61,827 nt of DNA from NCBI GenBank assembly GCA_902558225.1, contig CACEDG010000004.1, positions 1 to 61,827 on the forward strand, written 5' to 3'. The notes beneath the pieces are model-generated. The model worked only from the letters and a program-made list of their open reading frames with translations, made no database searches and was not told the DNA's origin. The position numbers and the translations under genes were made by a program. The stretch comes from an uncultured Pelagibacteraceae bacterium. GTDB taxonomy: Bacteria > Pseudomonadota > Alphaproteobacteria > Pelagibacterales > Pelagibacteraceae. The first letter of the stretch is position 1. Each line of letters opens with the position of its first letter. Shown here in pieces: positions 1 to 61,827 of the stretch.

Positions 1-50
1 TGATTTACTTAATAAAAAAATAAAAGTAGAAATAAATAATATTTTATAAA

Positions 51-2630
51 TCATTTTTTTTTTCTAATCTTTTTATTCTTATCGTATTCTTTTCTTTTCT
101 CAATCAATATTAATGCCTCTTCCATTGTTAATTCTGTGGGATCCTTTTCTTCAGGAATTGTAGCATTTAACGATTTATATTTTATATACGGGCCGTATTG
201 TCCTTTCATTATTCTAACAGGTTTTTTATCCTCTGGATGCTCACCTAAATCCTTTATTAGAGAAGAAGACATTCTACCTGGTTTGGCCTCTGCAATAAGT
301 GTTATAGCTCTATTTAGACCTATAGAAAATATTTCTTCAATATTTTCTATTCTTGCAGATTTATTTTCACATTTTAAATAGGGGCCAAACCTTCCAGTAT
401 TTAACGTGATTTCTTTTTGGTTATCTGGATTTATTCCTAAAGATTTAGGTAATGAACATAAGAATTTAGCTTTTTCTAAATCAATATTTTCTAATTCTAG
501 TCCTTTGGGTATTGAAACATTTTTTAAAAGTTCATTTGCATCTGATTTTAACTTCTTAGTTTTTTTCTTTTTTTTTGATATTTTTTCTATTTCTATATCT
601 GAGGGAATTTTCTCATACTGAAGATATGGACCAAATCTTCCATTCTTTAAATAGATATCATTTCCATTCTCATGTTTACCAATAAATTTTGGTTCAGCTA
701 ATTGAGCTTGGGCAGCAGCTTTTGCTTTAGATAACGGTCTTGTAAATTTACACTCAGGATAGTTTGAACAGCCTATAAAAGCACCACCTCTAAAGCTATT
801 TTTTAAACTCAATGTTCCAGTATTACATAATTGACACTTTCTAATTACATTTCCCTCATTATCTTTATCAAAAATCAATTCACCCAAGCTATCATTAAGT
901 AAATCTAAAACTTCTCTTGTTCTTTTTTCTTTCACCTCTGAAACATTATTATTAAAATCTTTCCAGAATAATTCCAAAACCTTAATCCAACTCTCTTTAC
1001 CTGAAGTTATCTCATCAAGTTGATCTTCTAATCCAGCTGTAAAATTATAATCTACATATTTAGAGAATAATTTTTCTAAAAAAGCAGAAATTAATTTCCC
1101 TCTATCAGTTGGAAAAAATCTTTTATTCAAAATTTCTGCATAACCTCTATTTGCGATAGTAGAAATTATACTTGCATATGTAGATGGTCTTCCAATACCC
1201 AGCTCTTCAAGTTTTTTTACCAAACTCGCTTCAGAATATCTTGGTGGAGGTTGAGTATAATGTTGTTCATCAATTAATGATTCTATATTGATAGGACCTT
1301 TAGATACAGATGGCAAAATACTTTCATCATCGTCCTTACTTTGATTGTTATAAACCTTCAAAAATCCGTCAAACTTTAGGACTGAACCACTAGTTTTACA
1401 AATAGTATCATTATTGTCAGAAGTTATTGTAATTGTATTTCTATCAAACTTGGCTGATTCCATTTGAGAAGATAGAGCTTTACTCCAAATAAGTTCATAA
1501 AGTTTATTTTGATCTGTACTCAAATATTTTTTAACACTTTGGGGTGTTCTAATAATATCTGTAGGTCTGATAGCTTCATGAGCTTCTTGTGCATTTTTAG
1601 CCTTCTTACCAGAATAGTTTAAAGCATCTTTAGGTAAATATTCATTACCAATTTCTTTTTGAATATAGTCTCTAAAAGAAGATACTGCATCTTTCGATAA
1701 ATTAGTTCCATCAGTTCTCATATAAGTGATCAAACCAATTGTTTCACCTTCTATCTCAATTCCTTGATACAGCTTTTGTGCAATTTGCATTGTCCTAGAT
1801 GCGCCAAATCCTAGTCTACTTGAAGCAGTCTGTTGAAGGGTAGAAGTAGTAAATGGTCCTGATGGATTTCTATTGATAACTTTGCTTGAAATATCTGTTA
1901 TACTAAATTTTTTTTTGTTTATAGCTTCTGTAGCATTGTTTATTTCATCTTTATTTTTAAAGGAAAATTTTTCAATCTTATTGTTATTTAACATATTAAT
2001 ACTTGCAGTAATTTTTTGATTGTTTTGATCTTTGAATTTTATATCTAAAGTCCAAAACTCTTCAGGTTTAAAAGATTCTATCTCGTGTTCTCTTTCAGTA
2101 ATTAGTTTTAAAGCAACAGATTGAACTCTCCCTGCAGATTTGGAGCCAGGTAGTTTTGTCCAAAGTATAGGTGAAATATTAAAACCCACTAAGTAATCTA
2201 ATGCTCTTCTAGCCATATATGCATCGACTAATAATGGTTCAATTTGTCTTGGGTTTTCAATCCCTTGTATGACAGCTTTTTTAGTTATTTCATTAAATAC
2301 AACTCGTTCAATTTCTTTATCTTTTAAAAGTTTTTTTTCATTTAGATATTCTTTTACATGCCATGCTATAGCTTCGCCTTCACGATCAGGGTCAGTAGCT
2401 AGGATGATTTTAGATGAGCCTTTAGCTGCATCTGTGATTTCTTTAAGATATTTTTTTGAAAAACTATCAATTTCCCATTCCATCTTAAAATTCTGATCTG
2501 GATCAACTGAACCATTTTTAGAGGGCAAGTCTCTAATATGACCGTAACTCGCTAAAACTTTATAATCATCTCCTAAGTATTTGTTAATAGTTTTAGCTTT
2601 TGCAGGACTTTCTACAATGACCAAATTCAT
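51..2630 (-). CDS. topA: DNA topoisomerase I
   Basis: Type IA topoisomerase that relaxes negatively supercoiled DNA in the cytoplasm. I choose the ATG at 2630, giving 859 residues beginning MNLVIVESPAKAKTI, the usual TopA start; a TTG at 2648 would add six residues. An N-terminal Toprim domain carries DPDREGEAIAWH near residue 81, and the nucleophilic tyrosine is in GLITYMRTDG near residue 303. One four-cysteine zinc finger (CQLC...CSNYPEC) follows near residue 625, then three glycine-rich FGPYLK/YGPYIK-type C-terminal repeats and a lysine-rich tail. It is the last gene of a pyrB-pyrC-plsY-topA run on this strand. The assignment is secure. Confidence 0.97.
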   Translation of the reverse strand: MNLVIVESPAKAKTINKYLGDDYKVLASYGHIRDLPSKNGSVDPDQNFKMEWEIDSFSKKYLKEITDAAKGSSKIILATDPDREGEAIAWHVKEYLNEKKLLKDKEIERVVFNEITKKAVIQGIENPRQIEPLLVDAYMARRALDYLVGFNISPILWTKLPGSKSAGRVQSVALKLITEREHEIESFKPEEFWTLDIKFKDQNNQKITASINMLNNNKIEKFSFKNKDEINNATEAINKKKFSITDISSKVINRNPSGPFTTSTLQQTASSRLGFGASRTMQIAQKLYQGIEIEGETIGLITYMRTDGTNLSKDAVSSFRDYIQKEIGNEYLPKDALNYSGKKAKNAQEAHEAIRPTDIIRTPQSVKKYLSTDQNKLYELIWSKALSSQMESAKFDRNTITITSDNNDTICKTSGSVLKFDGFLKVYNNQSKDDDESILPSVSKGPINIESLIDEQHYTQPPPRYSEASLVKKLEELGIGRPSTYASIISTIANRGYAEILNKRFFPTDRGKLISAFLEKLFSKYVDYNFTAGLEDQLDEITSGKESWIKVLELFWKDFNNNVSEVKEKRTREVLDLLNDSLGELIFDKDNEGNVIRKCQLCNTGTLSLKNSFRGGAFIGCSNYPECKFTRPLSKAKAAAQAQLAEPKFIGKHENGNDIYLKNGRFGPYLQYEKIPSDIEIEKISKKKKKTKKLKSDANELLKNVSIPKGLELENIDLEKAKFLCSLPKSLGINPDNQKEITLNTGRFGPYLKCENKSARIENIEEIFSIGLNRAITLIAEAKPGRMSSSLIKDLGEHPEDKKPVRIMKGQYGPYIKYKSLNATIPEEKDPTELTMEEALILIEKRKEYDKNKKIRKKK

Positions 2631-2666
2631 AGAATACAAACTACTCAAAAGACTTAGATAGTCAAT

Positions 2667-3245
2667 TTAATAAATTTTTGTCTTGGTTTCTTCTTTATTT
2701 TTCAATCTTTTGATATTTTCTCTGTGAGTAAAAAATATCAAAACGAACATGATTGTAAAAAAAATTACCTGATCAATTTGAGTTAAAATCAATAAATAAA
2801 CTGGTATAGATAATGCGCCGACCAACGATGAAAGAGAAGAAAATTTGGAGACAAAAAAAGTTACACACCAAGAAATCGTAAAAACAATTCCCAAATAAAA
2901 ATTGATGGCAAATAAAATTCCCACATATGTAGCAACACCTTTACCACCTTTAAATTTAAGCCAAATTGGAAATACGTGACCTAAAAAAGCACATAATGAA
3001 GAAACATATAAAAGATCTTGATAAAAAATTTTTACATATATCACTGGAACGACAGCTTTTAAAATATCCAAGATTAATGTGGAATAACCAATAATCTTAT
3101 TTCCTGTTCTTAGTGCATTAGTGGCTCCAATATTTCCTGATCCTATTTTTCTGATATCTTTTTTTAAAAATATCTTAGTAAGAATAAATCCAAAAGGTAT
3201 TGAACCCATTAGGTAGCAAACTATACCTATCAATAATATGTCCAT
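2667..3245 (-). CDS. plsY: Glycerol-3-phosphate acyltransferase PlsY
   Basis: Integral membrane enzyme that transfers the acyl group of acyl-phosphate to glycerol-3-phosphate, the first step of phospholipid synthesis. The 192-residue product is of normal length, with five or so hydrophobic segments. The family motifs are visible: GSIPFGF near residue 14, KIGSGNIGATNALR near residue 33, and GHVFPIWLKFKGGKGVAT near residue 88. It starts 1 nt after the pyrC stop, so it is probably cotranscribed with pyrBC. PlsX, which supplies acyl-phosphate, is encoded at 40743-41744, far from this gene. Confident. Confidence 0.95.
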   Translation of the reverse strand: MDILLIGIVCYLMGSIPFGFILTKIFLKKDIRKIGSGNIGATNALRTGNKIIGYSTLILDILKAVVPVIYVKIFYQDLLYVSSLCAFLGHVFPIWLKFKGGKGVATYVGILFAINFYLGIVFTISWCVTFFVSKFSSLSSLVGALSIPVYLLILTQIDQVIFFTIMFVLIFFTHRENIKRLKNKEETKTKIY

Positions 3246-3246
3246 T

Positions 3247-4533
3247 CTATAGCCTAAATAATTCTTTACCTTTTACAAATGTATTTGTAACTTTTCCCTG
3301 AAGTTTTTTATCTTCAATCGAGGTATTCTTTGATTTCGAAATCAATTTATCTTTTTTTACAATCCATGGTTTATTAATATCTACTATACAAAAATCAGCA
3401 TCATTACCTATAGACAGATTCCCTTTATCTATTTTTAATATTTTTGCTGGATTTGATGTGAGAGCTTTAATAATTGTCTCAAGTTTTAAAGATTCATTAT
3501 GATATAATTCTAAACTTAAAGATAACAGTGTTTCTATTCCTGAAGCACCAGTGGCAGCTTGGGCAAATGTTAATCTTTTTGACTCTTCGTCTTCAGGTTT
3601 GTGATCAGAAACAATTACATCTATTAAATTATCCTTTACTCCTTGAACTAAAGCTAATCTATCTTCTTCTCTTCTCAATGGGGGAGATAATTTCAAAAAA
3701 GTTCTAAAATCACCAATATCGTTTTCATTTAATGAAAGGTTGTTGATAGAAACTCCAGATGTAAATTTAACTATTTCTTTTCTATATTTGATAACCTCGA
3801 GCGATTTCTGTGATGATAGTTGAGATATATGATATCTACATTTAACTTTTTCTAATAATGTTAAATCCCTCTCGATTAAAATTCTTTCCGCAATTTCTGG
3901 TATGCCAGATAACCCTAGTTTAGAGGCAATAATTCCAGAATTTATCATGCCGTTCTTTGCTAGTTCGTAATCCTCAGCATGTTGCATTATTAGACAACCT
4001 ATATCTTTTGCTGAATTCATAATCCTTGACATTAATCTAGGATTTTGAATTGTTCTTACTCCATCTGTGAAAGCAATTATTCCTTTATTTTGTAAAAGAC
4101 CAAATTCTGTCATGTTGGTGCCCTCAACATTTTTTGTTAAAGATGCACATGGATAAATATTTATTTTTGACTTATCTCTTCCTCTTCTTTTCAAAAAGTC
4201 AACTATAGATACATTATCTATAATAGGATTAGTATTAGGCATAGTTACTACTGAAGTAACTCCACCAGATAATGCTGCATTACTCAAAGTTCTAAAGTTT
4301 TCTTTATATTCGTATCCTGGTTCACCAACAAAAACTCTCATATCTACCAAACCTGGAAAAATATATTTACCTTTTAAATCAATTGGTTTTTCTCTACTTG
4401 GCAAATTATTTGTATTTACTTTTTTTCCAACAGCTTCAATTTTACCTTCTTCATTAATAATCAAACCTCCTACTTCATTTATTGAATTGTGAGGGTCAAC
4501 TATATTTGCATTTATAAAATATTGCTTTTTCAT
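3247..4533 (-). CDS. pyrC: Dihydroorotase-like protein (PyrC family, metal site degenerate)
   Basis: Amidohydrolase of the dihydroorotase family (428 residues) placed directly after pyrB. The conserved fold motifs GVTSVVTMPNTNP and LTLNENDIG are present. The catalytic DxHxH motif after strand 1 reads DMRVFVGEPG, so both metal-binding histidines are missing, and the usual TDHAPH segment reads SDHKPED. From memory, alphaproteobacterial pyrB-linked homologues often look like this. It may therefore be a non-catalytic ATCase partner (PyrC-prime/PyrX type) rather than the active enzyme; this is inference. A genuine dihydroorotase would then be expected elsewhere in the genome. Family membership is certain, activity is not. 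Confidence 0.85.
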   Translation of the reverse strand: MKKQYFINANIVDPHNSINEVGGLIINEEGKIEAVGKKVNTNNLPSREKPIDLKGKYIFPGLVDMRVFVGEPGYEYKENFRTLSNAALSGGVTSVVTMPNTNPIIDNVSIVDFLKRRGRDKSKINIYPCASLTKNVEGTNMTEFGLLQNKGIIAFTDGVRTIQNPRLMSRIMNSAKDIGCLIMQHAEDYELAKNGMINSGIIASKLGLSGIPEIAERILIERDLTLLEKVKCRYHISQLSSQKSLEVIKYRKEIVKFTSGVSINNLSLNENDIGDFRTFLKLSPPLRREEDRLALVQGVKDNLIDVIVSDHKPEDEESKRLTFAQAATGASGIETLLSLSLELYHNESLKLETIIKALTSNPAKILKIDKGNLSIGNDADFCIVDINKPWIVKKDKLISKSKNTSIEDKKLQGKVTNTFVKGKELFRL

Positions 4534-5475
4534 TTATTTACAAAATATCTTCAAACAAGCCATTCTAACAGCTACGCCTAGTTCCACTTGTTCCTTGATC
4601 ACACTTTTATTTATATCATCAGCTAAAATTGTATCTATTTCTATACCTCTATTCATTGGACCTGGATGCATAATTAGAGCATCTGGTTTTGCATGCTCTA
4701 ACTTATCAGGTGTTAGTCCATAGTATTCATAATATTCTCTATTAGATGAAAGAAATGAACTTGTCATTCTTTCATTTTGTAATCTTAACATCATTACAAT
4801 ATCGCAATCTTTCAATCCTTTTTTCATGTCTGTAAATTTGTTAACACCAAATTTTTCAATTTCTTTTGGCATCAGATTTGTTGGAGCAATTATATTTACT
4901 TCTGCTCCAAGCATATTAAGTAAATATATATTTGATCTGGCAACTCTTGAATGAAGAATATCTCCACAAATAGCAATTCTTAAACCTTCAATTTTATTTT
5001 TTCGAGTTATGATTGTTAATGCATCTAATAAAGCTTGGGTGGGGTGTTCTCTTCTACCATCACCAGCATTTAGGACTGCACAGTTTACTTTTTGTGAAAG
5101 TAGATTACATGCTCCAGAATCTTGGTGTCTAATTACAATTATATCAGGATGCATTGCATTAAGTGTCATTGCTGTATCTATCAATGTTTCACCTTTTTTA
5201 ATTGCCGAGTTACTAATATTCATTGACATAACGTCTGCTCCAAGTCTTTTTCCTGCTAATTCAAAGGAGCTTTGAGTTCTAGTGGAAGGTTCAAAAAATA
5301 AGTTGATTTGAGTTTTACCTCTTAAAACATCAACTTTTTTATTTTTACTCTGATTTACTTTTATGAACGAGTTAGCTTCATCAAGTATCAAATTAACATC
5401 ATTAATCGATAAATCTTGAATTCCTAACAGGTGTTTTTGAGAAATTTTAATAGCTTGATTAGTTTTAATTGCCAT
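4534..5475 (-). CDS. pyrB: Aspartate carbamoyltransferase catalytic chain
   Basis: Condenses carbamoyl phosphate with aspartate, the committed step of pyrimidine synthesis. The start is the ATG at 5475 (313 residues); a TTG at 5484 is the alternative. The carbamoyl-phosphate motif [13 protein letters not shown] is near residue 58, [11 protein letters not shown] follows near residue 142, and [13 protein letters not shown] lies near residue 270. The stop codon abuts the pyrC start, so the two are translationally linked. No pyrI regulatory gene is adjacent. Together with the degenerate PyrC it could form a dodecameric complex as known for other PyrB-PyrC pairs (inference). Confidence 0.96.
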
Positions 5476-5517
5476 TAAAACCAACTCTATAACTATAAAC
5501 CTCTATAATAGCAAGTA

Positions 5518-5973
5518 TTAATTATTTAGAAAATCCAATGCTCCTTGTAATATAAAAGCAGCGGCGTTTTCATCTATTTTTTTTTCTCTTTTACTCACAT
5601 TAATATCTAATTCGCTAGATAGGTTAAAAGCACCTACAGTTGAGAGTCTCTCATCCCATAGACAAATTGGAATTTTTAAGTGTTTTTCAATATTTTCCGC
5701 AGTATCTTTTACTGATTGAGCAGAGCTACCTGAGGATCCATCCATATTTAATGGATTTCCAATAATGATTCCTTTTATATCGTTTTCATTAATAATTAAT
5801 CTGAGCTCATCAATAAGTTCCTTAAGTGAATTTCTATTTATTGTTTTTAAAGGGGTTGCTATTAATTGTTTGTCATCACAGATTGACACACCAATTCTTT
5901 TAGAACCCAGGTCTAAACCTATCAATCTACACTTATCTAAGTGTTTTTTTTTAAATTCTTCTAAAGCGATCAT
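5518..5973 (-). CDS. ruvX: Putative pre-16S rRNA nuclease / Holliday junction resolvase YqgF
   Basis: YqgF/RuvX family RNase H-fold nuclease of 151 residues, the usual length. The family is implicated in 16S rRNA 5'-end maturation. The RNase H signature GLDLGSKRIGVSICD is near residue 18, IIIGNPLNMDGSSG near residue 70, DERLSTVGA near residue 107 and the C-terminal KKIDENAAAFILQ near residue 130. It is divergent from gatC, with about 50 nt between the starts, and lies upstream of pyrB with a 42-nt gap. Confidence 0.93.
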   Translation of the reverse strand: MIALEEFKKKHLDKCRLIGLDLGSKRIGVSICDDKQLIATPLKTINRNSLKELIDELRLIINENDIKGIIIGNPLNMDGSSGSSAQSVKDTAENIEKHLKIPICLWDERLSTVGAFNLSSELDINVSKREKKIDENAAAFILQGALDFLNN

Positions 5974-6023
5974 ATTGTATATTCTAAACTTAAGTGATAC
6001 TTTGCGTCATATTTAAATAGCAT

Positions 6024-6311
6024 ATGAGCATAGATCTTAAAACAATAAAGCATATATCTAAATTAGCAAGAATTTCAGTTGATGAGCAAAGAGCTGAAAA
6101 ATTGGCTGGTGATTTAAATTCTATTTTTGATTTTATTGAAAAACTTAATGAATTAAAAACGGATAATGTAGAACCACTAACTTCAATTGCTGAAACTTCC
6201 TTAAAATTAAGATCTGATGAAGTTAAAAGTAAAAATATCAGAGAACAAATTATTAAGAATTCTCCTCAAGATAATGAGGATTATTTTGTAGTACCCAAGG
6301 TAATTGAATAA
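6024..6311 (+). CDS. gatC: Asp-tRNA(Asn)/Glu-tRNA(Gln) amidotransferase subunit C
   Basis: Small 95-residue subunit that stabilises the GatCAB amidotransferase, which converts misacylated Glu-tRNA(Gln) and Asp-tRNA(Asn) to Gln- and Asn-tRNA. The typical N-terminal pattern IKHISKLARISVDEQ and the C-terminal ...SPQDNEDYFVVPKVIE are visible. It is the first gene of a gatC-gatA-gatB operon; its stop overlaps the gatA ATG by 1 nt. Confidence 0.95.
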   Translation: MSIDLKTIKHISKLARISVDEQRAEKLAGDLNSIFDFIEKLNELKTDNVEPLTSIAETSLKLRSDEVKSKNIREQIIKNSPQDNEDYFVVPKVIE

Positions 6312-7768
6312 TGTCAGATATAACAAAACAATCTCTAACAGAACTGGTTGAAAATATTAAGAATAAAAAACTTTCCTCAACTGATGTGACTAAAGCATTT
6401 ATTGATAGATCTGAAAAATCTGGTGAATTGAACGCTTATATCACCAACGACTTTACGTCAGCATTAGATAAAGCAAAAAAATTTGATCAAAAACCAAACC
6501 TAGATTTAAAACTGCCTGGTATTCCGATGGCAGTTAAGGATTTATTTTGTACAAAAAATATTAAAACAACTGCTGGTAGTAAAATTTTAAATAACTTTGT
6601 ACCAACTTATGAGTCAACAGTAACTGAAAATATTTGGAATGAAGGTGCAATACTTCTAGGTAAGCTAAACTGTGATGAATTTGCTATGGGTTCATCAAAT
6701 GAAACAAGTTTTTTTGGTAATGTTCAAAGCCCTATTGATAAAAATTTAGTTCCGGGAGGTTCATCTGGTGGCTCAGCTTCAGCTGTAGCTGGACAATTGA
6801 CTCCTGTTACTATTGGTACTGATACTGGTGGATCAATTAGACAACCTGCCTCTTTCACTGGGATTGTAGGATTGAAACCTACATACGGTAGTTGCTCGAG
6901 ATATGGAATAGTTGCTTTTGCTTCATCATTGGATCAAGCTGGACCAATGGCACAAAATGTAAAAGATTGTGCTTTATTACATGAAGTGATTAGTTCTTAT
7001 GATCCTAAAGATTCTACCTCAATAGATTTTAAAAGAAATCATTACAGTAAAGAGCTTACAAATAACATAAAAGGAAAAAAAATTGGAATACCTAAAGAAT
7101 ATAGAGTCGATGGTATGCCAAAAGAAATTGAAGCTCTTTGGCAAAAAGGTATTCAATATATTAAAGATTGTGGTGCCGAAACAATTGATATTTCTCTCCC
7201 CAATACAAGTTATGCCTTACCAACATATTATATAGTTGCCCCAGCAGAGGCATCATCAAATTTAGCAAGATATGATGGTGTTAAGTATGGATATAGAGCT
7301 AAAGGTGAAAATTTAATTGATATGTACGAAAAAACTAGATCAGAAGGTTTTGGTACTGAAGTTCAAAGAAGAATTATGATTGGAACTTATGTTTTATCTT
7401 CCGGGTACTACGATGCATATTATCTAAAAGCTCAAAAAGTAAGAAAACTTATCAAAAATGATTTTGATGAGGCTTATAAAAAAGTCGATGCAATTTTAAC
7501 TCCATCAACACCTAGCTCAGCATTTAAAATAGGTGAAAAAACAAATGATCCAGTTTCAATGTATCTTAATGATATATTTACAGTTCCAGTGAACCTGGCT
7601 GGACTCCCAGGTATCTCAATACCTGCTGGACATGACTCAAAAGGTTATCCTTTAGGTTTACAAATTATTGGCAAAGCTTTTGATGAACAAAATATATTGA
7701 ATATAGCTTATGCTATGGAAGAAAAGATCAATTTTAAAAACAAAATTACTGATTGGTGGATAAAATGA
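6311..7768 (+). CDS. gatA: Glutamyl-tRNA(Gln) amidotransferase subunit A
   Basis: Amidase subunit (485 residues) that releases ammonia from glutamine for the GatCAB reaction. The Ser-cisSer-Lys triad is intact: Lys in MAVKDLF near residue 76, GGSSGGSAS near residue 150, and [14 protein letters not shown] with the nucleophilic Ser near residue 175. Length and motif order match the family. It overlaps gatB by 4 nt (ATGA). Confidence 0.97.
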
Positions 7769-9240
7769 GTAAAAAAGATTCAGAATATTTAATAAATCGA
7801 AAAGATAATCAGTATGAGGTTGTAATTGGTTTAGAAGTTCATGCTCAAGTTTTGTCTGAGTCAAAATTATTTTCTACTTCAGCAACCAAATTTGGAGCAG
7901 AACCTAATACACAGGTTAGTTTAGTTGATGCTGCATTTCCAGGAATGTTACCAGTAATAAATGAATTTTGTGTTAAACAAGCAATTAAAACTGGTATCGG
8001 CCTTAATGCAAAAATTAATAAACGTTCAGTATTTGATAGAAAAAATTATTTTTATGCTGATTTACCTCAAGGATATCAAATATCACAATTCAAAGATCCA
8101 ATAGTAGGTGAGGGCAAAGTTATTTTGGATATGCCTTATGGTCAAAAAGAAGTTGGTATAGAAAGATTACATCTAGAACAGGACGCTGGAAAAAGTATTC
8201 ATGATCTTGACCCACAAAATACTTTTGTAGATTTAAACAGATCAGGGGTAGCTTTAATGGAAATAGTGAGCAAGCCTGATCTAAGATCCCCGGATGAAGT
8301 TAATGCTTATATTAAAAAATTACGATCTATAATGAGATACCTCGGAACTTGTGACGGAAATATGCAAGAGGGTTCTTTAAGAGCTGATGTCAATGTTTCT
8401 GTAAGACCGAAAGGCTCAACAGAATTTGGCACTCGATGTGAAATTAAGAATGTTAATTCAATTAAGTTTATGCAAATGGCAATAGAATATGAGGCTAATA
8501 GGCAAGTTGATTTAATAGAAGAGGGCAAAATTATTGATCAAGAAACAAGGCTTTTTGATACAAAGAAAAATGAGACAAGATCAATGAGATCAAAAGAAGA
8601 TGCTCATGATTATAGATATTTTCCGGACCCTGATTTATTACCTTTGGAGGTTTCGGAAAAATTTATTGAAGAACTTAAAAATGATATTCCAGAACTTCCA
8701 GATGATAAAAAGAAAAGATTTATTGAAGAGTTTAAATTGTCTTCTTATGAGGCAAATATTTTAGTGTCTGATATTGATACTGCAAAATACTTTGAAGAGG
8801 TTGTAGCTAAAATGGGCAAAAACAAAGATATTAAGTTGGCAGTCAATTGGATTACAGGAGAACTATTTGCCGTCTTAAATAGTAAAGGTTTAGAAATTTC
8901 TCAAAGTCCAGTGAGTGCTAAGAATTTCGCTATTTTGATAAATCTTATTAAGAATGGAACTATCTCAGGAAAGATAGCAAAAACTGTTTTTGAACTGATG
9001 ATCGATGGTGATAAAGATCCACAAAAGATTGTAGAAGAAAAAGGATTAAAACAACAAAGTGATCCAAAAGCTTTAGAGGCATTAATTGACAAAATAATTA
9101 ATGACAATAGAGAAAAAGCTATTGAATATAAACAAGGTAAAGAAAAATTATTTGGTTTTTTTGTTGGTCAAGCAATGAAGGCATCAGGTGGAAAAGCTAA
9201 CCCCCAATTAATCAATGAGATTCTAAAGAAAAAATTATAA
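7765..9240 (+). CDS. gatB: Aspartyl/glutamyl-tRNA amidotransferase subunit B
   Basis: Subunit B (491 residues) binds the misacylated tRNA and carries out ATP-dependent activation and transamidation. The start is the ATG at 7765, which overlaps the gatA stop as ATGA; a TTG four codons upstream is less likely. The signature [16 protein letters not shown] is near residue 20, the glycine/aspartate-rich [12 protein letters not shown] near residue 100, and the C-terminal YqeY-like tail contains [17 protein letters not shown]. It completes a full gatCAB operon. Confidence 0.97.
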
Positions 9241-9244
9241 GGTT

Positions 9245-9895
9245 ATGGGTTCAGACCTTAATATAACAAAACAATTACAAGATTATATTCTAAAAAATGG
9301 TTTGAAATTACATCCAATTCAAAAAGAAATAATAGATTATAATTTATCACTTGGTGACTCAAAAAGAATGCAAATCTCTATTTCCCAGTGTCAATTTCTA
9401 CATTTAATTATTAAGGTTTCTAAAATTAAAAAAGTCCTAGAGATAGGAACTTTTACAGGTTTAAGTACGTTGTCCATGTCCCTAGCTTTACCAGACGATG
9501 GTAGCATAGTTGCTTTAGATAAAAATGAAGAGACAAACAAAATTGCTAAAAACTTTTTTAGAAAAGCAAATCAAGATCATAAAATTAAAACAATAATTAA
9601 ACCAGCATTAGAAAGCTTGATGAGTATTAGGAATGAAAAATTTGATTTAGTTTTTATTGATTCAGATAAAATGAATTACCAAAAATATTATGAAATATCG
9701 CTAGATCTATTGAATAAAGATGGTTTAGTGATTATCGATAATGTATTATGGCATGGAGAAGTTATTAACAAAGATATAAATGATAAATTTACGAAAAGTA
9801 TAAGAGATTTAAATAATTTTATCTCTAAGGATAATAGAATTGAAAAGGTCATGGTTCCTTTTGGAGATGGAATGACTGTGTGTAGGAAAATTTAA
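9245..9895 (+). CDS. SAM-dependent O-methyltransferase (catechol/caffeoyl-CoA type family 3)
   Basis: A 216-residue class I methyltransferase of the O-methyltransferase family 3. Motif I is VLEIGTFTGLSTLSMS near residue 60; the acidic SAM-ribose residue is in VALDKNEE; FDLVFIDSDKMNY and GLVIIDNVLWHGEV are the metal/substrate loops typical of YrrM-like enzymes. The substrate cannot be read from the sequence; related proteins methylate catechols or tRNA hydroxyuridine. It starts 5 nt after gatB and its stop overlaps the trhO ATG. Since trhO makes 5-hydroxyuridine in tRNA, a TrmR-like role (methylating ho5U34) is an attractive inference. Confidence 0.85.
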   Translation: MGSDLNITKQLQDYILKNGLKLHPIQKEIIDYNLSLGDSKRMQISISQCQFLHLIIKVSKIKKVLEIGTFTGLSTLSMSLALPDDGSIVALDKNEETNKIAKNFFRKANQDHKIKTIIKPALESLMSIRNEKFDLVFIDSDKMNYQKYYEISLDLLNKDGLVIIDNVLWHGEVINKDINDKFTKSIRDLNNFISKDNRIEKVMVPFGDGMTVCRKI

Positions 9896-10803
9896 TGTTC
9901 GCTGTATTTGGTTTTTATAAATTTCAAAAAATAAATAATTTAAAAAAAAATCGAAAAACATTAAATAATCTTTTAATTAAAAAAAACATAAATGGATCAA
10001 TTATTATATCAGAAGAAGGATTAAATGGATGTATATCAGGAAAAAATAAAAATATTAAGGCTACTATTTTTAGATTAAAAAAAATTTTAAGTATTAAAGA
10101 ATTTGATAGTTCTAATAATTCAAAAAGTGAATTTAAACCTTTTCATAAACTTAAAATAAAAATTAAAAAAGAAGTTGTTCCAATGGATCTTAAAATGTCG
10201 AATAAATTTAAAAAAAAAAATACTCATATCGACCCAATAAAGTGGAATAAATTAATAAAAAACAAGAAAACTTTTTTATTAGATGCAAGAAAACCTTTTG
10301 AACACAAAGTTGGTTCTTTTAAAAAATCAGTAAATCCAAATATAGACAATTTTAGAGATTTCCCGAAATACTTAAAAAAGTTAAAAAAAGATCAGCCAAT
10401 TGCAATGTTTTGCACTGGTGGAATTAGGTGTGAAAAAGCTTCTGTATTTTTGGAAAAAAAAGGTTTTAAAAATATTTATCAATTAAAAGGTGGAATTTTG
10501 AATTACTTAAAAAAAATTAAACAAAAAAACAGTTTATGGAAAGGTGAGTGTTTTGTTTTTGACAACAGAGTAAGTTTAAAACATGGATTAGAACAAGGAA
10601 CCTATTCAATTTGTGGTGGATGTAGACAACCAATTTCAATTAAAGATAAAAAATCTAAAAGATATGAGGAGGGTGTAACTTGTCCTAATTGTTTTGATAA
10701 ACTCACAAAAAACCAAAAATCTCGTTTTAGAATGAGACAAAGTCAGATATACAAGGCAAAACTATCAGGAAAAAAATATAATTTTCAAAAAGAATTTAAC
10801 TAA
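9895..10803 (+). CDS. trhO: tRNA uridine(34) hydroxylase, rhodanese-like
   Basis: YceA/TrhO family protein of 302 residues, which hydroxylates U34 of certain tRNAs. An N-terminal acylphosphatase-like part contains IISEEGLNGCISG near residue 40. A central rhodanese domain carries the catalytic cysteine in MFCTGGIRCEKAS near residue 180. The C-terminal part has paired cysteines (CGGCRQ...CPNC), typical of this family. The ATG overlaps the stop of the preceding methyltransferase, which could complete a two-step wobble-uridine modification (inference). Confidence 0.92.
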   Translation: MFAVFGFYKFQKINNLKKNRKTLNNLLIKKNINGSIIISEEGLNGCISGKNKNIKATIFRLKKILSIKEFDSSNNSKSEFKPFHKLKIKIKKEVVPMDLKMSNKFKKKNTHIDPIKWNKLIKNKKTFLLDARKPFEHKVGSFKKSVNPNIDNFRDFPKYLKKLKKDQPIAMFCTGGIRCEKASVFLEKKGFKNIYQLKGGILNYLKKIKQKNSLWKGECFVFDNRVSLKHGLEQGTYSICGGCRQPISIKDKKSKRYEEGVTCPNCFDKLTKNQKSRFRMRQSQIYKAKLSGKKYNFQKEFN

Positions 10804-10811
10804 GGATTTAT

Positions 10812-12182
10812 TTGTCACAATCTTTCAAATTAACTAAAGATCCAATATGGTTTTTATTGAGAAAAGTTACTATCCCAGCAAGTGTTGGTTCATTATTTCA
10901 AACCTTTTACAATCTAGTAGACACATGGTTCGCAGGAAGAATATCTGCTGAAGCAATAGCAGCGATCGCAAAATCTTTTCCAATTTATTTTACTATTATT
11001 GCAATAGGTGTTGGATTAACTGCTGGAACTAATACTTTAATTGGAAATAATATAGGCGCTAATAATAAAAAGAAGGCGTCATTATTTGTTGCCCAATCAA
11101 TTATATTTGCAATTTTTTTATCCGTATTAGTCACTTTTTTTGGTTTAAATGTTTCAGATTTCCTACTTTCTCTTATGGGATCAGATCAAGAAGCAATTGT
11201 CCTTACAAGAAAATACCTTGATGTAATTTTTTATGGAACAATAATTGTTTTAATTCAGATTTCCTTAAATGGAACTTTAAATGCTCAAGGTGATACAAAA
11301 AGTTATAGGAATGTTTTAATTTTTAGTTTCTTCTTAAATATTGTTCTAAATCCGTTATTTATTTTTGGTTATGGTTTTGTACCAGCATTTGGTATTGCTG
11401 GACTTGCAATAGCTACTGTAGTGGCTCAGTTTGTTGGTCTTTTGTATTTAGCATATAAAGTTTATTGTTGTGAATTAAAGCAGTATCTTAAGCCTGAGTG
11501 TTTTATTCCAAAATTTGATCTTCTTGGGGAACTCTTGTATCAGACGATTCCTGTGATGTTTAGCATGTTGTTGATTGGTGTTGGTTTGTTCAACATCCTT
11601 TACTTCATTGGTCAATTTGGAGATTTAGCTACTGCTGGTTATGGTGCTGCTTTAAGAATTGAACAAGTCTTTTTACTTCCAGTAATTGGATTAAATACAG
11701 CGGTATTATCAATCGGGGGACAAAATTTTGGTGCAAAAAATTATGATAGATTGAGAGAATTATACAGAAAAGCTTTAATGTTTGGATCATCTTTTATGAT
11801 CTGTGCAGGAATAATAATATTTTTAGGTGCAGAGTTTTTAGTTTCATTATTTACTGATAACCAAGAGGCAATAAAGCATGGTGCGATATATCTAAAAGTT
11901 GCTGCATTAATTGGCCCAATTTATCCTGTTTTTTTTATAACCACTGCAGTATTCCAAGCAGTGAAAAAGCCATTGTACAGTCTTTATCTAAGTGTTCTTA
12001 GATTAACAGCTCTTCCATTTTTAAGTTTATGGTATGTAATTAATATTAAAGGAGGGGATTATGAGGATATTTTTTATACGATTTTAGTAACAAATTGGTT
12101 TATGGGAATTGCAGTTCTAATATTTATTGGGTATTTTTTGAATAATGTTTTCAAACAAAATAAAAGTCTTTTTACTTACTAG
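10812..12182 (+). CDS. MATE family efflux transporter
   Basis: Multidrug and toxin extrusion exporter of 456 residues with about twelve hydrophobic segments in two pseudo-repeats. The N-terminal pattern LRKVTIPASVGSLFQTFYNL and DTWFAGRISAEAIAAI is characteristic. Translation starts at TTG 10812, with AAGGAT at 10802-10807 just upstream. The substrate (drug, flavin, metabolite) cannot be predicted. The 3' end overlaps the next gene by 38 nt. Confidence 0.9.
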   Translation: MSQSFKLTKDPIWFLLRKVTIPASVGSLFQTFYNLVDTWFAGRISAEAIAAIAKSFPIYFTIIAIGVGLTAGTNTLIGNNIGANNKKKASLFVAQSIIFAIFLSVLVTFFGLNVSDFLLSLMGSDQEAIVLTRKYLDVIFYGTIIVLIQISLNGTLNAQGDTKSYRNVLIFSFFLNIVLNPLFIFGYGFVPAFGIAGLAIATVVAQFVGLLYLAYKVYCCELKQYLKPECFIPKFDLLGELLYQTIPVMFSMLLIGVGLFNILYFIGQFGDLATAGYGAALRIEQVFLLPVIGLNTAVLSIGGQNFGAKNYDRLRELYRKALMFGSSFMICAGIIIFLGAEFLVSLFTDNQEAIKHGAIYLKVAALIGPIYPVFFITTAVFQAVKKPLYSLYLSVLRLTALPFLSLWYVINIKGGDYEDIFYTILVTNWFMGIAVLIFIGYFLNNVFKQNKSLFTY

Positions 12183-12624
12183 TATTTGTCTAATATTTTT
12201 CTTTGTTACATACTTTGATGTAAAATCTAGTGAAATAAAGGTTATAGACGGAGATACTATTTATTTAAAAAACGAAAAAATTCGTTTTAGTGGTATTGAT
12301 ACTCCTGAAATTAAACAAATCTGTAATAAGAATAATGAGTTTATCAAATGTGGAATTCAAGCAAAACAATTACTTATTAATAAGATTGGTAAAAACAAAG
12401 TAAGATGTGTCAAGGAGGGTGTAGATAGGTATAAGAGAATTTTAGCTGAATGTTTTGTAAATAATCAAAGTCTATCTAAATATCTTGTTCGAGAGGGCTA
12501 TGCTTTTGCTTACAGGAAATATTCAACAAAATTTATTCAAGATGAGGATTATGCCAAAAAAAATAAAAAAGGTATGTGGGCAATGACATTTGAATATCCT
12601 TGGGACTATAGAAGAAAAAATTAA
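12145..12624 (+). CDS. Secreted thermonuclease-like (SNase) protein
   Basis: A 159-residue staphylococcal-nuclease-type protein. An uncleaved anchor or signal segment (IKVFLLTSICLIFFFVTYF) covers residues 5-23. The SNase domain shows VIDGDTIYL, IRFSGIDTPEIKQ with the active-site Arg/Asp, GVDRYKRILAECF and YAFAYRKY near the end. It probably acts outside the cytoplasmic membrane. It lies inside the 3' end of the MATE gene by 38 nt in another frame and overlaps the convergent permease gene by 4 nt. Confidence 0.88.
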   Translation: MFSNKIKVFLLTSICLIFFFVTYFDVKSSEIKVIDGDTIYLKNEKIRFSGIDTPEIKQICNKNNEFIKCGIQAKQLLINKIGKNKVRCVKEGVDRYKRILAECFVNNQSLSKYLVREGYAFAYRKYSTKFIQDEDYAKKNKKGMWAMTFEYPWDYRRKN

Positions 12625-13352
12625 TCTTTTTGTAATTTTTTTTCCAATTTTCTAACAAGGTAAGAAACAACTAATATTAAGACTAAATATTCTAGAATTA
12701 GAAATGTATATATTTCAAGTGGACGATAAGTCGTCACAACCAATTCGTTTGCTTTTCTAGTTAAATCTCCAATACCAATTATCGATACAAGAGAGGACAT
12801 TTTAAGCACATACACAAATTGATTACCAATAGCTGGTAAAATATTCTTTATTGCTTGAGGTAGAATAACTAATCTCAATTTTCTAAAAAAACTTAATCCC
12901 AAGGAGCTTCCAGCCTCCCATTGCGATTTTTTTATTGAATTAATTCCTGCTCTAAATATTTCTGCTTGGAAAGCACTTTCACTTATTGATAGAGCTATGA
13001 TACCAGAAACGAATGGGCTAAAACTTATACCCGTCATGATTGGAAGTCCATAATAAATCCATAAGATTAAAACCAGTAAAGGAATAGCTCTTACAATCTC
13101 AACATAACCAATATTTAGGTAGGTTAAAAATTTACTTTTAGCCAGTGATGGAATAGCAACTAAAAGACCAAGAATAATTGAAATAATGATTGAGACTATG
13201 CTAATATAAATAGTAGTTGTCAAACCACTTAGTAAAAACTTCAGATTAGTTAACCCCTCAATGTTGTTTGGTGATAAGATTAACCAGTTTAATTCACTTT
13301 TACCACATGAGGTTAATGGAAAGATTAGAATTAATAAAAGTAGATTTTTCAC
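12621..13352 (-). CDS. Polar amino acid ABC transporter permease
   Basis: Permease of the His/Glu/Gln/Arg-opine family (243 residues). The TMD signature is clear: GLTTTIYISIVSIIISIILG, EIVRAIPLLVLILWIYYG, and the EAA loop IKKSQWEAGSSLGLSF. It follows the binding protein gene on the same strand. The first 20 residues read like a lipoprotein signal (LLILIFPLTSC, Cys16), unusual for a permease. No ATPase gene is adjacent, so it must borrow one from elsewhere. Amino-acid uptake is likely; the exact substrate is unknown. Confidence 0.88.
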   Translation of the reverse strand: MKNLLLLILIFPLTSCGKSELNWLILSPNNIEGLTNLKFLLSGLTTTIYISIVSIIISIILGLLVAIPSLAKSKFLTYLNIGYVEIVRAIPLLVLILWIYYGLPIMTGISFSPFVSGIIALSISESAFQAEIFRAGINSIKKSQWEAGSSLGLSFFRKLRLVILPQAIKNILPAIGNQFVYVLKMSSLVSIIGIGDLTRKANELVVTTYRPLEIYTFLILEYLVLILVVSYLVRKLEKKLQKD

Positions 13353-13371
13353 TACTTAACTTATAAAGAAT

Positions 13372-13394
13372 AAAAAATTAATTACTAATTTTTT
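13372..13394 (-). terminator. AT-only perfect inverted repeat at the 3' end of the binding-protein gene
   Basis: A nine-base arm (AAAAAATTA, 13372-13380) is separated by ATTAC from its exact complement (TAATTTTTT, 13386-13394). It sits across the stop codon of the substrate-binding protein and before the permease gene. Such a stem could partly terminate transcription or protect the upstream mRNA, lowering permease expression relative to the binding protein. Being pure A/T it is thermodynamically weak, so the role is a guess. Confidence 0.3.
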
Positions 13395-14160
13395 ATAAGC
13401 TCTTTAGATTATATTTAGCTAATAACTTTGTGAAGAAGCCTGAAGATTTTTTGTCTTTAATCCATTTATTGACATAATCATTCCACTTAGTATCACCCTT
13501 TGGCACCATCATTGCTAAAAATGCTGGATTTTTTCCACCATCTGGAACGATTGCTAACTGAGGATATTTAATAACTAATTTATTTGCTTCTGTTGAACTT
13601 GTAATGTTACCATCAGCTCTACCTGCCAAGACTTCTTGAAAGTCTCTTGCTGGTGCTTCAATTGAGTTTAACTTTGATTTTGGGAAAAATTCTTTAGCCT
13701 TTTCCTCTTGAGAAGTACCAAGAGTAGTTGCAATTGTTACATTTGAATTATTAAGCGAGTCCCAAGTTGGAAATTTTTTTAAGTTTTTTTTGAGAACAAG
13801 TGGCACAGTAGCATATTTGTAATAGGTGTCAGTAAAACCAGCTACTTCAGCTCTCTTTGGCGTTTTTGTAACACTAGTTGAGATATCATATCTTGCAGAT
13901 GTTATTCCTGAAACAATAGTTTTCCATTCTGCAGGTACAAACTCAATTTTTACACCCATATCTTTAGCTAATTGATTCATTACATCGATATCGAAACCTT
14001 TATATTTGTTGGTTGCAGGATCTTTGACTGTCATAGGATCCCAATCTCCAGTAGTACCAACTTTAAGTACTCCAGAAGACAAAATTTTATCTAGATTAGA
14101 TTCTGCGTTTAGTGAGAAGGGTAAAAGAGCAAATAATGCTACTAAAAATAATTTTTTCAT
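13393..14160 (-). CDS. Periplasmic amino acid-binding protein of ABC transporter
   Basis: Family 3 solute-binding protein of 255 residues. A signal peptide ([18 protein letters not shown]) ends near residue 20. The mature start has the family pattern [14 protein letters not shown], then [22 protein letters not shown] and [17 protein letters not shown], the ligand-contact Thr/Arg region. It is transcribed ahead of its permease and downstream of soxG (37 nt). Placement beside sarcosine oxidase suggests import of an amino acid or methylated amine, but the ligand is not decidable from sequence. Confidence 0.9.
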
Positions 14161-14196
14161 ATTTTTTTATTTAACTTATTTGAGATCAAAATGTGA

Positions 14197-14760
14197 CTAT
14201 AATCTTGACGCACTATCATTCATCCATGCGAATAAATGCTCAGAAAATGAGCGTCTTACAAACAAATTAACTTCATTTTTATTTTGATTATGAATGATTA
14301 CATCTATTTTTGCGAGAATTGTTTGGGTCACTGAGCCAATTTTACCCTTAAAATCATTAAAATTAAAAGGAGAGCCTGTTTGAAACAAATCATATATCTT
14401 ATCTCCTTTGAGATTAATCCTCACGAATTGATCTGTGACATCCACCACAGCTCCTAAATTTAATTTAGATATGTTTTTATTCAAAAGTGTTTCAGCTTCA
14501 TAAGAATTTGTATTTTCTTTAACAACGCCATTGGAAAAAATCATCCATTCATCAGGACTCAACCATAGAGCAGTCAATTTTTCACTTTGAGTGGAAGTAT
14601 TTGCTTTTGTAGGCAAAACCATATTTAAAGATTTACCAACAGCTGATAAAAATTCTCTTTTTTTACCTCTTACTATCAATTTCATAACAGGTTTAACCTC
14701 GTTCATTTGTAAACCTTGATATGATTTTTCCTCTTTAATTGTATGATTATAATTTAGCAT
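14197..14760 (-). CDS. soxG: Sarcosine oxidase subunit gamma
   Basis: Gamma subunit (187 residues) of heterotetrameric sarcosine oxidase. It has the GcvT-like fold of the family, with LTALWLSPDEWMIFS near residue 64, VVDVTDQFVRINLKGD near residue 100 and the C-terminal LFVRRSFSEHLFAWMNDSA. It overlaps the end of soxA by 14 nt. The order soxB-soxD-soxA-soxG is the classical one. Confidence 0.93.
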   Translation of the reverse strand: MLNYNHTIKEEKSYQGLQMNEVKPVMKLIVRGKKREFLSAVGKSLNMVLPTKANTSTQSEKLTALWLSPDEWMIFSNGVVKENTNSYEAETLLNKNISKLNLGAVVDVTDQFVRINLKGDKIYDLFQTGSPFNFNDFKGKIGSVTQTILAKIDVIIHNQNKNEVNLFVRRSFSEHLFAWMNDSASRL

Positions 14761-17758
14761 TTAATCTTTCACCTTCTTTATCTAAAAAAACTGGATCAGC
14801 TACAGTTACATTAATATTCTTATTTTCCATTGGTATGATCAATTTTTGCCCCAACATATTTTTTCCACCTTTTACAACACCTAATGCGATCGACTTTTTT
14901 AAATTTGGGCTGTAATAACTTGAGGTTACATGGCCAAGCATTTCAATAGGTGATTTTTTTATATCAGCAACTATCTGTGCGCCTTCTTCCAAAACTTCCT
15001 CAGGATTTTCTGTCAATAAACCAACTAATTGTTTTCTATCTTCTCTAATAGTATCAGATCTATATAATGATCTTTTTCCAATAAAATCATATTTCTTTTT
15101 GCTTACTATCCAATCCATTTGTAAATCAATTGGTGTTAGTGTTGCATCAGTGTCTTGACCAACTATTATAAAACCTTTTTCCGCTCTTAATAAGTGCATC
15201 GTTTCAGTCCCATAAGGTGTAATATTAAAATCTTTACCAGCTTCCATACATTTTTCCCAAACAGATTTACCAAAGTTTGCTTGAATATTAATTTCATAAC
15301 TATGTTCTCCAGTGAAACTGATCCTCATCACTCTACATTTAATATTATCTATTTTTGCATTTTTGAATGACATATGTGGGAACTTTTCGTCAGAAAGATC
15401 TAAATCAGGAATAACTTTTGAAACGATTTTTTTACTGTTAGGCCCACACACACTTATTGTAGCATAATGATCAGTTACAGATGATAAATACACATCTAAT
15501 TCAGGCCATTCTGTCTGAAGATAGTCTTCAAGTTTTCCCAATACGTTAGCCGCACCGCCAGTAGTAGTGGTCATAATGTAATGATTTTCACCTAGTCTAG
15601 TTGTGACGCCATCATCATAAACCATTCCATCTTCATTTAACATTAAACCATAACGACATTTACCCACTGCTAGTTTTGACCAAGCATTAGTATAAACACG
15701 ATTTAAAAATTCTGAGGCATCTGTACCCTGAATATCAATTTTTCCTAATGTAGATGCATCCAGAATACCTGCTGAGTCTCTAGCGGCTTTACTTTCTCTT
15801 TGTACTGCTTGATGCATATTTTCATTATCCTTTGGATAGTACCAAGCTCTTTTCCATTGACCAACGTTTTCAAATTCAGCATTGTTGGCAACATGCCAAT
15901 CATGTATCGGAGTACGTCTGAATATATCAAAAAATTCTCCTACATTTCTTCCAACAATAGTTCCAAAAGTAAGAGGTGTATAAGGAGGTCTAAAAGTTGT
16001 AGTTCCGTGTTCACCCATTTTAGTTCCTGCTGTTTCTGAGATAATTCCAAGAGCATGCATATTACCAAGTTTACCCTGATCAGTTCCCATACCAGTAGTA
16101 GTGTATCTTTTTACATGTTCTATAGATCTAAACCCTTCTCTTAGAGCTAACTTGATATCTTTTGCTGTTGCATCGTTTTGATAATCAACAAAAGACTTGG
16201 TTTTCCCTATGGATTTATCAGATGGTAATAACCAAATATTTCTTTTTGATTGATTTAAACCTGAGATAGTTTCAACAGTTTTGTATTCAGAATTATCAAT
16301 ATCAAGAAACTTTTTAATAGAAGATAAGGTATTCTTTATTATTTCCTCTAAACCAAAGTCTCCATTACAAGATCCTATACTTATTTGATCTGAGGGATAA
16401 ACATCAGGAATGAAGACTTGGTCTTCCTCTCTAAATTTTAATTTACCTCCCGATTGTGTAAACAAATGCACTGCTGGGGTCCAACCACCAGATACACCTA
16501 AACAATCACAATTCAACTTTGTTTTGTCACCAATGACTGTTTGACCGTCTTTTGAAAGTTTCATGATGGATATTTTATTAATTCTTCTATATCCGTAAGT
16601 ATCAACAACAGTATAACCTTTATAAATTTTTATATTATTTTTCTCAACTTCGTATAAAATTTTAGAGTCAATCTGCTCTCTATTATCAATTATTGCATTA
16701 ATCTTAATTCCTCTTTGAATTAAGCTAATGGCTGTTTCATATGCGGTATCGTTATTGGTAAAAAGAATATTATTTTCACCACAAGCCACACCATATAAAT
16801 CGATATATTTCTTAATTGCCGAAGATAATAGTATTCCTGGGCGATCATTATTATCAAATATTAAAGGTCTTTCTATTGAGCCCGTAGCTGTAATTACTTT
16901 TTTAGCTCTAATTTTTAATAATCTTTGTCTTACTTTATTTTCTCTTTGATTGATCGGTAAATGATCTGTGAGATTTTCACGAGCCAATAGAAAGTTGTAT
17001 CCGTGGAATGCTGCAACGCTAGTTCTTGTTTTTATTTCTAAATTTTCTATTTTAGATATTTCGTTGATTTCTTTTTCTAACCATGAACTTGTTATTTGAT
17101 TATTAATCTTTGAAAATTCTGAGTTATCATAAATAGAAGATCCCCCCAAATAAGATTTTTCATCAACTAAAAGAGTCTTAAAACCATTTTTAGCTGCCAT
17201 TTTAGCTGCCATTATTCCTGAAATACCTGCTCCAATAACTAAAACATCACAATGAACATATTTATGTTCATATATGTCTGGATCAGCTACTTTAGGTGAT
17301 TTACCTAAACCCGCAGATTTTCTAATAAAGTATTCATACTTTTCCCAGAAACTTGCAGGCCACATAAAAGTTTTATAATAAAAACCTGCAGGTAAGATAG
17401 GGGATAATAGATTATTAATTCCTCCAATATCAAAATTAACGCTAGGCCAACAATTTTGACTAGATGCAACTAAACCTTCATAGATTTCTACTTCTGTAGC
17501 TCTTACATTGGGTTCAGTTCTTGATGAATTATCATGCAATTGAATTATTGCATTGGGTTCCTCAGAACCAGATGTCATAATTCCTCGAGGTCTATGATAT
17601 TTGAAACTTCGTCCAACAAGATGAACACCATTAGCCAATAAAGCTGATGCTAGAGTATCACCTTTAAAACCAAAATATGTTTTGTTATTAAATTTAAAAG
17701 AAACCCGATAAGTTTCATCAATAAATTTGCTTGTTTTAAATCTTAAATTATTAGACAT
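14747..17758 (-). CDS. soxA: Sarcosine oxidase subunit alpha
   Basis: Large subunit (1003 residues) of heterotetrameric sarcosine oxidase. The N-terminus has a ferredoxin-like fold with FKGDTLASALLANG, then a NAD-binding Rossmann motif DVLVIGAGISGIMAAKMA near residue 175. The C-terminal third is an aminomethyltransferase (GcvT-like) domain that binds tetrahydrofolate, with KIDIQGTDASEFLNRVYTN and GEHSYEINI. The enzyme demethylates sarcosine to glycine, yielding methylene-THF and hydrogen peroxide. SAR11 cells use it for betaine-derived glycine (knowledge of the clade). Confidence 0.97.
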   Translation of the reverse strand: MSNNLRFKTSKFIDETYRVSFKFNNKTYFGFKGDTLASALLANGVHLVGRSFKYHRPRGIMTSGSEEPNAIIQLHDNSSRTEPNVRATEVEIYEGLVASSQNCWPSVNFDIGGINNLLSPILPAGFYYKTFMWPASFWEKYEYFIRKSAGLGKSPKVADPDIYEHKYVHCDVLVIGAGISGIMAAKMAAKNGFKTLLVDEKSYLGGSSIYDNSEFSKINNQITSSWLEKEINEISKIENLEIKTRTSVAAFHGYNFLLARENLTDHLPINQRENKVRQRLLKIRAKKVITATGSIERPLIFDNNDRPGILLSSAIKKYIDLYGVACGENNILFTNNDTAYETAISLIQRGIKINAIIDNREQIDSKILYEVEKNNIKIYKGYTVVDTYGYRRINKISIMKLSKDGQTVIGDKTKLNCDCLGVSGGWTPAVHLFTQSGGKLKFREEDQVFIPDVYPSDQISIGSCNGDFGLEEIIKNTLSSIKKFLDIDNSEYKTVETISGLNQSKRNIWLLPSDKSIGKTKSFVDYQNDATAKDIKLALREGFRSIEHVKRYTTTGMGTDQGKLGNMHALGIISETAGTKMGEHGTTTFRPPYTPLTFGTIVGRNVGEFFDIFRRTPIHDWHVANNAEFENVGQWKRAWYYPKDNENMHQAVQRESKAARDSAGILDASTLGKIDIQGTDASEFLNRVYTNAWSKLAVGKCRYGLMLNEDGMVYDDGVTTRLGENHYIMTTTTGGAANVLGKLEDYLQTEWPELDVYLSSVTDHYATISVCGPNSKKIVSKVIPDLDLSDEKFPHMSFKNAKIDNIKCRVMRISFTGEHSYEINIQANFGKSVWEKCMEAGKDFNITPYGTETMHLLRAEKGFIIVGQDTDATLTPIDLQMDWIVSKKKYDFIGKRSLYRSDTIREDRKQLVGLLTENPEEVLEEGAQIVADIKKSPIEMLGHVTSSYYSPNLKKSIALGVVKGGKNMLGQKLIIPMENKNINVTVADPVFLDKEGERLNAKL

Positions 17759-17759
17759 T

Positions 17760-18035
17760 TTATTTTACTGGTGGTTTTTCACCCATTTTATATACAGCTT
17801 TTATTTGGTCGTTTGATGTATCTCTAACCATATTGAACCATTTTCTACAACCATGAACGTGATTCCATCTTTCAAACTGAATTCCTTTTATATTTTTTCT
17901 CATGAATAAATATTCTGCCCATTCATCATCACTTAGTTCTGTAGGTTGTTTTGGTCTTACAATATGCGCCTCACCACCAGCTTTAAATTCGCTTTGTTCT
18001 CTCTCACCACAAAAAGGACAATTAATTAAAAACAT
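17760..18035 (-). CDS. soxD: Sarcosine oxidase subunit delta
   Basis: Small zinc-binding subunit of 91 residues. Zinc ligands are visible as CPFCGER near residue 6, then His in GEAHIVRP, and the distal HVHGCRKWFN near residue 60. Size and motifs match SoxD. It starts 1 nt inside the soxB stop and ends 1 nt before soxA. Confidence 0.95.
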   Translation of the reverse strand: MFLINCPFCGEREQSEFKAGGEAHIVRPKQPTELSDDEWAEYLFMRKNIKGIQFERWNHVHGCRKWFNMVRDTSNDQIKAVYKMGEKPPVK

Positions 18036-19288
18036 TAGTGTGCAACAGCGGCTGCACCATGTTCATCTACTAGATCACCGCTTACAAATCTATTTATATT
18101 AAAGGCAGCATTTAATTTATGAGGTTCGTCATTTGCAATTGTGTGAGCAAATAAATCTCCCGATCCAGGTGTAGCTTTAAAACCTCCAGTTCCCCAACCA
18201 CAATTAAAGTACAAACCCTTAATTGACGTTTTACTTATGATTGGACTTGCATCAGGACATATATCAACTATTCCACCCCACTGACGAAGCATTCTCATTC
18301 TGCTAAATATTGGGTAAAGTTCTAAAATTGCATTTAAAGTTCCTTCAACAATATCATGACTTCCTTTTTGAGAGTAAGATACATAATCATCAGTTCCTGC
18401 TCCAATAACCAATTCTCCCTTATCAGATTGGCTGACATATGCATGAACAGCGTTAGACATTACAACTGTATCTATTATCGGTTTTACTGGTTCTGAAACT
18501 AAAGCTTGAAGTGGTTTACTTTCTAAAGGTAATTTCAATCCAGCCATATTCGCTATTACACTGGAGTGACCAGCTGCTACAACTCCAATTTTTTTTGTTT
18601 TGATAAATCCTTTAGTTGTTTCAATTCCTTCAACTGCATCACCGTTTCTTTTTATTCCTTTTACCTCACAATTTTGAATTATATCAACACCCATTTCATC
18701 AGCACCTCTTGCATATCCCCAAGCAACAGCATCATGCCTAGCTGTACCGGCTCTTCTTTGAAGGGTTCCACCTAAAACTGGATAACGAATATCCTGTGAG
18801 GTATTTATAATTGGACAAAATTTTTTAACTTCTTCGGTATTTAAATAAACTGCATCAATACCATTCAATCTATTTGCGTGAGTTCTTCTTTTTAAATCTC
18901 TAACATCTTGCAAATTATGTGCAAGATTCATAACTCCTCTTTGACTAAACATAACATTATAATTTAATTCTTGAGATAGACCTTCCCATATTTTAAGAGC
19001 ATGGTCATATAGACCTGCACTTGCATCCCATAAATAATTAGACCTAATTATTGTAGTATTTCGACCAGTATTTCCTCCTCCTATCCAACCTTTTTCAACA
19101 ACAGCAATGTTCTTCATGTTATGTTTTTTTGCTAGATAATAAGCAGTTGCAAGACCATGTCCTCCACCACCAACTATTATCGCGTCATATTCTTTTTTAG
19201 GCTCAGGATCTTTCCAAGCTTTCTCCCAATTTTCATGATAAGAAAAAGCGTTTTTAATAAGTGAAAATATTGAATACTTATTTTTCAT
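18035..19288 (-). CDS. soxB: Sarcosine oxidase subunit beta
   Basis: FAD-containing catalytic subunit (417 residues) where sarcosine is oxidised; FMN is shared with SoxA. The dinucleotide motif [18 protein letters not shown] is near residue 36, followed by [17 protein letters not shown]. The C-terminal FAD motif includes [20 protein letters not shown]. It is the first gene of the soxBDAG operon. The 64-nt region between it and tRNA-Ser contains TATAAA 16 nt before the ATG, a possible -10. Confidence 0.97.
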
Positions 19289-19352
19289 AATTATTGAATA
19301 ATTACTTTATAAATATTGATTATTCAATACAATCAGAAGTGACAAATTTATT

Positions 19353-19441
19353 GGAAGAGTGGGTGAGAGGCTGAAACCAGTCGTTTGCTAAATGACCGTG
19401 CGAGGAAACTTGTACCGAGGGTTCGAATCCCTCCTCTTCCG
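19353..19441 (+). tRNA. tRNA-Ser (anticodon GCU)
   Basis: Class II tRNA with a 7-bp acceptor stem (GGAAGAG/CTCTTCC), an anticodon loop TTGCTAA on a five-pair stem with one G-U, a variable arm (TGCGAGGAAACTTGTA region), and the T arm GAGGGTTCGAATCCCTC. CCA is encoded at 19442-19444. It stands alone between the soxB promoter region and the end of the lytic transglycosylase gene on the other strand. Confidence 0.95.
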
Positions 19442-19447
19442 CCATTT

Positions 19448-21667
19448 TTAGTACAAAGGATCATCCTTAAAGAAGTTTATCATTGTAACCGGCTTTTGAG
19501 CTAAAATATAACGATAGACGTTGTAGTTCTCTAGTACTCTTTGCACATAATTTCTTGTTTCTTTAAATTTGATTAATTCAATCCAATTTACATAATCAAT
19601 TTGGTTCTTTTGTGGATTTTTATTTATTTTTTTCCAATATCTAACTCTTTTAGGTCCAGCATTATACGCCGCTATTGCAAACGGATAAGCACCATCATAT
19701 TCTAAAATTAGACCAGCTATATAGTGAGAACCTAAATTGATATTATATTCTGCATCTTTTGTTAATCTAGATTTTGAATAAGGAAGTTTTGCTTGCTTAG
19801 CAACCACTTTAGCTGTGTAAGGCATAAGCTGCATAAGTCCTTTTGCACCTGCGTGACTGTTAGCACTTAAATCAAATTCACTTTCTTGTCTTATTATTGA
19901 TAATATAAATGCAGTGTCAGGAATTTTTCTTCCATTTATATAATTGGGTGTGCTTATAATTGGATAATTAAATTTATTATGAAATCTTTTTTCGTAGGAT
20001 GCAATTTTGGCTATTTGAATAGCAAAATCAAATCTATCAATATTTGTTGCTAGCTCTGCGGCTAAAATTTCACTGCCATTACTAATATCATCATTAGCTA
20101 AATGTCTTAAAATATGTTTTGTATATTTATCTTCATTAAGTTCATCAAGAAGATAAATCGTTTTGACTAATTCTTTTTTAAAGAAGTAGTCTCTATATTC
20201 TTTTGAAACTTCAGTATCTTTAGATAATTCAAAAGGTTGATTAGGATTTAACTCCATAAAAGCTAACTGACCATAATATGTAGTAAGAAAATTAGATGCT
20301 TTACCAAACCATTCATTAGCTAATTCATTTTTACCAAGTTTTTGATAAGTTTTAGCTAACCAATAGGCTCCTCTAGAAGTACTTATTGGATAACCAACGT
20401 TATTATAAAAATTTTCAAAATGATCCTTAGCTAACAAAGGATCATTTAAGAAACTTAATGCTATCCATCCGCTCATCCATTCTGCGGCTGCATACTCAGG
20501 TCCATCAGTCAAAGCATGATTACTTGTAATTTTATAAGCTAATGCATATTTTTTTTTATATATTAATGATCTTGAAATGATTTCTCTTTCAAACCACCAC
20601 TTATCAGGTCTAACTAAATAATCTTCGGTGTTTTTTATTTTTACTAAAATTTCAACAGAGCTATCAACTCTTCCTCTTTTTCTTCTCCATTTTAATCTGT
20701 CGTAATTTAAACCCGCATCATTTTTAAATTTTGCTGGAACTTTTGAAATAGCGTTGTCTACACCGTAGGATTTACTCATTAACAACTGTCGTGCCGTATA
20801 AAGTAATTCATAATCTTTAGGTAAATATCTTAGCAATCTTTTCAAATCCCAATATTTGTTATTCCATGCGAGATAATCTGCTCTTTTTACGTAATCATCT
20901 GCATTTAAATATTTTTTAAACTTTTTTCGATAAAATCTTAATTCAGATTTAGTCAATTCTGCTGAAATCCATCCCTCCTTTATCAGAGATATTCCTTTTG
21001 ATGAATTACCAATTAAGACAAAACTTTCACCTAATATCATTTTTCCAAAACCACTTAGAGGCTCTTCTGAGCCGAACCAATCTATGATTTTTTTTGGTGA
21101 AATAGTGTCTGTTGATAATTTATGTTCTGCTAGGTACTTGACTCTGCCTATTCTTGGAAAATCTTCATTCTTATCAATAAAGGTTTTATACTCATAAAAT
21201 GTAGCTTTATTACCTTTAGTTAAAAGATGTCTCCATTGTATAAAATTATATATTGATTTATCTTTTGCTTTTTTTGCTGTTTTTATAGCATTTGGCCATT
21301 TTGCTTGTTTCATTTCTAAAATTGCTTTTTTAGCTAAAGCGAAATCTTTTTTATTATAATATTTAGATTTTTTTGCTGTCTCTATTTTTTTAGATCCCGC
21401 TATTAGCGGTTTCTTTTTTGGTAAAATTAAATCAAGCTTTTTGTTTTTCTTTAAAACTATTTTTTCAGTGGGTTTTTCATCTAATTTCTTAATTGATTTC
21501 TTAAGTACTGGTTTAGGCAAAGGTTTAAGAACATCAATTAATAATTTTTGTTCTTTTTCTATTTTTGTTTGCGTTGGTTTTTTTAATGGTATTATCTCAG
21601 CTATGGTGAAATTTGTAAGATTTATTAATATGATTAAACTGATAAAAAAAATTAATTTCTTAAACAT
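19448..21667 (-). CDS. slt: Soluble lytic murein transglycosylase
   Basis: Periplasmic peptidoglycan lyase of 739 residues. An N-terminal membrane/signal segment (IFFISLIILINLTNFTIAE) is followed by a Lys/Pro-rich linker, then a long alpha-helical superhelical region, and a C-terminal SLT lysozyme-like domain. In that domain the catalytic glutamate is in IRQESEFDLSANSHAGAKG near residue 615, followed by GLMQLMPYTA and AAYNAGPKRV. Single-copy gene on its own, divergent from dapA with 43 nt between. Confidence 0.94.
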   Translation of the reverse strand: MFKKLIFFISLIILINLTNFTIAEIIPLKKPTQTKIEKEQKLLIDVLKPLPKPVLKKSIKKLDEKPTEKIVLKKNKKLDLILPKKKPLIAGSKKIETAKKSKYYNKKDFALAKKAILEMKQAKWPNAIKTAKKAKDKSIYNFIQWRHLLTKGNKATFYEYKTFIDKNEDFPRIGRVKYLAEHKLSTDTISPKKIIDWFGSEEPLSGFGKMILGESFVLIGNSSKGISLIKEGWISAELTKSELRFYRKKFKKYLNADDYVKRADYLAWNNKYWDLKRLLRYLPKDYELLYTARQLLMSKSYGVDNAISKVPAKFKNDAGLNYDRLKWRRKRGRVDSSVEILVKIKNTEDYLVRPDKWWFEREIISRSLIYKKKYALAYKITSNHALTDGPEYAAAEWMSGWIALSFLNDPLLAKDHFENFYNNVGYPISTSRGAYWLAKTYQKLGKNELANEWFGKASNFLTTYYGQLAFMELNPNQPFELSKDTEVSKEYRDYFFKKELVKTIYLLDELNEDKYTKHILRHLANDDISNGSEILAAELATNIDRFDFAIQIAKIASYEKRFHNKFNYPIISTPNYINGRKIPDTAFILSIIRQESEFDLSANSHAGAKGLMQLMPYTAKVVAKQAKLPYSKSRLTKDAEYNINLGSHYIAGLILEYDGAYPFAIAAYNAGPKRVRYWKKINKNPQKNQIDYVNWIELIKFKETRNYVQRVLENYNVYRYILAQKPVTMINFFKDDPLY

Positions 21668-21699
21668 AATCTTTTACTATATGAATCTTTAAACTATGT

Positions 21700-21705
21700 T
21701 ATAAG
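21700..21705 (+). promoter_or_regulatory. Putative -10 box of dapA (leaderless)
   Basis: TATAAG lies five nt before the dapA ATG. A transcript from it would begin at or next to the start codon, so the mRNA would be leaderless. No Shine-Dalgarno sequence is visible. The -35 is not clear. Confidence 0.4.
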
Positions 21706-21710
21706 TACTT

Positions 21711-22595
21711 ATGTTTAAAGGATCAAATGTAGCTTTAGTCACTCCATTTAGAGATGATAAACTTGATGAAGAAACTTATATCAAGTTAATTCATTTTCAT
21801 ATCAAAAATGGTACAAATGGCCTGGTTCCTGCTGGCACAACAGGAGAATCACCAACATTAAGCCACGGTGAACACGAAAAAGTAATAGAATTATGTGTTA
21901 AAGAAAGTAACGGCAAGCTCCCAGTTTTCGCTGGAACAGGTTCAAATTCAACTGAAGAAGCAATATCATTGACTACTCATGCAGAAAAAATTGGTGCAGA
22001 TGGTGCATTGATTGTTACTCCATATTATAACAAACCAACGCAGGAAGGGTTATATCAACACTATAAAGCGATTAATGATAAATGTGGAATTCCAATTTTA
22101 ATTTATAATATTCCTGGAAGATCAGTAATAGATATGTCGGTAGAAACTATGGCTAAACTATATGAATTAAAAAATATAATAGGTGTTAAAGATGCAACTG
22201 GCGATTTAAGTAGAGTTGACCAAACTTTAAAGAAGATGGGCAAAGAATTTATTCAATTAACAGGAAATGATGATAATGCATTAGAATTTAATAAAAGAGG
22301 TGGAGTAGGTGCAATAAGTGTAACAGCTAATATTGCTCCTAAACTTTGCTCAGATTTTCAAAAATTTTCCAAATCAGAAAGTGACAATGAAAAAAAAGAA
22401 GCAGAAAGATTAAATAAAATTTTACAACCAATTCATCATTCTATGTTTGTCGAAAGCAATCCGAGTCCTGTTAAATATGCTGCAAAACTTTTAGGACTTT
22501 GTGATGATAGCGTAAGATTGCCACTTGTAGAAGTAACAGATCAAACAAAAGAAATTGTGAAACAAGCTCTACAGTCTGCTAAATTAATTAAATGA
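21711..22595 (+). CDS. dapA: 4-hydroxy-tetrahydrodipicolinate synthase
   Basis: Condenses pyruvate with aspartate semialdehyde in lysine and diaminopimelate synthesis. The 294-residue product has the normal length. [10 protein letters not shown] is near residue 43, the proton-relay tyrosine is in YNIPGRS near residue 133, and the Schiff-base lysine is in IGVKDATGD near residue 161. It starts a gene run that includes smpB, folK and the RelA/SpoT gene. The smpB ATG overlaps its stop (ATGA). Confidence 0.97.
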
Positions 22596-23062
22596 CCAAA
22601 AAAACCAATGCTGGTTTGAAGATCATTTGTTTAAATAGAAAAGCTAGTTTTAATTATTTTTTTTATGATCTTCTAGAAGCAGGAATAGTCCTTAAAGGAT
22701 CTGAAATAAAATCTGTTAGGAATGGCAAAGTAAACATTGCAGACTCATATGCTATTGAAAAAAAGGGAGAATTATTTTTAATTAATTCACACATATCTTC
22801 TTATAAGGAAGCAAGTTATTCAAATCATAGTCCAAATGAGGAAAGAAAATTATTGCTCAATAAAAGAGAGATAAACAAATTAATTGGGAAGATGCAAAGA
22901 GATGGTTTTACTATTGTACCAACTAAAATGTATTTCAAAAAAGGAAAAGCAAAAATTGAGCTTGCCGTAGCTAAAGGAAAAAAACAATTTGATAAAAGAG
23001 CAGTTAAAAAAAATAGGGATTGGAATCGTGATAGGGCAAGATATGTCAGAAAATCCAGCTAG
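22592..23062 (+). CDS. smpB: SsrA-binding protein
   Basis: Binds tmRNA and brings it to stalled ribosomes for trans-translation. The 156 residues include [40 protein letters not shown] and the positively charged C-terminal tail [18 protein letters not shown] that enters the mRNA channel. It overlaps dapA by 4 nt and folK by 20 nt. No tmRNA gene was recognised in this window. Confidence 0.96.
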
Positions 23063-23540
23063 AAATATCTATTTAGGAGTAGGTTCAAATTTAGGAAATA
23101 AAAAGATAAATATTGAAAAAGCTAAATTTAAATTAAGCCAAAATAATATTATTATAGAAAAAGTGTCAAATTATTATGAAAGTTTTTCATGGCCGAATAC
23201 TAAGGATCCAAAATTTCTTAATATTATCATTAAAATAATAACAATTAAGTCACCTAAAAATTTGTTAAAATTATGTAAAAAAATTGAAAGAGATATGGGA
23301 CGCAAAAAGGGTCCCAAAAATTCACCACGAATTTGTGATATTGATTTAATAGATTATGATAATCGTAAGTTAGAAGGCGATATTATTTTGCCACACCCTA
23401 GAATGCACACGAGAAACTTTGTTTTAATGCCTATGTATGAATTGGATAAGGATTGGAAACATCCTATTTTAAAGCATTCAATTAAAAAACTTATATTATC
23501 ATTACCAAATAGAGACATAAGATCTATTAAACAAATTTAA
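23043..23540 (+). CDS. folK: 2-amino-4-hydroxy-6-hydroxymethyldihydropteridine diphosphokinase
   Basis: HPPK of folate synthesis (165 residues). I place the start at ATG 23043 because homology begins at [13 protein letters not shown]; the longer frame to TTG 22989 only re-reads smpB in another phase. The signature [12 protein letters not shown] is near residue 97, followed by [19 protein letters not shown]. It overlaps the smpB end by 20 nt. No folP or folB is adjacent. Confidence 0.92.
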
Positions 23541-23550
23541 TTTTTAGTGT

Positions 23551-23556
23551 TATAAT
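23551..23556 (+). promoter_or_regulatory. Putative -10 box of the RelA/SpoT gene (leaderless)
   Basis: A perfect TATAAT overlaps the first possible ATG (23555) and lies seven nt before the second ATG (23564). This argues that 23564 is the true start and that the mRNA is leaderless or nearly so. Confidence 0.4.
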
Positions 23557-23563
23557 GTTCAGT

Positions 23564-25309
23564 ATGTTGAATTCTGAAGATTTAATAAATAAAGTTAAAA
23601 ATTATAATAAATTTTTAAATCCTGAAAAATTAAGTAAAGCATATAACTTTGCTGTAAAAGCTCATAGTAATCAGAAAAGAGCCTCTGGTGATCCATACTC
23701 AGTACATCCAATTGAAGTTGCAAATATTCTAACAGATTTGAAGTTAGACAGTGCAACAATTACTACAGGTTTATTGCATGATACGATTGAGGATACTTAT
23801 GCAACTTATGAGACAATTAAAGGTGAGTTTGGTGATGAGGTTGCTGATTTAGTTGATGGTGTTACAAAAATATCTGTTCTAGAAAATACCGCATCTTCAA
23901 GTTCAAAGGCAGAAAATTTTAGAAAATTAATATTAGCAACCTCAAAAGATATAAGAGTATTGCTAGTTAAAATAGCAGATCGTTTACATAATATGAGAAC
24001 GATAAAAGCTATATCGAAAGAAGACAAACGAAAAAGAATAGCTCAAGAAACGATGGAAGTGTATGCACCACTTGCTGATAGAATGGGTATGCATAGAATC
24101 CGTGATGAACTTGAAGATCTTTCATTTGAAATTTTAAACCTTGATGCAAGAACACTAATACAAAAAAGACTTGAGGAAATAAAATTACATAAAAAAGATA
24201 TTTTTGAAAACTTATCATCAGAATTTTATGAATTATTAAGTCAGAATGATATTAAGTCAAAAATCTATGGTAGAGAAAAAACTCCTTTTTCAATTTGGAG
24301 AAAGGTTCAAAAAAAAAGAGTTTCACTTGAACAGATTACTGACATTATAGGTTTTAGAATTATACTTAAAAGTATCGACGACTGTTATAAAACTTTAGGT
24401 ATTATTCATAAGCACTATAATTGTATACCTGGTAAATTCAAAGATTATATATCTTCAGCAAAAATAAATGGATACAAATCTATTCATACAGCAGTTATTG
24501 GATCAAATAAAAAGCCTATTGAAATTCAAATTAGAACTAATGAAATGCATGAATTTGCTGAGAGAGGTATTGCCTCTCACTGGCAATATAAATCCTCAGA
24601 AAAGTTTAATTCATTAACGTGGAAAGAATATGACTGGTTAAAAGATTTGGTAGAAATAATTGAAAAAAATGAAAATCCTGAACATTCTTACGAATACACT
24701 AAACTTCAAATGTTTCAAGAAAATGTGTTTTGTTTTACACCCAAAGGTTCAGTTATTAAATTACCTAAGGATGCAACTCCAATCGACTTTGCATATGCAG
24801 TGCATACTAAAATTGGTGATACTGCAACAGGATGTGAAATTAACGGAAATAAGAGTGAGCTACAAACGATTTTAAGAAATGGTGATAGAGTAAATATTAT
24901 TACCTCAAAAAGCCAGTCACCTTCTTTACATTGGATACCAATTACAAAAACAGGAAAGGCTAGAGCAGCTATAAGAAGATATTGGCATGATAGAGGTGAA
25001 AAGAAACAAGAAAGAATAAAAAAATATAATACCACTTTATGGATTTCATTACCGGATAAACCTGGTCAATTAGGTAACGTGAGTTCACTTATAGGTGATC
25101 ATAAGCTCAATATATCAAATCTTGAGATGGCCGGTAAAAATCCTAATTATATTAATTTTAAATTTCAACTTATAATTAGAGATCTAAAAAATTTTACTAA
25201 TTTTATTGCAGAGCTCAAACAAAAAGGTATAAAATTTAAGATAATCAGACACGAAGATAAAAGAAATGCTTTCACACAAAAAATCCTTAGATATTTTAAG
25301 AAAAACTAA
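23564..25309 (+). CDS. spoT: Bifunctional (p)ppGpp synthetase/hydrolase, short form
   Basis: RelA/SpoT homologue of 581 residues (start ATG 23564; ATG 23555 would overlap the -10 box). The HD hydrolase domain is intact, with GLLHDTIEDT near residue 70 and KIADRLHNMRTI. The synthetase domain has GREKTPFSIWRK and INGYKSIHTAV. The TGS domain begins near residue 385 (VFCFTPKGSVIKLP) and the ACT domain near residue 492 (ISLPDKPGQLGNVSS). Only about 35 residues join TGS and ACT, so the helical and the conserved-cysteine/zinc-finger regulatory modules of full-length Rel proteins (about 700 residues) are missing. Confidence 0.92.
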   Translation: MLNSEDLINKVKNYNKFLNPEKLSKAYNFAVKAHSNQKRASGDPYSVHPIEVANILTDLKLDSATITTGLLHDTIEDTYATYETIKGEFGDEVADLVDGVTKISVLENTASSSSKAENFRKLILATSKDIRVLLVKIADRLHNMRTIKAISKEDKRKRIAQETMEVYAPLADRMGMHRIRDELEDLSFEILNLDARTLIQKRLEEIKLHKKDIFENLSSEFYELLSQNDIKSKIYGREKTPFSIWRKVQKKRVSLEQITDIIGFRIILKSIDDCYKTLGIIHKHYNCIPGKFKDYISSAKINGYKSIHTAVIGSNKKPIEIQIRTNEMHEFAERGIASHWQYKSSEKFNSLTWKEYDWLKDLVEIIEKNENPEHSYEYTKLQMFQENVFCFTPKGSVIKLPKDATPIDFAYAVHTKIGDTATGCEINGNKSELQTILRNGDRVNIITSKSQSPSLHWIPITKTGKARAAIRRYWHDRGEKKQERIKKYNTTLWISLPDKPGQLGNVSSLIGDHKLNISNLEMAGKNPNYINFKFQLIIRDLKNFTNFIAELKQKGIKFKIIRHEDKRNAFTQKILRYFKKN

Positions 25310-25853
25310 TGCATTATTGGAGGGACATTTTGTTTTATCGTCAGGTTTACACTCCTCCAAATATATACAATGCGCAAAACTTTTAAGTTTTCCACATAAG
25401 GCTGAAAAAATATGCAAATCCTTAGCTAATAAAATTAAAAAAAAATTTAAAAATTTTGATCTAATTTTATCTCCAGCAATGGGTGGAATAATTATAGGTT
25501 ATGAAATTGGTAAAATTTTAAAAAAGGAAACTATATTCTGTGAAAGAGTGAATGGTAGATTTAAATTACGTAGAGGCTTTCAAATTGTTAAAGGGTCAAG
25601 AGTATTGATTATTGAGGATGTTATAACTACTGGAAAATCCAGCTTGGAATGTGTAAAGTTAATAAAAAAATCAAAAGCAAAATTAATTGGTTTTGCAACA
25701 ATTATAGATAGATCGTCAAAAAAAGATTTAAAAATAAAGAAAGAAATAGTTTCGCATCTTAAAATTTCTGTTCCAACTTATAAAAAAAATAAAATCCCTA
25801 ATGAGTTGAAATTAATTCCTATTTCGACACCAGGAAGTAGATTTTCAAAGTGA
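25266..25853 (+). CDS. pyrE: Orotate phosphoribosyltransferase
   Basis: Converts orotate and PRPP to OMP (195 residues). FVLSSGLHSSKYIQC near residue 23 and the PRPP loop VLIIEDVITTGKSSLE near residue 115 are diagnostic. It overlaps the 3' end of the RelA/SpoT gene by 44 nt in another frame, an unusually long overlap even for this genome; the in-frame start region (LDILRKTNALLEGHFVLSSG) fits the family, so the overlap looks real. Its stop overlaps the pdxJ GTG (GTGA). Confidence 0.94.
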   Translation: MLSHKKSLDILRKTNALLEGHFVLSSGLHSSKYIQCAKLLSFPHKAEKICKSLANKIKKKFKNFDLILSPAMGGIIIGYEIGKILKKETIFCERVNGRFKLRRGFQIVKGSRVLIIEDVITTGKSSLECVKLIKKSKAKLIGFATIIDRSSKKDLKIKKEIVSHLKISVPTYKKNKIPNELKLIPISTPGSRFSK

Positions 25854-26566
25854 AACGTCTTGGGGTAAATATAGATCATATAGCAACTTTAAGAAATGCT
25901 AGAGGCGAATTACATCCAGATCCTTTATATGCAGCAAAATTCGTAAAAAAATCAGGAGCTGACTCCATAACGATTCATCTTCGTGAAGATAGAAGACATA
26001 TAAAAGATGATGACGCGAAAAAAATTTGTTCATTGAAAAAGATTTTAGTCAATCTAGAAATTTCTACTAACTCAAAAATGATTAATAAAGCATTAAAAAT
26101 AAAACCAAATTTTATTTGTTTGGTGCCAGAAAATAGAAAAGAAATCACCACAGAGGGAGGTTTAAATTTAAAAAAGAATAAAAATAAAATCAAAACTATT
26201 ATTTCAAAATTTAAAAGAAAAAGAATTAGAACAAGTTTGTTTATAAACCCATCAATTAAAGACATCAAAACTTCTTATGAATTAGGATCTGATTGTGTTG
26301 AAATTCATACAGGTAAACTATCTAGATTAATAAAATCAAAAAAAAACTATTTTAAAGAATTTCATAGAATCAAAAAATGCTCCTATATTGCAAAAAAAAT
26401 TGGACTTGAGGTACATGCTGGACACGGGCTTGATTATAAAACAACTCAATTGTTATCTAGAGTAAATGAAATTGAAGAATTTAATATAGGACATTATTTA
26501 ATTGGTGAGTCTGTTTTTTTTGGTTTATCTAAAGTTATTAAGAATTTTAAAAAAGTTATCAAATAA
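25850..26566 (+). CDS. pdxJ: Pyridoxine 5'-phosphate synthase
   Basis: Final ring-closing enzyme of DXP-dependent vitamin B6 synthesis (238 residues). The start is GTG, overlapping the pyrE stop. GVNIDHIATLRNARG near residue 4, DSITIHLREDRRHI near residue 37 and GLEVHAGHGLDY near residue 184 are family hallmarks. pdxJ-acpS-lepB-rnc is a common proteobacterial order. Confidence 0.97.
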   Translation: MKRLGVNIDHIATLRNARGELHPDPLYAAKFVKKSGADSITIHLREDRRHIKDDDAKKICSLKKILVNLEISTNSKMINKALKIKPNFICLVPENRKEITTEGGLNLKKNKNKIKTIISKFKRKRIRTSLFINPSIKDIKTSYELGSDCVEIHTGKLSRLIKSKKNYFKEFHRIKKCSYIAKKIGLEVHAGHGLDYKTTQLLSRVNEIEEFNIGHYLIGESVFFGLSKVIKNFKKVIK

Positions 26567-26569
26567 CAA

Positions 26570-26956
26570 ATGAAAATATTAGGGATTGGGGTTGATATAG
26601 TAAAAAACAAAAGAATTCAGACTCTTATTAGAAATAGAAATTTTATTAAAAGAACATTTGGAACCAAAGAGCTTAAATTTTCAAAAGAAAAAATTAATAA
26701 AACAAATTATTTTGCTAAAAGATTTGCTGCAAAAGAAGCTTTTTCAAAATCTTTTGGAACAGGTATTAGAGGTAATTTAAGTTTTAAAGATATCGAAATT
26801 TTAAATAATAAAATGGGTAAACCTTTTTTTTATAAATCCAAAAAAATAGATCGACTAATGAAAAAAAAGTTTAAGATAAAAAAATATGATTTATTACTCT
26901 CACTATCTGATGAAAAAGATCATTCAATTGCATTTTCAATTTTAATAAAGAAATAA
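26570..26956 (+). CDS. acpS: Holo-[acyl-carrier-protein] synthase
   Basis: Transfers phosphopantetheine from CoA to apo-ACP (128 residues). LGIGVDIVKNKRI with the Mg-binding Asp near residue 8 and the second motif FAAKEAFSKSFGTG near residue 52 are present. It follows pdxJ by three nt and its stop overlaps the lepB ATG by one nt. Confidence 0.95.
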   Translation: MKILGIGVDIVKNKRIQTLIRNRNFIKRTFGTKELKFSKEKINKTNYFAKRFAAKEAFSKSFGTGIRGNLSFKDIEILNNKMGKPFFYKSKKIDRLMKKKFKIKKYDLLLSLSDEKDHSIAFSILIKK

Positions 26957-27690
26957 TGCTAGATAAAAATTTTTTTAAAGAAAATATTAAGACTTTATTT
27001 TACGCCTTAATAATTGCCGTTTTTATAAGATCTTTGTTTCTTCAGCCATTTTATATACCGTCATCATCAATGGAGCCAAATCTTTTAGTTGGAGATAGAT
27101 TATTTGTAACTAAATATTCTTATGGATATAGCAAACATTCATTTCCTTTCAGTCCACCCATTTTCAAGGGTAGATTAATTTTTAGCGAGCCTAGAAGAGG
27201 AGATGTTGTGGTTTTTAAAACACCCGCAGATAATAGAACCGATTATATAAAAAGATTAATTGGTTTACCTGGAGACCAAATTCAATTTATCAATTCAAAC
27301 TTATATATTAATAATGCTGAAATTCTCAAATCTAGAATTTCAAGAGATGATAAAATATTTTGTGGAACAAAAAAAATTGATGTATTTACTTTTGAAGAGA
27401 TTTTGCCTAATGGAAAAAAACATAAAACTGTTTATTTAAAGAATTACAATTTTGAAAACTCTGATAAATTTTTTGTTCCAAATGATCACTACTTCTTTTT
27501 AGGTGACAATAGGGATTGCTCTAAGGATAGTAGATTTTTATCAAGTGTAGGTTATGTACATAAAGATAATCTTGTAGGAAAAGCCCAATTTATATTTTTC
27601 TCCTCAGACAGATCTATTGGAAGTATTTTTTCATTTTGGAAATGGAACAAATCAATCAGATTTGATAGATTCTTCCAAAAAATTAAATAA
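26956..27690 (+). CDS. lepB: Signal peptidase I
   Basis: Membrane-bound leader peptidase of 244 residues. One N-terminal transmembrane segment (LFYALIIAVFIRSLFLQ) precedes the catalytic serine in IPSSSMEPNL (Ser38). The general-base lysine is in DYIKRLIGLPGD near residue 95, and GDNRDCSKDSRF near residue 180 is the third conserved box. It cleaves signal peptides on the periplasmic side. Directly overlaps rnc by 1 nt. Confidence 0.96.
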   Translation: MLDKNFFKENIKTLFYALIIAVFIRSLFLQPFYIPSSSMEPNLLVGDRLFVTKYSYGYSKHSFPFSPPIFKGRLIFSEPRRGDVVVFKTPADNRTDYIKRLIGLPGDQIQFINSNLYINNAEILKSRISRDDKIFCGTKKIDVFTFEEILPNGKKHKTVYLKNYNFENSDKFFVPNDHYFFLGDNRDCSKDSRFLSSVGYVHKDNLVGKAQFIFFSSDRSIGSIFSFWKWNKSIRFDRFFQKIK

Positions 27691-28358
27691 TGAAGATTAA
27701 TTATCAAACTTTAGAAAAAAAAATAAAAGTATTTTTTAAGAATAAAAATTTGTTAACACAATCATTGACACACAAAAGCTATAACAAAGAAATCAATAAT
27801 GAAAAATTAGAATTTTTAGGTGATCGTGTCTTAGGATTAGTTATTGCAAAAAAACTTTTAGAAATTTATCCTGATGAAAAAGAAGGTATATTGGATAAAA
27901 AATTTGCGTCTTTAGTAAATAAAAAAACTTGTTTACAAATCGCAAAAAAAATTAATCTTAATAAATATATTCTAACATTAGATGTTAAGAAAAAAAGAAA
28001 TATAATTGAAGACAAAGTTATGTCTGATTGTTGTGAAGCTTTGATTGGTTCAATATATTTAGATAGAGGATATAATTCTGTTGAAAAATTTATTTTAGAA
28101 CTTTGGTCAGATAATATAAAAGATAGCATTGTCACTCAGATTGATGCTAAAACTAAATTACAAGAGTTTTCTCTTAAAAGATTTAAGAAATTACCTATTT
28201 ACAAATTGGTTTCAAATACAGGACCAAGACATAAGCCTTTATTTAAAGTAGGTGTTAAATTAATTGATACCAAATTCTATTTTGCAGAGGGTAATTCAAA
28301 AAAAGATGCTGAACAAAATGCTGCAATAAAATGTTTACAAAATCATAGTATATCATGA
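27690..28358 (+). CDS. rnc: Ribonuclease III
   Basis: Double-strand-specific endoribonuclease for rRNA and mRNA processing (222 residues). The signature NEKLEFLGDRVLGL is near residue 35, and acidic catalytic residues recur in MSDCCEALIGSIYLDRG near residue 112. The C-terminal dsRNA-binding domain spans about 150-222 (DAKTKLQEFS ... KKDAEQNAAIKC). It is followed directly by recO; the era gene usually found between them is absent. Confidence 0.96.
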   Translation: MKINYQTLEKKIKVFFKNKNLLTQSLTHKSYNKEINNEKLEFLGDRVLGLVIAKKLLEIYPDEKEGILDKKFASLVNKKTCLQIAKKINLNKYILTLDVKKKRNIIEDKVMSDCCEALIGSIYLDRGYNSVEKFILELWSDNIKDSIVTQIDAKTKLQEFSLKRFKKLPIYKLVSNTGPRHKPLFKVGVKLIDTKFYFAEGNSKKDAEQNAAIKCLQNHSIS

Positions 28359-29035
28359 TCTGGGATGACATTGGATTTTTATTGAGCAAGAATAGATATA
28401 ATGAAAATTCATTAATTTCAGACATTTATACAAAAAATTTTGGTAAAGTAAGTGGGATCATTTTTGGAGGAACGTCCAAAAAAATTAAGAATTACCTTCA
28501 AATTGGAAATAAATTTTACGTAAGTTATAATTCAAAAAATGAAAAAAGTATGGGTTACTTTAAAATAGAAATCCAAGATGCTTTATCACCTTTATATTTT
28601 GACAATAATCAGAAATTATCTTGTATCACTTCTGCAATGAATTTAGTAAAGCTACTTACGGCAGAGTCTCAAAAAAATATAAGAATATTTACTTTGCTTG
28701 AGGAATTTTATCTTTTATTAAATTCAGAAAATTGGATTAAGAATTATATTTTTTGGGAATTAGAGTTATTTAAATCTCTAGGCTACGATTTAGATTTTGA
28801 AAATTTAGTAGATGAAAAAATTATTGATAATAAGAAACAATACATATCAAAATCATCAACAGAAAAAAGGATTATTCCTAATTTTCTAATTGAAAAAAAT
28901 AGTTCAAATGAGGATATGAATTCATTATTAACTGGTCTAAAATTATTAAGTGATTATCTTGAAAAATCTATTTTAAAGCCAAATAATTTAAATCAACCAC
29001 TTAGTAGAATCCAATTTATTAACTCTTTAAAATAA
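28355..29035 (+). CDS. recO: DNA repair protein RecO
   Basis: RecO (226 residues) loads RecA on SSB-coated DNA in the RecFOR pathway. The N-terminal OB fold is recognisable in DDIGFLLSKNRYNENSLISD and GKVSGIIFGGTSKK. A middle helical part with LLEEFYLLLNSENWIKNYIFWELELFKSLGYDLDF follows. Zinc-binding cysteines found in some homologues are lacking. The stop is 1 nt before the convergent hemB end. Confidence 0.88.
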   Translation: MIWDDIGFLLSKNRYNENSLISDIYTKNFGKVSGIIFGGTSKKIKNYLQIGNKFYVSYNSKNEKSMGYFKIEIQDALSPLYFDNNQKLSCITSAMNLVKLLTAESQKNIRIFTLLEEFYLLLNSENWIKNYIFWELELFKSLGYDLDFENLVDEKIIDNKKQYISKSSTEKRIIPNFLIEKNSSNEDMNSLLTGLKLLSDYLEKSILKPNNLNQPLSRIQFINSLK

Positions 29036-30025
29036 TTACTCTATAATTTGATCTAATCTATCGGCATAATAACTGACAATAGCATTGGCTCCAGCTCTTT
29101 TAAATGCCATTAAACTTTCTAAAATTATTTTTTTGTCAGTCAAATTATTTTTAATCCCATGTTCCAATAAAGAATATTCACCAGAAACTTGATATGCCAA
29201 AACTGGAATTTTAAAGTTTTCTTTAACTTTTTTTATTATATCAAGATATGGTAGCCCCGGTTTAACCATAACCATGTCAGCACCTTCTTTAATATCTAAA
29301 GCGACTTCTCTAAGAGCCTCATCACTGTTTTTGAAATCCATTTGATAACTTTTCTTATCTCCTTTTAGTAAATTTTTTGAACCAACTGCATCCCTAAAAG
29401 GTCCATAATAACTTGATGCATATTTAACTGCATAAGATAAAATTTGTGTCATTTTAAAACCATTCTTATCTAATGATTTTCTTATCTCGCCAATTCTACC
29501 ATCCATCATATCTGATGGTGCAAGAACATCACAGCCCATTTGTGCTTGTAGTAAAGATTGATCTAGTAAAACTTTAATTGTTTCATCATTAAGAACATAT
29601 TCATTTTTTAAAAGTCCATCATGACCATGTGATGTGTATGGATCTAATGCTACATCACACATAACACCAATTTCATTTTTATATTTCTTCTTTATTTTCT
29701 GTAATGCTTTACAAACAATGTTGTTTTCATTGAGAGCTTCGGTGCCTAAAGTATTTTTCTTTTTTTTATCAGTATAAGGAAATAAAGCTATCATAGGTAA
29801 TTTTTTTTTTATTGCTTTATCAACTATAAAATTTAATTTATCGATAGTATATCTATATACACCTGGCATTGATTTAATAGGCTGCTTTTTATTTTTTCCA
29901 TCAATCAAAAATATTGGAAGAATGAAATCATTAGATGTGAGATTATTCTCCTCAATTAATCTTCTTGACCAATTGTTTTTTCTACTTCGTCTAAGTCTTA
30001 ATTCTGGAAATTTTCCTGTAATCAT
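29036..30025 (-). CDS. hemB: Delta-aminolevulinic acid dehydratase (porphobilinogen synthase)
   Basis: Condenses two 5-aminolevulinate molecules to porphobilinogen for heme (329 residues). The Schiff-base lysine is in GADMVMVKPGLPYLDI near residue 255. The metal loop reads DVALDPYTSHGHDG near residue 123: the zinc cysteines are replaced by Ala/Asp, as in the magnesium-dependent alphaproteobacterial type. Convergent with recO, divergent from the gene at 30115 with 89 nt between. Confidence 0.97.
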   Translation of the reverse strand: MITGKFPELRLRRSRKNNWSRRLIEENNLTSNDFILPIFLIDGKNKKQPIKSMPGVYRYTIDKLNFIVDKAIKKKLPMIALFPYTDKKKKNTLGTEALNENNIVCKALQKIKKKYKNEIGVMCDVALDPYTSHGHDGLLKNEYVLNDETIKVLLDQSLLQAQMGCDVLAPSDMMDGRIGEIRKSLDKNGFKMTQILSYAVKYASSYYGPFRDAVGSKNLLKGDKKSYQMDFKNSDEALREVALDIKEGADMVMVKPGLPYLDIIKKVKENFKIPVLAYQVSGEYSLLEHGIKNNLTDKKIILESLMAFKRAGANAIVSYYADRLDQIIE

Positions 30026-30068
30026 TATTAAATATATTTATTATATGCGACAAATGTTATATACAAAT

Positions 30069-30086
30069 ATATCTTAAAAAAGATAT
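30069..30086. repeat. Inverted repeat in the hemB / oxygenase divergent region
   Basis: ATATCTT (30069-30075) and AAGATAT (30080-30086) form a seven-base perfect dyad with a four-A loop. It lies between the divergent starts of hemB and the gene at 30115, so it may be an operator or a weak 5'-UTR hairpin. A strong Shine-Dalgarno (AAGGAG, 30097-30102) follows it, which is rare in this window. Confidence 0.35.
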
Positions 30087-30114
30087 TAAACAATAAAAGG
30101 AGACAAAAAATTTA

Positions 30115-30705
30115 ATGAGTTTAAACTTTAATGATTTTCAAAAACAAGAAGTCAAATTTGACATTGTTAAACTTAAAAAGGCTTATAAAGAATTATTAGC
30201 AATTAAAGGTTTCACTAGTATTGAAGGTATTTCCAATTTTGGAGCTATTTCACTCACACAAATTCCTGGTGATCCAGACTCAATTAAAGGTCACAAGGCT
30301 AGAGGAGTATTTTGGACTAAACCTGACTCCTCAGGTAAAGAAGCTATGAGAGATGAGATGATTGATGAGTCAGCTTATTCTGAATTTATTGAGGAATATA
30401 AAGAAACATATTTTAAAGAGGTATTTGATACACTTTCAAAAAAATATAAGTTAGGACGTGTAAGAATTTTATTAAAAGAACCAAGATCAACTTTAAGTTG
30501 GCATAGAGATCCTGAGCCAAGACTTCATATTCCAATAATTACAAATCCTGGATCAATAATGGTTATTGATAATGTTGCAAAACATATGCCTGCTGATGGT
30601 TCTGTTTGGATTACTAACAATACTAAATATCACAATGCTTTCAACGGTGGTGAAGAAAATAGAATTCACTTAGTTGCTTGTGTTTTAGACTACAAGTTTA
30701 ATTAA
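30115..30705 (+). CDS. Aspartyl/asparaginyl beta-hydroxylase-like 2OG-Fe(II) oxygenase
   Basis: A 196-residue protein whose second half resembles the Asp/Asn beta-hydroxylase family. The iron-binding HxD is in TLSWHRDPEPRLHIPI near residue 125, the distal histidine in TKYHNAFNGG near residue 178, and the 2-oxoglutarate arginine in NRIHLVACVLD near residue 187. All three ligands are thus present. The first half, with QIPGDPDSIKGHKARGVFW, is not recognised. The substrate is unknown. It has one of the few strong ribosome sites here (AAGGAG, 12 nt before the ATG) and leads into rpiB-glyA, suggesting high expression. Confidence 0.7.
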   Translation: MSLNFNDFQKQEVKFDIVKLKKAYKELLAIKGFTSIEGISNFGAISLTQIPGDPDSIKGHKARGVFWTKPDSSGKEAMRDEMIDESAYSEFIEEYKETYFKEVFDTLSKKYKLGRVRILLKEPRSTLSWHRDPEPRLHIPIITNPGSIMVIDNVAKHMPADGSVWITNNTKYHNAFNGGEENRIHLVACVLDYKFN

Positions 30706-30706
30706 T

Positions 30707-31132
30707 TTGAAAAAAATTTATATTTCTTCAGATCATGCTGGTTATAGTTTGAAAGAAAATATAAAGAAAAAATTTAAAAAAAAATATATTTTTTTAGATC
30801 TTGGAACAAATAATTCGAAAGTCTCAGTAAATTATCCAGATTTTGCCCATAAATTGTGTAAGAAAGTTAGTAATGACTCAAAAAATATAGGGATTTTGGT
30901 ATGTGGATCTGGTATGGGCATGTCTATGGCAGCAAATAAACACAAAAAAATAAGAGCTGCCGTGTGTTATTCTGTAAAAAACACAAAATTATCTAGATTG
31001 CATAACAATGCAAATATTATAACATTAGGTTCAAGATTGACAAAAAAAGATACAGCCTTTAAATGTATTGAAGCTTTCATCAATACTAAATTTGAAGGTG
31101 GTAGACATATAAAAAGAGTAAAGAAAATATAG
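30707..31132 (+). CDS. rpiB: Ribose-5-phosphate isomerase B
   Basis: Interconverts ribose-5-P and ribulose-5-P (141 residues). Translation starts at TTG 30707, one nt after the previous stop. IYISSDHAGYSLKENI at the N-terminus, the active-site cysteine in GILVCGSGMGMSMAANK near residue 66 and the LHNNANIITLGSR motif identify it. It sits just before glyA, a common arrangement in alphaproteobacteria. Confidence 0.95.
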   Translation: MKKIYISSDHAGYSLKENIKKKFKKKYIFLDLGTNNSKVSVNYPDFAHKLCKKVSNDSKNIGILVCGSGMGMSMAANKHKKIRAAVCYSVKNTKLSRLHNNANIITLGSRLTKKDTAFKCIEAFINTKFEGGRHIKRVKKI

Positions 31133-31138
31133 GTAAAA

Positions 31139-32452
31139 ATGTCGAGTGAAACAAAATATATAAATTCATCTTATCAAGATTTTTTTGAAAAAAGTCTTTC
31201 AAAAACTGACCCAGATTTATTTAAAGCTATTAATGATGAATTAATAAGACAACAAAATCATATTGAATTAATTGCATCTGAAAATATAGTTTCACAAGCC
31301 GTTTTAGAAGCTCAAGGATCAGTTTTAACAAATAAATATGCAGAAGGTTATCCGGGTAAAAGATATTATAATGGCTGTGAACACGTTGATGTTGCAGAAC
31401 AATTAGCACTAGAGAGAATTAAAAAACTTTTTAATTGTAAATATGCTAATGTCCAACCCCATTCTGGAGCTCAAGCAAATGGAGCTGTGTTTTTAGCTTT
31501 ATTAAAACCAAATGATACTTTCATGGGAATGAGTTTAAATTCAGGAGGCCACATTACACATGGATTAAAGATTTCAATGTCAGGAAAATGGTTTAACGCC
31601 ATAAGTTATGATGTGGATAAAAAATCTGAATTAATTGATTATGAAAATGTTGAAAAGCTCGCTTTAGAACATAAACCAAAATTAATTATTGCAGGTGGTA
31701 GTGCGTATTCAAGAGTTATTGATTTTAAAAGATTTAGAGAAATTGCTGATAAAGTTGGCGCATATCTTATGGTAGATATGGCTCATTTCTCAGGTTTAGT
31801 TGCAGGGAAAGGGTATCCAAATCCATGTGACTATGCACATGTCGTAACATCCACAACACACAAAGTATTCAGAAGTGCACGTGGTGGAATTATTTTATCT
31901 AATGATTTAGATCTTGGAAAAAAATTTGATACAGCTGTTTTTCCTGGATATCAAGGTGGGCCTTTAATGCATATCATCGCTGCTAAAGCAGCAGGTTTTT
32001 TTGAAGCGTTAAAACCGGAATTTCAAACTTATATAAAAAATGTTTTAGCAAATGCTAAAATGCTAGCAGAGACTTTAAAAAATAATGGGTTTAAGATTTA
32101 TTCAGGCGGCACAGATACACATTTAATGTTAGTTGACCTTAGACCATTCGGTGTAAAAGGAAATACAGCCTCTGAGAGTTTATGTAGAGCTAATATTACT
32201 TGTAATAAAAATGGGATCCCTTTTGATACAGAAAAACCAATGATAACTTCAGGTATACGACTTGGTTCACAAGCAGCAACTACCAGAGGGTTTGGTTTGA
32301 AAGAATTCGAAAAAGTTGGTGAATTAATAACAAAAGTAATAAAAGGATTATCTAAAAATCCAGAGGATAATAGACAAGTAGAGGAAGAAGTGCGAAAAGA
32401 AGTGATAAATTTATGCTCTAATTTTCCGATTTATAAAAATTTAAATAGATGA
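31139..32452 (+). CDS. glyA: Serine hydroxymethyltransferase
   Basis: PLP enzyme interconverting serine + THF and glycine + methylene-THF (437 residues). [20 protein letters not shown] near residue 42, [11 protein letters not shown] near residue 107, and the PLP lysine in [16 protein letters not shown] near residue 241 are conserved. It links the sarcosine-derived glycine pool to serine and C1 units. The nrdR ATG overlaps its stop as ATGA. Confidence 0.97.
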
Positions 32453-32907
32453 TTTGTCCTTGTGAGAAAAAAGGAGAAACTTCTGTAGTAGACTCTAGAC
32501 CTACAGAAGATGGTACAGCAATACGTAGAAGAAGGCTTTGTAGTTGTGGTGCGAGATTTACTACCTTTGAAAGAATACAACACCGCGAAGTTATGGTTGT
32601 TAAAAAGAATGGACGTAAATCCTCTTTTGATCGAGATAAATTGGCTAAATCAATTTACATTGCATTAAAAAAGAGGCCTTTAGATACAGAAACCGTAGAG
32701 AAATTTATCAGTCGTATTACAAGATCATTAGAAGAGCTAGGACAGAATGAAATTGCAAGTAATACAATTGGAACAATGGTAATGGAAGGTTTAAAAGAAT
32801 TAGACCCTGTTGCTTATGTTAGATTTGCCTCTGTTTACAGAAATTTTAGAGAAGAGCAGGATTTTGTACAATTTGTGGACAAACTAGATGTCTACAAAAA
32901 AAGATAA
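32449..32907 (+). CDS. nrdR: Transcriptional repressor NrdR
   Basis: ATP-cone regulator of ribonucleotide reductase genes (152 residues). [18 protein letters not shown] and the ATP-cone [20 protein letters not shown] near residue 48 place it firmly. The zinc ribbon is unusual: both knuckles are C-x-C (Cys3/Cys5 and Cys31/Cys33) instead of the usual CPxC and CxxC. The codons TGT CCT TGT and TGT AGT TGT are unambiguous. Overlaps glyA by 4 nt and ribD by 20 nt; glyA-nrdR-ribD is a standard order. Confidence 0.95.
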
Positions 32908-33991
32908 ATTTACCAATCAAGATAAAAACTTCATGAAATTAGCTTTAAATTTAGCTAATGCCAGAAGAGGACTAACAGGAGACAATCCCTCTGTAGGATG
33001 TGTCATAGTTAAAAATGATAAAATAATATCAATTGGTCAAACAGGCTACAATGGTAGACCGCATGCTGAACACAACGCTATTTCAAACTGTTTAGATAAT
33101 TTAAAAGATTCAAAAATGTATGTTACTTTAGAACCGTGTAATCATTACGGAAAAACTCCACCATGTACTAAAAATATTATTAAGAATAAAATTGGTGAAG
33201 TTTATTATGCAATCGATGATATTGACTTAAAAGTAAAAGGAAAAAGTTATTCAATTTTAAAAAAGAACAACATTAAAGTTAAAAGAGGGCTTTTAAAAAA
33301 AGATGCAATCAATCTTTATAGATCTTATTCAATAAATAGAAAAAAAAAGTTACCTTATGTAATTGGAAAAATTGCATTATCAAATAATAATCTTATTTAT
33401 AGTCAATTTTCAAAAAGAATCACCGATCAAATATCTGATAAATTAACTCATTATTTAAGATTTAAAAGTGATGCAATATTAATTTCAAGCAAAACACTAA
33501 ACATCGATAATCCAAAACTAAATTGTAGATTAAATGGTTATAATAAGTTTTCTCCTAAAAGGATTATTTTAGACTCAAATTTAAAAATTGACCTCAAAAG
33601 TTACATAGTTAAATCAACAATTAAGGGAAATACAATTATTTTTTATAATTCAAATAATAGTATAAAAATGAAAACTTTAAAAAAAAAGGGAGCCACTTTA
33701 ATTAAATCAAACAAAGATAAAAATAAAAATTTAGATCTAAAAAAAATTTTGAAAAAGTTATATTCTATAGGTATTAGAAATCTTTTAGTTGAAGGTGGGG
33801 ATGAGCTAACAAAAAATTTTCTTAAAAAAAGGTTGTTTAATGAATTTTATATGTTCAAAAGTCCAAAGAATTTACCGAAAAAAAATAAATACTTAGATTT
33901 TACGTCTTTTAGTATCTTAAATGATAAATATAGTAGACTAAAGACTAACTCCAAACTCGCTAATGATAAATTAATAATTTATAAAGATTAA
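32888..33991 (+). CDS. ribD: Riboflavin biosynthesis deaminase/reductase RibD
   Basis: Bifunctional enzyme (367 residues) for the second and third steps of riboflavin synthesis. The zinc deaminase domain has RPHAEHNAI near residue 57 and LEPCNHYGKTPPC near residue 81. The reductase half begins near residue 150 (LPYVIGKIALSNNN) and has IRNLLVEGGDELTKNF near residue 298. It opens the rib gene block; the 5' end overlaps nrdR by 20 nt. Confidence 0.94.
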   Translation: MSTKKDKFTNQDKNFMKLALNLANARRGLTGDNPSVGCVIVKNDKIISIGQTGYNGRPHAEHNAISNCLDNLKDSKMYVTLEPCNHYGKTPPCTKNIIKNKIGEVYYAIDDIDLKVKGKSYSILKKNNIKVKRGLLKKDAINLYRSYSINRKKKLPYVIGKIALSNNNLIYSQFSKRITDQISDKLTHYLRFKSDAILISSKTLNIDNPKLNCRLNGYNKFSPKRIILDSNLKIDLKSYIVKSTIKGNTIIFYNSNNSIKMKTLKKKGATLIKSNKDKNKNLDLKKILKKLYSIGIRNLLVEGGDELTKNFLKKRLFNEFYMFKSPKNLPKKNKYLDFTSFSILNDKYSRLKTNSKLANDKLIIYKD

Positions 33992-33992
33992 A

Positions 33993-34586
33993 ATGTTTAA
34001 TGGTATAATATTTAAAAAAGGAACGATAACAAAAATACTTAAAAGACCAAAAGGTATTAATATATTTGTTAAATCTGACTTAAAATTGTCCTCAAAAGAT
34101 ATTGGTGTTTCAGTAGCATGCGATGGAGTATGTCTTACTCTTATCACAATAAAGAATAAAATTATGGAGTTTTATTTATCAAATGAAACAATCAAACGAT
34201 CAAAATTTAATTATATAAAGATAAAAGATGAAATTAACCTGGAACTTCCTCTTAAATATGGTCAAAAAATTTCTGGTCATATTTGCCAAGGTCACATAGA
34301 CGCCATTGGAAAAATATTAAGTATTAAGAAAATTGATAAATCCTATTTATTTAATTTTGAGATAAATAAAAAGGAAAGGGGGAACATTATTGAAAAGGCT
34401 TCGATTAGTATAAATGGTATTTCACTTACAATATCTAAAGTGACTAATAAGGGTTTTCAGATCTGGGTTATTCCTCATACTTACAAACTAACAAACTTAT
34501 CCTCACTTAAAAAAGGCAGTTTAGTTAATGTTGAAATAGATATTCTTTCAAAATACGTTAAAAATTATTTTTATGAAAAAAAATAA
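33993..34586 (+). CDS. ribE: Riboflavin synthase
   Basis: Dismutates two lumazine molecules to riboflavin (197 residues). It has the duplicated lumazine-binding barrels: MFNGIIFKKGTITKI with SVACDGVCLTL in the first, and GHICQGHIDAIGKI with SISINGISLTIS in the second. Length is normal. It overlaps ribB by 14 nt. Confidence 0.95.
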   Translation: MFNGIIFKKGTITKILKRPKGINIFVKSDLKLSSKDIGVSVACDGVCLTLITIKNKIMEFYLSNETIKRSKFNYIKIKDEINLELPLKYGQKISGHICQGHIDAIGKILSIKKIDKSYLFNFEINKKERGNIIEKASISINGISLTISKVTNKGFQIWVIPHTYKLTNLSSLKKGSLVNVEIDILSKYVKNYFYEKK

Positions 34587-35673
34587 TTACGCATCTATTG
34601 AAAGTATAATAAATATAGCCAAAAAAGGAGGCATGTATATTTTAGTTGATGATGAAAAAAGAGAAAATGAAGGAGATCTTGTTATGTCAACATCGGATAC
34701 TAATGCCAAAAATATTAATTTTATGGCTAAATATGGAAGAGGTTTGATTTGTCTAGCATTAGATAGTTTACAGGCTAAAAGATTAAATTTATCTCTGATG
34801 TCACCTGTTAATCAGTCTAGAAATCAAACAGCCTTTACAATTTCAATCGAAGCAAAAAAAGGAATCACAACTGGCATATCCGCAAAAGATAGAGCAAAAA
34901 CAATTAAGATAGCATCAAGAAAAAATGTAAATAAGAGAGATATAGTATCACCTGGTCATGTGTTTCCGATTATAGCTAAAGATGGTGGTGTCCTTGTTAG
35001 AGCTGGTCATACAGAGGCTTCTGTAGACATTTCTAAATTAGCCAAAAAAAATAATTCTGCGGTTATTTGTGAAATAATGAATGAAGATGGGACAATGGCT
35101 AAAGGTCTTGAACTTTTTGATTTTGCAAAAAAACACAAACTTAAAATTGGAAAAATTGAAGATCTTATTTCGTATCGATTAAAAAAAGAAAAATTAGTAA
35201 AACTAAAAAAATCATCAGAAATAAAAGTAAAAAACCAAAAATATAAAATTAAGATATATGAAAATTTGTTAGATGGATCAGAGCACTTTGCACTTATTAA
35301 GGGCTCGTTAAAAAGATCTGTTATACCTCGTGTAAGAGTTATTTCCTCAGATGTAGTTTATAATTATCTTATCAATCAAAAATTACCTAATTCATTCGAT
35401 AAAACTATTAACTATTTTAAGAAATATAGTAATTGTGTATTAATTTTTATTAAAGATACGAACTTGAATTCAGTTACTCAAACATTAAAAACTTTTAAAA
35501 ACAAAAAATTTAACAAAAAAGGGAAAGATAATTTAATTAGAAACTATGGTATCGGAGCTCAAATTATTAAAGATTTAAAAATAAACAAAATGATATTAAT
35601 TACAAAGACACCAAAAAAGGTTATAGGATTGGAAGGATTTAATATAAAAATTACTAAACAAGAATTGATTTGA
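34573..35673 (+). CDS. ribB: 3,4-dihydroxy-2-butanone 4-phosphate synthase with degenerate GTP cyclohydrolase II domain
   Basis: The N-terminal DHBP synthase (about residues 8-205) is intact, with ILVDDEKRENEGDLVMS near residue 24 and VRAGHTEASVDISKLA near residue 143. The C-terminal 150 residues occupy the RibA position, but the zinc cysteines (normally in a TGDVFGSxRCDCG block) and the GTP-binding residues are absent. The protein is thus a RibBA-shaped fusion that probably makes only DHBP; similar degenerate fusions are known in other bacteria. A functional GTP cyclohydrolase II should be sought elsewhere. Confidence 0.9.
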   Translation: MKKNNYASIESIINIAKKGGMYILVDDEKRENEGDLVMSTSDTNAKNINFMAKYGRGLICLALDSLQAKRLNLSLMSPVNQSRNQTAFTISIEAKKGITTGISAKDRAKTIKIASRKNVNKRDIVSPGHVFPIIAKDGGVLVRAGHTEASVDISKLAKKNNSAVICEIMNEDGTMAKGLELFDFAKKHKLKIGKIEDLISYRLKKEKLVKLKKSSEIKVKNQKYKIKIYENLLDGSEHFALIKGSLKRSVIPRVRVISSDVVYNYLINQKLPNSFDKTINYFKKYSNCVLIFIKDTNLNSVTQTLKTFKNKKFNKKGKDNLIRNYGIGAQIIKDLKINKMILITKTPKKVIGLEGFNIKITKQELI

Positions 35674-36059
35674 TGAAAAAAAAAATTTTAATTGTTATTG
35701 CCAATTATTATGCAGATATATCTTTGGGTTTGTTAAATAGCGCAAAAAAAGATCTTCCAAAGAACTTTTATGTAAAAATAATTAAAGTTCCTGGTGTATT
35801 TGAAATACCGGTGACAATTTCAAAAAATTTAAAAAAATTTGATGCTTTTATCGCTCTTGGTTGTGTAATCAGAGGACAAACTCCACACTTTGATTTTATA
35901 TCTATGTCATCAACTAATGCAATAATGAATTTATCTATAAATTCAAAAAAACCAATAGGAAACGGTATTATAACTTGCTTAAATATGAAGCAAGCAAGAG
36001 ATAGAAAAATGAAAGGTTCTGAAGCTGCAAAAGCAGTTATGTCAATATTATCACAATAA
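35673..36059 (+). CDS. ribH: 6,7-dimethyl-8-ribityllumazine synthase
   Basis: Lumazine synthase (128 residues from ATG 35673; a TTG one codon upstream is less likely because the ATG overlaps the ribB stop as TGATG). VPGVFEIPVTISK near residue 42 and GCVIRGQTPHFDFI near residue 68 with the catalytic His are hallmarks. Overlaps nusB by one nt. Confidence 0.95.
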   Translation: MKKKILIVIANYYADISLGLLNSAKKDLPKNFYVKIIKVPGVFEIPVTISKNLKKFDAFIALGCVIRGQTPHFDFISMSSTNAIMNLSINSKKPIGNGIITCLNMKQARDRKMKGSEAAKAVMSILSQ

Positions 36060-36463
36060 TGAGAACCACATATAGTCCAAAAAATAATCCAAGAGTAATA
36101 ATAATTCAAAAATTATATGGCAAATTTTTAAATGATGATGAAAAATTAGATTTTCCTAAACATAGATTTAAAAAATTTATAAAAGATATTGTTTTTGGGA
36201 CAATTGAACGAAATGAATTATTAACTGAAGAGTTATATAAAAATTTAGGTAAAGAATTTAACTTAGATAAACTTGATAAATTATTTCAGGTTATTTTGAT
36301 GTCAGCCACTTATGAATTCTTATATAAGCCAAATTTATCTATAAATATAATAATTAAGGAATATCTAATTGCTTCGAACTTTTTTTTAAATGACTCACAA
36401 ACAAAATACCTCAATGCTTTACTTGATAATATAGCAAAAAAAATAAGATTATCGAATGCATGA
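36059..36463 (+). CDS. nusB: Transcription antitermination factor NusB
   Basis: All-helical RNA-binding factor (134 residues) that acts with NusE on rRNA boxA. The pattern RVIIIQKLYGKFLND at the N-terminus and IIKEYLIASNFFLNDSQTKYLNALLDNIAK at the C-terminus match NusB. Its position between ribH and thiL is the standard proteobacterial arrangement. Overlaps thiL by 8 nt. Confidence 0.9.
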   Translation: MRTTYSPKNNPRVIIIQKLYGKFLNDDEKLDFPKHRFKKFIKDIVFGTIERNELLTEELYKNLGKEFNLDKLDKLFQVILMSATYEFLYKPNLSINIIIKEYLIASNFFLNDSQTKYLNALLDNIAKKIRLSNA

Positions 36464-37415
36464 ATTTGAGCTAATAAAAAAATATTTTTCTCCTTTATCA
36501 TTAAATGATAAGAGTTCTTTAGATCTTAATGATGATGTTTTTTTTAATGAATCTCATAAACTGGCTATATCTGTAGATACTTATGTTGAAGGTATTCATT
36601 TTATAAACTTTAAAAAACCTGACTTGGTTATAAAAAAAATTTTAAGATCTTCTATTTCAGATTTGATATGCAAAGGTATTTATCCAAAATTTTACTTTAT
36701 ATCTGGATCAGGAAATAAAAAATCTTTTTCTAAAACTAATTTAAAAAAAATTTCAAATTCACTTAAACAAGAACAAAAAAAATATTCAATAGAGATAGGA
36801 GGTGGAGATACAGTTTTTTCAAGAAAATTAAGTTTTACAATCACATCAGTTGGATTTTCAAAAAAGATTATTTATAGAAATAAAGCAAAAATTGGAGATG
36901 ATATTTATGTAACAGGTAATCTAGGAGACAGTTATTTAGGTTTAAAAGTTCTCAAAAAAAAAATTAAAATCAATAAGAAATTAGGCAATTATTTTATAAA
37001 AAAATATTATTATATAGATTTAAATATGAAATTTGCGCATAAATTGTTATCATTAGCAAATACTTCAATTGATGTATCTGATGGCTTATTTAGTGATTTA
37101 GATAAACTAATAAATAAACAAAAACTTTCGTACAAATTATATCTTGAAGATATCCCAATTTCTCAAAATATGAAAAGATTAATTGACTTGAAATTAATCA
37201 AAAAGATCAATTGTATTTCTAAAGGTGATGACTATCAAATATTATTTACAGCAAAACCATCCAAATCTAATATTATAAAAAAAATTGGTAAAACTTTAGG
37301 TGTCAAAATTTCAAAAATAGGAAAAATCTGCTCTTCATCTTATACCTCTAAAATTATTGATGAAAAAAAAGCTAAAATTACCCCCAAAAACAAAGGATAT
37401 TATCATAGTTTTTAA
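36456..37415 (+). CDS. thiL: Thiamine-monophosphate kinase
   Basis: Phosphorylates TMP to thiamine pyrophosphate (319 residues). LDLNDDVFFNE near residue 23, ISVDTYVEGIHF near residue 39, the SISDLICKGIYPKFYFISG box near residue 70, and EIGGGDTVFS near residue 110 match ThiL. It is the last gene of the rib block; an 81-nt gap with no hairpin separates it from hppA. Confidence 0.93.
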   Translation: MHEFELIKKYFSPLSLNDKSSLDLNDDVFFNESHKLAISVDTYVEGIHFINFKKPDLVIKKILRSSISDLICKGIYPKFYFISGSGNKKSFSKTNLKKISNSLKQEQKKYSIEIGGGDTVFSRKLSFTITSVGFSKKIIYRNKAKIGDDIYVTGNLGDSYLGLKVLKKKIKINKKLGNYFIKKYYYIDLNMKFAHKLLSLANTSIDVSDGLFSDLDKLINKQKLSYKLYLEDIPISQNMKRLIDLKLIKKINCISKGDDYQILFTAKPSKSNIIKKIGKTLGVKISKIGKICSSSYTSKIIDEKKAKITPKNKGYYHSF

Positions 37416-37496
37416 AAGTTAATCATTGCCTTTTGTACCTTTTTTTGTATTGTCCGCCTTTTAAAAACTAACAATTAACAACTAATTAAGGTTTAT

Positions 37497-39602
37497 ATGA
37501 ACTCAACTATTGAAACGATTCTTTTATACACAATTGCTGCTGGATTTTTATCAATTGTTTATGGATATTTTACTGGAAAAAATATTTTAAACTCAAGTGC
37601 AGGTAATTCTAAAATGCAGGACATTGCATCGGCAATCCAAATAGGTGCAAAGGCTTATTTAGCAAGACAATATAAAACTATTTCAATTGTTGGAGTTGTT
37701 GTTTTAGTTATTGTTAGTATAGCTTTTAGTCCACTTGTAGGTTTAGGTTATTTAATTGGTGCAACATTATCAGGTATTGCTGGTTATGTTGGAATGTTAG
37801 TATCGGTTCAAGCTAATGTAAGAACTGCAGAAGCATCCAGAAAAGGATTAGCAAGTGGCCTATCTGTTGCATTTAAATCAGGTGCTGTTACTGGAATGTT
37901 GGTAGCAGGATTAGCTTTACTAGCTATAGCAGTCTATTATTACTTATTACTTAAATTTGATATTAATGAAAGAGAAATAGTTAATGCTTTGGTTGCCTTA
38001 GGATTTGGGGCGTCATTAATATCTATATTTGCTAGATTAGGTGGTGGTATATTTACAAAAGGTGCTGATGTAGGAGCTGACTTAGTAGGAAAAGTTGAGG
38101 CGGGAATACCAGAGGATGATCCTAGAAATCCAGCTGTTATTGCAGACAATGTTGGTGATAATGTTGGTGATTGTGCTGGTATGGCTGCTGATTTATTTGA
38201 GACTTATGCAGTAACGATAGTTGCTACTATGGTTTTATCATCAATTTTTTTTCCTGGTGATTTATCAATGATGATTTATCCATTAACGATTGGAGGCGCT
38301 TGCATCTTAACTTCTATTATTGGTACATTTTTTGTAAAATTAGGTAATAGCAAAAATGTGATGAATGCATTATATAAAGGATTTGTTGTTTCTGCCATTG
38401 CATCATTGATTATACTTTACCCAGTCACAGACTATGTTTTGGGTCTTGATAATTTTTACTCTCTAAATAATATTTCTTTTTCTGGGATAAGTTTATATTA
38501 CTGTGGTGTTATTGGACTAATTATAACAGGACTATTGATATGGGTAACAGAATATTATACTGGTACAAACTATAGACCTGTAAGAAGTGTTGCTAATTCA
38601 TCAACAACTGGCCATGGAACAAATGTAATTCAAGGTCTTGCTATCTCACTAGAAGCTACTGCTATACCAGCTTTAATAATAGTAGCTGGAATTCTACTTA
38701 CTAATAATATTGCAGGTTTGTATGGAATAGCCATTGCTGTTACGACAATGTTAGCTTTAGCAGGTATGGTTGTTGCTTTAGATGCTTATGGTCCTGTAAC
38801 AGATAATGCTGGTGGAATAGCAGAAATGTCAAAACTACCAAATAATGTTAGAAAAACTACAGATGCATTAGATGCTGTTGGAAATACTACTAAGGCCGTA
38901 ACAAAAGGTTACGCTATTGGGTCTGCTGGATTAGGGGCCTTAGTTCTTTTTGCAGCATATACTGAGGATATAAAACATTTTTCAAAAGAAGTTGGTTCAA
39001 AATTAGAAGGTATTGTTGTAACATTTGATTTATCAAACCCCTATGTAGTAGTTGGTTTATTAATTGGTGGAATGTTACCTTATCTGTTCGGTTCTATGGG
39101 AATGCAGGCTGTCGGTAGAGCAGGAGGTGCAGTAGTAATTGAAGTGAGAAGACAATTCAAAAAATATCCAGGAATTATGAAAAGAAAACAAAAACCTGAT
39201 TATGCGAAGTTGGTTGATTTACTTACAGTTGCTGCAATTAAAGAAATGATTATACCATCACTATTACCAGTTTTATCACCAATTGTTTTATACTTCATAA
39301 TACTTTCAATCGGTGGACAAGTTGCTGCCCTTGCTTCTGTAGGTGCTATGTTATTAGGAGTTATTATAACGGGTTTATTTGTAGCTGTCTCAATGACTGC
39401 AGGAGGTGGAGCTTGGGATAATGCAAAAAAATATATTGAAGATGGAAATCATGGAGGTAAGGGATCCGAGGCACACAAAGCAGCCGTAACTGGTGATACT
39501 GTTGGTGATCCTTATAAAGATACTGCTGGTCCTGCAGTTAATCCAATGATTAAAATTACAAATATAGTAGCTTTACTTCTTTTAGCTGTTATCGCTGGTT
39601 AA
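37497..39602 (+). CDS. hppA: Membrane-bound proton-translocating pyrophosphatase
   Basis: Pumps H+ using pyrophosphate hydrolysis (701 residues, about 16 membrane segments). The substrate loop [20 protein letters not shown] near residue 196 and [20 protein letters not shown] near residue 218 are intact. The GNTTKA motif near residue 460 has Lys where K+-dependent enzymes have Ala, pointing to the K+-independent proton pump. AAGG sits 6 nt before the ATG. The 3' end overlaps bamE by 14 nt on the other strand. Confidence 0.97.
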
Positions 39603-40074
39603 TTTCTTTTCTTTTTTTGGCCCTCTGACCAAGAGGGTCATTTATCTTTTGTCTCATACTAGACATAAAATCATAAATAAATGATCTTTTAATTCCAGCT
39701 GTTTTAGTTGTTCCTTTTTCAATTTTGATATCTTTCATATCATCCATATTATAAAATTTTTTCTTTTTAAGAATTCCATATTTATCAATTTCTAAAACAA
39801 GTATATTATTTTCAAAAATTTTCATTTGACCTAAATTTTTCAATTCTGATTGAGTTTGCCTTCTTTCAATATATATCCAAACATCATTGTCAAATTTACT
39901 TATTGTAGAGGGATTTCCTAATGTATTAATGATATCATTTTTATTTGATGAATTAATTATCAATGTTTTTTGTTTTTTATCTAAAAAGGGGACACCGTGT
40001 TGTTTAACTACTTTTTTAAAAGAACAATTTGTAACTGTTAATGATAGAATAATTATATATAATATTTTTTTCAT
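39589..40074 (-). CDS. bamE: Outer membrane protein assembly factor BamE-like lipoprotein
   Basis: SmpA/OmlA family lipoprotein of 161 residues. A short signal peptide ends at lipobox LTVTNC (Cys17). The BamE core is [33 protein letters not shown] followed by [11 protein letters not shown]. Alphaproteobacterial versions are longer than the E. coli one, as here. It is divergent from the bc1-chaperone-like gene, and the two start codons overlap in a single CATG. Confidence 0.88.
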
Positions 40075-40540
40075 GAATAATAATTTCTTAAATATTTATA
40101 ACAATTTGGTAAAATACACTAGAAATAAAAATTTATATATATCTTTAAACCGTGGGGATAATTTTTCAGACAGATTGATACTTTTTTTACTGCATTTTGC
40201 TTTTTTTTTAAAAAATTTTAAAAGAAAAGAAAATAAAAAATTGCTTCAAGATTTATATGATTATATTTTCAGACAATTGGAATTAAGTATTCGTGAAATT
40301 GGATATGGCGACCAATCAATTAATAAAAAGATGAAAGATTACTTAAATCATTTTCATCATATGGTATCCGAAATTCATTTTTGGGATAATCTTGAAAAAA
40401 AGGAAAAAAATAAGACTATTTCATTTTTTTTAGAAGATTTTAAAAAAACTGATGAATTAGTTGATTATTTTAATCAATTTGATGAAGATTTATCAAAAAA
40501 AAATTTGAATTCTTTTTCAAAAAGTGTAATTAACGAGTAA
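40073..40540 (+). CDS. Ubiquinol-cytochrome c chaperone family protein
   Basis: A 155-residue protein of the CBP3-like ubiquinol-cytochrome c chaperone family. [17 protein letters not shown] near residue 33, followed by [37 protein letters not shown], is the recognisable block. Position next to bamE and before rpmF-plsX agrees with alphaproteobacteria, where a DUF177 gene usually intervenes but is missing here. The start ATG 40073 shares two bases with the bamE start codon; a TTG at 40106 is the alternative. Upstream frame extension reads antisense to bamE and was discarded. Confidence 0.72.
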
Positions 40541-40542
40541 TT

Positions 40543-40725
40543 ATGGCTGTACCAAAACGAAAACAAACTCCGTCTAGGACTGGAATGAGACGATCAAAAA
40601 ATATGAAATTCTCTGCCAAGAATGTCATTGAAGACAAAAAGTCGGGTGAATTTCGATTATCTCATCATTTAGACCTAAAAACTGGTATGTATAAAGGAAG
40701 ACAAGTACTAGATCCAAAAGATTAA
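40543..40725 (+). CDS. rpmF: 50S ribosomal protein L32
   Basis: L32 (60 residues) beginning [18 protein letters not shown], the strongly conserved N-terminus. It lacks the zinc-binding cysteines, as is usual for alphaproteobacteria. Two nt after the previous stop and 17 nt before plsX; rpmF-plsX is a nearly universal pair. Confidence 0.96.
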
Positions 40726-40742
40726 TAATCTACAATATTAAA

Positions 40743-41744
40743 ATGTCAGATTTAATAAAAATTGCAGTTGATGCAATGGGTGGTGACAATGCTCCCAAGA
40801 AAGTTATAGATGGAATTATTCACAATCACAAAAATTATAAAAAAAATTTTTTTATCATATTTGGAAATGAAAAAGAAATTATTCCTCATATAAATAATAA
40901 AATAGATAAAAAATTTTATAAAATAGTTAATACAGAAAATTATGTCAAAAGTACCGATAGTCCTTTAGAGGCAGCAAAAAAAGGTAAAGACACAAGTATG
41001 TGGCTTGCTGTAGAGAGTGTTAAAAATAAAGAGGCAGATATAGTCATCTCAGCCGGAAATACAGGAGCATTACTAGTGATAGCTAAATTAAATCTTAAGA
41101 TGATTGAAAATATTGATAAACCAGCTTTGTCTGCGTTATGGCCAAATAAGAAAGGTATGAGTGTAGTTTTAGATCTTGGTGCTAATATTGAATGTAGTGC
41201 AAAAAATTTGTTTGATTTTTCTATAATGGGTGCATCACTTTATAAATCACTTTATCCATCTGATATTCCTAGAGTTGCACTTTTAAATATAGGATCAGAA
41301 GAACTTAAAGGAAATGAAATCATTAAGGAAACTTTTCAAATATTAAATAACAAAAAATCAACTGATTTTAATTTTTCAGGATACATTGAAGGTAATGAAC
41401 TAATGAATGGCGAAGTTAATGTCATTGTTTCAGATGGTTTCACTGGAAATGTTGCATTAAAAACTGCAGAGGGAACAGCTAATTTTATAACTGATGAATT
41501 AAAAAAAGCCTTAGGTGGAACTTTAATAGGAAAGATTTCATCTTTTCTTAATATTACTAATTTAAGAAAGTTTAAAAAAAGACTAGACCCAAGATTATAC
41601 AATGGTGCAATATTTATTGGATTAAATTCTCCAGTTGTTAAAAGTCATGGAGGGACAGATTATATTGGTTTTTCAAATTCCTTAAATGTCTGTAGTAAAA
41701 TTGTAAGTGGAAATCTAATAGATAAAATAAAGAGTAATATTTAA
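40743..41744 (+). CDS. plsX: Phosphate acyltransferase PlsX
   Basis: Makes acyl-phosphate from acyl-ACP for PlsY (333 residues). IAVDAMGGDNAPKKVIDG at the N-terminus, SAGNTGALLVIAKL near residue 102, and VSDGFTGNVALKTAEG near residue 232 are characteristic. In most relatives fabH follows; here ihfA begins 3 nt later, so fabH is missing from this locus. Confidence 0.96.
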   Translation: MSDLIKIAVDAMGGDNAPKKVIDGIIHNHKNYKKNFFIIFGNEKEIIPHINNKIDKKFYKIVNTENYVKSTDSPLEAAKKGKDTSMWLAVESVKNKEADIVISAGNTGALLVIAKLNLKMIENIDKPALSALWPNKKGMSVVLDLGANIECSAKNLFDFSIMGASLYKSLYPSDIPRVALLNIGSEELKGNEIIKETFQILNNKKSTDFNFSGYIEGNELMNGEVNVIVSDGFTGNVALKTAEGTANFITDELKKALGGTLIGKISSFLNITNLRKFKKRLDPRLYNGAIFIGLNSPVVKSHGGTDYIGFSNSLNVCSKIVSGNLIDKIKSNI

Positions 41745-41747
41745 AAG

Positions 41748-42047
41748 ATGAGGATAAATTTAACTAAAAAAGACTTAGTTAATTTAGTTTATATGCAAAT
41801 AGGTTTTTCAAAGAGTATTTCAGAAAACCTTATTGATGAATTTTTCTCAATTATTATTTCAAATCTCAAAAAAGAGAAAAAAGTGAAAATTTCTAATTTT
41901 GGAACATTTTCGATAAGACAAAAAAAAATAAGAATTGGAAGAAATCCCAAAACAAAAGAAGAAAAAATAATATCAGCTAGAAAAGTTGTCCTATTCAAGC
42001 CCTCAAAAGAATTTAAAAATTTTTTAAATGATAATAATTATGAATAA
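41748..42047 (+). CDS. ihfA: Integration host factor subunit alpha
   Basis: HU/IHF family DNA-bending protein (99 residues). VKISNFGTFSIRQKKIRIGRNPKT near residue 45, with the intercalating-Pro arm, and VLFKPSKEFKNFLND are typical. The place after plsX and before a MerR gene supports the alpha subunit. It overlaps the MerR gene by 8 or 20 nt depending on which start is used there. Confidence 0.9.
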   Translation: MRINLTKKDLVNLVYMQIGFSKSISENLIDEFFSIIISNLKKEKKVKISNFGTFSIRQKKIRIGRNPKTKEEKIISARKVVLFKPSKEFKNFLNDNNYE

Positions 42048-42411
42048 AAATACAAATGCATATAAAACAATAGGGGAAGTCGTTAAGATATTAAAATTAA
42101 AATCTAAAAAAGGTGAAAACTTACCAACACATACAATAAGATTTTGGGAGAAATCTTTTAAACAAATCAAACCAAAAATATTGTCGGGAAATAGAAGATA
42201 TTATGATCAGAAAAATATTGATTTATTAAAAAAAATCAAATTTCTTCTAAAAGATCAAGGTATGACTATTAAAGGCGTAAAAAAGATATTAGATGATAAT
42301 CTAATTTTAAAACTTGACGAAAAATCAAATCAAACTATAAATTCAGAAAATTTTAGAAATAAGATTGTGAAAATTTCAAATTTGTTAAAAGATTTAAAAA
42401 CAAAAATATAG
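42040..42411 (+). CDS. MerR family transcriptional regulator
   Basis: A 123-residue MerR-type regulator. YKTIGEVVKILKL, then the characteristic THTIRFWEKSFKQIKPK and NRRYYDQKNIDLLKKIK, form the winged helix. No effector domain or metal cysteines follow; the C-terminus is a short coiled coil. The start is ATG 42040, overlapping ihfA by 8 nt; ATG 42028 is possible. ihfA-merR next to each other is a conserved alphaproteobacterial pair of unknown target. Confidence 0.88.
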   Translation: MNKNTNAYKTIGEVVKILKLKSKKGENLPTHTIRFWEKSFKQIKPKILSGNRRYYDQKNIDLLKKIKFLLKDQGMTIKGVKKILDDNLILKLDEKSNQTINSENFRNKIVKISNLLKDLKTKI

Positions 42412-42414
42412 TTT

Positions 42415-42606
42415 ATGCCAAAAAAAACACATATTAAAGTAAGATTGGTTCCAGAATCCAAACCTGATAGTTCTTTTTTTTATTACGTAAAAAAACCAGC
42501 TGGTGGTGAAAAGGCAAAAGTAAAATTAAAAGCAAAAAAATATAATCCCTCTACTAGAAAACATGAAGTTTTTATCGAAAAGAAGCTTCCACCTCATAGT
42601 AAATAA
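42415..42606 (+). CDS. rpmG: 50S ribosomal protein L33
   Basis: L33 (63 residues) with THIKVRLVPESKPDSSFFYYV and the C-terminal KKYNPSTRKHEVFIEKKL. No zinc cysteines (C-minus form). It is alone after the MerR gene and convergent with the chorismate mutase gene, with no space between the stops. Confidence 0.93.
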   Translation: MPKKTHIKVRLVPESKPDSSFFYYVKKPAGGEKAKVKLKAKKYNPSTRKHEVFIEKKLPPHSK

Positions 42607-42897
42607 TTATTTTTTTTTAAAATTTCTCTTTTCGTAATCAATATAAGACCAAATCATATTTTTCCATATACGATAAGTGATTTTAGGATCTATTTTGTTT
42701 ACTATAGATTTTTTTTTAATATTCTTAAGTATTATTTTAATTCTTTTTTTATCAATAATTTCTTTTTTTTTATCTTTTAGTTTTAGAACTTGATTTACAA
42801 GATATGTTCTTTTTTTGATAATCTTTATTAATGAGTTATCTAACTTATCTAATTCTGATCTGATTTTATTAAGTTTTTTTCTTTTTAATGGCGACAT
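42607..42897 (-). CDS. Chorismate mutase (AroQ type)
   Basis: A 96-residue all-helical protein resembling the AroQ chorismate mutase. The N-terminal IRSELDKLDNSLIKIIKKRTYLVNQVLKLK carries the Arg that binds chorismate, and the Lys in VLKLKDKK fits the second ligand. The C-terminal helix KITYRIWKNMIWSYIDYEK is typical. It would send chorismate to prephenate for Phe/Tyr. Very lysine-rich, so similarity is moderate. Confidence 0.78.
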   Translation of the reverse strand: MSPLKRKKLNKIRSELDKLDNSLIKIIKKRTYLVNQVLKLKDKKKEIIDKKRIKIILKNIKKKSIVNKIDPKITYRIWKNMIWSYIDYEKRNFKKK

Positions 42898-42940
42898 TTA
42901 TATATTTGGATAATTTAAAAATTATTATATTTATCCCCAC

Positions 42941-43957
42941 ATGTATACAATAAATACAAAAATTAACAGTCAATTGTCAATTTGGTTAATTTCAATGTTT
43001 TGGATTATTTCTTTTATGATTGTTGTCGGTGGTTTAACAAGACTGACGGACTCTGGTCTCTCGATAACTGAATGGGAACTTTTTTCTGGATTTTTTCCAC
43101 CTCTCAGTCAACAAGATTGGATAATGTACTTCAATCTTTATAAAGAAATACCAGAATTTAAATTACAAAATTACAATATGACACTAAATGAATTCAAAAT
43201 TATTTTTTGGTGGGAGTGGGCGCACAGATTTCTTGGCAGATTAATTGGTATTGCATATCTTGTACCATTAATCTATTTTTCTTTTAAAATTAAGATTAGT
43301 AAATTATTAAATCTCTATTTCATTTTTTTACTTATATGTTTTCAAGGTTTTATTGGTTGGTATATGGTTAGCAGCGGATTAGTTGATAGAGTTGATGTTA
43401 GTCACTTTAGATTATCAGCACATTTACTAATGGCTTTTCTAATTTTATCTTTAATTTACTGGAACTATTTAAAACTAAATAAGGTAAGAAATATTACAAA
43501 TAGATTAAACATATCTATTCCATTATCATTATTAATTTTAATTTTTTTACAAATTTCAATTGGTGCTTTTGTTTCTGGTATGGATGCTGGTAAGATTTAT
43601 AATTCTTGGCCTTTAATGGGAAATTCATATTTTCCTAATGACAACAAATTGAATAGCTTATTTCATCTTACTGCTTTTAATGATCCATCACTGGTACAAT
43701 TTATTCATCGTAATTTAGCATATTTGATAGGTATTTTTTATATTTTAATATTTTATAAAATTTATAAAGATAAAATGTACGATTTATATAGATCTATAAA
43801 TTTTTTAGGAATTTTTATTATTCTTCAAATTATATTAGGAATTTTTACAATTTTATATGGTGCACAAATTTATATTGCATCTATGCACCAAATAAGTTCA
43901 ATTTTTTTAGTAAGTTCTTGTGTTTATTTCTTTTTTATAAATACTAAAATCAACTAA
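42941..43957 (+). CDS. ctaA: Heme A synthase
   Basis: COX15/CtaA family membrane protein (338 residues, about eight hydrophobic segments) that oxidises heme O to heme A for cytochrome aa3. VGGLTRLTDSGLSITEWELFSGFFPP near residue 30, EWAHRFLGRLIGIAYL near residue 91 and the second histidine pair (HRNLAYLIG, ASMHQISS) are the family heme ligands. TATATT lies 9 nt before the ATG. The 3' end overlaps convergent metY by 8 nt. Confidence 0.94.
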   Translation: MYTINTKINSQLSIWLISMFWIISFMIVVGGLTRLTDSGLSITEWELFSGFFPPLSQQDWIMYFNLYKEIPEFKLQNYNMTLNEFKIIFWWEWAHRFLGRLIGIAYLVPLIYFSFKIKISKLLNLYFIFLLICFQGFIGWYMVSSGLVDRVDVSHFRLSAHLLMAFLILSLIYWNYLKLNKVRNITNRLNISIPLSLLILIFLQISIGAFVSGMDAGKIYNSWPLMGNSYFPNDNKLNSLFHLTAFNDPSLVQFIHRNLAYLIGIFYILIFYKIYKDKMYDLYRSINFLGIFIILQIILGIFTILYGAQIYIASMHQISSIFLVSSCVYFFFINTKIN

Positions 43958-45278
43958 CAGCCTTTAAATTACCTTTTGAAGATTTGTTTAAAGCTTGATC
44001 TAAGTCATCAATGATATCATCAATATGTTCAATCCCAATACAAAGTCTTACATAACTTTGGGTCACACCAGAGGCTGCTAATTCTTTTGCATTTAATTGA
44101 CTATGTGTAGTACTAGCAGGATGTATAGCCAAACTTCTTGCATCACCAATGTTTGCTACATGATAGAACATTTTTAATGACTCAATAAATTTTTTTCCAG
44201 CATCAATGCCACCTTTCAGTTCAATACCAACCATAGGTCCATTTCCGCCTTTAAGATATTGTTTTGCTCTGTCTGCAATTTTTTTTGTATGTTCTGTTGA
44301 ATATATAACTTTGGTGACCTCTTTATGCTTTTTTAAGAAATCAACTACCTTTTCAGCATTTTGACAATGTTGTTTCATTCTAAGTGCTACTGTCTCAAGC
44401 CCTTGAATAATTGCAAAAGCGTTATCTGGTGCTAAAGCAGAACCTAAATCTCTTAATAAACAAACTCTCGCTCTTACTGCAAAAGGAACGTTCGCACCTG
44501 TAAGTTCTGGAACAGCTTTTCCCCAAATAACACCACCGTAACTAGCATCTGGTTCATTAAATAAAGGTTGTCTTTTAGGATCAGCAGTCCAATCGAAGTT
44601 GCCACTGTCAACTATGCTTCCAGCAACAGCAGTACCGTGACCACCAATATATTTTGTTAATGAATGTATTACTACAGCAGCGCCATGCTCTATTGGCTTA
44701 CATATTACCGGTGCCGCTGTATTATCCACTATTAAGGGAATATTATACTTTTTTCCAATGTCAGAAACTTCTTTGATTGGAAATACTCTTAAATAGGGGT
44801 TAGGTAATGTTTCACCATAAAAAGCTCTAGTTTTATCATCTATAGCTTTTTCAAAATTTTTTGGATCACTTGGATCAGCATACCTAATTTCTATTCCTAA
44901 TTTACTTAAAGTGTGAGTAAATAATGAAACTGTACCACCATAAAGATCTGTAGAGCTAACAATATTGTCACCGGATTGAGCAACATTAAGAACTGCAAAA
45001 CTTGAGGCAGTTTGTCCAGACGAAACTGTCAAACAAGATAATCCACCTTCTAATGCTGCAACTCTTTTTTCTAAAACATCATTAGTGGGGTTCATTATTC
45101 TTGTGTAAATATTTCCAAATTCTTTTAATGCAAATAGATTTGCTGCATGTTCAGTGCTTTGGAATTGATATGATGTTGTTCTATATATTGGCACAGCAAC
45201 AGCCTTAGTTGCAGGATCACTTCTATAATCACCACCATGTATGGCAATGGTTTCAGGATTGTTTCTTTTTTTACTCAT
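43950..45278 (-). CDS. metY: O-acetylhomoserine aminocarboxypropyltransferase (sulfhydrylase)
   Basis: PLP enzyme that makes homocysteine from O-acetylhomoserine and sulfide (442 residues). ETIAIHGGDYRSDPATKAVAVPIYRTTSYQ-type start, LEGGLSCLTVSSGQ near residue 75 and the PLP lysine in VIHSLTKYIGGHGTA near residue 208 are present. An AAGGAG ribosome site is at 45283-45288, four nt from the ATG. Upstream lies a tandem SAM-II/SAM-V riboswitch, so expression should fall when S-adenosylmethionine is plentiful. Confidence 0.95.
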   Translation of the reverse strand: MSKKRNNPETIAIHGGDYRSDPATKAVAVPIYRTTSYQFQSTEHAANLFALKEFGNIYTRIMNPTNDVLEKRVAALEGGLSCLTVSSGQTASSFAVLNVAQSGDNIVSSTDLYGGTVSLFTHTLSKLGIEIRYADPSDPKNFEKAIDDKTRAFYGETLPNPYLRVFPIKEVSDIGKKYNIPLIVDNTAAPVICKPIEHGAAVVIHSLTKYIGGHGTAVAGSIVDSGNFDWTADPKRQPLFNEPDASYGGVIWGKAVPELTGANVPFAVRARVCLLRDLGSALAPDNAFAIIQGLETVALRMKQHCQNAEKVVDFLKKHKEVTKVIYSTEHTKKIADRAKQYLKGGNGPMVGIELKGGIDAGKKFIESLKMFYHVANIGDARSLAIHPASTTHSQLNAKELAASGVTQSYVRLCIGIEHIDDIIDDLDQALNKSSKGNLKAVS

Positions 45279-45301
45279 TTTACTCCTTTTTTAGTACTTT
45301 T

Positions 45302-45340
45302 GCTTTATGCAAGGCGCACAATAAAGTTCAAATGCCTACC
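45302..45340 (-). promoter_or_regulatory. SAM-V riboswitch aptamer upstream of metY
   Basis: Read on the minus strand, stem AGGC/GCCT (45334-45337 with 45312-45315) encloses a loop containing CTTTAT, which can pair with ATAAAG (45303-45308) just downstream, giving an H-type pseudoknot. It ends about 14 nt before the AAGGAG at 45283-45288. This is the layout of SAM-V, a class described in SAR11 bacteria before metY and thought to act on translation. Pairing was found by eye; no covariance search was run. Confidence 0.8.
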
Positions 45341-45357
45341 GAATTTGTATGATGATT

Positions 45358-45400
45358 TCCTCTTTAGCTGTAAGCCCGCAATAGGAACAAATCGGCTTAA
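45358..45400 (-). promoter_or_regulatory. SAM-II riboswitch aptamer upstream of metY
   Basis: On the minus strand, AAGCC/GGCTT form P1 around GATTTGTTCCTATTGCG, which closely follows the SAM-II core (GATTTaaCCgtATTGCaa). The 3' side has AGCTAAAGAGGA; AGGA can pair with TCCT of the loop to form the pseudoknot. It lies directly upstream of the SAM-V element. Tandem SAM-II/SAM-V before metY is reported for Candidatus Pelagibacter. No clear intrinsic terminator is visible between the two aptamers. Confidence 0.82.
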
Positions 45401-45402
45401 TC

Positions 45403-45430
45403 AATATAACAAAAAAAAGGCTTAAAACAA
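45403..45430 (-). promoter_or_regulatory. Putative metY promoter
   Basis: On the minus strand TTGTTT (45425-45430) and TATATT (45403-45408) are 16 nt apart. Transcription would start about 45396-45400, right at the first base of the SAM-II P1 stem, which supports the assignment. The spacer contains a run of eight T. Confidence 0.5.
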
Positions 45431-45481
45431 TATAAATATCAATTTGACTTTGATCTTATTAATAGTATTAATCCTCGCACA

Positions 45482-45940
45482 ATGACAAAATTCCTTAAAA
45501 AAGATCAATTATCATCTAATTGGTATGAAATAGATGCTAAAAATGCAGTAGTAGGTAGACTAGCTACTGTAATATCGAAGATTATAAGAGGAAAAAATAA
45601 AACAACTTTTACACCACATATGGATGATGGTGATTTCGTAGTTGTAAAGAATATTGAACAAATAAAATTTACGGGAAAAAAATTTCAAAATAAAAAATAT
45701 TATAGACACACAGGACATCCTGGAGGAATAAAAGAAACAACACCAGAAAAGCTTTACGAAAAAAAACCTGGTGAAGCTTTAAAACTTGCTGTGAAACGAA
45801 TGTTACCTGGAGGAGTTCTGGGGAAAAAACAATTAACAAAATTAAAAATTTATTCTGGAAACACTCATCCTCATTCAGCTCAGAATCCAAAAATTATAGA
45901 ATTAAATAAACTTAACAACAAAAATATTGTAAGAAATTAA
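45482..45940 (+). CDS. rplM: 50S ribosomal protein L13
   Basis: L13 (152 residues) with NWYEIDAKNAVVGRLATVIS near residue 13, the KFTGKKFQNKKYYRHTGHPGG block, and VKRMLPGGVLGKKQLTKLKIY. It is divergent from metY with about 200 nt between them, and is followed by rpsI after 1 nt, the universal L13-S9 pair. Confidence 0.97.
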   Translation: MTKFLKKDQLSSNWYEIDAKNAVVGRLATVISKIIRGKNKTTFTPHMDDGDFVVVKNIEQIKFTGKKFQNKKYYRHTGHPGGIKETTPEKLYEKKPGEALKLAVKRMLPGGVLGKKQLTKLKIYSGNTHPHSAQNPKIIELNKLNNKNIVRN

Positions 45941-45941
45941 T

Positions 45942-46379
45942 ATGGAAAATTCTACAGTAACTTCTAAATCGTCAAAATTGAAATTAGACTTTAAAGAAAG
46001 TAAATACGCAACAGGTAGAAGAAAAACCTCAATTGCAAAAGTTTGGCTAAAAAAAGGTTCGGGGAAAATATATGTAAATGGTAAAATTTACAGTGATTAC
46101 TTTGCAAATGATAATCACAAAATGCAAATTACCCGTCCTTTTGAAATTATTAACCAACCAACTGAATATGATGTTAGATGTAGTGTAAAGGGTGGTGGCC
46201 CAACAGGTCAAGCTGGAGCTATGGTGCATGGTATATCAAAAGCATTAGTTTTATTTGATGAAAATTTTAAGATATCTTTAAAAACTGAGAAATTAACAAC
46301 GAGAGACTCCAGGGCTGTTGAAAGAAAAAAACCTGGTAGAAGAAAAGCTAGAAGAAGCTTCCAATTTTCTAAAAGATAA
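45942..46379 (+). CDS. rpsI: 30S ribosomal protein S9
   Basis: S9 (145 residues). YATGRRKTSIAKVWLKKGSGKI near residue 22 and the P-site-reaching C-terminal KKPGRRKARRSFQFSKR are diagnostic. The N-terminal extension of about 20 residues is common in alphaproteobacteria. A T-rich stretch follows the stop, but there is no hairpin. Confidence 0.97.
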   Translation: MENSTVTSKSSKLKLDFKESKYATGRRKTSIAKVWLKKGSGKIYVNGKIYSDYFANDNHKMQITRPFEIINQPTEYDVRCSVKGGGPTGQAGAMVHGISKALVLFDENFKISLKTEKLTTRDSRAVERKKPGRRKARRSFQFSKR

Positions 46380-46402
46380 TTTTTTTTTTAATTTTAAACT
46401 GT

Positions 46403-46408
46403 TATAAT
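46403..46408 (+). promoter_or_regulatory. Putative -10 box of argC (leaderless)
   Basis: A perfect TATAAT ends six nt before the argC ATG (46415). A start from here gives an mRNA beginning at the initiation codon. The region 5' to it is an A/T run with no clear -35. Confidence 0.45.
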
Positions 46409-46414
46409 AAATAA

Positions 46415-47437
46415 ATGCCCAAGCTTAATGTATTAGTCGCTGGATCAACTGGTTATATTGGTGTTCAATTAATTAAATTATTAGTTAAACATAAACACCT
46501 AAATATCAAATATCTCTGTGGTAATTCTTCTGTTGGAAAAAAAATCAGTTATTACGATAAATTTTTTAAAAAAAAAAAATTACCAAAAATAACTAAATTT
46601 GAAAAAAAATTTTTAAATGATGTTGATGTAATTTTTACTGCTCTTCCAAATGGAGAGGCGCAATTAATATCTAAAAATTTAGGTAAAAATAATGTCTTAA
46701 TTGATCTTGCTGCAGACTTTAGACTTGAAAATAGTTTAGATTATTTAAGATGGTACAAAAAAAAACACAAAGCTAAAGAAAAGATTAAAAAAAGTATTTA
46801 TTCATTACCTGAAATAAACAAGCAAGATTTAAAGAAATATCAAATAATATCTTGCCCAGGGTGTTACCCAACATCTATATTGCTTCCTCTTATTCCATTA
46901 ATAAAAACAAAACTAATAAGACCCAGTAACATTATAATCGACTCAAAATCAGGATATTCTGGTGCAGGAAGAGGGGTGCATAAAAAATATATAAACAAAA
47001 ATTTGTATGAGTCTCTTAGTGCGTACGGTATAGGTTTTCATAGACATAACCCTGAAATAAAACAATACTTTACAAAGTATTCAAAAAAAAACGTCAGTTT
47101 TATTTTTACTCCGCATTTATCTCCAATGTTCAGAGGTATATTAAGTACAATATATGTAGATTGTGAAAAAAATGTTACTCAAAATAAAATAATTAGTAAA
47201 TTAAAAAGTTTTTATAAAAAAGATCATTTTGTTAAGATACTTAAAAAAGACCAATCAATAAGTACGAATGATGTAATAAATACAAATAACTGTATGATTT
47301 CAGTTTGTAGAAGTAGTGTGCACAATAAATTAATAATTCTATCATCAATAGATAATTTAATTAAAGGTGGCGCAGGTCAAGCCATTCAAAATTTAAATAT
47401 CAAATTCAATTTTCCAAAAAAAATGGCACTTATATGA
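46415..47437 (+). CDS. argC: N-acetyl-gamma-glutamyl-phosphate reductase
   Basis: Third step of arginine synthesis (340 residues, type 1 length). NAD(P)-binding VAGSTGYIGVQLIKLL at the N-terminus, the catalytic cysteine in ISCPGCYPTSILLPL near residue 150, and GYSGAGRGVHKK near residue 185 are present. Begins a run argC - lipoprotein - hom - GHMP kinase with overlapping genes. Confidence 0.96.
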   Translation: MPKLNVLVAGSTGYIGVQLIKLLVKHKHLNIKYLCGNSSVGKKISYYDKFFKKKKLPKITKFEKKFLNDVDVIFTALPNGEAQLISKNLGKNNVLIDLAADFRLENSLDYLRWYKKKHKAKEKIKKSIYSLPEINKQDLKKYQIISCPGCYPTSILLPLIPLIKTKLIRPSNIIIDSKSGYSGAGRGVHKKYINKNLYESLSAYGIGFHRHNPEIKQYFTKYSKKNVSFIFTPHLSPMFRGILSTIYVDCEKNVTQNKIISKLKSFYKKDHFVKILKKDQSISTNDVINTNNCMISVCRSSVHNKLIILSSIDNLIKGGAGQAIQNLNIKFNFPKKMALI

Positions 47438-47673
47438 AAAATTTTTTTATTTTATCTATTTTTATATTTGCAAGCGCATGTTCTCTTAATAAAAACTCTA
47501 CTTATTGGAATGAAGATCCTATTAAAAAAAAAAATGAAGATAATGAGGTATCAAAAATTATGAATAAATCAGATGATATAACTCTAATGAGTTTGAAAGA
47601 ATATAAACTTTATATCAAAAATTACACAGAAAAAAATAATTATCCAAAGTTAAATAATGAAAGATTCAATTAA
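47434..47673 (+). CDS. Small putative lipoprotein
   Basis: A 79-residue protein with a short signal peptide and lipobox FASAC (Cys16), then an Asn/Lys/Glu-rich hydrophilic tail. It overlaps argC by 4 nt and hom by 17 nt, so it looks like a true member of the run. No family is recognised. It may be a lineage-specific envelope protein. Confidence 0.65.
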   Translation: MKNFFILSIFIFASACSLNKNSTYWNEDPIKKKNEDNEVSKIMNKSDDITLMSLKEYKLYIKNYTEKNNYPKLNNERFN

Positions 47674-48949
47674 TATTGCTGTAGTAGGTCTGGGTCAAAT
47701 TGGAATTTATCTTTTAAATGAATTAAATACAAAAAAAAAAGAGATCAAAATTAAAACAGGAAAAAATATTAATGTTACTGCAATATCCGCAAAAAATATA
47801 AATAAAAAAAGAAGATTTAAGATCAATAAAAAGATATTTTTCAAAAATCCATTAGATATTTTTAAGAAAAAAAAGATCGACATTTTATTTGAAGCAGTTG
47901 GTTTATCAGATAGTATTTCAAAAAAGGTAGTAGAGACAGCTCTTAAAAATAAGATTAATGTAATTACACCTAACAAAGCTCTAATTGCAAAACATGGAGA
48001 CTATTTATCAAAATTGGCAGAAAAAAACCGAGTTAATCTTGAATTTGAAGCTTCGGTTGCAGGTGGAATCCCAATTTTAAGAACTATTAAGGAAGGTTTA
48101 GCCACAAATAAGATAAAAAAAGTATATGGAATCTTAAATGGAACAACTAATTATATCTTATCTGAAATGGAGAATACAAATGAAACATTCGATAAAGTTT
48201 TAAAGAAAGCTCAAAAACTTGGTTATGCTGAACCAGGTAATCCCAAACTGGATCTAAATGGATTTGATGCTTTCGCAAAAGTAAGAATTCTATCTGCTTT
48301 AGCTTTTAATAATAAAATTTCAAATCATAAATGTATTATGGAAGGTATAGAAAATATAGATCTCAAAGATATCAAAATTGCTGACCAATTGAACTTAAGA
48401 ATTAAATTACTTGGAATTACAGAAATAATTAATGGAAAACTATTTGAAACTGTTCATCCATGTTTGGTGAGTAAAAAAACATACATTGGAAATGTTAATG
48501 GAGTTATGAATGCTGTTATTACCGAGGGTAAACCAGTTGGTGAAAGTATACTTCAAGGAGAGGGTGCTGGTCCTGGAGCTACGTCTTCATCTCTATTATC
48601 TGATTTGCTATCAGTTTTACGCGGAAATATAAAATATCCATTTGGAATACCCTCAAATAAAAGAAAGTCTGTAAAAGTCTTCAATAATGATCAATATTCA
48701 AATTCTTTATATCTAAGATTTGAGGTAAAAGACAGACAAGGTGTTCTTTCCTATATAACTAACAGATTAACAAAGTACAAAATTTCAGTAAAAAGAATTA
48801 TACAAACGCCTGATAAAAGAAATATGAGAGCAACTATTGTTATAATTACTCATAAAACGACTGAAATTAATATTAGAAATTGTCTATCAATTTTTAAGAA
48901 TAATAAGAATATTCTTAAGTTTCCAACATTAATTAGATTATATAATTAA
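47657..48949 (+). CDS. hom: Homoserine dehydrogenase
   Basis: Reduces aspartate semialdehyde to homoserine (430 residues). AVVGLGQIGIYLLNEL at the N-terminus, then VITPNKALIAKHGDYL near residue 105, LNGTTNYILSEMEN near residue 163 and GPGATSSSLLSDLLS near residue 302. A C-terminal ACT domain (SLYLRFEVKDRQGVLSYITN) suggests threonine feedback. It supplies the precursor used by metY, encoded 2.4 kb away on the other strand. Overlaps the next gene by one nt. Confidence 0.96.
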   Translation: MKDSINIAVVGLGQIGIYLLNELNTKKKEIKIKTGKNINVTAISAKNINKKRRFKINKKIFFKNPLDIFKKKKIDILFEAVGLSDSISKKVVETALKNKINVITPNKALIAKHGDYLSKLAEKNRVNLEFEASVAGGIPILRTIKEGLATNKIKKVYGILNGTTNYILSEMENTNETFDKVLKKAQKLGYAEPGNPKLDLNGFDAFAKVRILSALAFNNKISNHKCIMEGIENIDLKDIKIADQLNLRIKLLGITEIINGKLFETVHPCLVSKKTYIGNVNGVMNAVITEGKPVGESILQGEGAGPGATSSSLLSDLLSVLRGNIKYPFGIPSNKRKSVKVFNNDQYSNSLYLRFEVKDRQGVLSYITNRLTKYKISVKRIIQTPDKRNMRATIVIITHKTTEINIRNCLSIFKNNKNILKFPTLIRLYN

Positions 48950-49935
48950 TGATTATTTCTAAAACTCCTTTTAGACTTTCGTTATTCGGTGGAGGAACAG
49001 ATTTTCCATCTTACTATAAAAAAAAAGGTGGCTGTGTAGTAGGGGGCACTATTGATAAATATTGCTATGTCACAGCAAGATATTTGCCTAATGTTTTTGA
49101 TTTTAAACACAGAATTGTCTGGTCCAAAAATGAGACTGTTAACAGTTATAAAGAAATCTTTCACCCAACTGTAAGATCTGTTTTTAAGTATATGAATATT
49201 AAAAAAGGTCTTGAAATTCACTACCAAGGTGACCTTCAGAAAAATTCAGGTTTGGGAACTAGTTCAGCTTTTTGTGTTGGTCTATTCAATACTTTATATA
49301 ATATCGAAAAAAAAAAAGTTTCTAAAAAAAAATTATCTTTAAATGCAATTCATGTTGAGCAAAAGATGTTAAAAGAAAATTGTGGTTCACAAGATCAAAT
49401 TTGGGCAGCTTACGGTGGCTTCAATATTATTAAATTTAATAAAGATGGAAGATTTTTTGTTTATCCAATTAAAAAATCAAAAAAAAATCTTAATAAATTA
49501 GATAAAAATATGTTTTTGGTTTACACTGGAATAAATAGATTCTCAGAAGATATAGAAAAAGATAAGATTAAAAATATAGATAAAAATTTTAAAAATCTAG
49601 ATAAAATTAGCTATATTACAAATACTTTTATAGAAGAAATGGGATCAAATTTCACAATTGATTTATGTGGAGATTTAATGAATGAGTATTGGGAGATAAA
49701 AAAGCAATTATCCACGAAAGTAACTAACCCATTTATCAATGAATTATATGCAGAGGGATTAAATAATGGTGCAATCGGAGGCAAAATAATCGGCTCTGGT
49801 GGCGGTGGATTTTTATTGTTCTGTTGTAAAAAAAATAAACAAAAAAAATTTTTCGATGGTTTCAGGAAATTACCAATCATTAAATTTAATTTTACTAATT
49901 CTGGCTCAGAAATAATATTTAGAAATAATTTATAA
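48949..49935 (+). CDS. hddA: GHMP kinase, probably D-glycero-alpha-D-manno-heptose 7-phosphate kinase
   Basis: GHMP-fold sugar kinase of 328 residues. ISKTPFRLSLFGGGTDFPSY at the N-terminus and the ATP loop HYQGDLQKNSGLGTSSAF near residue 90 are typical of the HddA subgroup; the C-terminal GAIGGKIIGSGGGGFLLF is motif 3. It would phosphorylate sedoheptulose-derived heptose-7-P at C1 for GDP-heptose. The other pathway genes (HddC and GmhB) are fused at 53926-55113. It could alternatively act on another sugar such as fucose. Confidence 0.82.
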   Translation: MIISKTPFRLSLFGGGTDFPSYYKKKGGCVVGGTIDKYCYVTARYLPNVFDFKHRIVWSKNETVNSYKEIFHPTVRSVFKYMNIKKGLEIHYQGDLQKNSGLGTSSAFCVGLFNTLYNIEKKKVSKKKLSLNAIHVEQKMLKENCGSQDQIWAAYGGFNIIKFNKDGRFFVYPIKKSKKNLNKLDKNMFLVYTGINRFSEDIEKDKIKNIDKNFKNLDKISYITNTFIEEMGSNFTIDLCGDLMNEYWEIKKQLSTKVTNPFINELYAEGLNNGAIGGKIIGSGGGGFLLFCCKKNKQKKFFDGFRKLPIIKFNFTNSGSEIIFRNNL

Positions 49936-49938
49936 TTA

Positions 49939-50892
49939 TTATATTTTAACTTTATTTAAAGCATTGTTTTTGAATATATTCGCTTCTCTTATGTATCTTC
50001 TAACCATTTGAGTTGTTTTGTGGCCAGTCATTGCCATAATACTACGTTCATCAGCTCCAGATTCTGCAGCAACTGTTGCAAAGCCTGATCTCAAGCTATG
50101 ACCCGAAAAATTTTTATTATCAATACCTGCTAAATTTAGATATTCTTTTATCAATAAAACTACTGATTGATCTGTTAATCTTTTTTCTGTAAGAGATAAA
50201 CCTTTTGCAAATCTTCTAAAAATAGGTCCAGATTTTATATTGGAAATTTGTAGCCATTTTTTAAGATTAATCACTGGACAATAGTTTTCATTTGTAAAGT
50301 AGGGCAGTCCTTTGATCATTCCTTCACCAAATTGATCGGTTTTCGATCTTCTGATGGTAATTTTAAGACCTTCAGGTACAAATTCTAAATCTTCATAATC
50401 AATTGAAATAAGTTCAGTTCTTCTGAAACCACCTCCAAATCCAACTAAGATAATTGATTTGTCTCTAAACTTCTTTATTTCATCAATTTTTTGCTCATCT
50501 ATTACATTAATTATCTTTTTTAAATGATTGATTAATATAGGTTTTTTTCCAATTTGAATGCTTCCTTTTACCCTTTTTATCCCCATTAAATTTTCAACAA
50601 TAATTGGATGTTTTGTATCTAAATAATGTCCTTTTAATCTATGAACCATACTTATTGACACTAATCTTCTTCTTAAAGTGCTAATTTTTGAATTTTTAGA
50701 AAGATGTGTAAGGTATAAAGAAACTATTTTTGGCTCTGATGGTAAAGAATTAAAACCATGTCTAGTACAAAAAGCACCAAAATCCTTAAAATCTGATTTA
50801 TAAGCTCTTAAGGTGTTATTTGCTTTAGAGCTTTTGAGGTTATTTAAAGTTGCCTCGTGAAGCGATTTAAGGTCCGTTGTAAGTTCATTCAT
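49939..50892 (-). CDS. Tyrosine recombinase / site-specific integrase
   Basis: Phage-integrase family recombinase of 317 residues with an N-terminal SAM-like core-binding domain (residues 10-100) and a catalytic domain. Active-site residues are all present: Arg157 (GFRRTEL), Lys184 (RRSKTDQ), His265-x-x-Arg268 (SGHSLRSGF), His291 (MTGHKTTQ) and Tyr300 (VRRYIREA). It is convergent with hddA with a 3-nt gap and stands at the edge of the accessory region, beside a structured RNA. Whether it mobilises this region is not known. Confidence 0.93.
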   Translation of the reverse strand: MNELTTDLKSLHEATLNNLKSSKANNTLRAYKSDFKDFGAFCTRHGFNSLPSEPKIVSLYLTHLSKNSKISTLRRRLVSISMVHRLKGHYLDTKHPIIVENLMGIKRVKGSIQIGKKPILINHLKKIINVIDEQKIDEIKKFRDKSIILVGFGGGFRRTELISIDYEDLEFVPEGLKITIRRSKTDQFGEGMIKGLPYFTNENYCPVINLKKWLQISNIKSGPIFRRFAKGLSLTEKRLTDQSVVLLIKEYLNLAGIDNKNFSGHSLRSGFATVAAESGADERSIMAMTGHKTTQMVRRYIREANIFKNNALNKVKI

Positions 50893-50972
50893 ACTATTAC
50901 TATTGATAACAATTAATTATCATTAGTAATATATCAAGTGATTTTAAATGTCAATAGTTTAAATTAAAATAT

Positions 50973-51146
50973 ATGGGTTCGATTGATGGAGAAATTCCTG
51001 CAGTATGGTTTTTAATCAGTTCAATTGGTTTTGTTATATTAACTATTATTCAATTTCGAAACACAGGAAAAAGCTTCAATACAATTTTTTTATCTATAAT
51101 GGCAATCATATTTTTAGCAAGTTACTTGATTTTGCTAACCAAATAG
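50973..51146 (+). CDS. Small two-helix membrane protein
   Basis: An open frame of 57 codons from ATG 50973 to TAG 51144, short enough to be missed by length filters. It has the look of a real protein: an acidic N-terminus (MGSIDGEIP), a hydrophobic helix at about 11-26 (VWFLISSIGFVILTII), a basic turn (QFRNTGKSFN) and a second hydrophobic helix at about 38-55. No family is recognised. It is divergent from the integrase, 80 nt from its start. Confidence 0.55.
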   Translation: MGSIDGEIPAVWFLISSIGFVILTIIQFRNTGKSFNTIFLSIMAIIFLASYLILLTK

Positions 51147-51244
51147 AAAGTTATCACCATTATTCACAAAAAAATATTAGATTTTAAAAAAACAACTATT
51201 TAGTGATACCCTATTTAATTCAACTTTGTTATTAAAGATATGAA

Positions 51245-51418
51245 TTAAGAGGCAACTCTTAACTGGCCAATTGGAGAAAAGCCGAGAGGTACAATTCCAG
51301 GGGGCAGAAAGCTTCACAAAGCATCGCTGAACATGTGAGGCGGGAGGTATGGCGGTAGCGCATCAACGACGTACCAAAAACAACTGTTCTTTGCACCTTT
51401 AAAAGTGCAAGGAAACAG
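51245..51418 (+). ncRNA. Unidentified GC-rich structured RNA ending in a terminator-like hairpin
   Basis: The region rises to roughly half G+C, in a window where non-coding DNA is overwhelmingly A/T. It starts with a perfect 7-bp hairpin with GNRA tetraloop (TTAAGAG-GCAA-CTCTTAA, 51245-51262). GGTAC (51288-51292) can pair with GTACC (51371-51375), enclosing a hairpin GCTT-CACA-AAGC (51311-51322) and CGCT/AGCG (51325-51328 with 51357-51360). It does not fit tmRNA, RNase P, SRP, TPP, FMN, glycine or cobalamin elements that I can recall. 6S RNA, or a leader element for the alkyltransferase gene, remain possible. Confidence 0.6.
51384..51418 (+). terminator. Terminator-like hairpin before the alkyltransferase gene
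   Basis: CTGTTCTTTGCAC pairs with GTGCAAGGAAACAG (one bulged A and one G-U) around an eight-base loop, and GTGTTTTCTTATT follows. It may end the structured RNA or act as an attenuator, because the next gene starts 15 nt later. Confidence 0.6.
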
Positions 51419-51433
51419 GTGTTTTCTTATTAA

Positions 51434-51709
51434 ATGACACTCAAAGGCACAAAATTTCAATTAAAAGTTTGGAAGTATTTAAAAAATATCCCTAAGGGTC
51501 AAGTTAAAACCTATAAACAAGTTGCAATAAGCATTAAATGCCCAAAATCAGCTCGTGCTGTGGCTAATGCTTGTGCTAAAAACCCATATGCCCCAAAAAT
51601 ACCTTGTCATAGAGTAATTAGGTCTGATGGGACCCTTGGAGGCTACTCTGGAAGAGGTGGAATAAAGCAAAAGCTCAAATTACTAAGATCTGAAAAGGTA
51701 GCAATTTAG
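51434..51709 (+). CDS. MGMT/Ogt-family DNA alkyltransferase domain protein
   Basis: A 91-residue protein equal to the C-terminal catalytic domain of O6-methylguanine-DNA methyltransferase. FQLKVWKYLKNIPKGQVKTYKQVA is the helix-turn-helix part, and the acceptor cysteine is in KIPCHRVIRSDGTLGGYSG. The PCHR cysteine means it is not an ATL (which has Trp there). The usual N-terminal domain is absent, as in some short Ogt proteins. The region before its ATG holds a structured RNA and a hairpin, with no ribosome site. Confidence 0.85.
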   Translation: MTLKGTKFQLKVWKYLKNIPKGQVKTYKQVAISIKCPKSARAVANACAKNPYAPKIPCHRVIRSDGTLGGYSGRGGIKQKLKLLRSEKVAI

Positions 51710-52158
51710 CCCTATTTTGATGCTTTTTTAAGTTAAAAAAGTTAATAAATTCAACGTTTTTTTACCTTTTTATCTGTTTTTTTCTTAAATAACATAATTC
51801 GCCCTTCAGTTGTACCATATATTAGCCTATACCTAAAATAGACCCTTCTATGGGCGTTTAAATGGTATATTCGAATAGCGCATCGCTCTACTATTCAACT
51901 ATATCAATGCTTCTGGTATCCTCCATTCTTACTGAATTTCTTATCCACAATTGTAAAAAAACTCTTGTTTATATAGATTATTTGATGATTTTTATTATTT
52001 GTCAGAATTTTGAGCTTTTTAGTGAGCATTAGGTTGATTTAATATAAAATAATTGAAAATATGCTACAAGTAAATTATAAAGAAAATTCAATAAATACAA
52101 TAATTTACATTAAATACTTAAAGTAATACATTAATTAATAGTAAACAAACAATACCTA
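51710..52158. other. 449-nt gene-free region with a perfect DnaA box
   Basis: The longest stretch without a gene. No open frame is convincing. Features seen are: TTATCCACA at 51941-51949, a perfect DnaA 9-mer; a dyad GAATAG (51873-51878) / CTATTC (51891-51896) with an inner AGCG-CAT-CGCT; and an AT-only tract at about 52040-52158. A single DnaA box could be chance or regulatory. No further 9-mers were noticed nearby. Confidence 0.5.
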
Positions 52159-53010
52159 TTATTTAATTTTTTTTACATAGTTATTTCTCTTTGAGATATA
52201 GATACCACTAAATACAATAATAAATAAGCCTAAGAAAGTCCAATTATCTGGGAAATCACTAAAGAAATAATAACCTATAATGATGTTTGTAATTATCTCA
52301 AAGTAGCTAAATGGAGCTAATTTAGATGCATCAGCATACTTGAGTGACAAAATTAAAAATAAATGACCAATACAGGCAAATATACCTATCGCAGCCATCA
52401 TAAACCACTGATTTAACGTAGGTGTAACCCAAACAAAAGGCATTATTGTGGAAACAATTATGGCCCCTACTACACCAGTTAATAGTAAGGTTAATAAAGG
52501 ATTATCTGAGCTGCTAAGTTTACGGGTAATAATTAAATAAAATCCATACATTACACCTGTTCCAAGAGCAGCTATGCTTGCTAAATTAATTTGCACAAAA
52601 CCAGGTCTTATAACTACTAAAGAACCTATAAATCCTATAATTACTGCAGTCCATCTTCTCAAACCAACCTTTTCTCCTAAAAAAATTGGAGAAAAAGCTG
52701 TAACAATTAAAGGTGCAACAAAAGCTAAAGTTAAAGCTTTTGCTAAGGAGATCACTGAAATTGCATAAAAAAAACAGATATTAGCTGATAAAAGAATTAA
52801 GCCCCTTGTAAATTGTAATTTTGGTTTATCTGTCCAAACAAGATTTTTTCGAAAGAAGAAAAACATAATTGGAAAAGTAAAAGCTACAGTAAAAAAATAT
52901 CTTGCCCATGTAATTTGTAATACCGGAAGATCTGTGCTCAAGTATTTTGCAAATCCGTCCATAATTGGAAGCATCACCCAAGCTAAAAGATTAAATATTA
53001 TAGCCTTCAT
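52159..53010 (-). CDS. EamA/DMT family transporter
   Basis: Drug/metabolite transporter of 283 residues with ten hydrophobic segments in two EamA repeats. The first repeat has WVMLPIMDGFAKYLSTDLPVLQITWARYFF, the second GVMYGFYLIITRKLSSSDNPLLTLLL. PLIVTAFSPIFLGEKVGLRRW marks the end of repeat one. The substrate is unknown (such proteins export amino acids or metabolites). It ends just after the gene-free region and follows the AEC transporter gene by 18 nt. Confidence 0.9.
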   Translation of the reverse strand: MKAIIFNLLAWVMLPIMDGFAKYLSTDLPVLQITWARYFFTVAFTFPIMFFFFRKNLVWTDKPKLQFTRGLILLSANICFFYAISVISLAKALTLAFVAPLIVTAFSPIFLGEKVGLRRWTAVIIGFIGSLVVIRPGFVQINLASIAALGTGVMYGFYLIITRKLSSSDNPLLTLLLTGVVGAIIVSTIMPFVWVTPTLNQWFMMAAIGIFACIGHLFLILSLKYADASKLAPFSYFEIITNIIIGYYFFSDFPDNWTFLGLFIIVFSGIYISKRNNYVKKIK

Positions 53011-53028
53011 ATAAACAAAGGGTATATA

Positions 53029-53925
53029 TTAGTTAAAGTATTTTAAAGCAAAGAATACCACTATAGGAATTGATATAAATGACATAAGTGTTGATATCAC
53101 AATAGTGCTAGCAATACTATCCACTACTTTTTTTGGAGAATACATACTACCAACTAAATAATTTAATATAGCACTCGGCATAGCACTTTGTATTAATAAT
53201 ACTCCAGCAGCAAGTCCAGATAATTTGAAATAATGAATTATGATATAAGCTATTATAGGTCCAAGTAAAACTCGACAAAGAGACATTATAATTGAGTTTT
53301 TAAATGAGAATTTAAATCTTGTTAATGCAATACCTAAAGACATTAAAACTAAAAAAATAGTTGCATATGTTAATAGAAAAGTTGTGTTCTCTAAAAATAT
53401 CGGAGTGTTAATTTTGAAATATAAAAAAATTACAGATATAATTATTGCATACACTGGTGGGCTTTTAATAAGAATATCAAATGAAAATTTTTTTTTTGCT
53501 AAAAATACCCCTAAAGTAAAATGGAATAAAATAATCACAGAAGCAACAGCAGAAGCTACACCAAGACCTTGAGTTCCATATGCAAAAAGGCAAATAGGAA
53601 CTCCCATATTACCAGTATTTGGAAGAATCAATGGAGGTAACTCCATACTGAGGTCTTTTTTTAGGAAAAAAAGTAAGATTAAACCAATAACTGCAAATCC
53701 TGCTATCATAATAATAGCGTAAATAAAATAACTAATGAAAATATCTATTGTAATTCCTGTAGTAGTAACTGTGTAAAAAATCATAGCAGGCGTACCTATA
53801 TTCCCTGCAAAATTAGTTATAAAATTAGTATCAAATTTTGGATTTTTTTTTCCTAAGTAATAACCAATACCAATGACAAAAAACACTGGAAATATAACCT
53901 CAAATATTTTGATATAAATTTCCAT
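53029..53925 (-). CDS. AEC (auxin efflux carrier) family transporter
   Basis: Membrane protein of 298 residues with about ten hydrophobic segments. VFFVIGIGYYLGKKNP at the N-terminus, LPNTGNMGVPICLFAYG near residue 100 and the C-terminal QSAMPSAILNYLVGSMY are typical of the family, which exports malonate or other organic acids in bacteria. The substrate is uncertain. It begins directly after the stop of the preceding nucleotidyltransferase gene. Confidence 0.88.
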   Translation of the reverse strand: MEIYIKIFEVIFPVFFVIGIGYYLGKKNPKFDTNFITNFAGNIGTPAMIFYTVTTTGITIDIFISYFIYAIIMIAGFAVIGLILLFFLKKDLSMELPPLILPNTGNMGVPICLFAYGTQGLGVASAVASVIILFHFTLGVFLAKKKFSFDILIKSPPVYAIIISVIFLYFKINTPIFLENTTFLLTYATIFLVLMSLGIALTRFKFSFKNSIIMSLCRVLLGPIIAYIIIHYFKLSGLAAGVLLIQSAMPSAILNYLVGSMYSPKKVVDSIASTIVISTLMSFISIPIVVFFALKYFN

Positions 53926-55113
53926 CTATATTAGCTTTCTTACTTGTTTATAAAAAGATCCTTTGTCTCTATATAAAAATTTAATGTGAGCTTTTTTCGA
54001 TGCAAGATAATCAGTTTTTTTATCGCCAATAAAAAAACTTTTTTTAATATCAATATTCCATTTTTCTAATGCCTTTTTAAACATTCCAATATCGGGTTTA
54101 CGATCCTCACTATTTTTTCGATATTTTTGAAATTTTGATTTTTTAAAATAAGGAGCAAAATAAATATCATTTATTTTTGATTGAGTGTTATTAAATAATT
54201 CTTTCATCATTTTTTGATGAATCTTATTAAGTTTTAGTTCAGTAAGAAATCCTTGCCCAATAGCTGATTGATTCGTAAGAATTATTACTAAATAATTTTT
54301 ATTGTTAATATATCTTATTGCTTCTTTTACACCACTTAAGAAGAAAAATTGAGAATATTTCAATACATATCCATTTTCTTTATTGATTACTCCATCTCTA
54401 TCAAGAAAAAAGGCTTTATTTTGGATATAGGAAGGATTTTTTTTTAGATAATCTAATTTCTTATAAGATCCTATATCGATAAAATTTCTTTTAGATAATA
54501 AACCTTTAACTTGATTTTTTTCAATTAATTTTGTGAAAATATCGTTTTCTAGTGATTGAGGACGATTTTTGATAAATTTAAAAATTCTTCTGTCAAATAA
54601 ATATATGCCACCATTAATAATATTCGTTTTAGATTTAGAAAAATAAACTTCTTTTTTTTTATTCAAATTTAGGTTTTTAATCTTAATCTTCCTTTGTTTT
54701 TTATTTATCTTGGTAAGAGCGATACAAGCAATTTTTTTTTTTAAATTTTGTTTAAATAATTCATTCATATCTATATCAAAAAAAGTATCGCCATTAATTA
54801 ATACAAATTTTTTTTTTAAAGTATTTCTGAGTAAATAAAGAGCTCCACCAGTATCTTTTCTTGAACCTTCATCAATACATATAATTTTTGACTTATGAAT
54901 TTTTTTGTTGTGATATTTTTTGAAAAATAAATCTTTTTTAAAAGAACATAATAAAAATATTCTTTTAAATTCATATTTCAATTTATTTGCTATTAATTGA
55001 TCTAAAAAAGGTTTTTTATTAATCTTTATTAAAGGTTTAGGAGTATTGATTGTTATTTTACCAATTCTAGATCCTCTCCCACCTACAAGTATGACCAGAT
55101 CATCAACTTTCAT
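53926..55113 (-). CDS. Fusion of sugar nucleotidyltransferase (HddC-like) and heptose bisphosphatase (GmhB-like)
   Basis: A 395-residue fusion. Residues 1-225 form a nucleotidyltransferase: VILVGGRGSRIGKITINTPK near residue 7 and the metal-binding NGDTFFD near residue 105. Residues 229-395 are a HAD phosphatase: FFLDRDGVINKENGYV near residue 231, IILTNQSAIGQG near residue 272 and FIGDKKTDYLASKKA near residue 360. The GmhB zinc knuckle (CPHH...CxC) is replaced by APYFKKSKFQKY. With HddA it would form GDP-D-glycero-alpha-D-manno-heptose. The specificity is inferred, not shown. Confidence 0.85.
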   Translation of the reverse strand: MKVDDLVILVGGRGSRIGKITINTPKPLIKINKKPFLDQLIANKLKYEFKRIFLLCSFKKDLFFKKYHNKKIHKSKIICIDEGSRKDTGGALYLLRNTLKKKFVLINGDTFFDIDMNELFKQNLKKKIACIALTKINKKQRKIKIKNLNLNKKKEVYFSKSKTNIINGGIYLFDRRIFKFIKNRPQSLENDIFTKLIEKNQVKGLLSKRNFIDIGSYKKLDYLKKNPSYIQNKAFFLDRDGVINKENGYVLKYSQFFFLSGVKEAIRYINNKNYLVIILTNQSAIGQGFLTELKLNKIHQKMMKELFNNTQSKINDIYFAPYFKKSKFQKYRKNSEDRKPDIGMFKKALEKWNIDIKKSFFIGDKKTDYLASKKAHIKFLYRDKGSFYKQVRKLI

Positions 55114-56101
55114 AAATTATTTTTAAAAAATTGTTAGCCACATCTTTATAAGTTCTTGATTTACGCTTTAACATCAAATTTTTTTTTAATTCTAAAAACA
55201 AGCTATCTTTATTTAAAATATCAGAAGAATATTTAATAAACTCATCTTTATTTTTTGCAATAAAACCCGTTTTCTTATGCTCTACTCTTTCATATAAAGC
55301 ACCATATCCCATTGTTACGATAGGAACACAAAGTTCTCTTGCTTCTTCCGCTGCAAGACAGAAAACCTCACCTTTATGACCAGGGTTTAACATTACTCTT
55401 GAATTCATAAGATCTTTAATCAGATCTTGTTTATTTCCCTTTATTCTTAAATGAATATCATTAATTTTATCTTGATTTGAAAGCTCGTACGGTGGGTTTA
55501 TTATAAGTTTTGATGTTGTTGAATTTTTTTTTATATGGGACCAACAATCAATTAAAAAAGATAAGTTCCTATCTGATCTAGTTGTAAAAATTGCATCTTT
55601 TTTTTTTATATCGATTTTATCAATTTTAACATTTATAAAATCATCATCAACAGCAATAGGTAGAATTTTCTTTCCATATAAAGATGTTAAAAAACTTCTA
55701 GTTTTATAATGATATTCACCTTCTAGTATCATTATGGGTTTGTTCTTTAAAAATGGTAGTAGTTGTTTTTTTCTAATAAATTTTTCTATTGTTTGAACAC
55801 TATGAGACCATAAAAATTTCTTTTTACTTTTCGTACGAGACAAAAGTTTAGCATCAGACATAGCAATTAAAAAATCAGGAAATTGATATTTATTTATTTC
55901 ATTAATATTATTCCATTCCAAATTTCCAAGTTTGATAGGTTCACTAGTTTTATTAAAAACATTAACTATTAAATCATCATTTTTAGATAATTCATTTGTA
56001 ATATTGATTAAGGTTTTTTCAGATCCAGCTATCGAAGGTGAGTCGAGGTTACTTTTGTTGAAATTTGTTGAACTTTCAATAAAATAAATCTTTGTTTTCA
56101 T
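55103..56101 (-). CDS. Glycosyltransferase, family 4-like
   Basis: GT-B fold glycosyltransferase of 332 residues. The N-terminal half has SPSIAGSEKTLINITNELSK, the C-terminal half the donor-binding block VFCLAAEEARELCVPIVTMGYGALYERVEHKKTGFIA, where GT4 enzymes hold the E-x7-E pattern. Donor and acceptor unknown. Overlaps the fusion gene by 11 nt; part of the surface-glycan cluster. Confidence 0.82.
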   Translation of the reverse strand: MKTKIYFIESSTNFNKSNLDSPSIAGSEKTLINITNELSKNDDLIVNVFNKTSEPIKLGNLEWNNINEINKYQFPDFLIAMSDAKLLSRTKSKKKFLWSHSVQTIEKFIRKKQLLPFLKNKPIMILEGEYHYKTRSFLTSLYGKKILPIAVDDDFINVKIDKIDIKKKDAIFTTRSDRNLSFLIDCWSHIKKNSTTSKLIINPPYELSNQDKINDIHLRIKGNKQDLIKDLMNSRVMLNPGHKGEVFCLAAEEARELCVPIVTMGYGALYERVEHKKTGFIAKNKDEFIKYSSDILNKDSLFLELKKNLMLKRKSRTYKDVANNFLKIIYES

Positions 56102-56115
56102 AAATATATTAAAAA

Positions 56116-57111
56116 TTAAATCTTTAATTTATTTATATCTGAGCATATTTTTCTTATACTTTCTCTATATATAAGCTTTATGTTAGACATATGTTTTGTC
56201 CAAAAAATACCAGTATTAGCTCCTTGATAATTTACCAATGCTATAGTTAATTTATTAAATACATTTGAGACGTGACTGATGGCTCCCTCACAACAAATAA
56301 TTTCTGATGATTTATTTACTATTGATTCTAAGTCTCTAAAATTTGTCTTATCAACAAAGATTAACTTCTCTTTATATTTTCTAGATATGAAGATGTTTTT
56401 ATCTTTACGTATAAAAAAACTATCAATTATGTCATTGAATTGAGAAACATTCATTTTTCCACTTGTGATAACTATATTTTTTTTGAATTTTTTTTTAATT
56501 ATAGAAATTAAAAAATTGAAATTCTTTCGATTCAAATTCATATATTTAAAATCACTATAATAATGTCCCTCGAACCATTTTTCGTCTAAATGCAAAAGAG
56601 TAAATTTTTTTGGTAAATATTTGTACTTTATTTTTTTAAGTTTATACTTATTAAAATAATTTATTTTTTCTGGTACATCTAAATTTAGATAATTTATAAC
56701 ACTACTAAAATTCTCAAATTGCGACTTAATTTCAGAATTTATAAAATAATGATCAAAAAACATAGCTAATATTAATCGAGGTCTAAAGTCTTTCAAAACA
56801 ACTATCTTATTTTTTGCTTTAAGAAAAATAGAAAAAAAAACTGATCTTCTTTTACCATCTAAAATAATTAGGTGATCATATTTTTCTTTATTAATTTCAA
56901 ATAAATTTTTTATCATCAGGCGAATATCATATTTGTCTAATATATAAATCTTATTTATGTCTTTAAAATTTTTGACATAATTAGAGTTATAAGATGAACA
57001 AACAAAATCTATCTTATGATTAGGATTATTCTTTTTAATTGACTCAGTAAACATCCTTGAGAATATAAAATCCCCTATTCTATCTGTTCTAAAAATCAAA
57101 TATTTAGCCAT
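56116..57111 (-). CDS. Glycosyltransferase family 9 (heptosyltransferase-like)
   Basis: A 331-residue GT9-type protein. YLIFRTDRIGDFIFSRMF at the N-terminus is the signature RxDxIGD of heptosyltransferases, and ICCEGAISHVSNVFNKLTIALV near residue 275 is the C-terminal nucleotide-sugar region. With the heptose genes around it, transfer of heptose to LPS or capsule is a natural guess. Overlaps the next upstream gene by 8 nt. Confidence 0.85.
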   Translation of the reverse strand: MAKYLIFRTDRIGDFIFSRMFTESIKKNNPNHKIDFVCSSYNSNYVKNFKDINKIYILDKYDIRLMIKNLFEINKEKYDHLIILDGKRRSVFFSIFLKAKNKIVVLKDFRPRLILAMFFDHYFINSEIKSQFENFSSVINYLNLDVPEKINYFNKYKLKKIKYKYLPKKFTLLHLDEKWFEGHYYSDFKYMNLNRKNFNFLISIIKKKFKKNIVITSGKMNVSQFNDIIDSFFIRKDKNIFISRKYKEKLIFVDKTNFRDLESIVNKSSEIICCEGAISHVSNVFNKLTIALVNYQGANTGIFWTKHMSNIKLIYRESIRKICSDINKLKI

Positions 57112-58144
57112 TAATCCAAGGAAGTTTATAATTAATTTTTAAATTCATAGATCTTTTTACAATATAATCACTCACAATTTTATTATTAAATATTCTATGT
57201 GCTTTTCTGTATCCACGATATGCAATATCTCTTAATAATTTTGGTTTATTTTTGTAGTAAATTATTTTTTTATTTAAATCGTTAATATTTTTATAAGTTA
57301 CAATTTCATTTGTACTAAAAAAATCTTGATAATGATATTTTTCATGTATGAAAGTTAATAAACCATTTCCCAGTAAAGAAGAAATTCTATCACTTGAATA
57401 GTATTTTATTGGTGCACCTCTACTTATGTTAATAGCCATCGAACATTTTGATAATTCATTAAAAAATTGTTGCCCCCAAACTGGATTATTAATGTGTCCA
57501 AATATATTATATGAAACATTTTTAGTTAATTTATTTATAAGATTAACTCTATCATCTATAAAATCAGATTTTAAAATACCACGATGTTGACCATGACTAA
57601 TAGCAATAAATATATCTAGAGGTTTTTTTTTGTTAAAGTTTTTATGTACATCGATTGATGGATCAATTGGATTGGGGATGAAAAAAGTTTTTTTTTTATC
57701 TGCAAAATTTAATGAATCAATTGATGTAGTAACAAAATTAGCATCACAAAATTGATATTTTAGAAAAAATCTATTTTTATTTTTATCAAAATCAGGCCCG
57801 TTCTCTATTAAGGGATCTAAAAACCATTGCGCAAATTTGATAGAATTATATTTTTCCTTAAGGTTTAAAAAACTCTCATAATCTAAACGGTCTACATGTC
57901 CAAGTAAAATTAGATCTGGTCTAAAATTTTCTATATTCTTACGAATTTGATCTAATAAAAATTTTTTTGATCCAATATCAAAAATATTTCGTTTATTACT
58001 TGTTAGATCTCTATCTGAAATATTTAAAACATTATGACCATTTAAAATAAGACCATTATTTAGTTTTTTACCCGTTGAATAAAATAATCTCCCATTATGT
58101 CTAAAATGAAGATCTGTAATATGTAAAATCTTATATTTAACCAT
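57104..58144 (-). CDS. Glycosyltransferase, CgeB/GT1-like
   Basis: A 346-residue protein resembling the CgeB/DUF3880 glycosyltransferases. The N-terminal part reads ILHITDLHFRHNGRLFYSTGK and NFRPDLILLGHVDRL; the C-terminal part SSDRISSLLGNGLLTFIHEKY and IFNNKIVSDYI fits the glycosyl transferase group 1_2 domain. Specificity unknown. First gene after the GIY-YIG gene, 4 nt from its stop. Confidence 0.78.
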   Translation of the reverse strand: MVKYKILHITDLHFRHNGRLFYSTGKKLNNGLILNGHNVLNISDRDLTSNKRNIFDIGSKKFLLDQIRKNIENFRPDLILLGHVDRLDYESFLNLKEKYNSIKFAQWFLDPLIENGPDFDKNKNRFFLKYQFCDANFVTTSIDSLNFADKKKTFFIPNPIDPSIDVHKNFNKKKPLDIFIAISHGQHRGILKSDFIDDRVNLINKLTKNVSYNIFGHINNPVWGQQFFNELSKCSMAINISRGAPIKYYSSDRISSLLGNGLLTFIHEKYHYQDFFSTNEIVTYKNINDLNKKIIYYKNKPKLLRDIAYRGYRKAHRIFNNKIVSDYIVKRSMNLKINYKLPWING

Positions 58145-58148
58145 TAGT

Positions 58149-58400
58149 TTAATATCTTTTTTTTAATTCGAGTCTTTTTATCTTATCTTTTTTTAACACA
58201 TATTCATACTTCATTGCTTCTTTTTTCGAACCAAACTTTTTTTTATATAAAAGTTTCCATTTTTTTCCTCTAGTAAACTTTGCACCTTTAGATGAATTGT
58301 GTTTCTTAATTCTATTTTTAAGATTATTTGTATATCCTACATAACTTACTAAACGATTATCATTGTTTTTTGAACAAATTAAATATACATAAAAATTCAT
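58149..58400 (-). CDS. GIY-YIG nuclease superfamily protein (UPF0213-like)
   Basis: A stand-alone GIY-YIG domain of 83 residues. VYLICSKNNDNRLVSYVGYTNNLKNRIKKHN holds the VYL/YVGYT equivalent of GIY-YIG and the catalytic arginine, and EYVLKKDKIKRLELKK the C-terminal helix with glutamate. The role of these small proteins is unclear. Often found as accessory genes in glycan clusters and mobile regions. Confidence 0.85.
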   Translation of the reverse strand: MNFYVYLICSKNNDNRLVSYVGYTNNLKNRIKKHNSSKGAKFTRGKKWKLLYKKKFGSKKEAMKYEYVLKKDKIKRLELKKRY

Positions 58401-58413
58401 AGATGATTAATTT

Positions 58414-58419
58414 TATATA
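58414..58419 (+). promoter_or_regulatory. Putative -10 box of the glycosyltransferase-like gene
   Basis: TATATA lies seven nt before ATG 58427 (a TATAAA register is shifted two bases). With a start next to the ATG the message would be leaderless. It is also the only promoter-like sequence between the divergent GIY-YIG gene and this gene. Confidence 0.35.
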
Positions 58420-58426
58420 AATTTTT

Positions 58427-59395
58427 ATGTTTAAAAGAAAGTTATTAAAACAATCAAAATTTCGAAGATTGCTCCTAAAAATTTTAAATGTTCATGCTAT
58501 AGATAAAGAAACATTTAATCTTGTTAATCCACATACTAATAATGAAGGAAATAATTTTTTTGAACTTAATAAAAAAACTTATATTTTATCAAACGGTTAT
58601 CTTGATTTAAAAAGAAAAATCAAAAAATTAGATATTTATTACAGATTCACACCATCTATTGACCTATGGAATACTAAAGGCTCTTGGAAAAGAATTATTC
58701 CAAAAATTGATAAAGAAACACTTATAAAAGTCTCTTTATTAAGTTTAAAAAAATCGATCTTATTTTTTCTCAAAAACAATAATTTAAAGATTACACTTAA
58801 TCTAATTTATGACCAATCAAATGATAAATTTAATAATGATCTAAACAATTTACTTTTAGATAACAATTACAAAATAAAATTTCATAAAAGTAAAATTAAA
58901 GGAAATAGAGGATCATATTTGGAGTGTTGTGATCAGTGTGAAAATTCAGAAGATCTTATTTTTTTTATTGAGGATGATTATTTATTTAATGAAAATTGTA
59001 TTGATGAAATGATAATTTCCTATTCAAGAATAAGTACTTTAATTGAAAGAGATATATTTTTATGTCCATCAGATTATGCTTTTTATTACGATAGTAATTA
59101 CTCTACATCTATATACATTGGTAAAAATCATAGATGGAGAATTGTAAAAGAAACTTTATTAACTTTTCTCTTTTCAAAATCTATTCTTAACAAGTTTAGA
59201 CAAAATATTAGATTAGTTGGTGAGAGAGAAAATTCTCCATTTGAAAAACCTTTACATGAAATTTTTGATCAAATACCCTGTTTAGCACCAATAAAATCAA
59301 CAAGTTACCATCTTTCTAGAACAGTTCCTGGAATTGAGTCTGAGTGGTTGGATTTATGGAAAAAAAATTATGATGAAATTTATGGCGGTCCCTAG
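58427..59395 (+). CDS. Putative glycosyltransferase-like protein ending inside tRNA-Glu
   Basis: A 322-residue protein of no certain family. A basic N-terminus (MFKRKLLKQSKFRRLLLK) precedes FTPSIDLWNTKGSWKR; the middle has NRGSYLECCDQCENSEDLIFFIEDDYLFNE near residue 165, where EDD resembles the metal-binding acidic motif of GT-A glycosyltransferases. Gene context (heptosyltransferase, GT genes) agrees. The last codons (GGC GGT CCC TAG) lie in the 3' end of the convergent tRNA-Glu gene, so the stop is supplied by the tRNA sequence. Confidence 0.65.
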   Translation: MFKRKLLKQSKFRRLLLKILNVHAIDKETFNLVNPHTNNEGNNFFELNKKTYILSNGYLDLKRKIKKLDIYYRFTPSIDLWNTKGSWKRIIPKIDKETLIKVSLLSLKKSILFFLKNNNLKITLNLIYDQSNDKFNNDLNNLLLDNNYKIKFHKSKIKGNRGSYLECCDQCENSEDLIFFIEDDYLFNENCIDEMIISYSRISTLIERDIFLCPSDYAFYYDSNYSTSIYIGKNHRWRIVKETLLTFLFSKSILNKFRQNIRLVGERENSPFEKPLHEIFDQIPCLAPIKSTSYHLSRTVPGIESEWLDLWKKNYDEIYGGP

Positions 59396-59457
59396 GGGAA
59401 TCGAACCCCTCTTTCGAGGATGAAAACCACGTGTCCTAACCGATAGACGAAGGGACC
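59386..59457 (-). tRNA. tRNA-Glu (anticodon UUC)
   Basis: On the minus strand GGTCCCT/AGGGACC form the acceptor stem, with discriminator G and encoded CCA at 59383-59385. The D arm GTCTATCGGTTAGGAC and T arm GAGGGGTTCGATTCCCCT are normal. The anticodon loop is TTTTCAT. The anticodon stem CGTGG/CCTCG has a central U-U mismatch. Its 3' end overlaps the stop codon of the gene on the other strand by 10 nt. Confidence 0.93.
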
Positions 59458-59503
59458 AAAAAACTGTTTTTTATTGTATAAATATTTATTAATCAAGCTC
59501 TAT

Positions 59504-60445
59504 TTAAATTTTTTGTCTAATTCTAATTACTTTTTTTAGTCCAGTTGATTTATGAGTAATTAATGTTTCAGATATAAATTCAGTATTATCAATTTCAATA
59601 CCTGTGACTAAATCACCTGAAGTAATACCAGTAGCACAAAAAATTGAGTCACCTGAAATTATTTCATTTAAGTTATATTTTCGATGAAAATCTTCAATGC
59701 CCATTTCATTTGCACGTAATTTATCTTTTTTTGTTTCAAATATGAATCTACCTTGGAAAAAACAGTCATATGCATCAAGTGCAGATGCTGCCAAAACACC
59801 CTCGGGACCTCCACCTATTCCAAGAAATAAATCAACATTATATTTCTTGTCAGTTACTAAAAGAGCACCAGATATATCACCGTCACTAATTAATTTAATT
59901 TTTACCTTTAAATTTCTTAATTCTTCAATTATCTTTTTATGTCTTGGTCTTTCCAAAATACAAGCAGTTAACTCACTGGGTTTTTTATTTAAATATTGAG
60001 ATAGATTATCTATATTTTTTGCTAAAGAAAAATCCAAATCAACAACATTATTTTCTTTTACATTGGCAGAAATTTTATTCATATAAGTTTCGGGTGCATT
60101 AAATAAATTTGATTTAGTTGAGATAGCTATCACAGATAAGGCACCTGGTAAGTTATTAGCTGCAAAATTTGTACCCTCCAATGGATCTACAGCTATATCA
60201 AGTTCTGGCCCATTATTATTTCCAACTTCTTCTCCAATATAAAGCATCGGGGCTTCATCAAGTTCACCCTCACCTATTACAATTTTTCCCTTCATATCGA
60301 TTTTATTTAATTCAGATCGCATTGTATCTACAGCTGCCTTGTCAGCTGCAATTTTATCCTTTTTACCAATAAAATAAAATGATGATAACGCTGCTCTGCA
60401 AGAAACATTTAAGATTTCTTTTTCAAATTTTTTATCTAGTATCAT
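59504..60445 (-). CDS. glpX: Fructose-1,6-bisphosphatase class II
   Basis: GlpX-type FBPase (313 residues) of gluconeogenesis. GKIVIGEGELDEAPMLYIGE near residue 54, DIAVDPLEGTNFAANNLPGA near residue 83 with the metal-binding Asp-Pro-x-Glu-Gly, and LFLGIGGGPEGVLAASAL near residue 207 identify the family. Its start abuts the transporter gene upstream (1-nt overlap). Confidence 0.96.
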   Translation of the reverse strand: MILDKKFEKEILNVSCRAALSSFYFIGKKDKIAADKAAVDTMRSELNKIDMKGKIVIGEGELDEAPMLYIGEEVGNNNGPELDIAVDPLEGTNFAANNLPGALSVIAISTKSNLFNAPETYMNKISANVKENNVVDLDFSLAKNIDNLSQYLNKKPSELTACILERPRHKKIIEELRNLKVKIKLISDGDISGALLVTDKKYNVDLFLGIGGGPEGVLAASALDAYDCFFQGRFIFETKKDKLRANEMGIEDFHRKYNLNEIISGDSIFCATGITSGDLVTGIEIDNTEFISETLITHKSTGLKKVIRIRQKI

Positions 60446-61437
60446 TACTTAGCTGTTTCTAAAGAAACATTCTTTTCTAATTTTGCTTCGAACTCATTTA
60501 ATCTTTTCCAAACTGATATCAATTCAACAATAATAGGCCAACTTCTTACCAAATACTGTAATGAAGTTTCTACCCTTCCGAAAGCTCTAATTATTTGTTG
60601 AACAAAACCTAGTGTGATAGCACCTGTTACAATTGTCGGTGCTAATGCTAGATAAGGAACAATCACCATACCTTGTAAATAACTCCATTTTACTGCATTA
60701 AAATAAAGATAATGAAAATACATTTTATAATGAATTTTTCTAACACCTCCATATAGATCAGTTATTTTTTCAGGTTTGGCACTTTCTTTAAAATCTTCAC
60801 CTAAAACTAATTCTTTTCTATAAGCAGCTTCCTCTTTTTGAATATCATATTCGATTCCAGGAAGTTTAATACCTACACTAGCTAATAATACTGTACCACC
60901 AAGTGCAGAAATAATAGCAACCCAAACTAAAGCGTGCTCGACTTCTCCTATCCAAGGAAGAACGGTTATGCTTTTAGAAAGTTCCCACAAAATTGGGGTG
61001 AACGCAATTAATGTCATTAAACTTCTCAACAATTCAGCACCCAAACCCTCCATAATTCTTGCAAATTTAAGGGTATCTTCTTGAACACGTTGTGATGCAC
61101 CCTCTATAGATGAAGCGTCATTCCATTTGTTATGGTAATAATCTGCCATAGCCGTTCTCCATCTAAATGTCCAATGACTTGTAAAATAGTCACTGAAAAT
61201 AACTACTAGAATATAAACAGCAGCTATTTTTGCAAAAGTTAATAGATAAGCTATGAACTCTTTTTCTGAGACAGAATTTGGTTCTGTTAAAGCTTTTTGT
61301 AAAGTATCATAGAATTCACCAAACCACTCATTTATTCGTACATCTAATTGAACTTGGTACCAGGTAGCACCTAAAATCAATAATGTACCTCCAATGCTCC
61401 ATAAAAACCATTTTCTTTGTGTAAAAAATTTAAACAT
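60445..61437 (-). CDS. SbmA/BacA-like peptide transporter family membrane protein
   Basis: A 330-residue membrane protein. WYQVQLDVRINEWFGEFYDTLQKAL near residue 26 and VVIFSDYFTSHWTFRWRTAMADYYHNKW near residue 78 are characteristic of the SbmA/BacA peptide importers. Hydrophobic segments are spread along the sequence; the C-terminus has GAITLGFVQQIIRAFGRVETSLQYLVRSW. There is no ATPase domain, as expected for this family. It is shorter than E. coli SbmA (about 400). Substrate unknown. Confidence 0.87.
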   Translation of the reverse strand: MFKFFTQRKWFLWSIGGTLLILGATWYQVQLDVRINEWFGEFYDTLQKALTEPNSVSEKEFIAYLLTFAKIAAVYILVVIFSDYFTSHWTFRWRTAMADYYHNKWNDASSIEGASQRVQEDTLKFARIMEGLGAELLRSLMTLIAFTPILWELSKSITVLPWIGEVEHALVWVAIISALGGTVLLASVGIKLPGIEYDIQKEEAAYRKELVLGEDFKESAKPEKITDLYGGVRKIHYKMYFHYLYFNAVKWSYLQGMVIVPYLALAPTIVTGAITLGFVQQIIRAFGRVETSLQYLVRSWPIIVELISVWKRLNEFEAKLEKNVSLETAK

Positions 61438-61440
61438 TAA

Positions 61441-61722
61441 TTAATTTAAGAAATTGTCTGCATATGATTTTTTGACAATTTTTCTTTTTTTTGGTTCAAT
61501 TATTTCATAATCAATTTTCTTTTTTTTTGCATATTCAATAGCTAACTCTTTTGTGGAAAATTCTAATTTAACTTCTGATAAAGTATCTGATGAACTTTCC
61601 CATCCCATCAATGGATTTTTTGTTGGATCTTTTGTTTCAAACTCTAATATCCATTTGTCTAATTTACCAAGACCGGACTGCATTGCACTTTTATTAGGTA
61701 TATAGATTTTTGCTTTTTTCAT
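61441..61722 (-). CDS. Complex I accessory subunit NDUFS4-like protein
   Basis: Alphaproteobacterial homologue of the 18-kDa NADH dehydrogenase subunit (93 residues from ATG 61722). AKIYIPNKSAMQSGLGKLDKWILEFE, NPLMGWESSSDTLSEVKLEFSTKELAIEYAK and KSYADNFLN match the ETC complex I NDUFS4 family. A longer frame starting at 61773 runs through the tRNA-Pro gene and is rejected. This subunit is shared by alphaproteobacteria and mitochondria. It follows tRNA-Pro by 11 nt. Confidence 0.93.
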   Translation of the reverse strand: MKKAKIYIPNKSAMQSGLGKLDKWILEFETKDPTKNPLMGWESSSDTLSEVKLEFSTKELAIEYAKKKKIDYEIIEPKKRKIVKKSYADNFLN

Positions 61723-61732
61723 AATCAAATGG

Positions 61733-61806
<74 letters not shown>

Positions 61807-61827
61807 GATGCAGTACTAATACAGTAG

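Follow-up and report, generated by a model that had tools for sequence, protein, structure and literature searches.

The window, i.e., the whole stretch of 61,827 nucleotides analysed here, carries at 51238..51377 on the plus strand the core of a copy of IMES-2, a catalogued SAR11 RNA of unknown function, which overlaps the segment 51245-51418 singled out in a first-pass annotation made from the letters alone. On its upstream side lie a tyrosine recombinase gene (Phage_integrase, PF00589, 70.3 bits) on the minus strand at 49939..50892 and a 57-aa ORF on the plus strand at 50973..51146; on its downstream side, at 51434..51709 of the plus strand, follows the gene of a 91-aa protein with the MGMT/Ogt DNA-binding domain (PF01035, 110.9 bits; TIGR00589 ogt, 100.8 bits). 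Both the ORF and the two annotated genes are neighbours of the RNA and not part of it. With only 91 residues, the alkyltransferase comprises the DNA-binding domain with its PCHRV motif and is devoid of the N-terminal domain. The RNA stands out in composition, with a G+C content of 49.3% in 51238-51377 against 28.4% for the window, and just four of 6169 sliding 140-nt segments are equally G+C-rich, all of them overlapping IMES-2; the G+C island noted at first is therefore real, and the richest part of the window. The fold of 51230-51430 has a z-score of -5.9, with none of 200 shuffles as good.

The identification comes from the Rfam covariance model RF02035 (IMES-2), which matches 51238-51377 (+) with 143.9 bits (cut-off 54.7; E 2.3e-37) across the full model, positions 1-141 of 141, so that the score exceeds the gathering score over the whole model; the four-hairpin consensus structure of the family is likewise present in the window RNA, as judged from the model alignment and from covariation in 47 relatives. 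No other Rfam family reached its cut-off at 51238-51377, three weaker matches (E up to 5) remaining far below theirs, and the initial statement that the stretch fits no RNA class was mistaken, since the Rfam check returned RF02035. In Rfam, IMES-2 is classed as 'Gene'. The first description of the family is reportedly that of Weinberg and others in 2009, in a set of marine RNAs of unusual abundance, and the 2009 papers of Weinberg and of Shi are said to be its founding papers. No functional account of IMES-2 was found in the literature searched, a body of work outside which the founding papers lie; in the text that this literature made available, the whole word 'IMES-2' occurs in a giant squid genome paper only and 'RF02035' nowhere, and the accessible portions of PMC2704228, PMC2864571, and PMC5069720 do not name IMES-2. 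The family itself is already known; the loop-loop helix, the promoter elements, and the pattern of presence and absence are results obtained here that may perhaps already have been published. Compared with RF02035, membership is identical, with the same hairpins and a full-length match, and the additions of the present analysis are the loop-loop helix, the promoter region, the terminator, the host genera, the chromosomal sites, and the presence or absence of the RNA. IMES-1, a marine orphan RNA, shares the name series with IMES-2 but forms a separate Rfam family (RF02034); its replacing IMES-2 was considered and set aside, as nothing was found in 297 genomes of the order, although the control of that search was silent too and the absence of IMES-1 is not established by it.

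The RF02035 model matched 52 of 101 genomes in the genus of the window and 140 of 297 in the order (75 of 150 among the good genomes), distributed over four of the 11 genera of the order, labelled g1, g2, g5, and g6, with a single copy per genome among the matches listed; two g2 genomes have a divergent form, at 68.7 and 62.1 bits. A search of 385 genomes from the class yielded a match in the own genome and in these two of g2 only. When named genomes were scanned with an exact pattern, at least 119 stretches were retrieved; among the 80 listed, all five tested rows labelled Pelagibacteraceae or Pelagibacterales were IMES-2, in agreement with the SAR11 origin guessed from the letters, and 16 rows of other taxa among the matches listed reached at most 13.2 bits with the model. 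A SAR11 host is thus supported by the relatives, and expression of IMES-2 as an RNA is predicted. Seven viral contigs with the short pattern gave no score above 9.9 bits with the IMES-2 model, and a second viral pattern and a phage collection yielded no IMES-2; presence in phage or viral records, which would mark a phage-borne RNA, was not found in these searches, whose two viral pattern scans are exact and could let divergent copies escape. Divergent copies were also sought in 22 IMES-less genomes, where model R2 reached 18 bits at best and the four places read had no visible IMES-2 features, and in 289 class genomes, where the hits of model R1 besides the own genome stayed at or below 13.5 bits, a negative that carries no weight here, since R1 missed G101.

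The structure was evaluated on two alignments, one of 47 dereplicated relatives (A2), from which the two g2 rows were left out, and one of 67 rows, 64 of them distinct (A3), which includes g2 and was fitted to the stems and not to the loop-loop helix described below. In the 47 rows, the Rfam stems together with the loop-loop helix are paired in 94.9% of cells, and changes on both sides affect 26 of 45 pairs (222 cells), a figure that none of 500 shuffles attained; slid versions of the structure pair in 31-40%. The covariation check suggested at first for the stems accordingly gave a strong signal in relatives. Hairpin P1 (51245..51262, +) has the 7-bp stem and GNRA tetraloop already recognised in the first reading, with 100% of cells paired, changes on both sides at three of seven pairs, and GCAA as its loop in every one of the 47 relatives aligned. 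Hairpin P2 (51263..51307, +) consists of an outer and an inner stem (94.4% and 92.0% of cells paired, respectively), an internal loop, and an end loop that is GAGA in the window; across the alignment this loop reads GAGA in 44 rows, GCAA in two, and AAGA in one, i.e., GNRA in 46 of 47. All eight pairs of hairpin P3 (51311..51341, +) change on both sides, with 97.3% of cells paired, and hairpin P4 (51346..51375, +) is paired in 88.7% of cells, one of its nine pairs being non-canonical in every row. Four covarying hairpins with two GNRA tetraloops are supported by these comparisons.

The long-range GGTAC/GTACC pair also read from the window is not supported by the 47 relatives, in which one of its five pairs fails in 23 rows and two others in 6 and 7, and in which double-sided change is limited to one pair, a level that shuffles reach as well. 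Its 3' strand pairs inside hairpin 4, and those five pairs hold in 47 of 47. Although its percentage of pairing was equalled or exceeded by only 2 of 500 shuffles and its covariation score by 3 of 500, the candidate was rejected because of the broken pairs and the use of the 3' strand within hairpin 4. Conservation is at least as high outside the stems as within them: 28 of 44 unpaired core columns are conserved at 95% or more, against 33 of 78 paired columns, in a comparison that sets apart seven 5'-end columns (1 of 7 at 95%) and 12 loop-loop columns (7 of 12). Many of the conserved unpaired columns lie in the GNRA loops and in short internal loops.

A pairing between the loops of hairpins 3 and 4 is proposed as a fifth element of IMES-2, and is supported by covariation. 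The P3 loop (51324..51329, +) would provide the 5' side of this loop-loop, or kissing, helix and the P4 loop (TAGCGC; 51356..51361, +) the 3' side, with five of six pairs forming in the window; the two loops bear related, highly conserved GUAGCGC motifs (GUAGCGCUA and GGUAGCGC), between which six pairs are possible. The helix is paired in 97.9% of cells in the 47 rows, with three pairs and seven cells changed on both sides, and in 97.1% in the 64 distinct rows including g2, with nine cells changed on both sides. The double changes, at three of the six pairs (C-G to U-A, G-C to A-U, and G-C to U-A), are found in rows from g5 (L069), g6 (L066, L111), g2 (L057, L058), and g1 (L074, L081), rows that do not represent independent events. 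Two pairs are invariant, the outermost fails in 9 of 64 rows, the window included, and the innermost in two. The centre pair (GC in 59 rows, AU in 5) ranks 17th among the column pairs that pair in more than 85% of rows, and two column pairs outside the structure outscore it; the count of further pair types is not above shuffles, 314 of 500 being as high. When slid by +1, the helix has 10 doubly changed cells instead of 9, but only 25% of its cells pair. The P3-P4 pairing may also be established between two RNA molecules. The helix is missing from the structure line printed by cmscan, a line in which pseudoknots are not displayed; it may nevertheless be recorded in Rfam or in the original paper. 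A mimicry of tRNA-Pro was considered as well, as the P4 loop shares GGTAGCGCATC with the tRNA-Pro of the window; this likeness is taken as chance, because other genomes change the P4 loop together with the P3 loop.

Upstream of the core, a conserved block is located in what would be the -35 region of a promoter (51201..51208, +), reading TAGTGATA in the window and AAGTGATA in most loci. With at most one mismatch, AAGTGATA is found in 46 of 48 dereplicated loci (of 67), against a mean of 3.5 and a maximum of 7 in shuffles, and its best match starts 35-38 nt before the RNA (-35 to -38) in 48 of 48. The block was not seen by eye upstream of the RNase P RNA genes of 8 genomes, its loose pattern is no more frequent than the reversed control, and 22 matches to AAGTGATAC alone occur in the window where 15.8 would be expected, a number reached by 6 of 100 shuffles. 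A putative extended -10-like element (TG-T-TATTAA; 51227..51235, +) was read by eye from the upstream sequences and was not reported by a sigma-70 scan. Further upstream, at 51151..51168 (+), two tandem 9-mers (TTATCACCA TTATTCACA) resemble DnaA boxes and match a composite pattern, being the only match with at most one mismatch among the seven listed for the own genome; genome-wide, this pattern is no more frequent than its reversed control. DnaA-box-like sequences occur at -74 to -87 in other loci, and TTATNCACA, a 9-mer that resembles the DnaA-box consensus, was recovered with one mismatch or none in 44 of 48 loci, whereas shuffles averaged 3.9 and never exceeded 11. The shuffles used for the upstream elements ignore relatedness, and g2 contributes one of the 48 loci; the stronger argument is therefore that the spacing of the elements is similar in g1, g5/g6, and g2, whose flanking genes are not the same. 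The link of the putative 9-mers to DnaA is a lead only.

On the other side of the core, a terminator-like hairpin with a T-rich tail occupies 51378..51429 (+), according to the fold of 51378-51427. The hairpin itself (51378-51424) has a folding energy of -19.3 kcal/mol and a z-score of -4.1, which confirms the long 3' hairpin and T-rich run described earlier before the ATG at 51434; a simple terminator scan found none. In all 67 loci the 3' stretch folds with at least 12 pairs and an energy of -12 kcal/mol or better; at least four consecutive T follow it in 58 of them (47 of 49 in g1, 2 of 2 in g2, and 9 of 16 in g5/g6), the run being short or broken in the other nine, seven of which belong to g5/g6. 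When the window is compared with the IMES-less locus L161, the homologous flanks leave 311 nt in the former and 27 nt in the latter, which corresponds to a unit of about 284 nt. The unit absent from this near relative holds the promoter region, the RNA, and the terminator.

The surroundings of the RNA differ among genera. In g1, MGMT follows IMES-2 in 94 of 95 loci with at least 350 nt downstream and, counted per genome (with one shorter locus added and eleven genomes fetched twice counted once), in 84 of 85, at a distance of 44-63 nt in 81 of 84; its presence at loci L080, L095, L101, and L103 was found by tblastn. Together with the terminator-like hairpin directly before the ATG, this constancy would be expected if the RNA were a cis-regulatory leader or riboswitch of the MGMT gene, a role that is nevertheless very unlikely. 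MGMT is not found within 700 nt of IMES-2 in any of 16 g5/g6 or two g2 loci; the RNA follows there, in 16 of 16 and 2 of 2 cases, genes that appear from their sequences to be mnmA and an SNase-like gene, respectively, and the next gene is on the other strand in 17 of 18. In L019, the single g1 exception, an mnmA-like gene stands on one side of the RNA and the gene found downstream in g5/g6 on the other; in L014 and L015 the RNA is enclosed by the recombinase and an ORF like the 57-aa ORF, which comes to stand between RNA and MGMT. Conversely, MGMT is present without the RNA in 19 of 19 recombinase loci of IMES-less genomes, where a small ORF similar to the 57-aa ORF runs straight or almost straight into MGMT at the would-be place of the RNA in 12 of 19, by eye. 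A conserved co-oriented position before the gene regulated, as a leader would have across lineages, holds in g1 only. Since the RNA, the promoter block, and the 3' hairpin are kept where MGMT is absent, the regulatory leader of alkylation repair put forward as one alternative in the first-pass annotation does not stand as the conserved role, and the other, an independent small RNA, does; an effect of IMES-2 on MGMT is possible in g1, given the short spacing there. Because the contexts differ by genus and the whole unit is missing in relatives, IMES-2 appears to be free-standing, a reading supported for a single-copy unit found at several chromosomal sites and absent as a whole from relatives.

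The same unit has features that might instead reflect replication or mobility: the DnaA-box-like 9-mer of most loci, the tyrosine recombinase upstream of the RNA in 41 of 41 wide g1 loci, the several unrelated sites, the patchy presence, and a pair of short, imperfect direct repeats, of 13 and 12 nt, that flank the RNA in the window. On a tree of the recombinase gene (60 rows), presence requires 13 changes, four of them forced by well-supported branches; among 500 label shuffles, 17 required no more. Because the gene may itself recombine, its tree cannot be read as that of the species, and gain and loss are indistinguishable on it. An origin or mobile-element RNA is still quite improbable. The recombinase is as common without the RNA, being present at 69-94% identity in 19 of 22 IMES-less genomes picked from the no-match rows listed, and it does not appear among the ORFs, up to five per side, printed for g5/g6 and g2; the flanking repeats, at 10 or more of 12 positions identical, recur in 20 of 67 loci against 11 in a cross-locus control, hardly an excess, and were discarded; and neither the exact scans of viral contigs nor the phage collection gave a real match. 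The replication-origin idea was rejected on GC skew, sampled over a third of each genome, which places the RNA close to the peak of the cumulative curve in G115 and away from both extremes in G101, and on the g5/g6 and g2 neighbours, which are not recognised oriC genes. A 6S-like RNA, which would mimic an open promoter and bind RNA polymerase, had also been suggested, and IMES-2 is compact and free-standing, as 6S is; moreover, RF00013 found no match in 24 SAR11 genomes, of which 14 carry IMES-2 and 10 lack it (six of 14 control genomes gave a hit, four over the cut-off), so that the role could be vacant, 6S being lost in SAR11 or perhaps too divergent. But 6S is one long hairpin with a central bubble, an architecture different from four hairpins with a proposed loop-loop helix, RF00013 has no match in the window, and the 10 IMES-less genomes tested have neither RNA; the 6S-like suggestion is unsupported, and such a function is highly improbable. 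A trans-acting antisense RNA, pairing with mRNAs through its conserved loops, is unlikely: the related motifs of the P3 and P4 loops could be read as target-binding sites, but they change in concert and thereby preserve their mutual pairing, so that no target is needed to account for their similarity, and no other long unpaired conserved stretch was seen in IMES-2. The conservation of unpaired core columns, which is no lower than that of paired ones, also points to protein binding or tertiary contacts rather than to antisense action.

Taken together, IMES-2 is probably a SAR11 gene with its own promoter region and terminator, whose product would be a compact, trans-acting, protein-binding RNA and neither a leader nor an antisense RNA. 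From the unit of about 280 bp, a transcript of about 190 nt would be made and end at its own terminator; the transcript, with ends predicted from these elements, would fold into a compact particle and act in trans by binding a protein, as a decoy or a scaffold. Its synthesis would be under the control of the AAGTGATA block and, perhaps, of DnaA bound to the 9-mers upstream. A more specific version makes IMES-2 a cell-cycle-linked RNA regulator of only about half of the SAR11 lineages: DnaA bound to a tandem box 70-90 nt upstream would gate the transcription of a unit of about 284 bp, the kissing-loop product would titrate a core protein, and the unit would be gained and lost as a whole by recombination. 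This version is distinctly unlikely, although, if true, it would mean that SAR11 populations carry two physiological types. Half of the good genomes lack IMES-2, which is therefore dispensable. SAR11 bacteria count among the most abundant marine cells and possess few regulators; now that hosts, unit, promoter region, and a proposed tertiary contact are at hand, an orphan marine RNA motif can be probed as a gene, for whose function natural relatives with and without IMES-2 provide a ready-made comparison. Among structured bacterial RNAs, OLE, ROOL, and GOLLD are described in PMC12286853 as large and as forming homo-oligomeric complexes, whereas IMES-2 measures about 190 nt with its terminator.

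Some further observations concern the neighbourhood. The recombinase (window 49939-50940) is XerC/D-like and occupies this site in g1 genomes whether or not they carry IMES-2; a similar TATTGATAAC.ATTAATTATC.TTAGTAATATAT stretch precedes its start in the window and in the IMES-less loci printed. A SAM-V riboswitch aptamer lies at 45280-45346 (-), with 80.9 bits. Downstream of MGMT, the stretch 51795-51885 of the window (CGCCCTTCAGTTGTACCATATAT ... AATGGTATATTC) recurs closely in some IMES-less relatives, L161 and L162 among them, and is possibly another structured or regulatory element.
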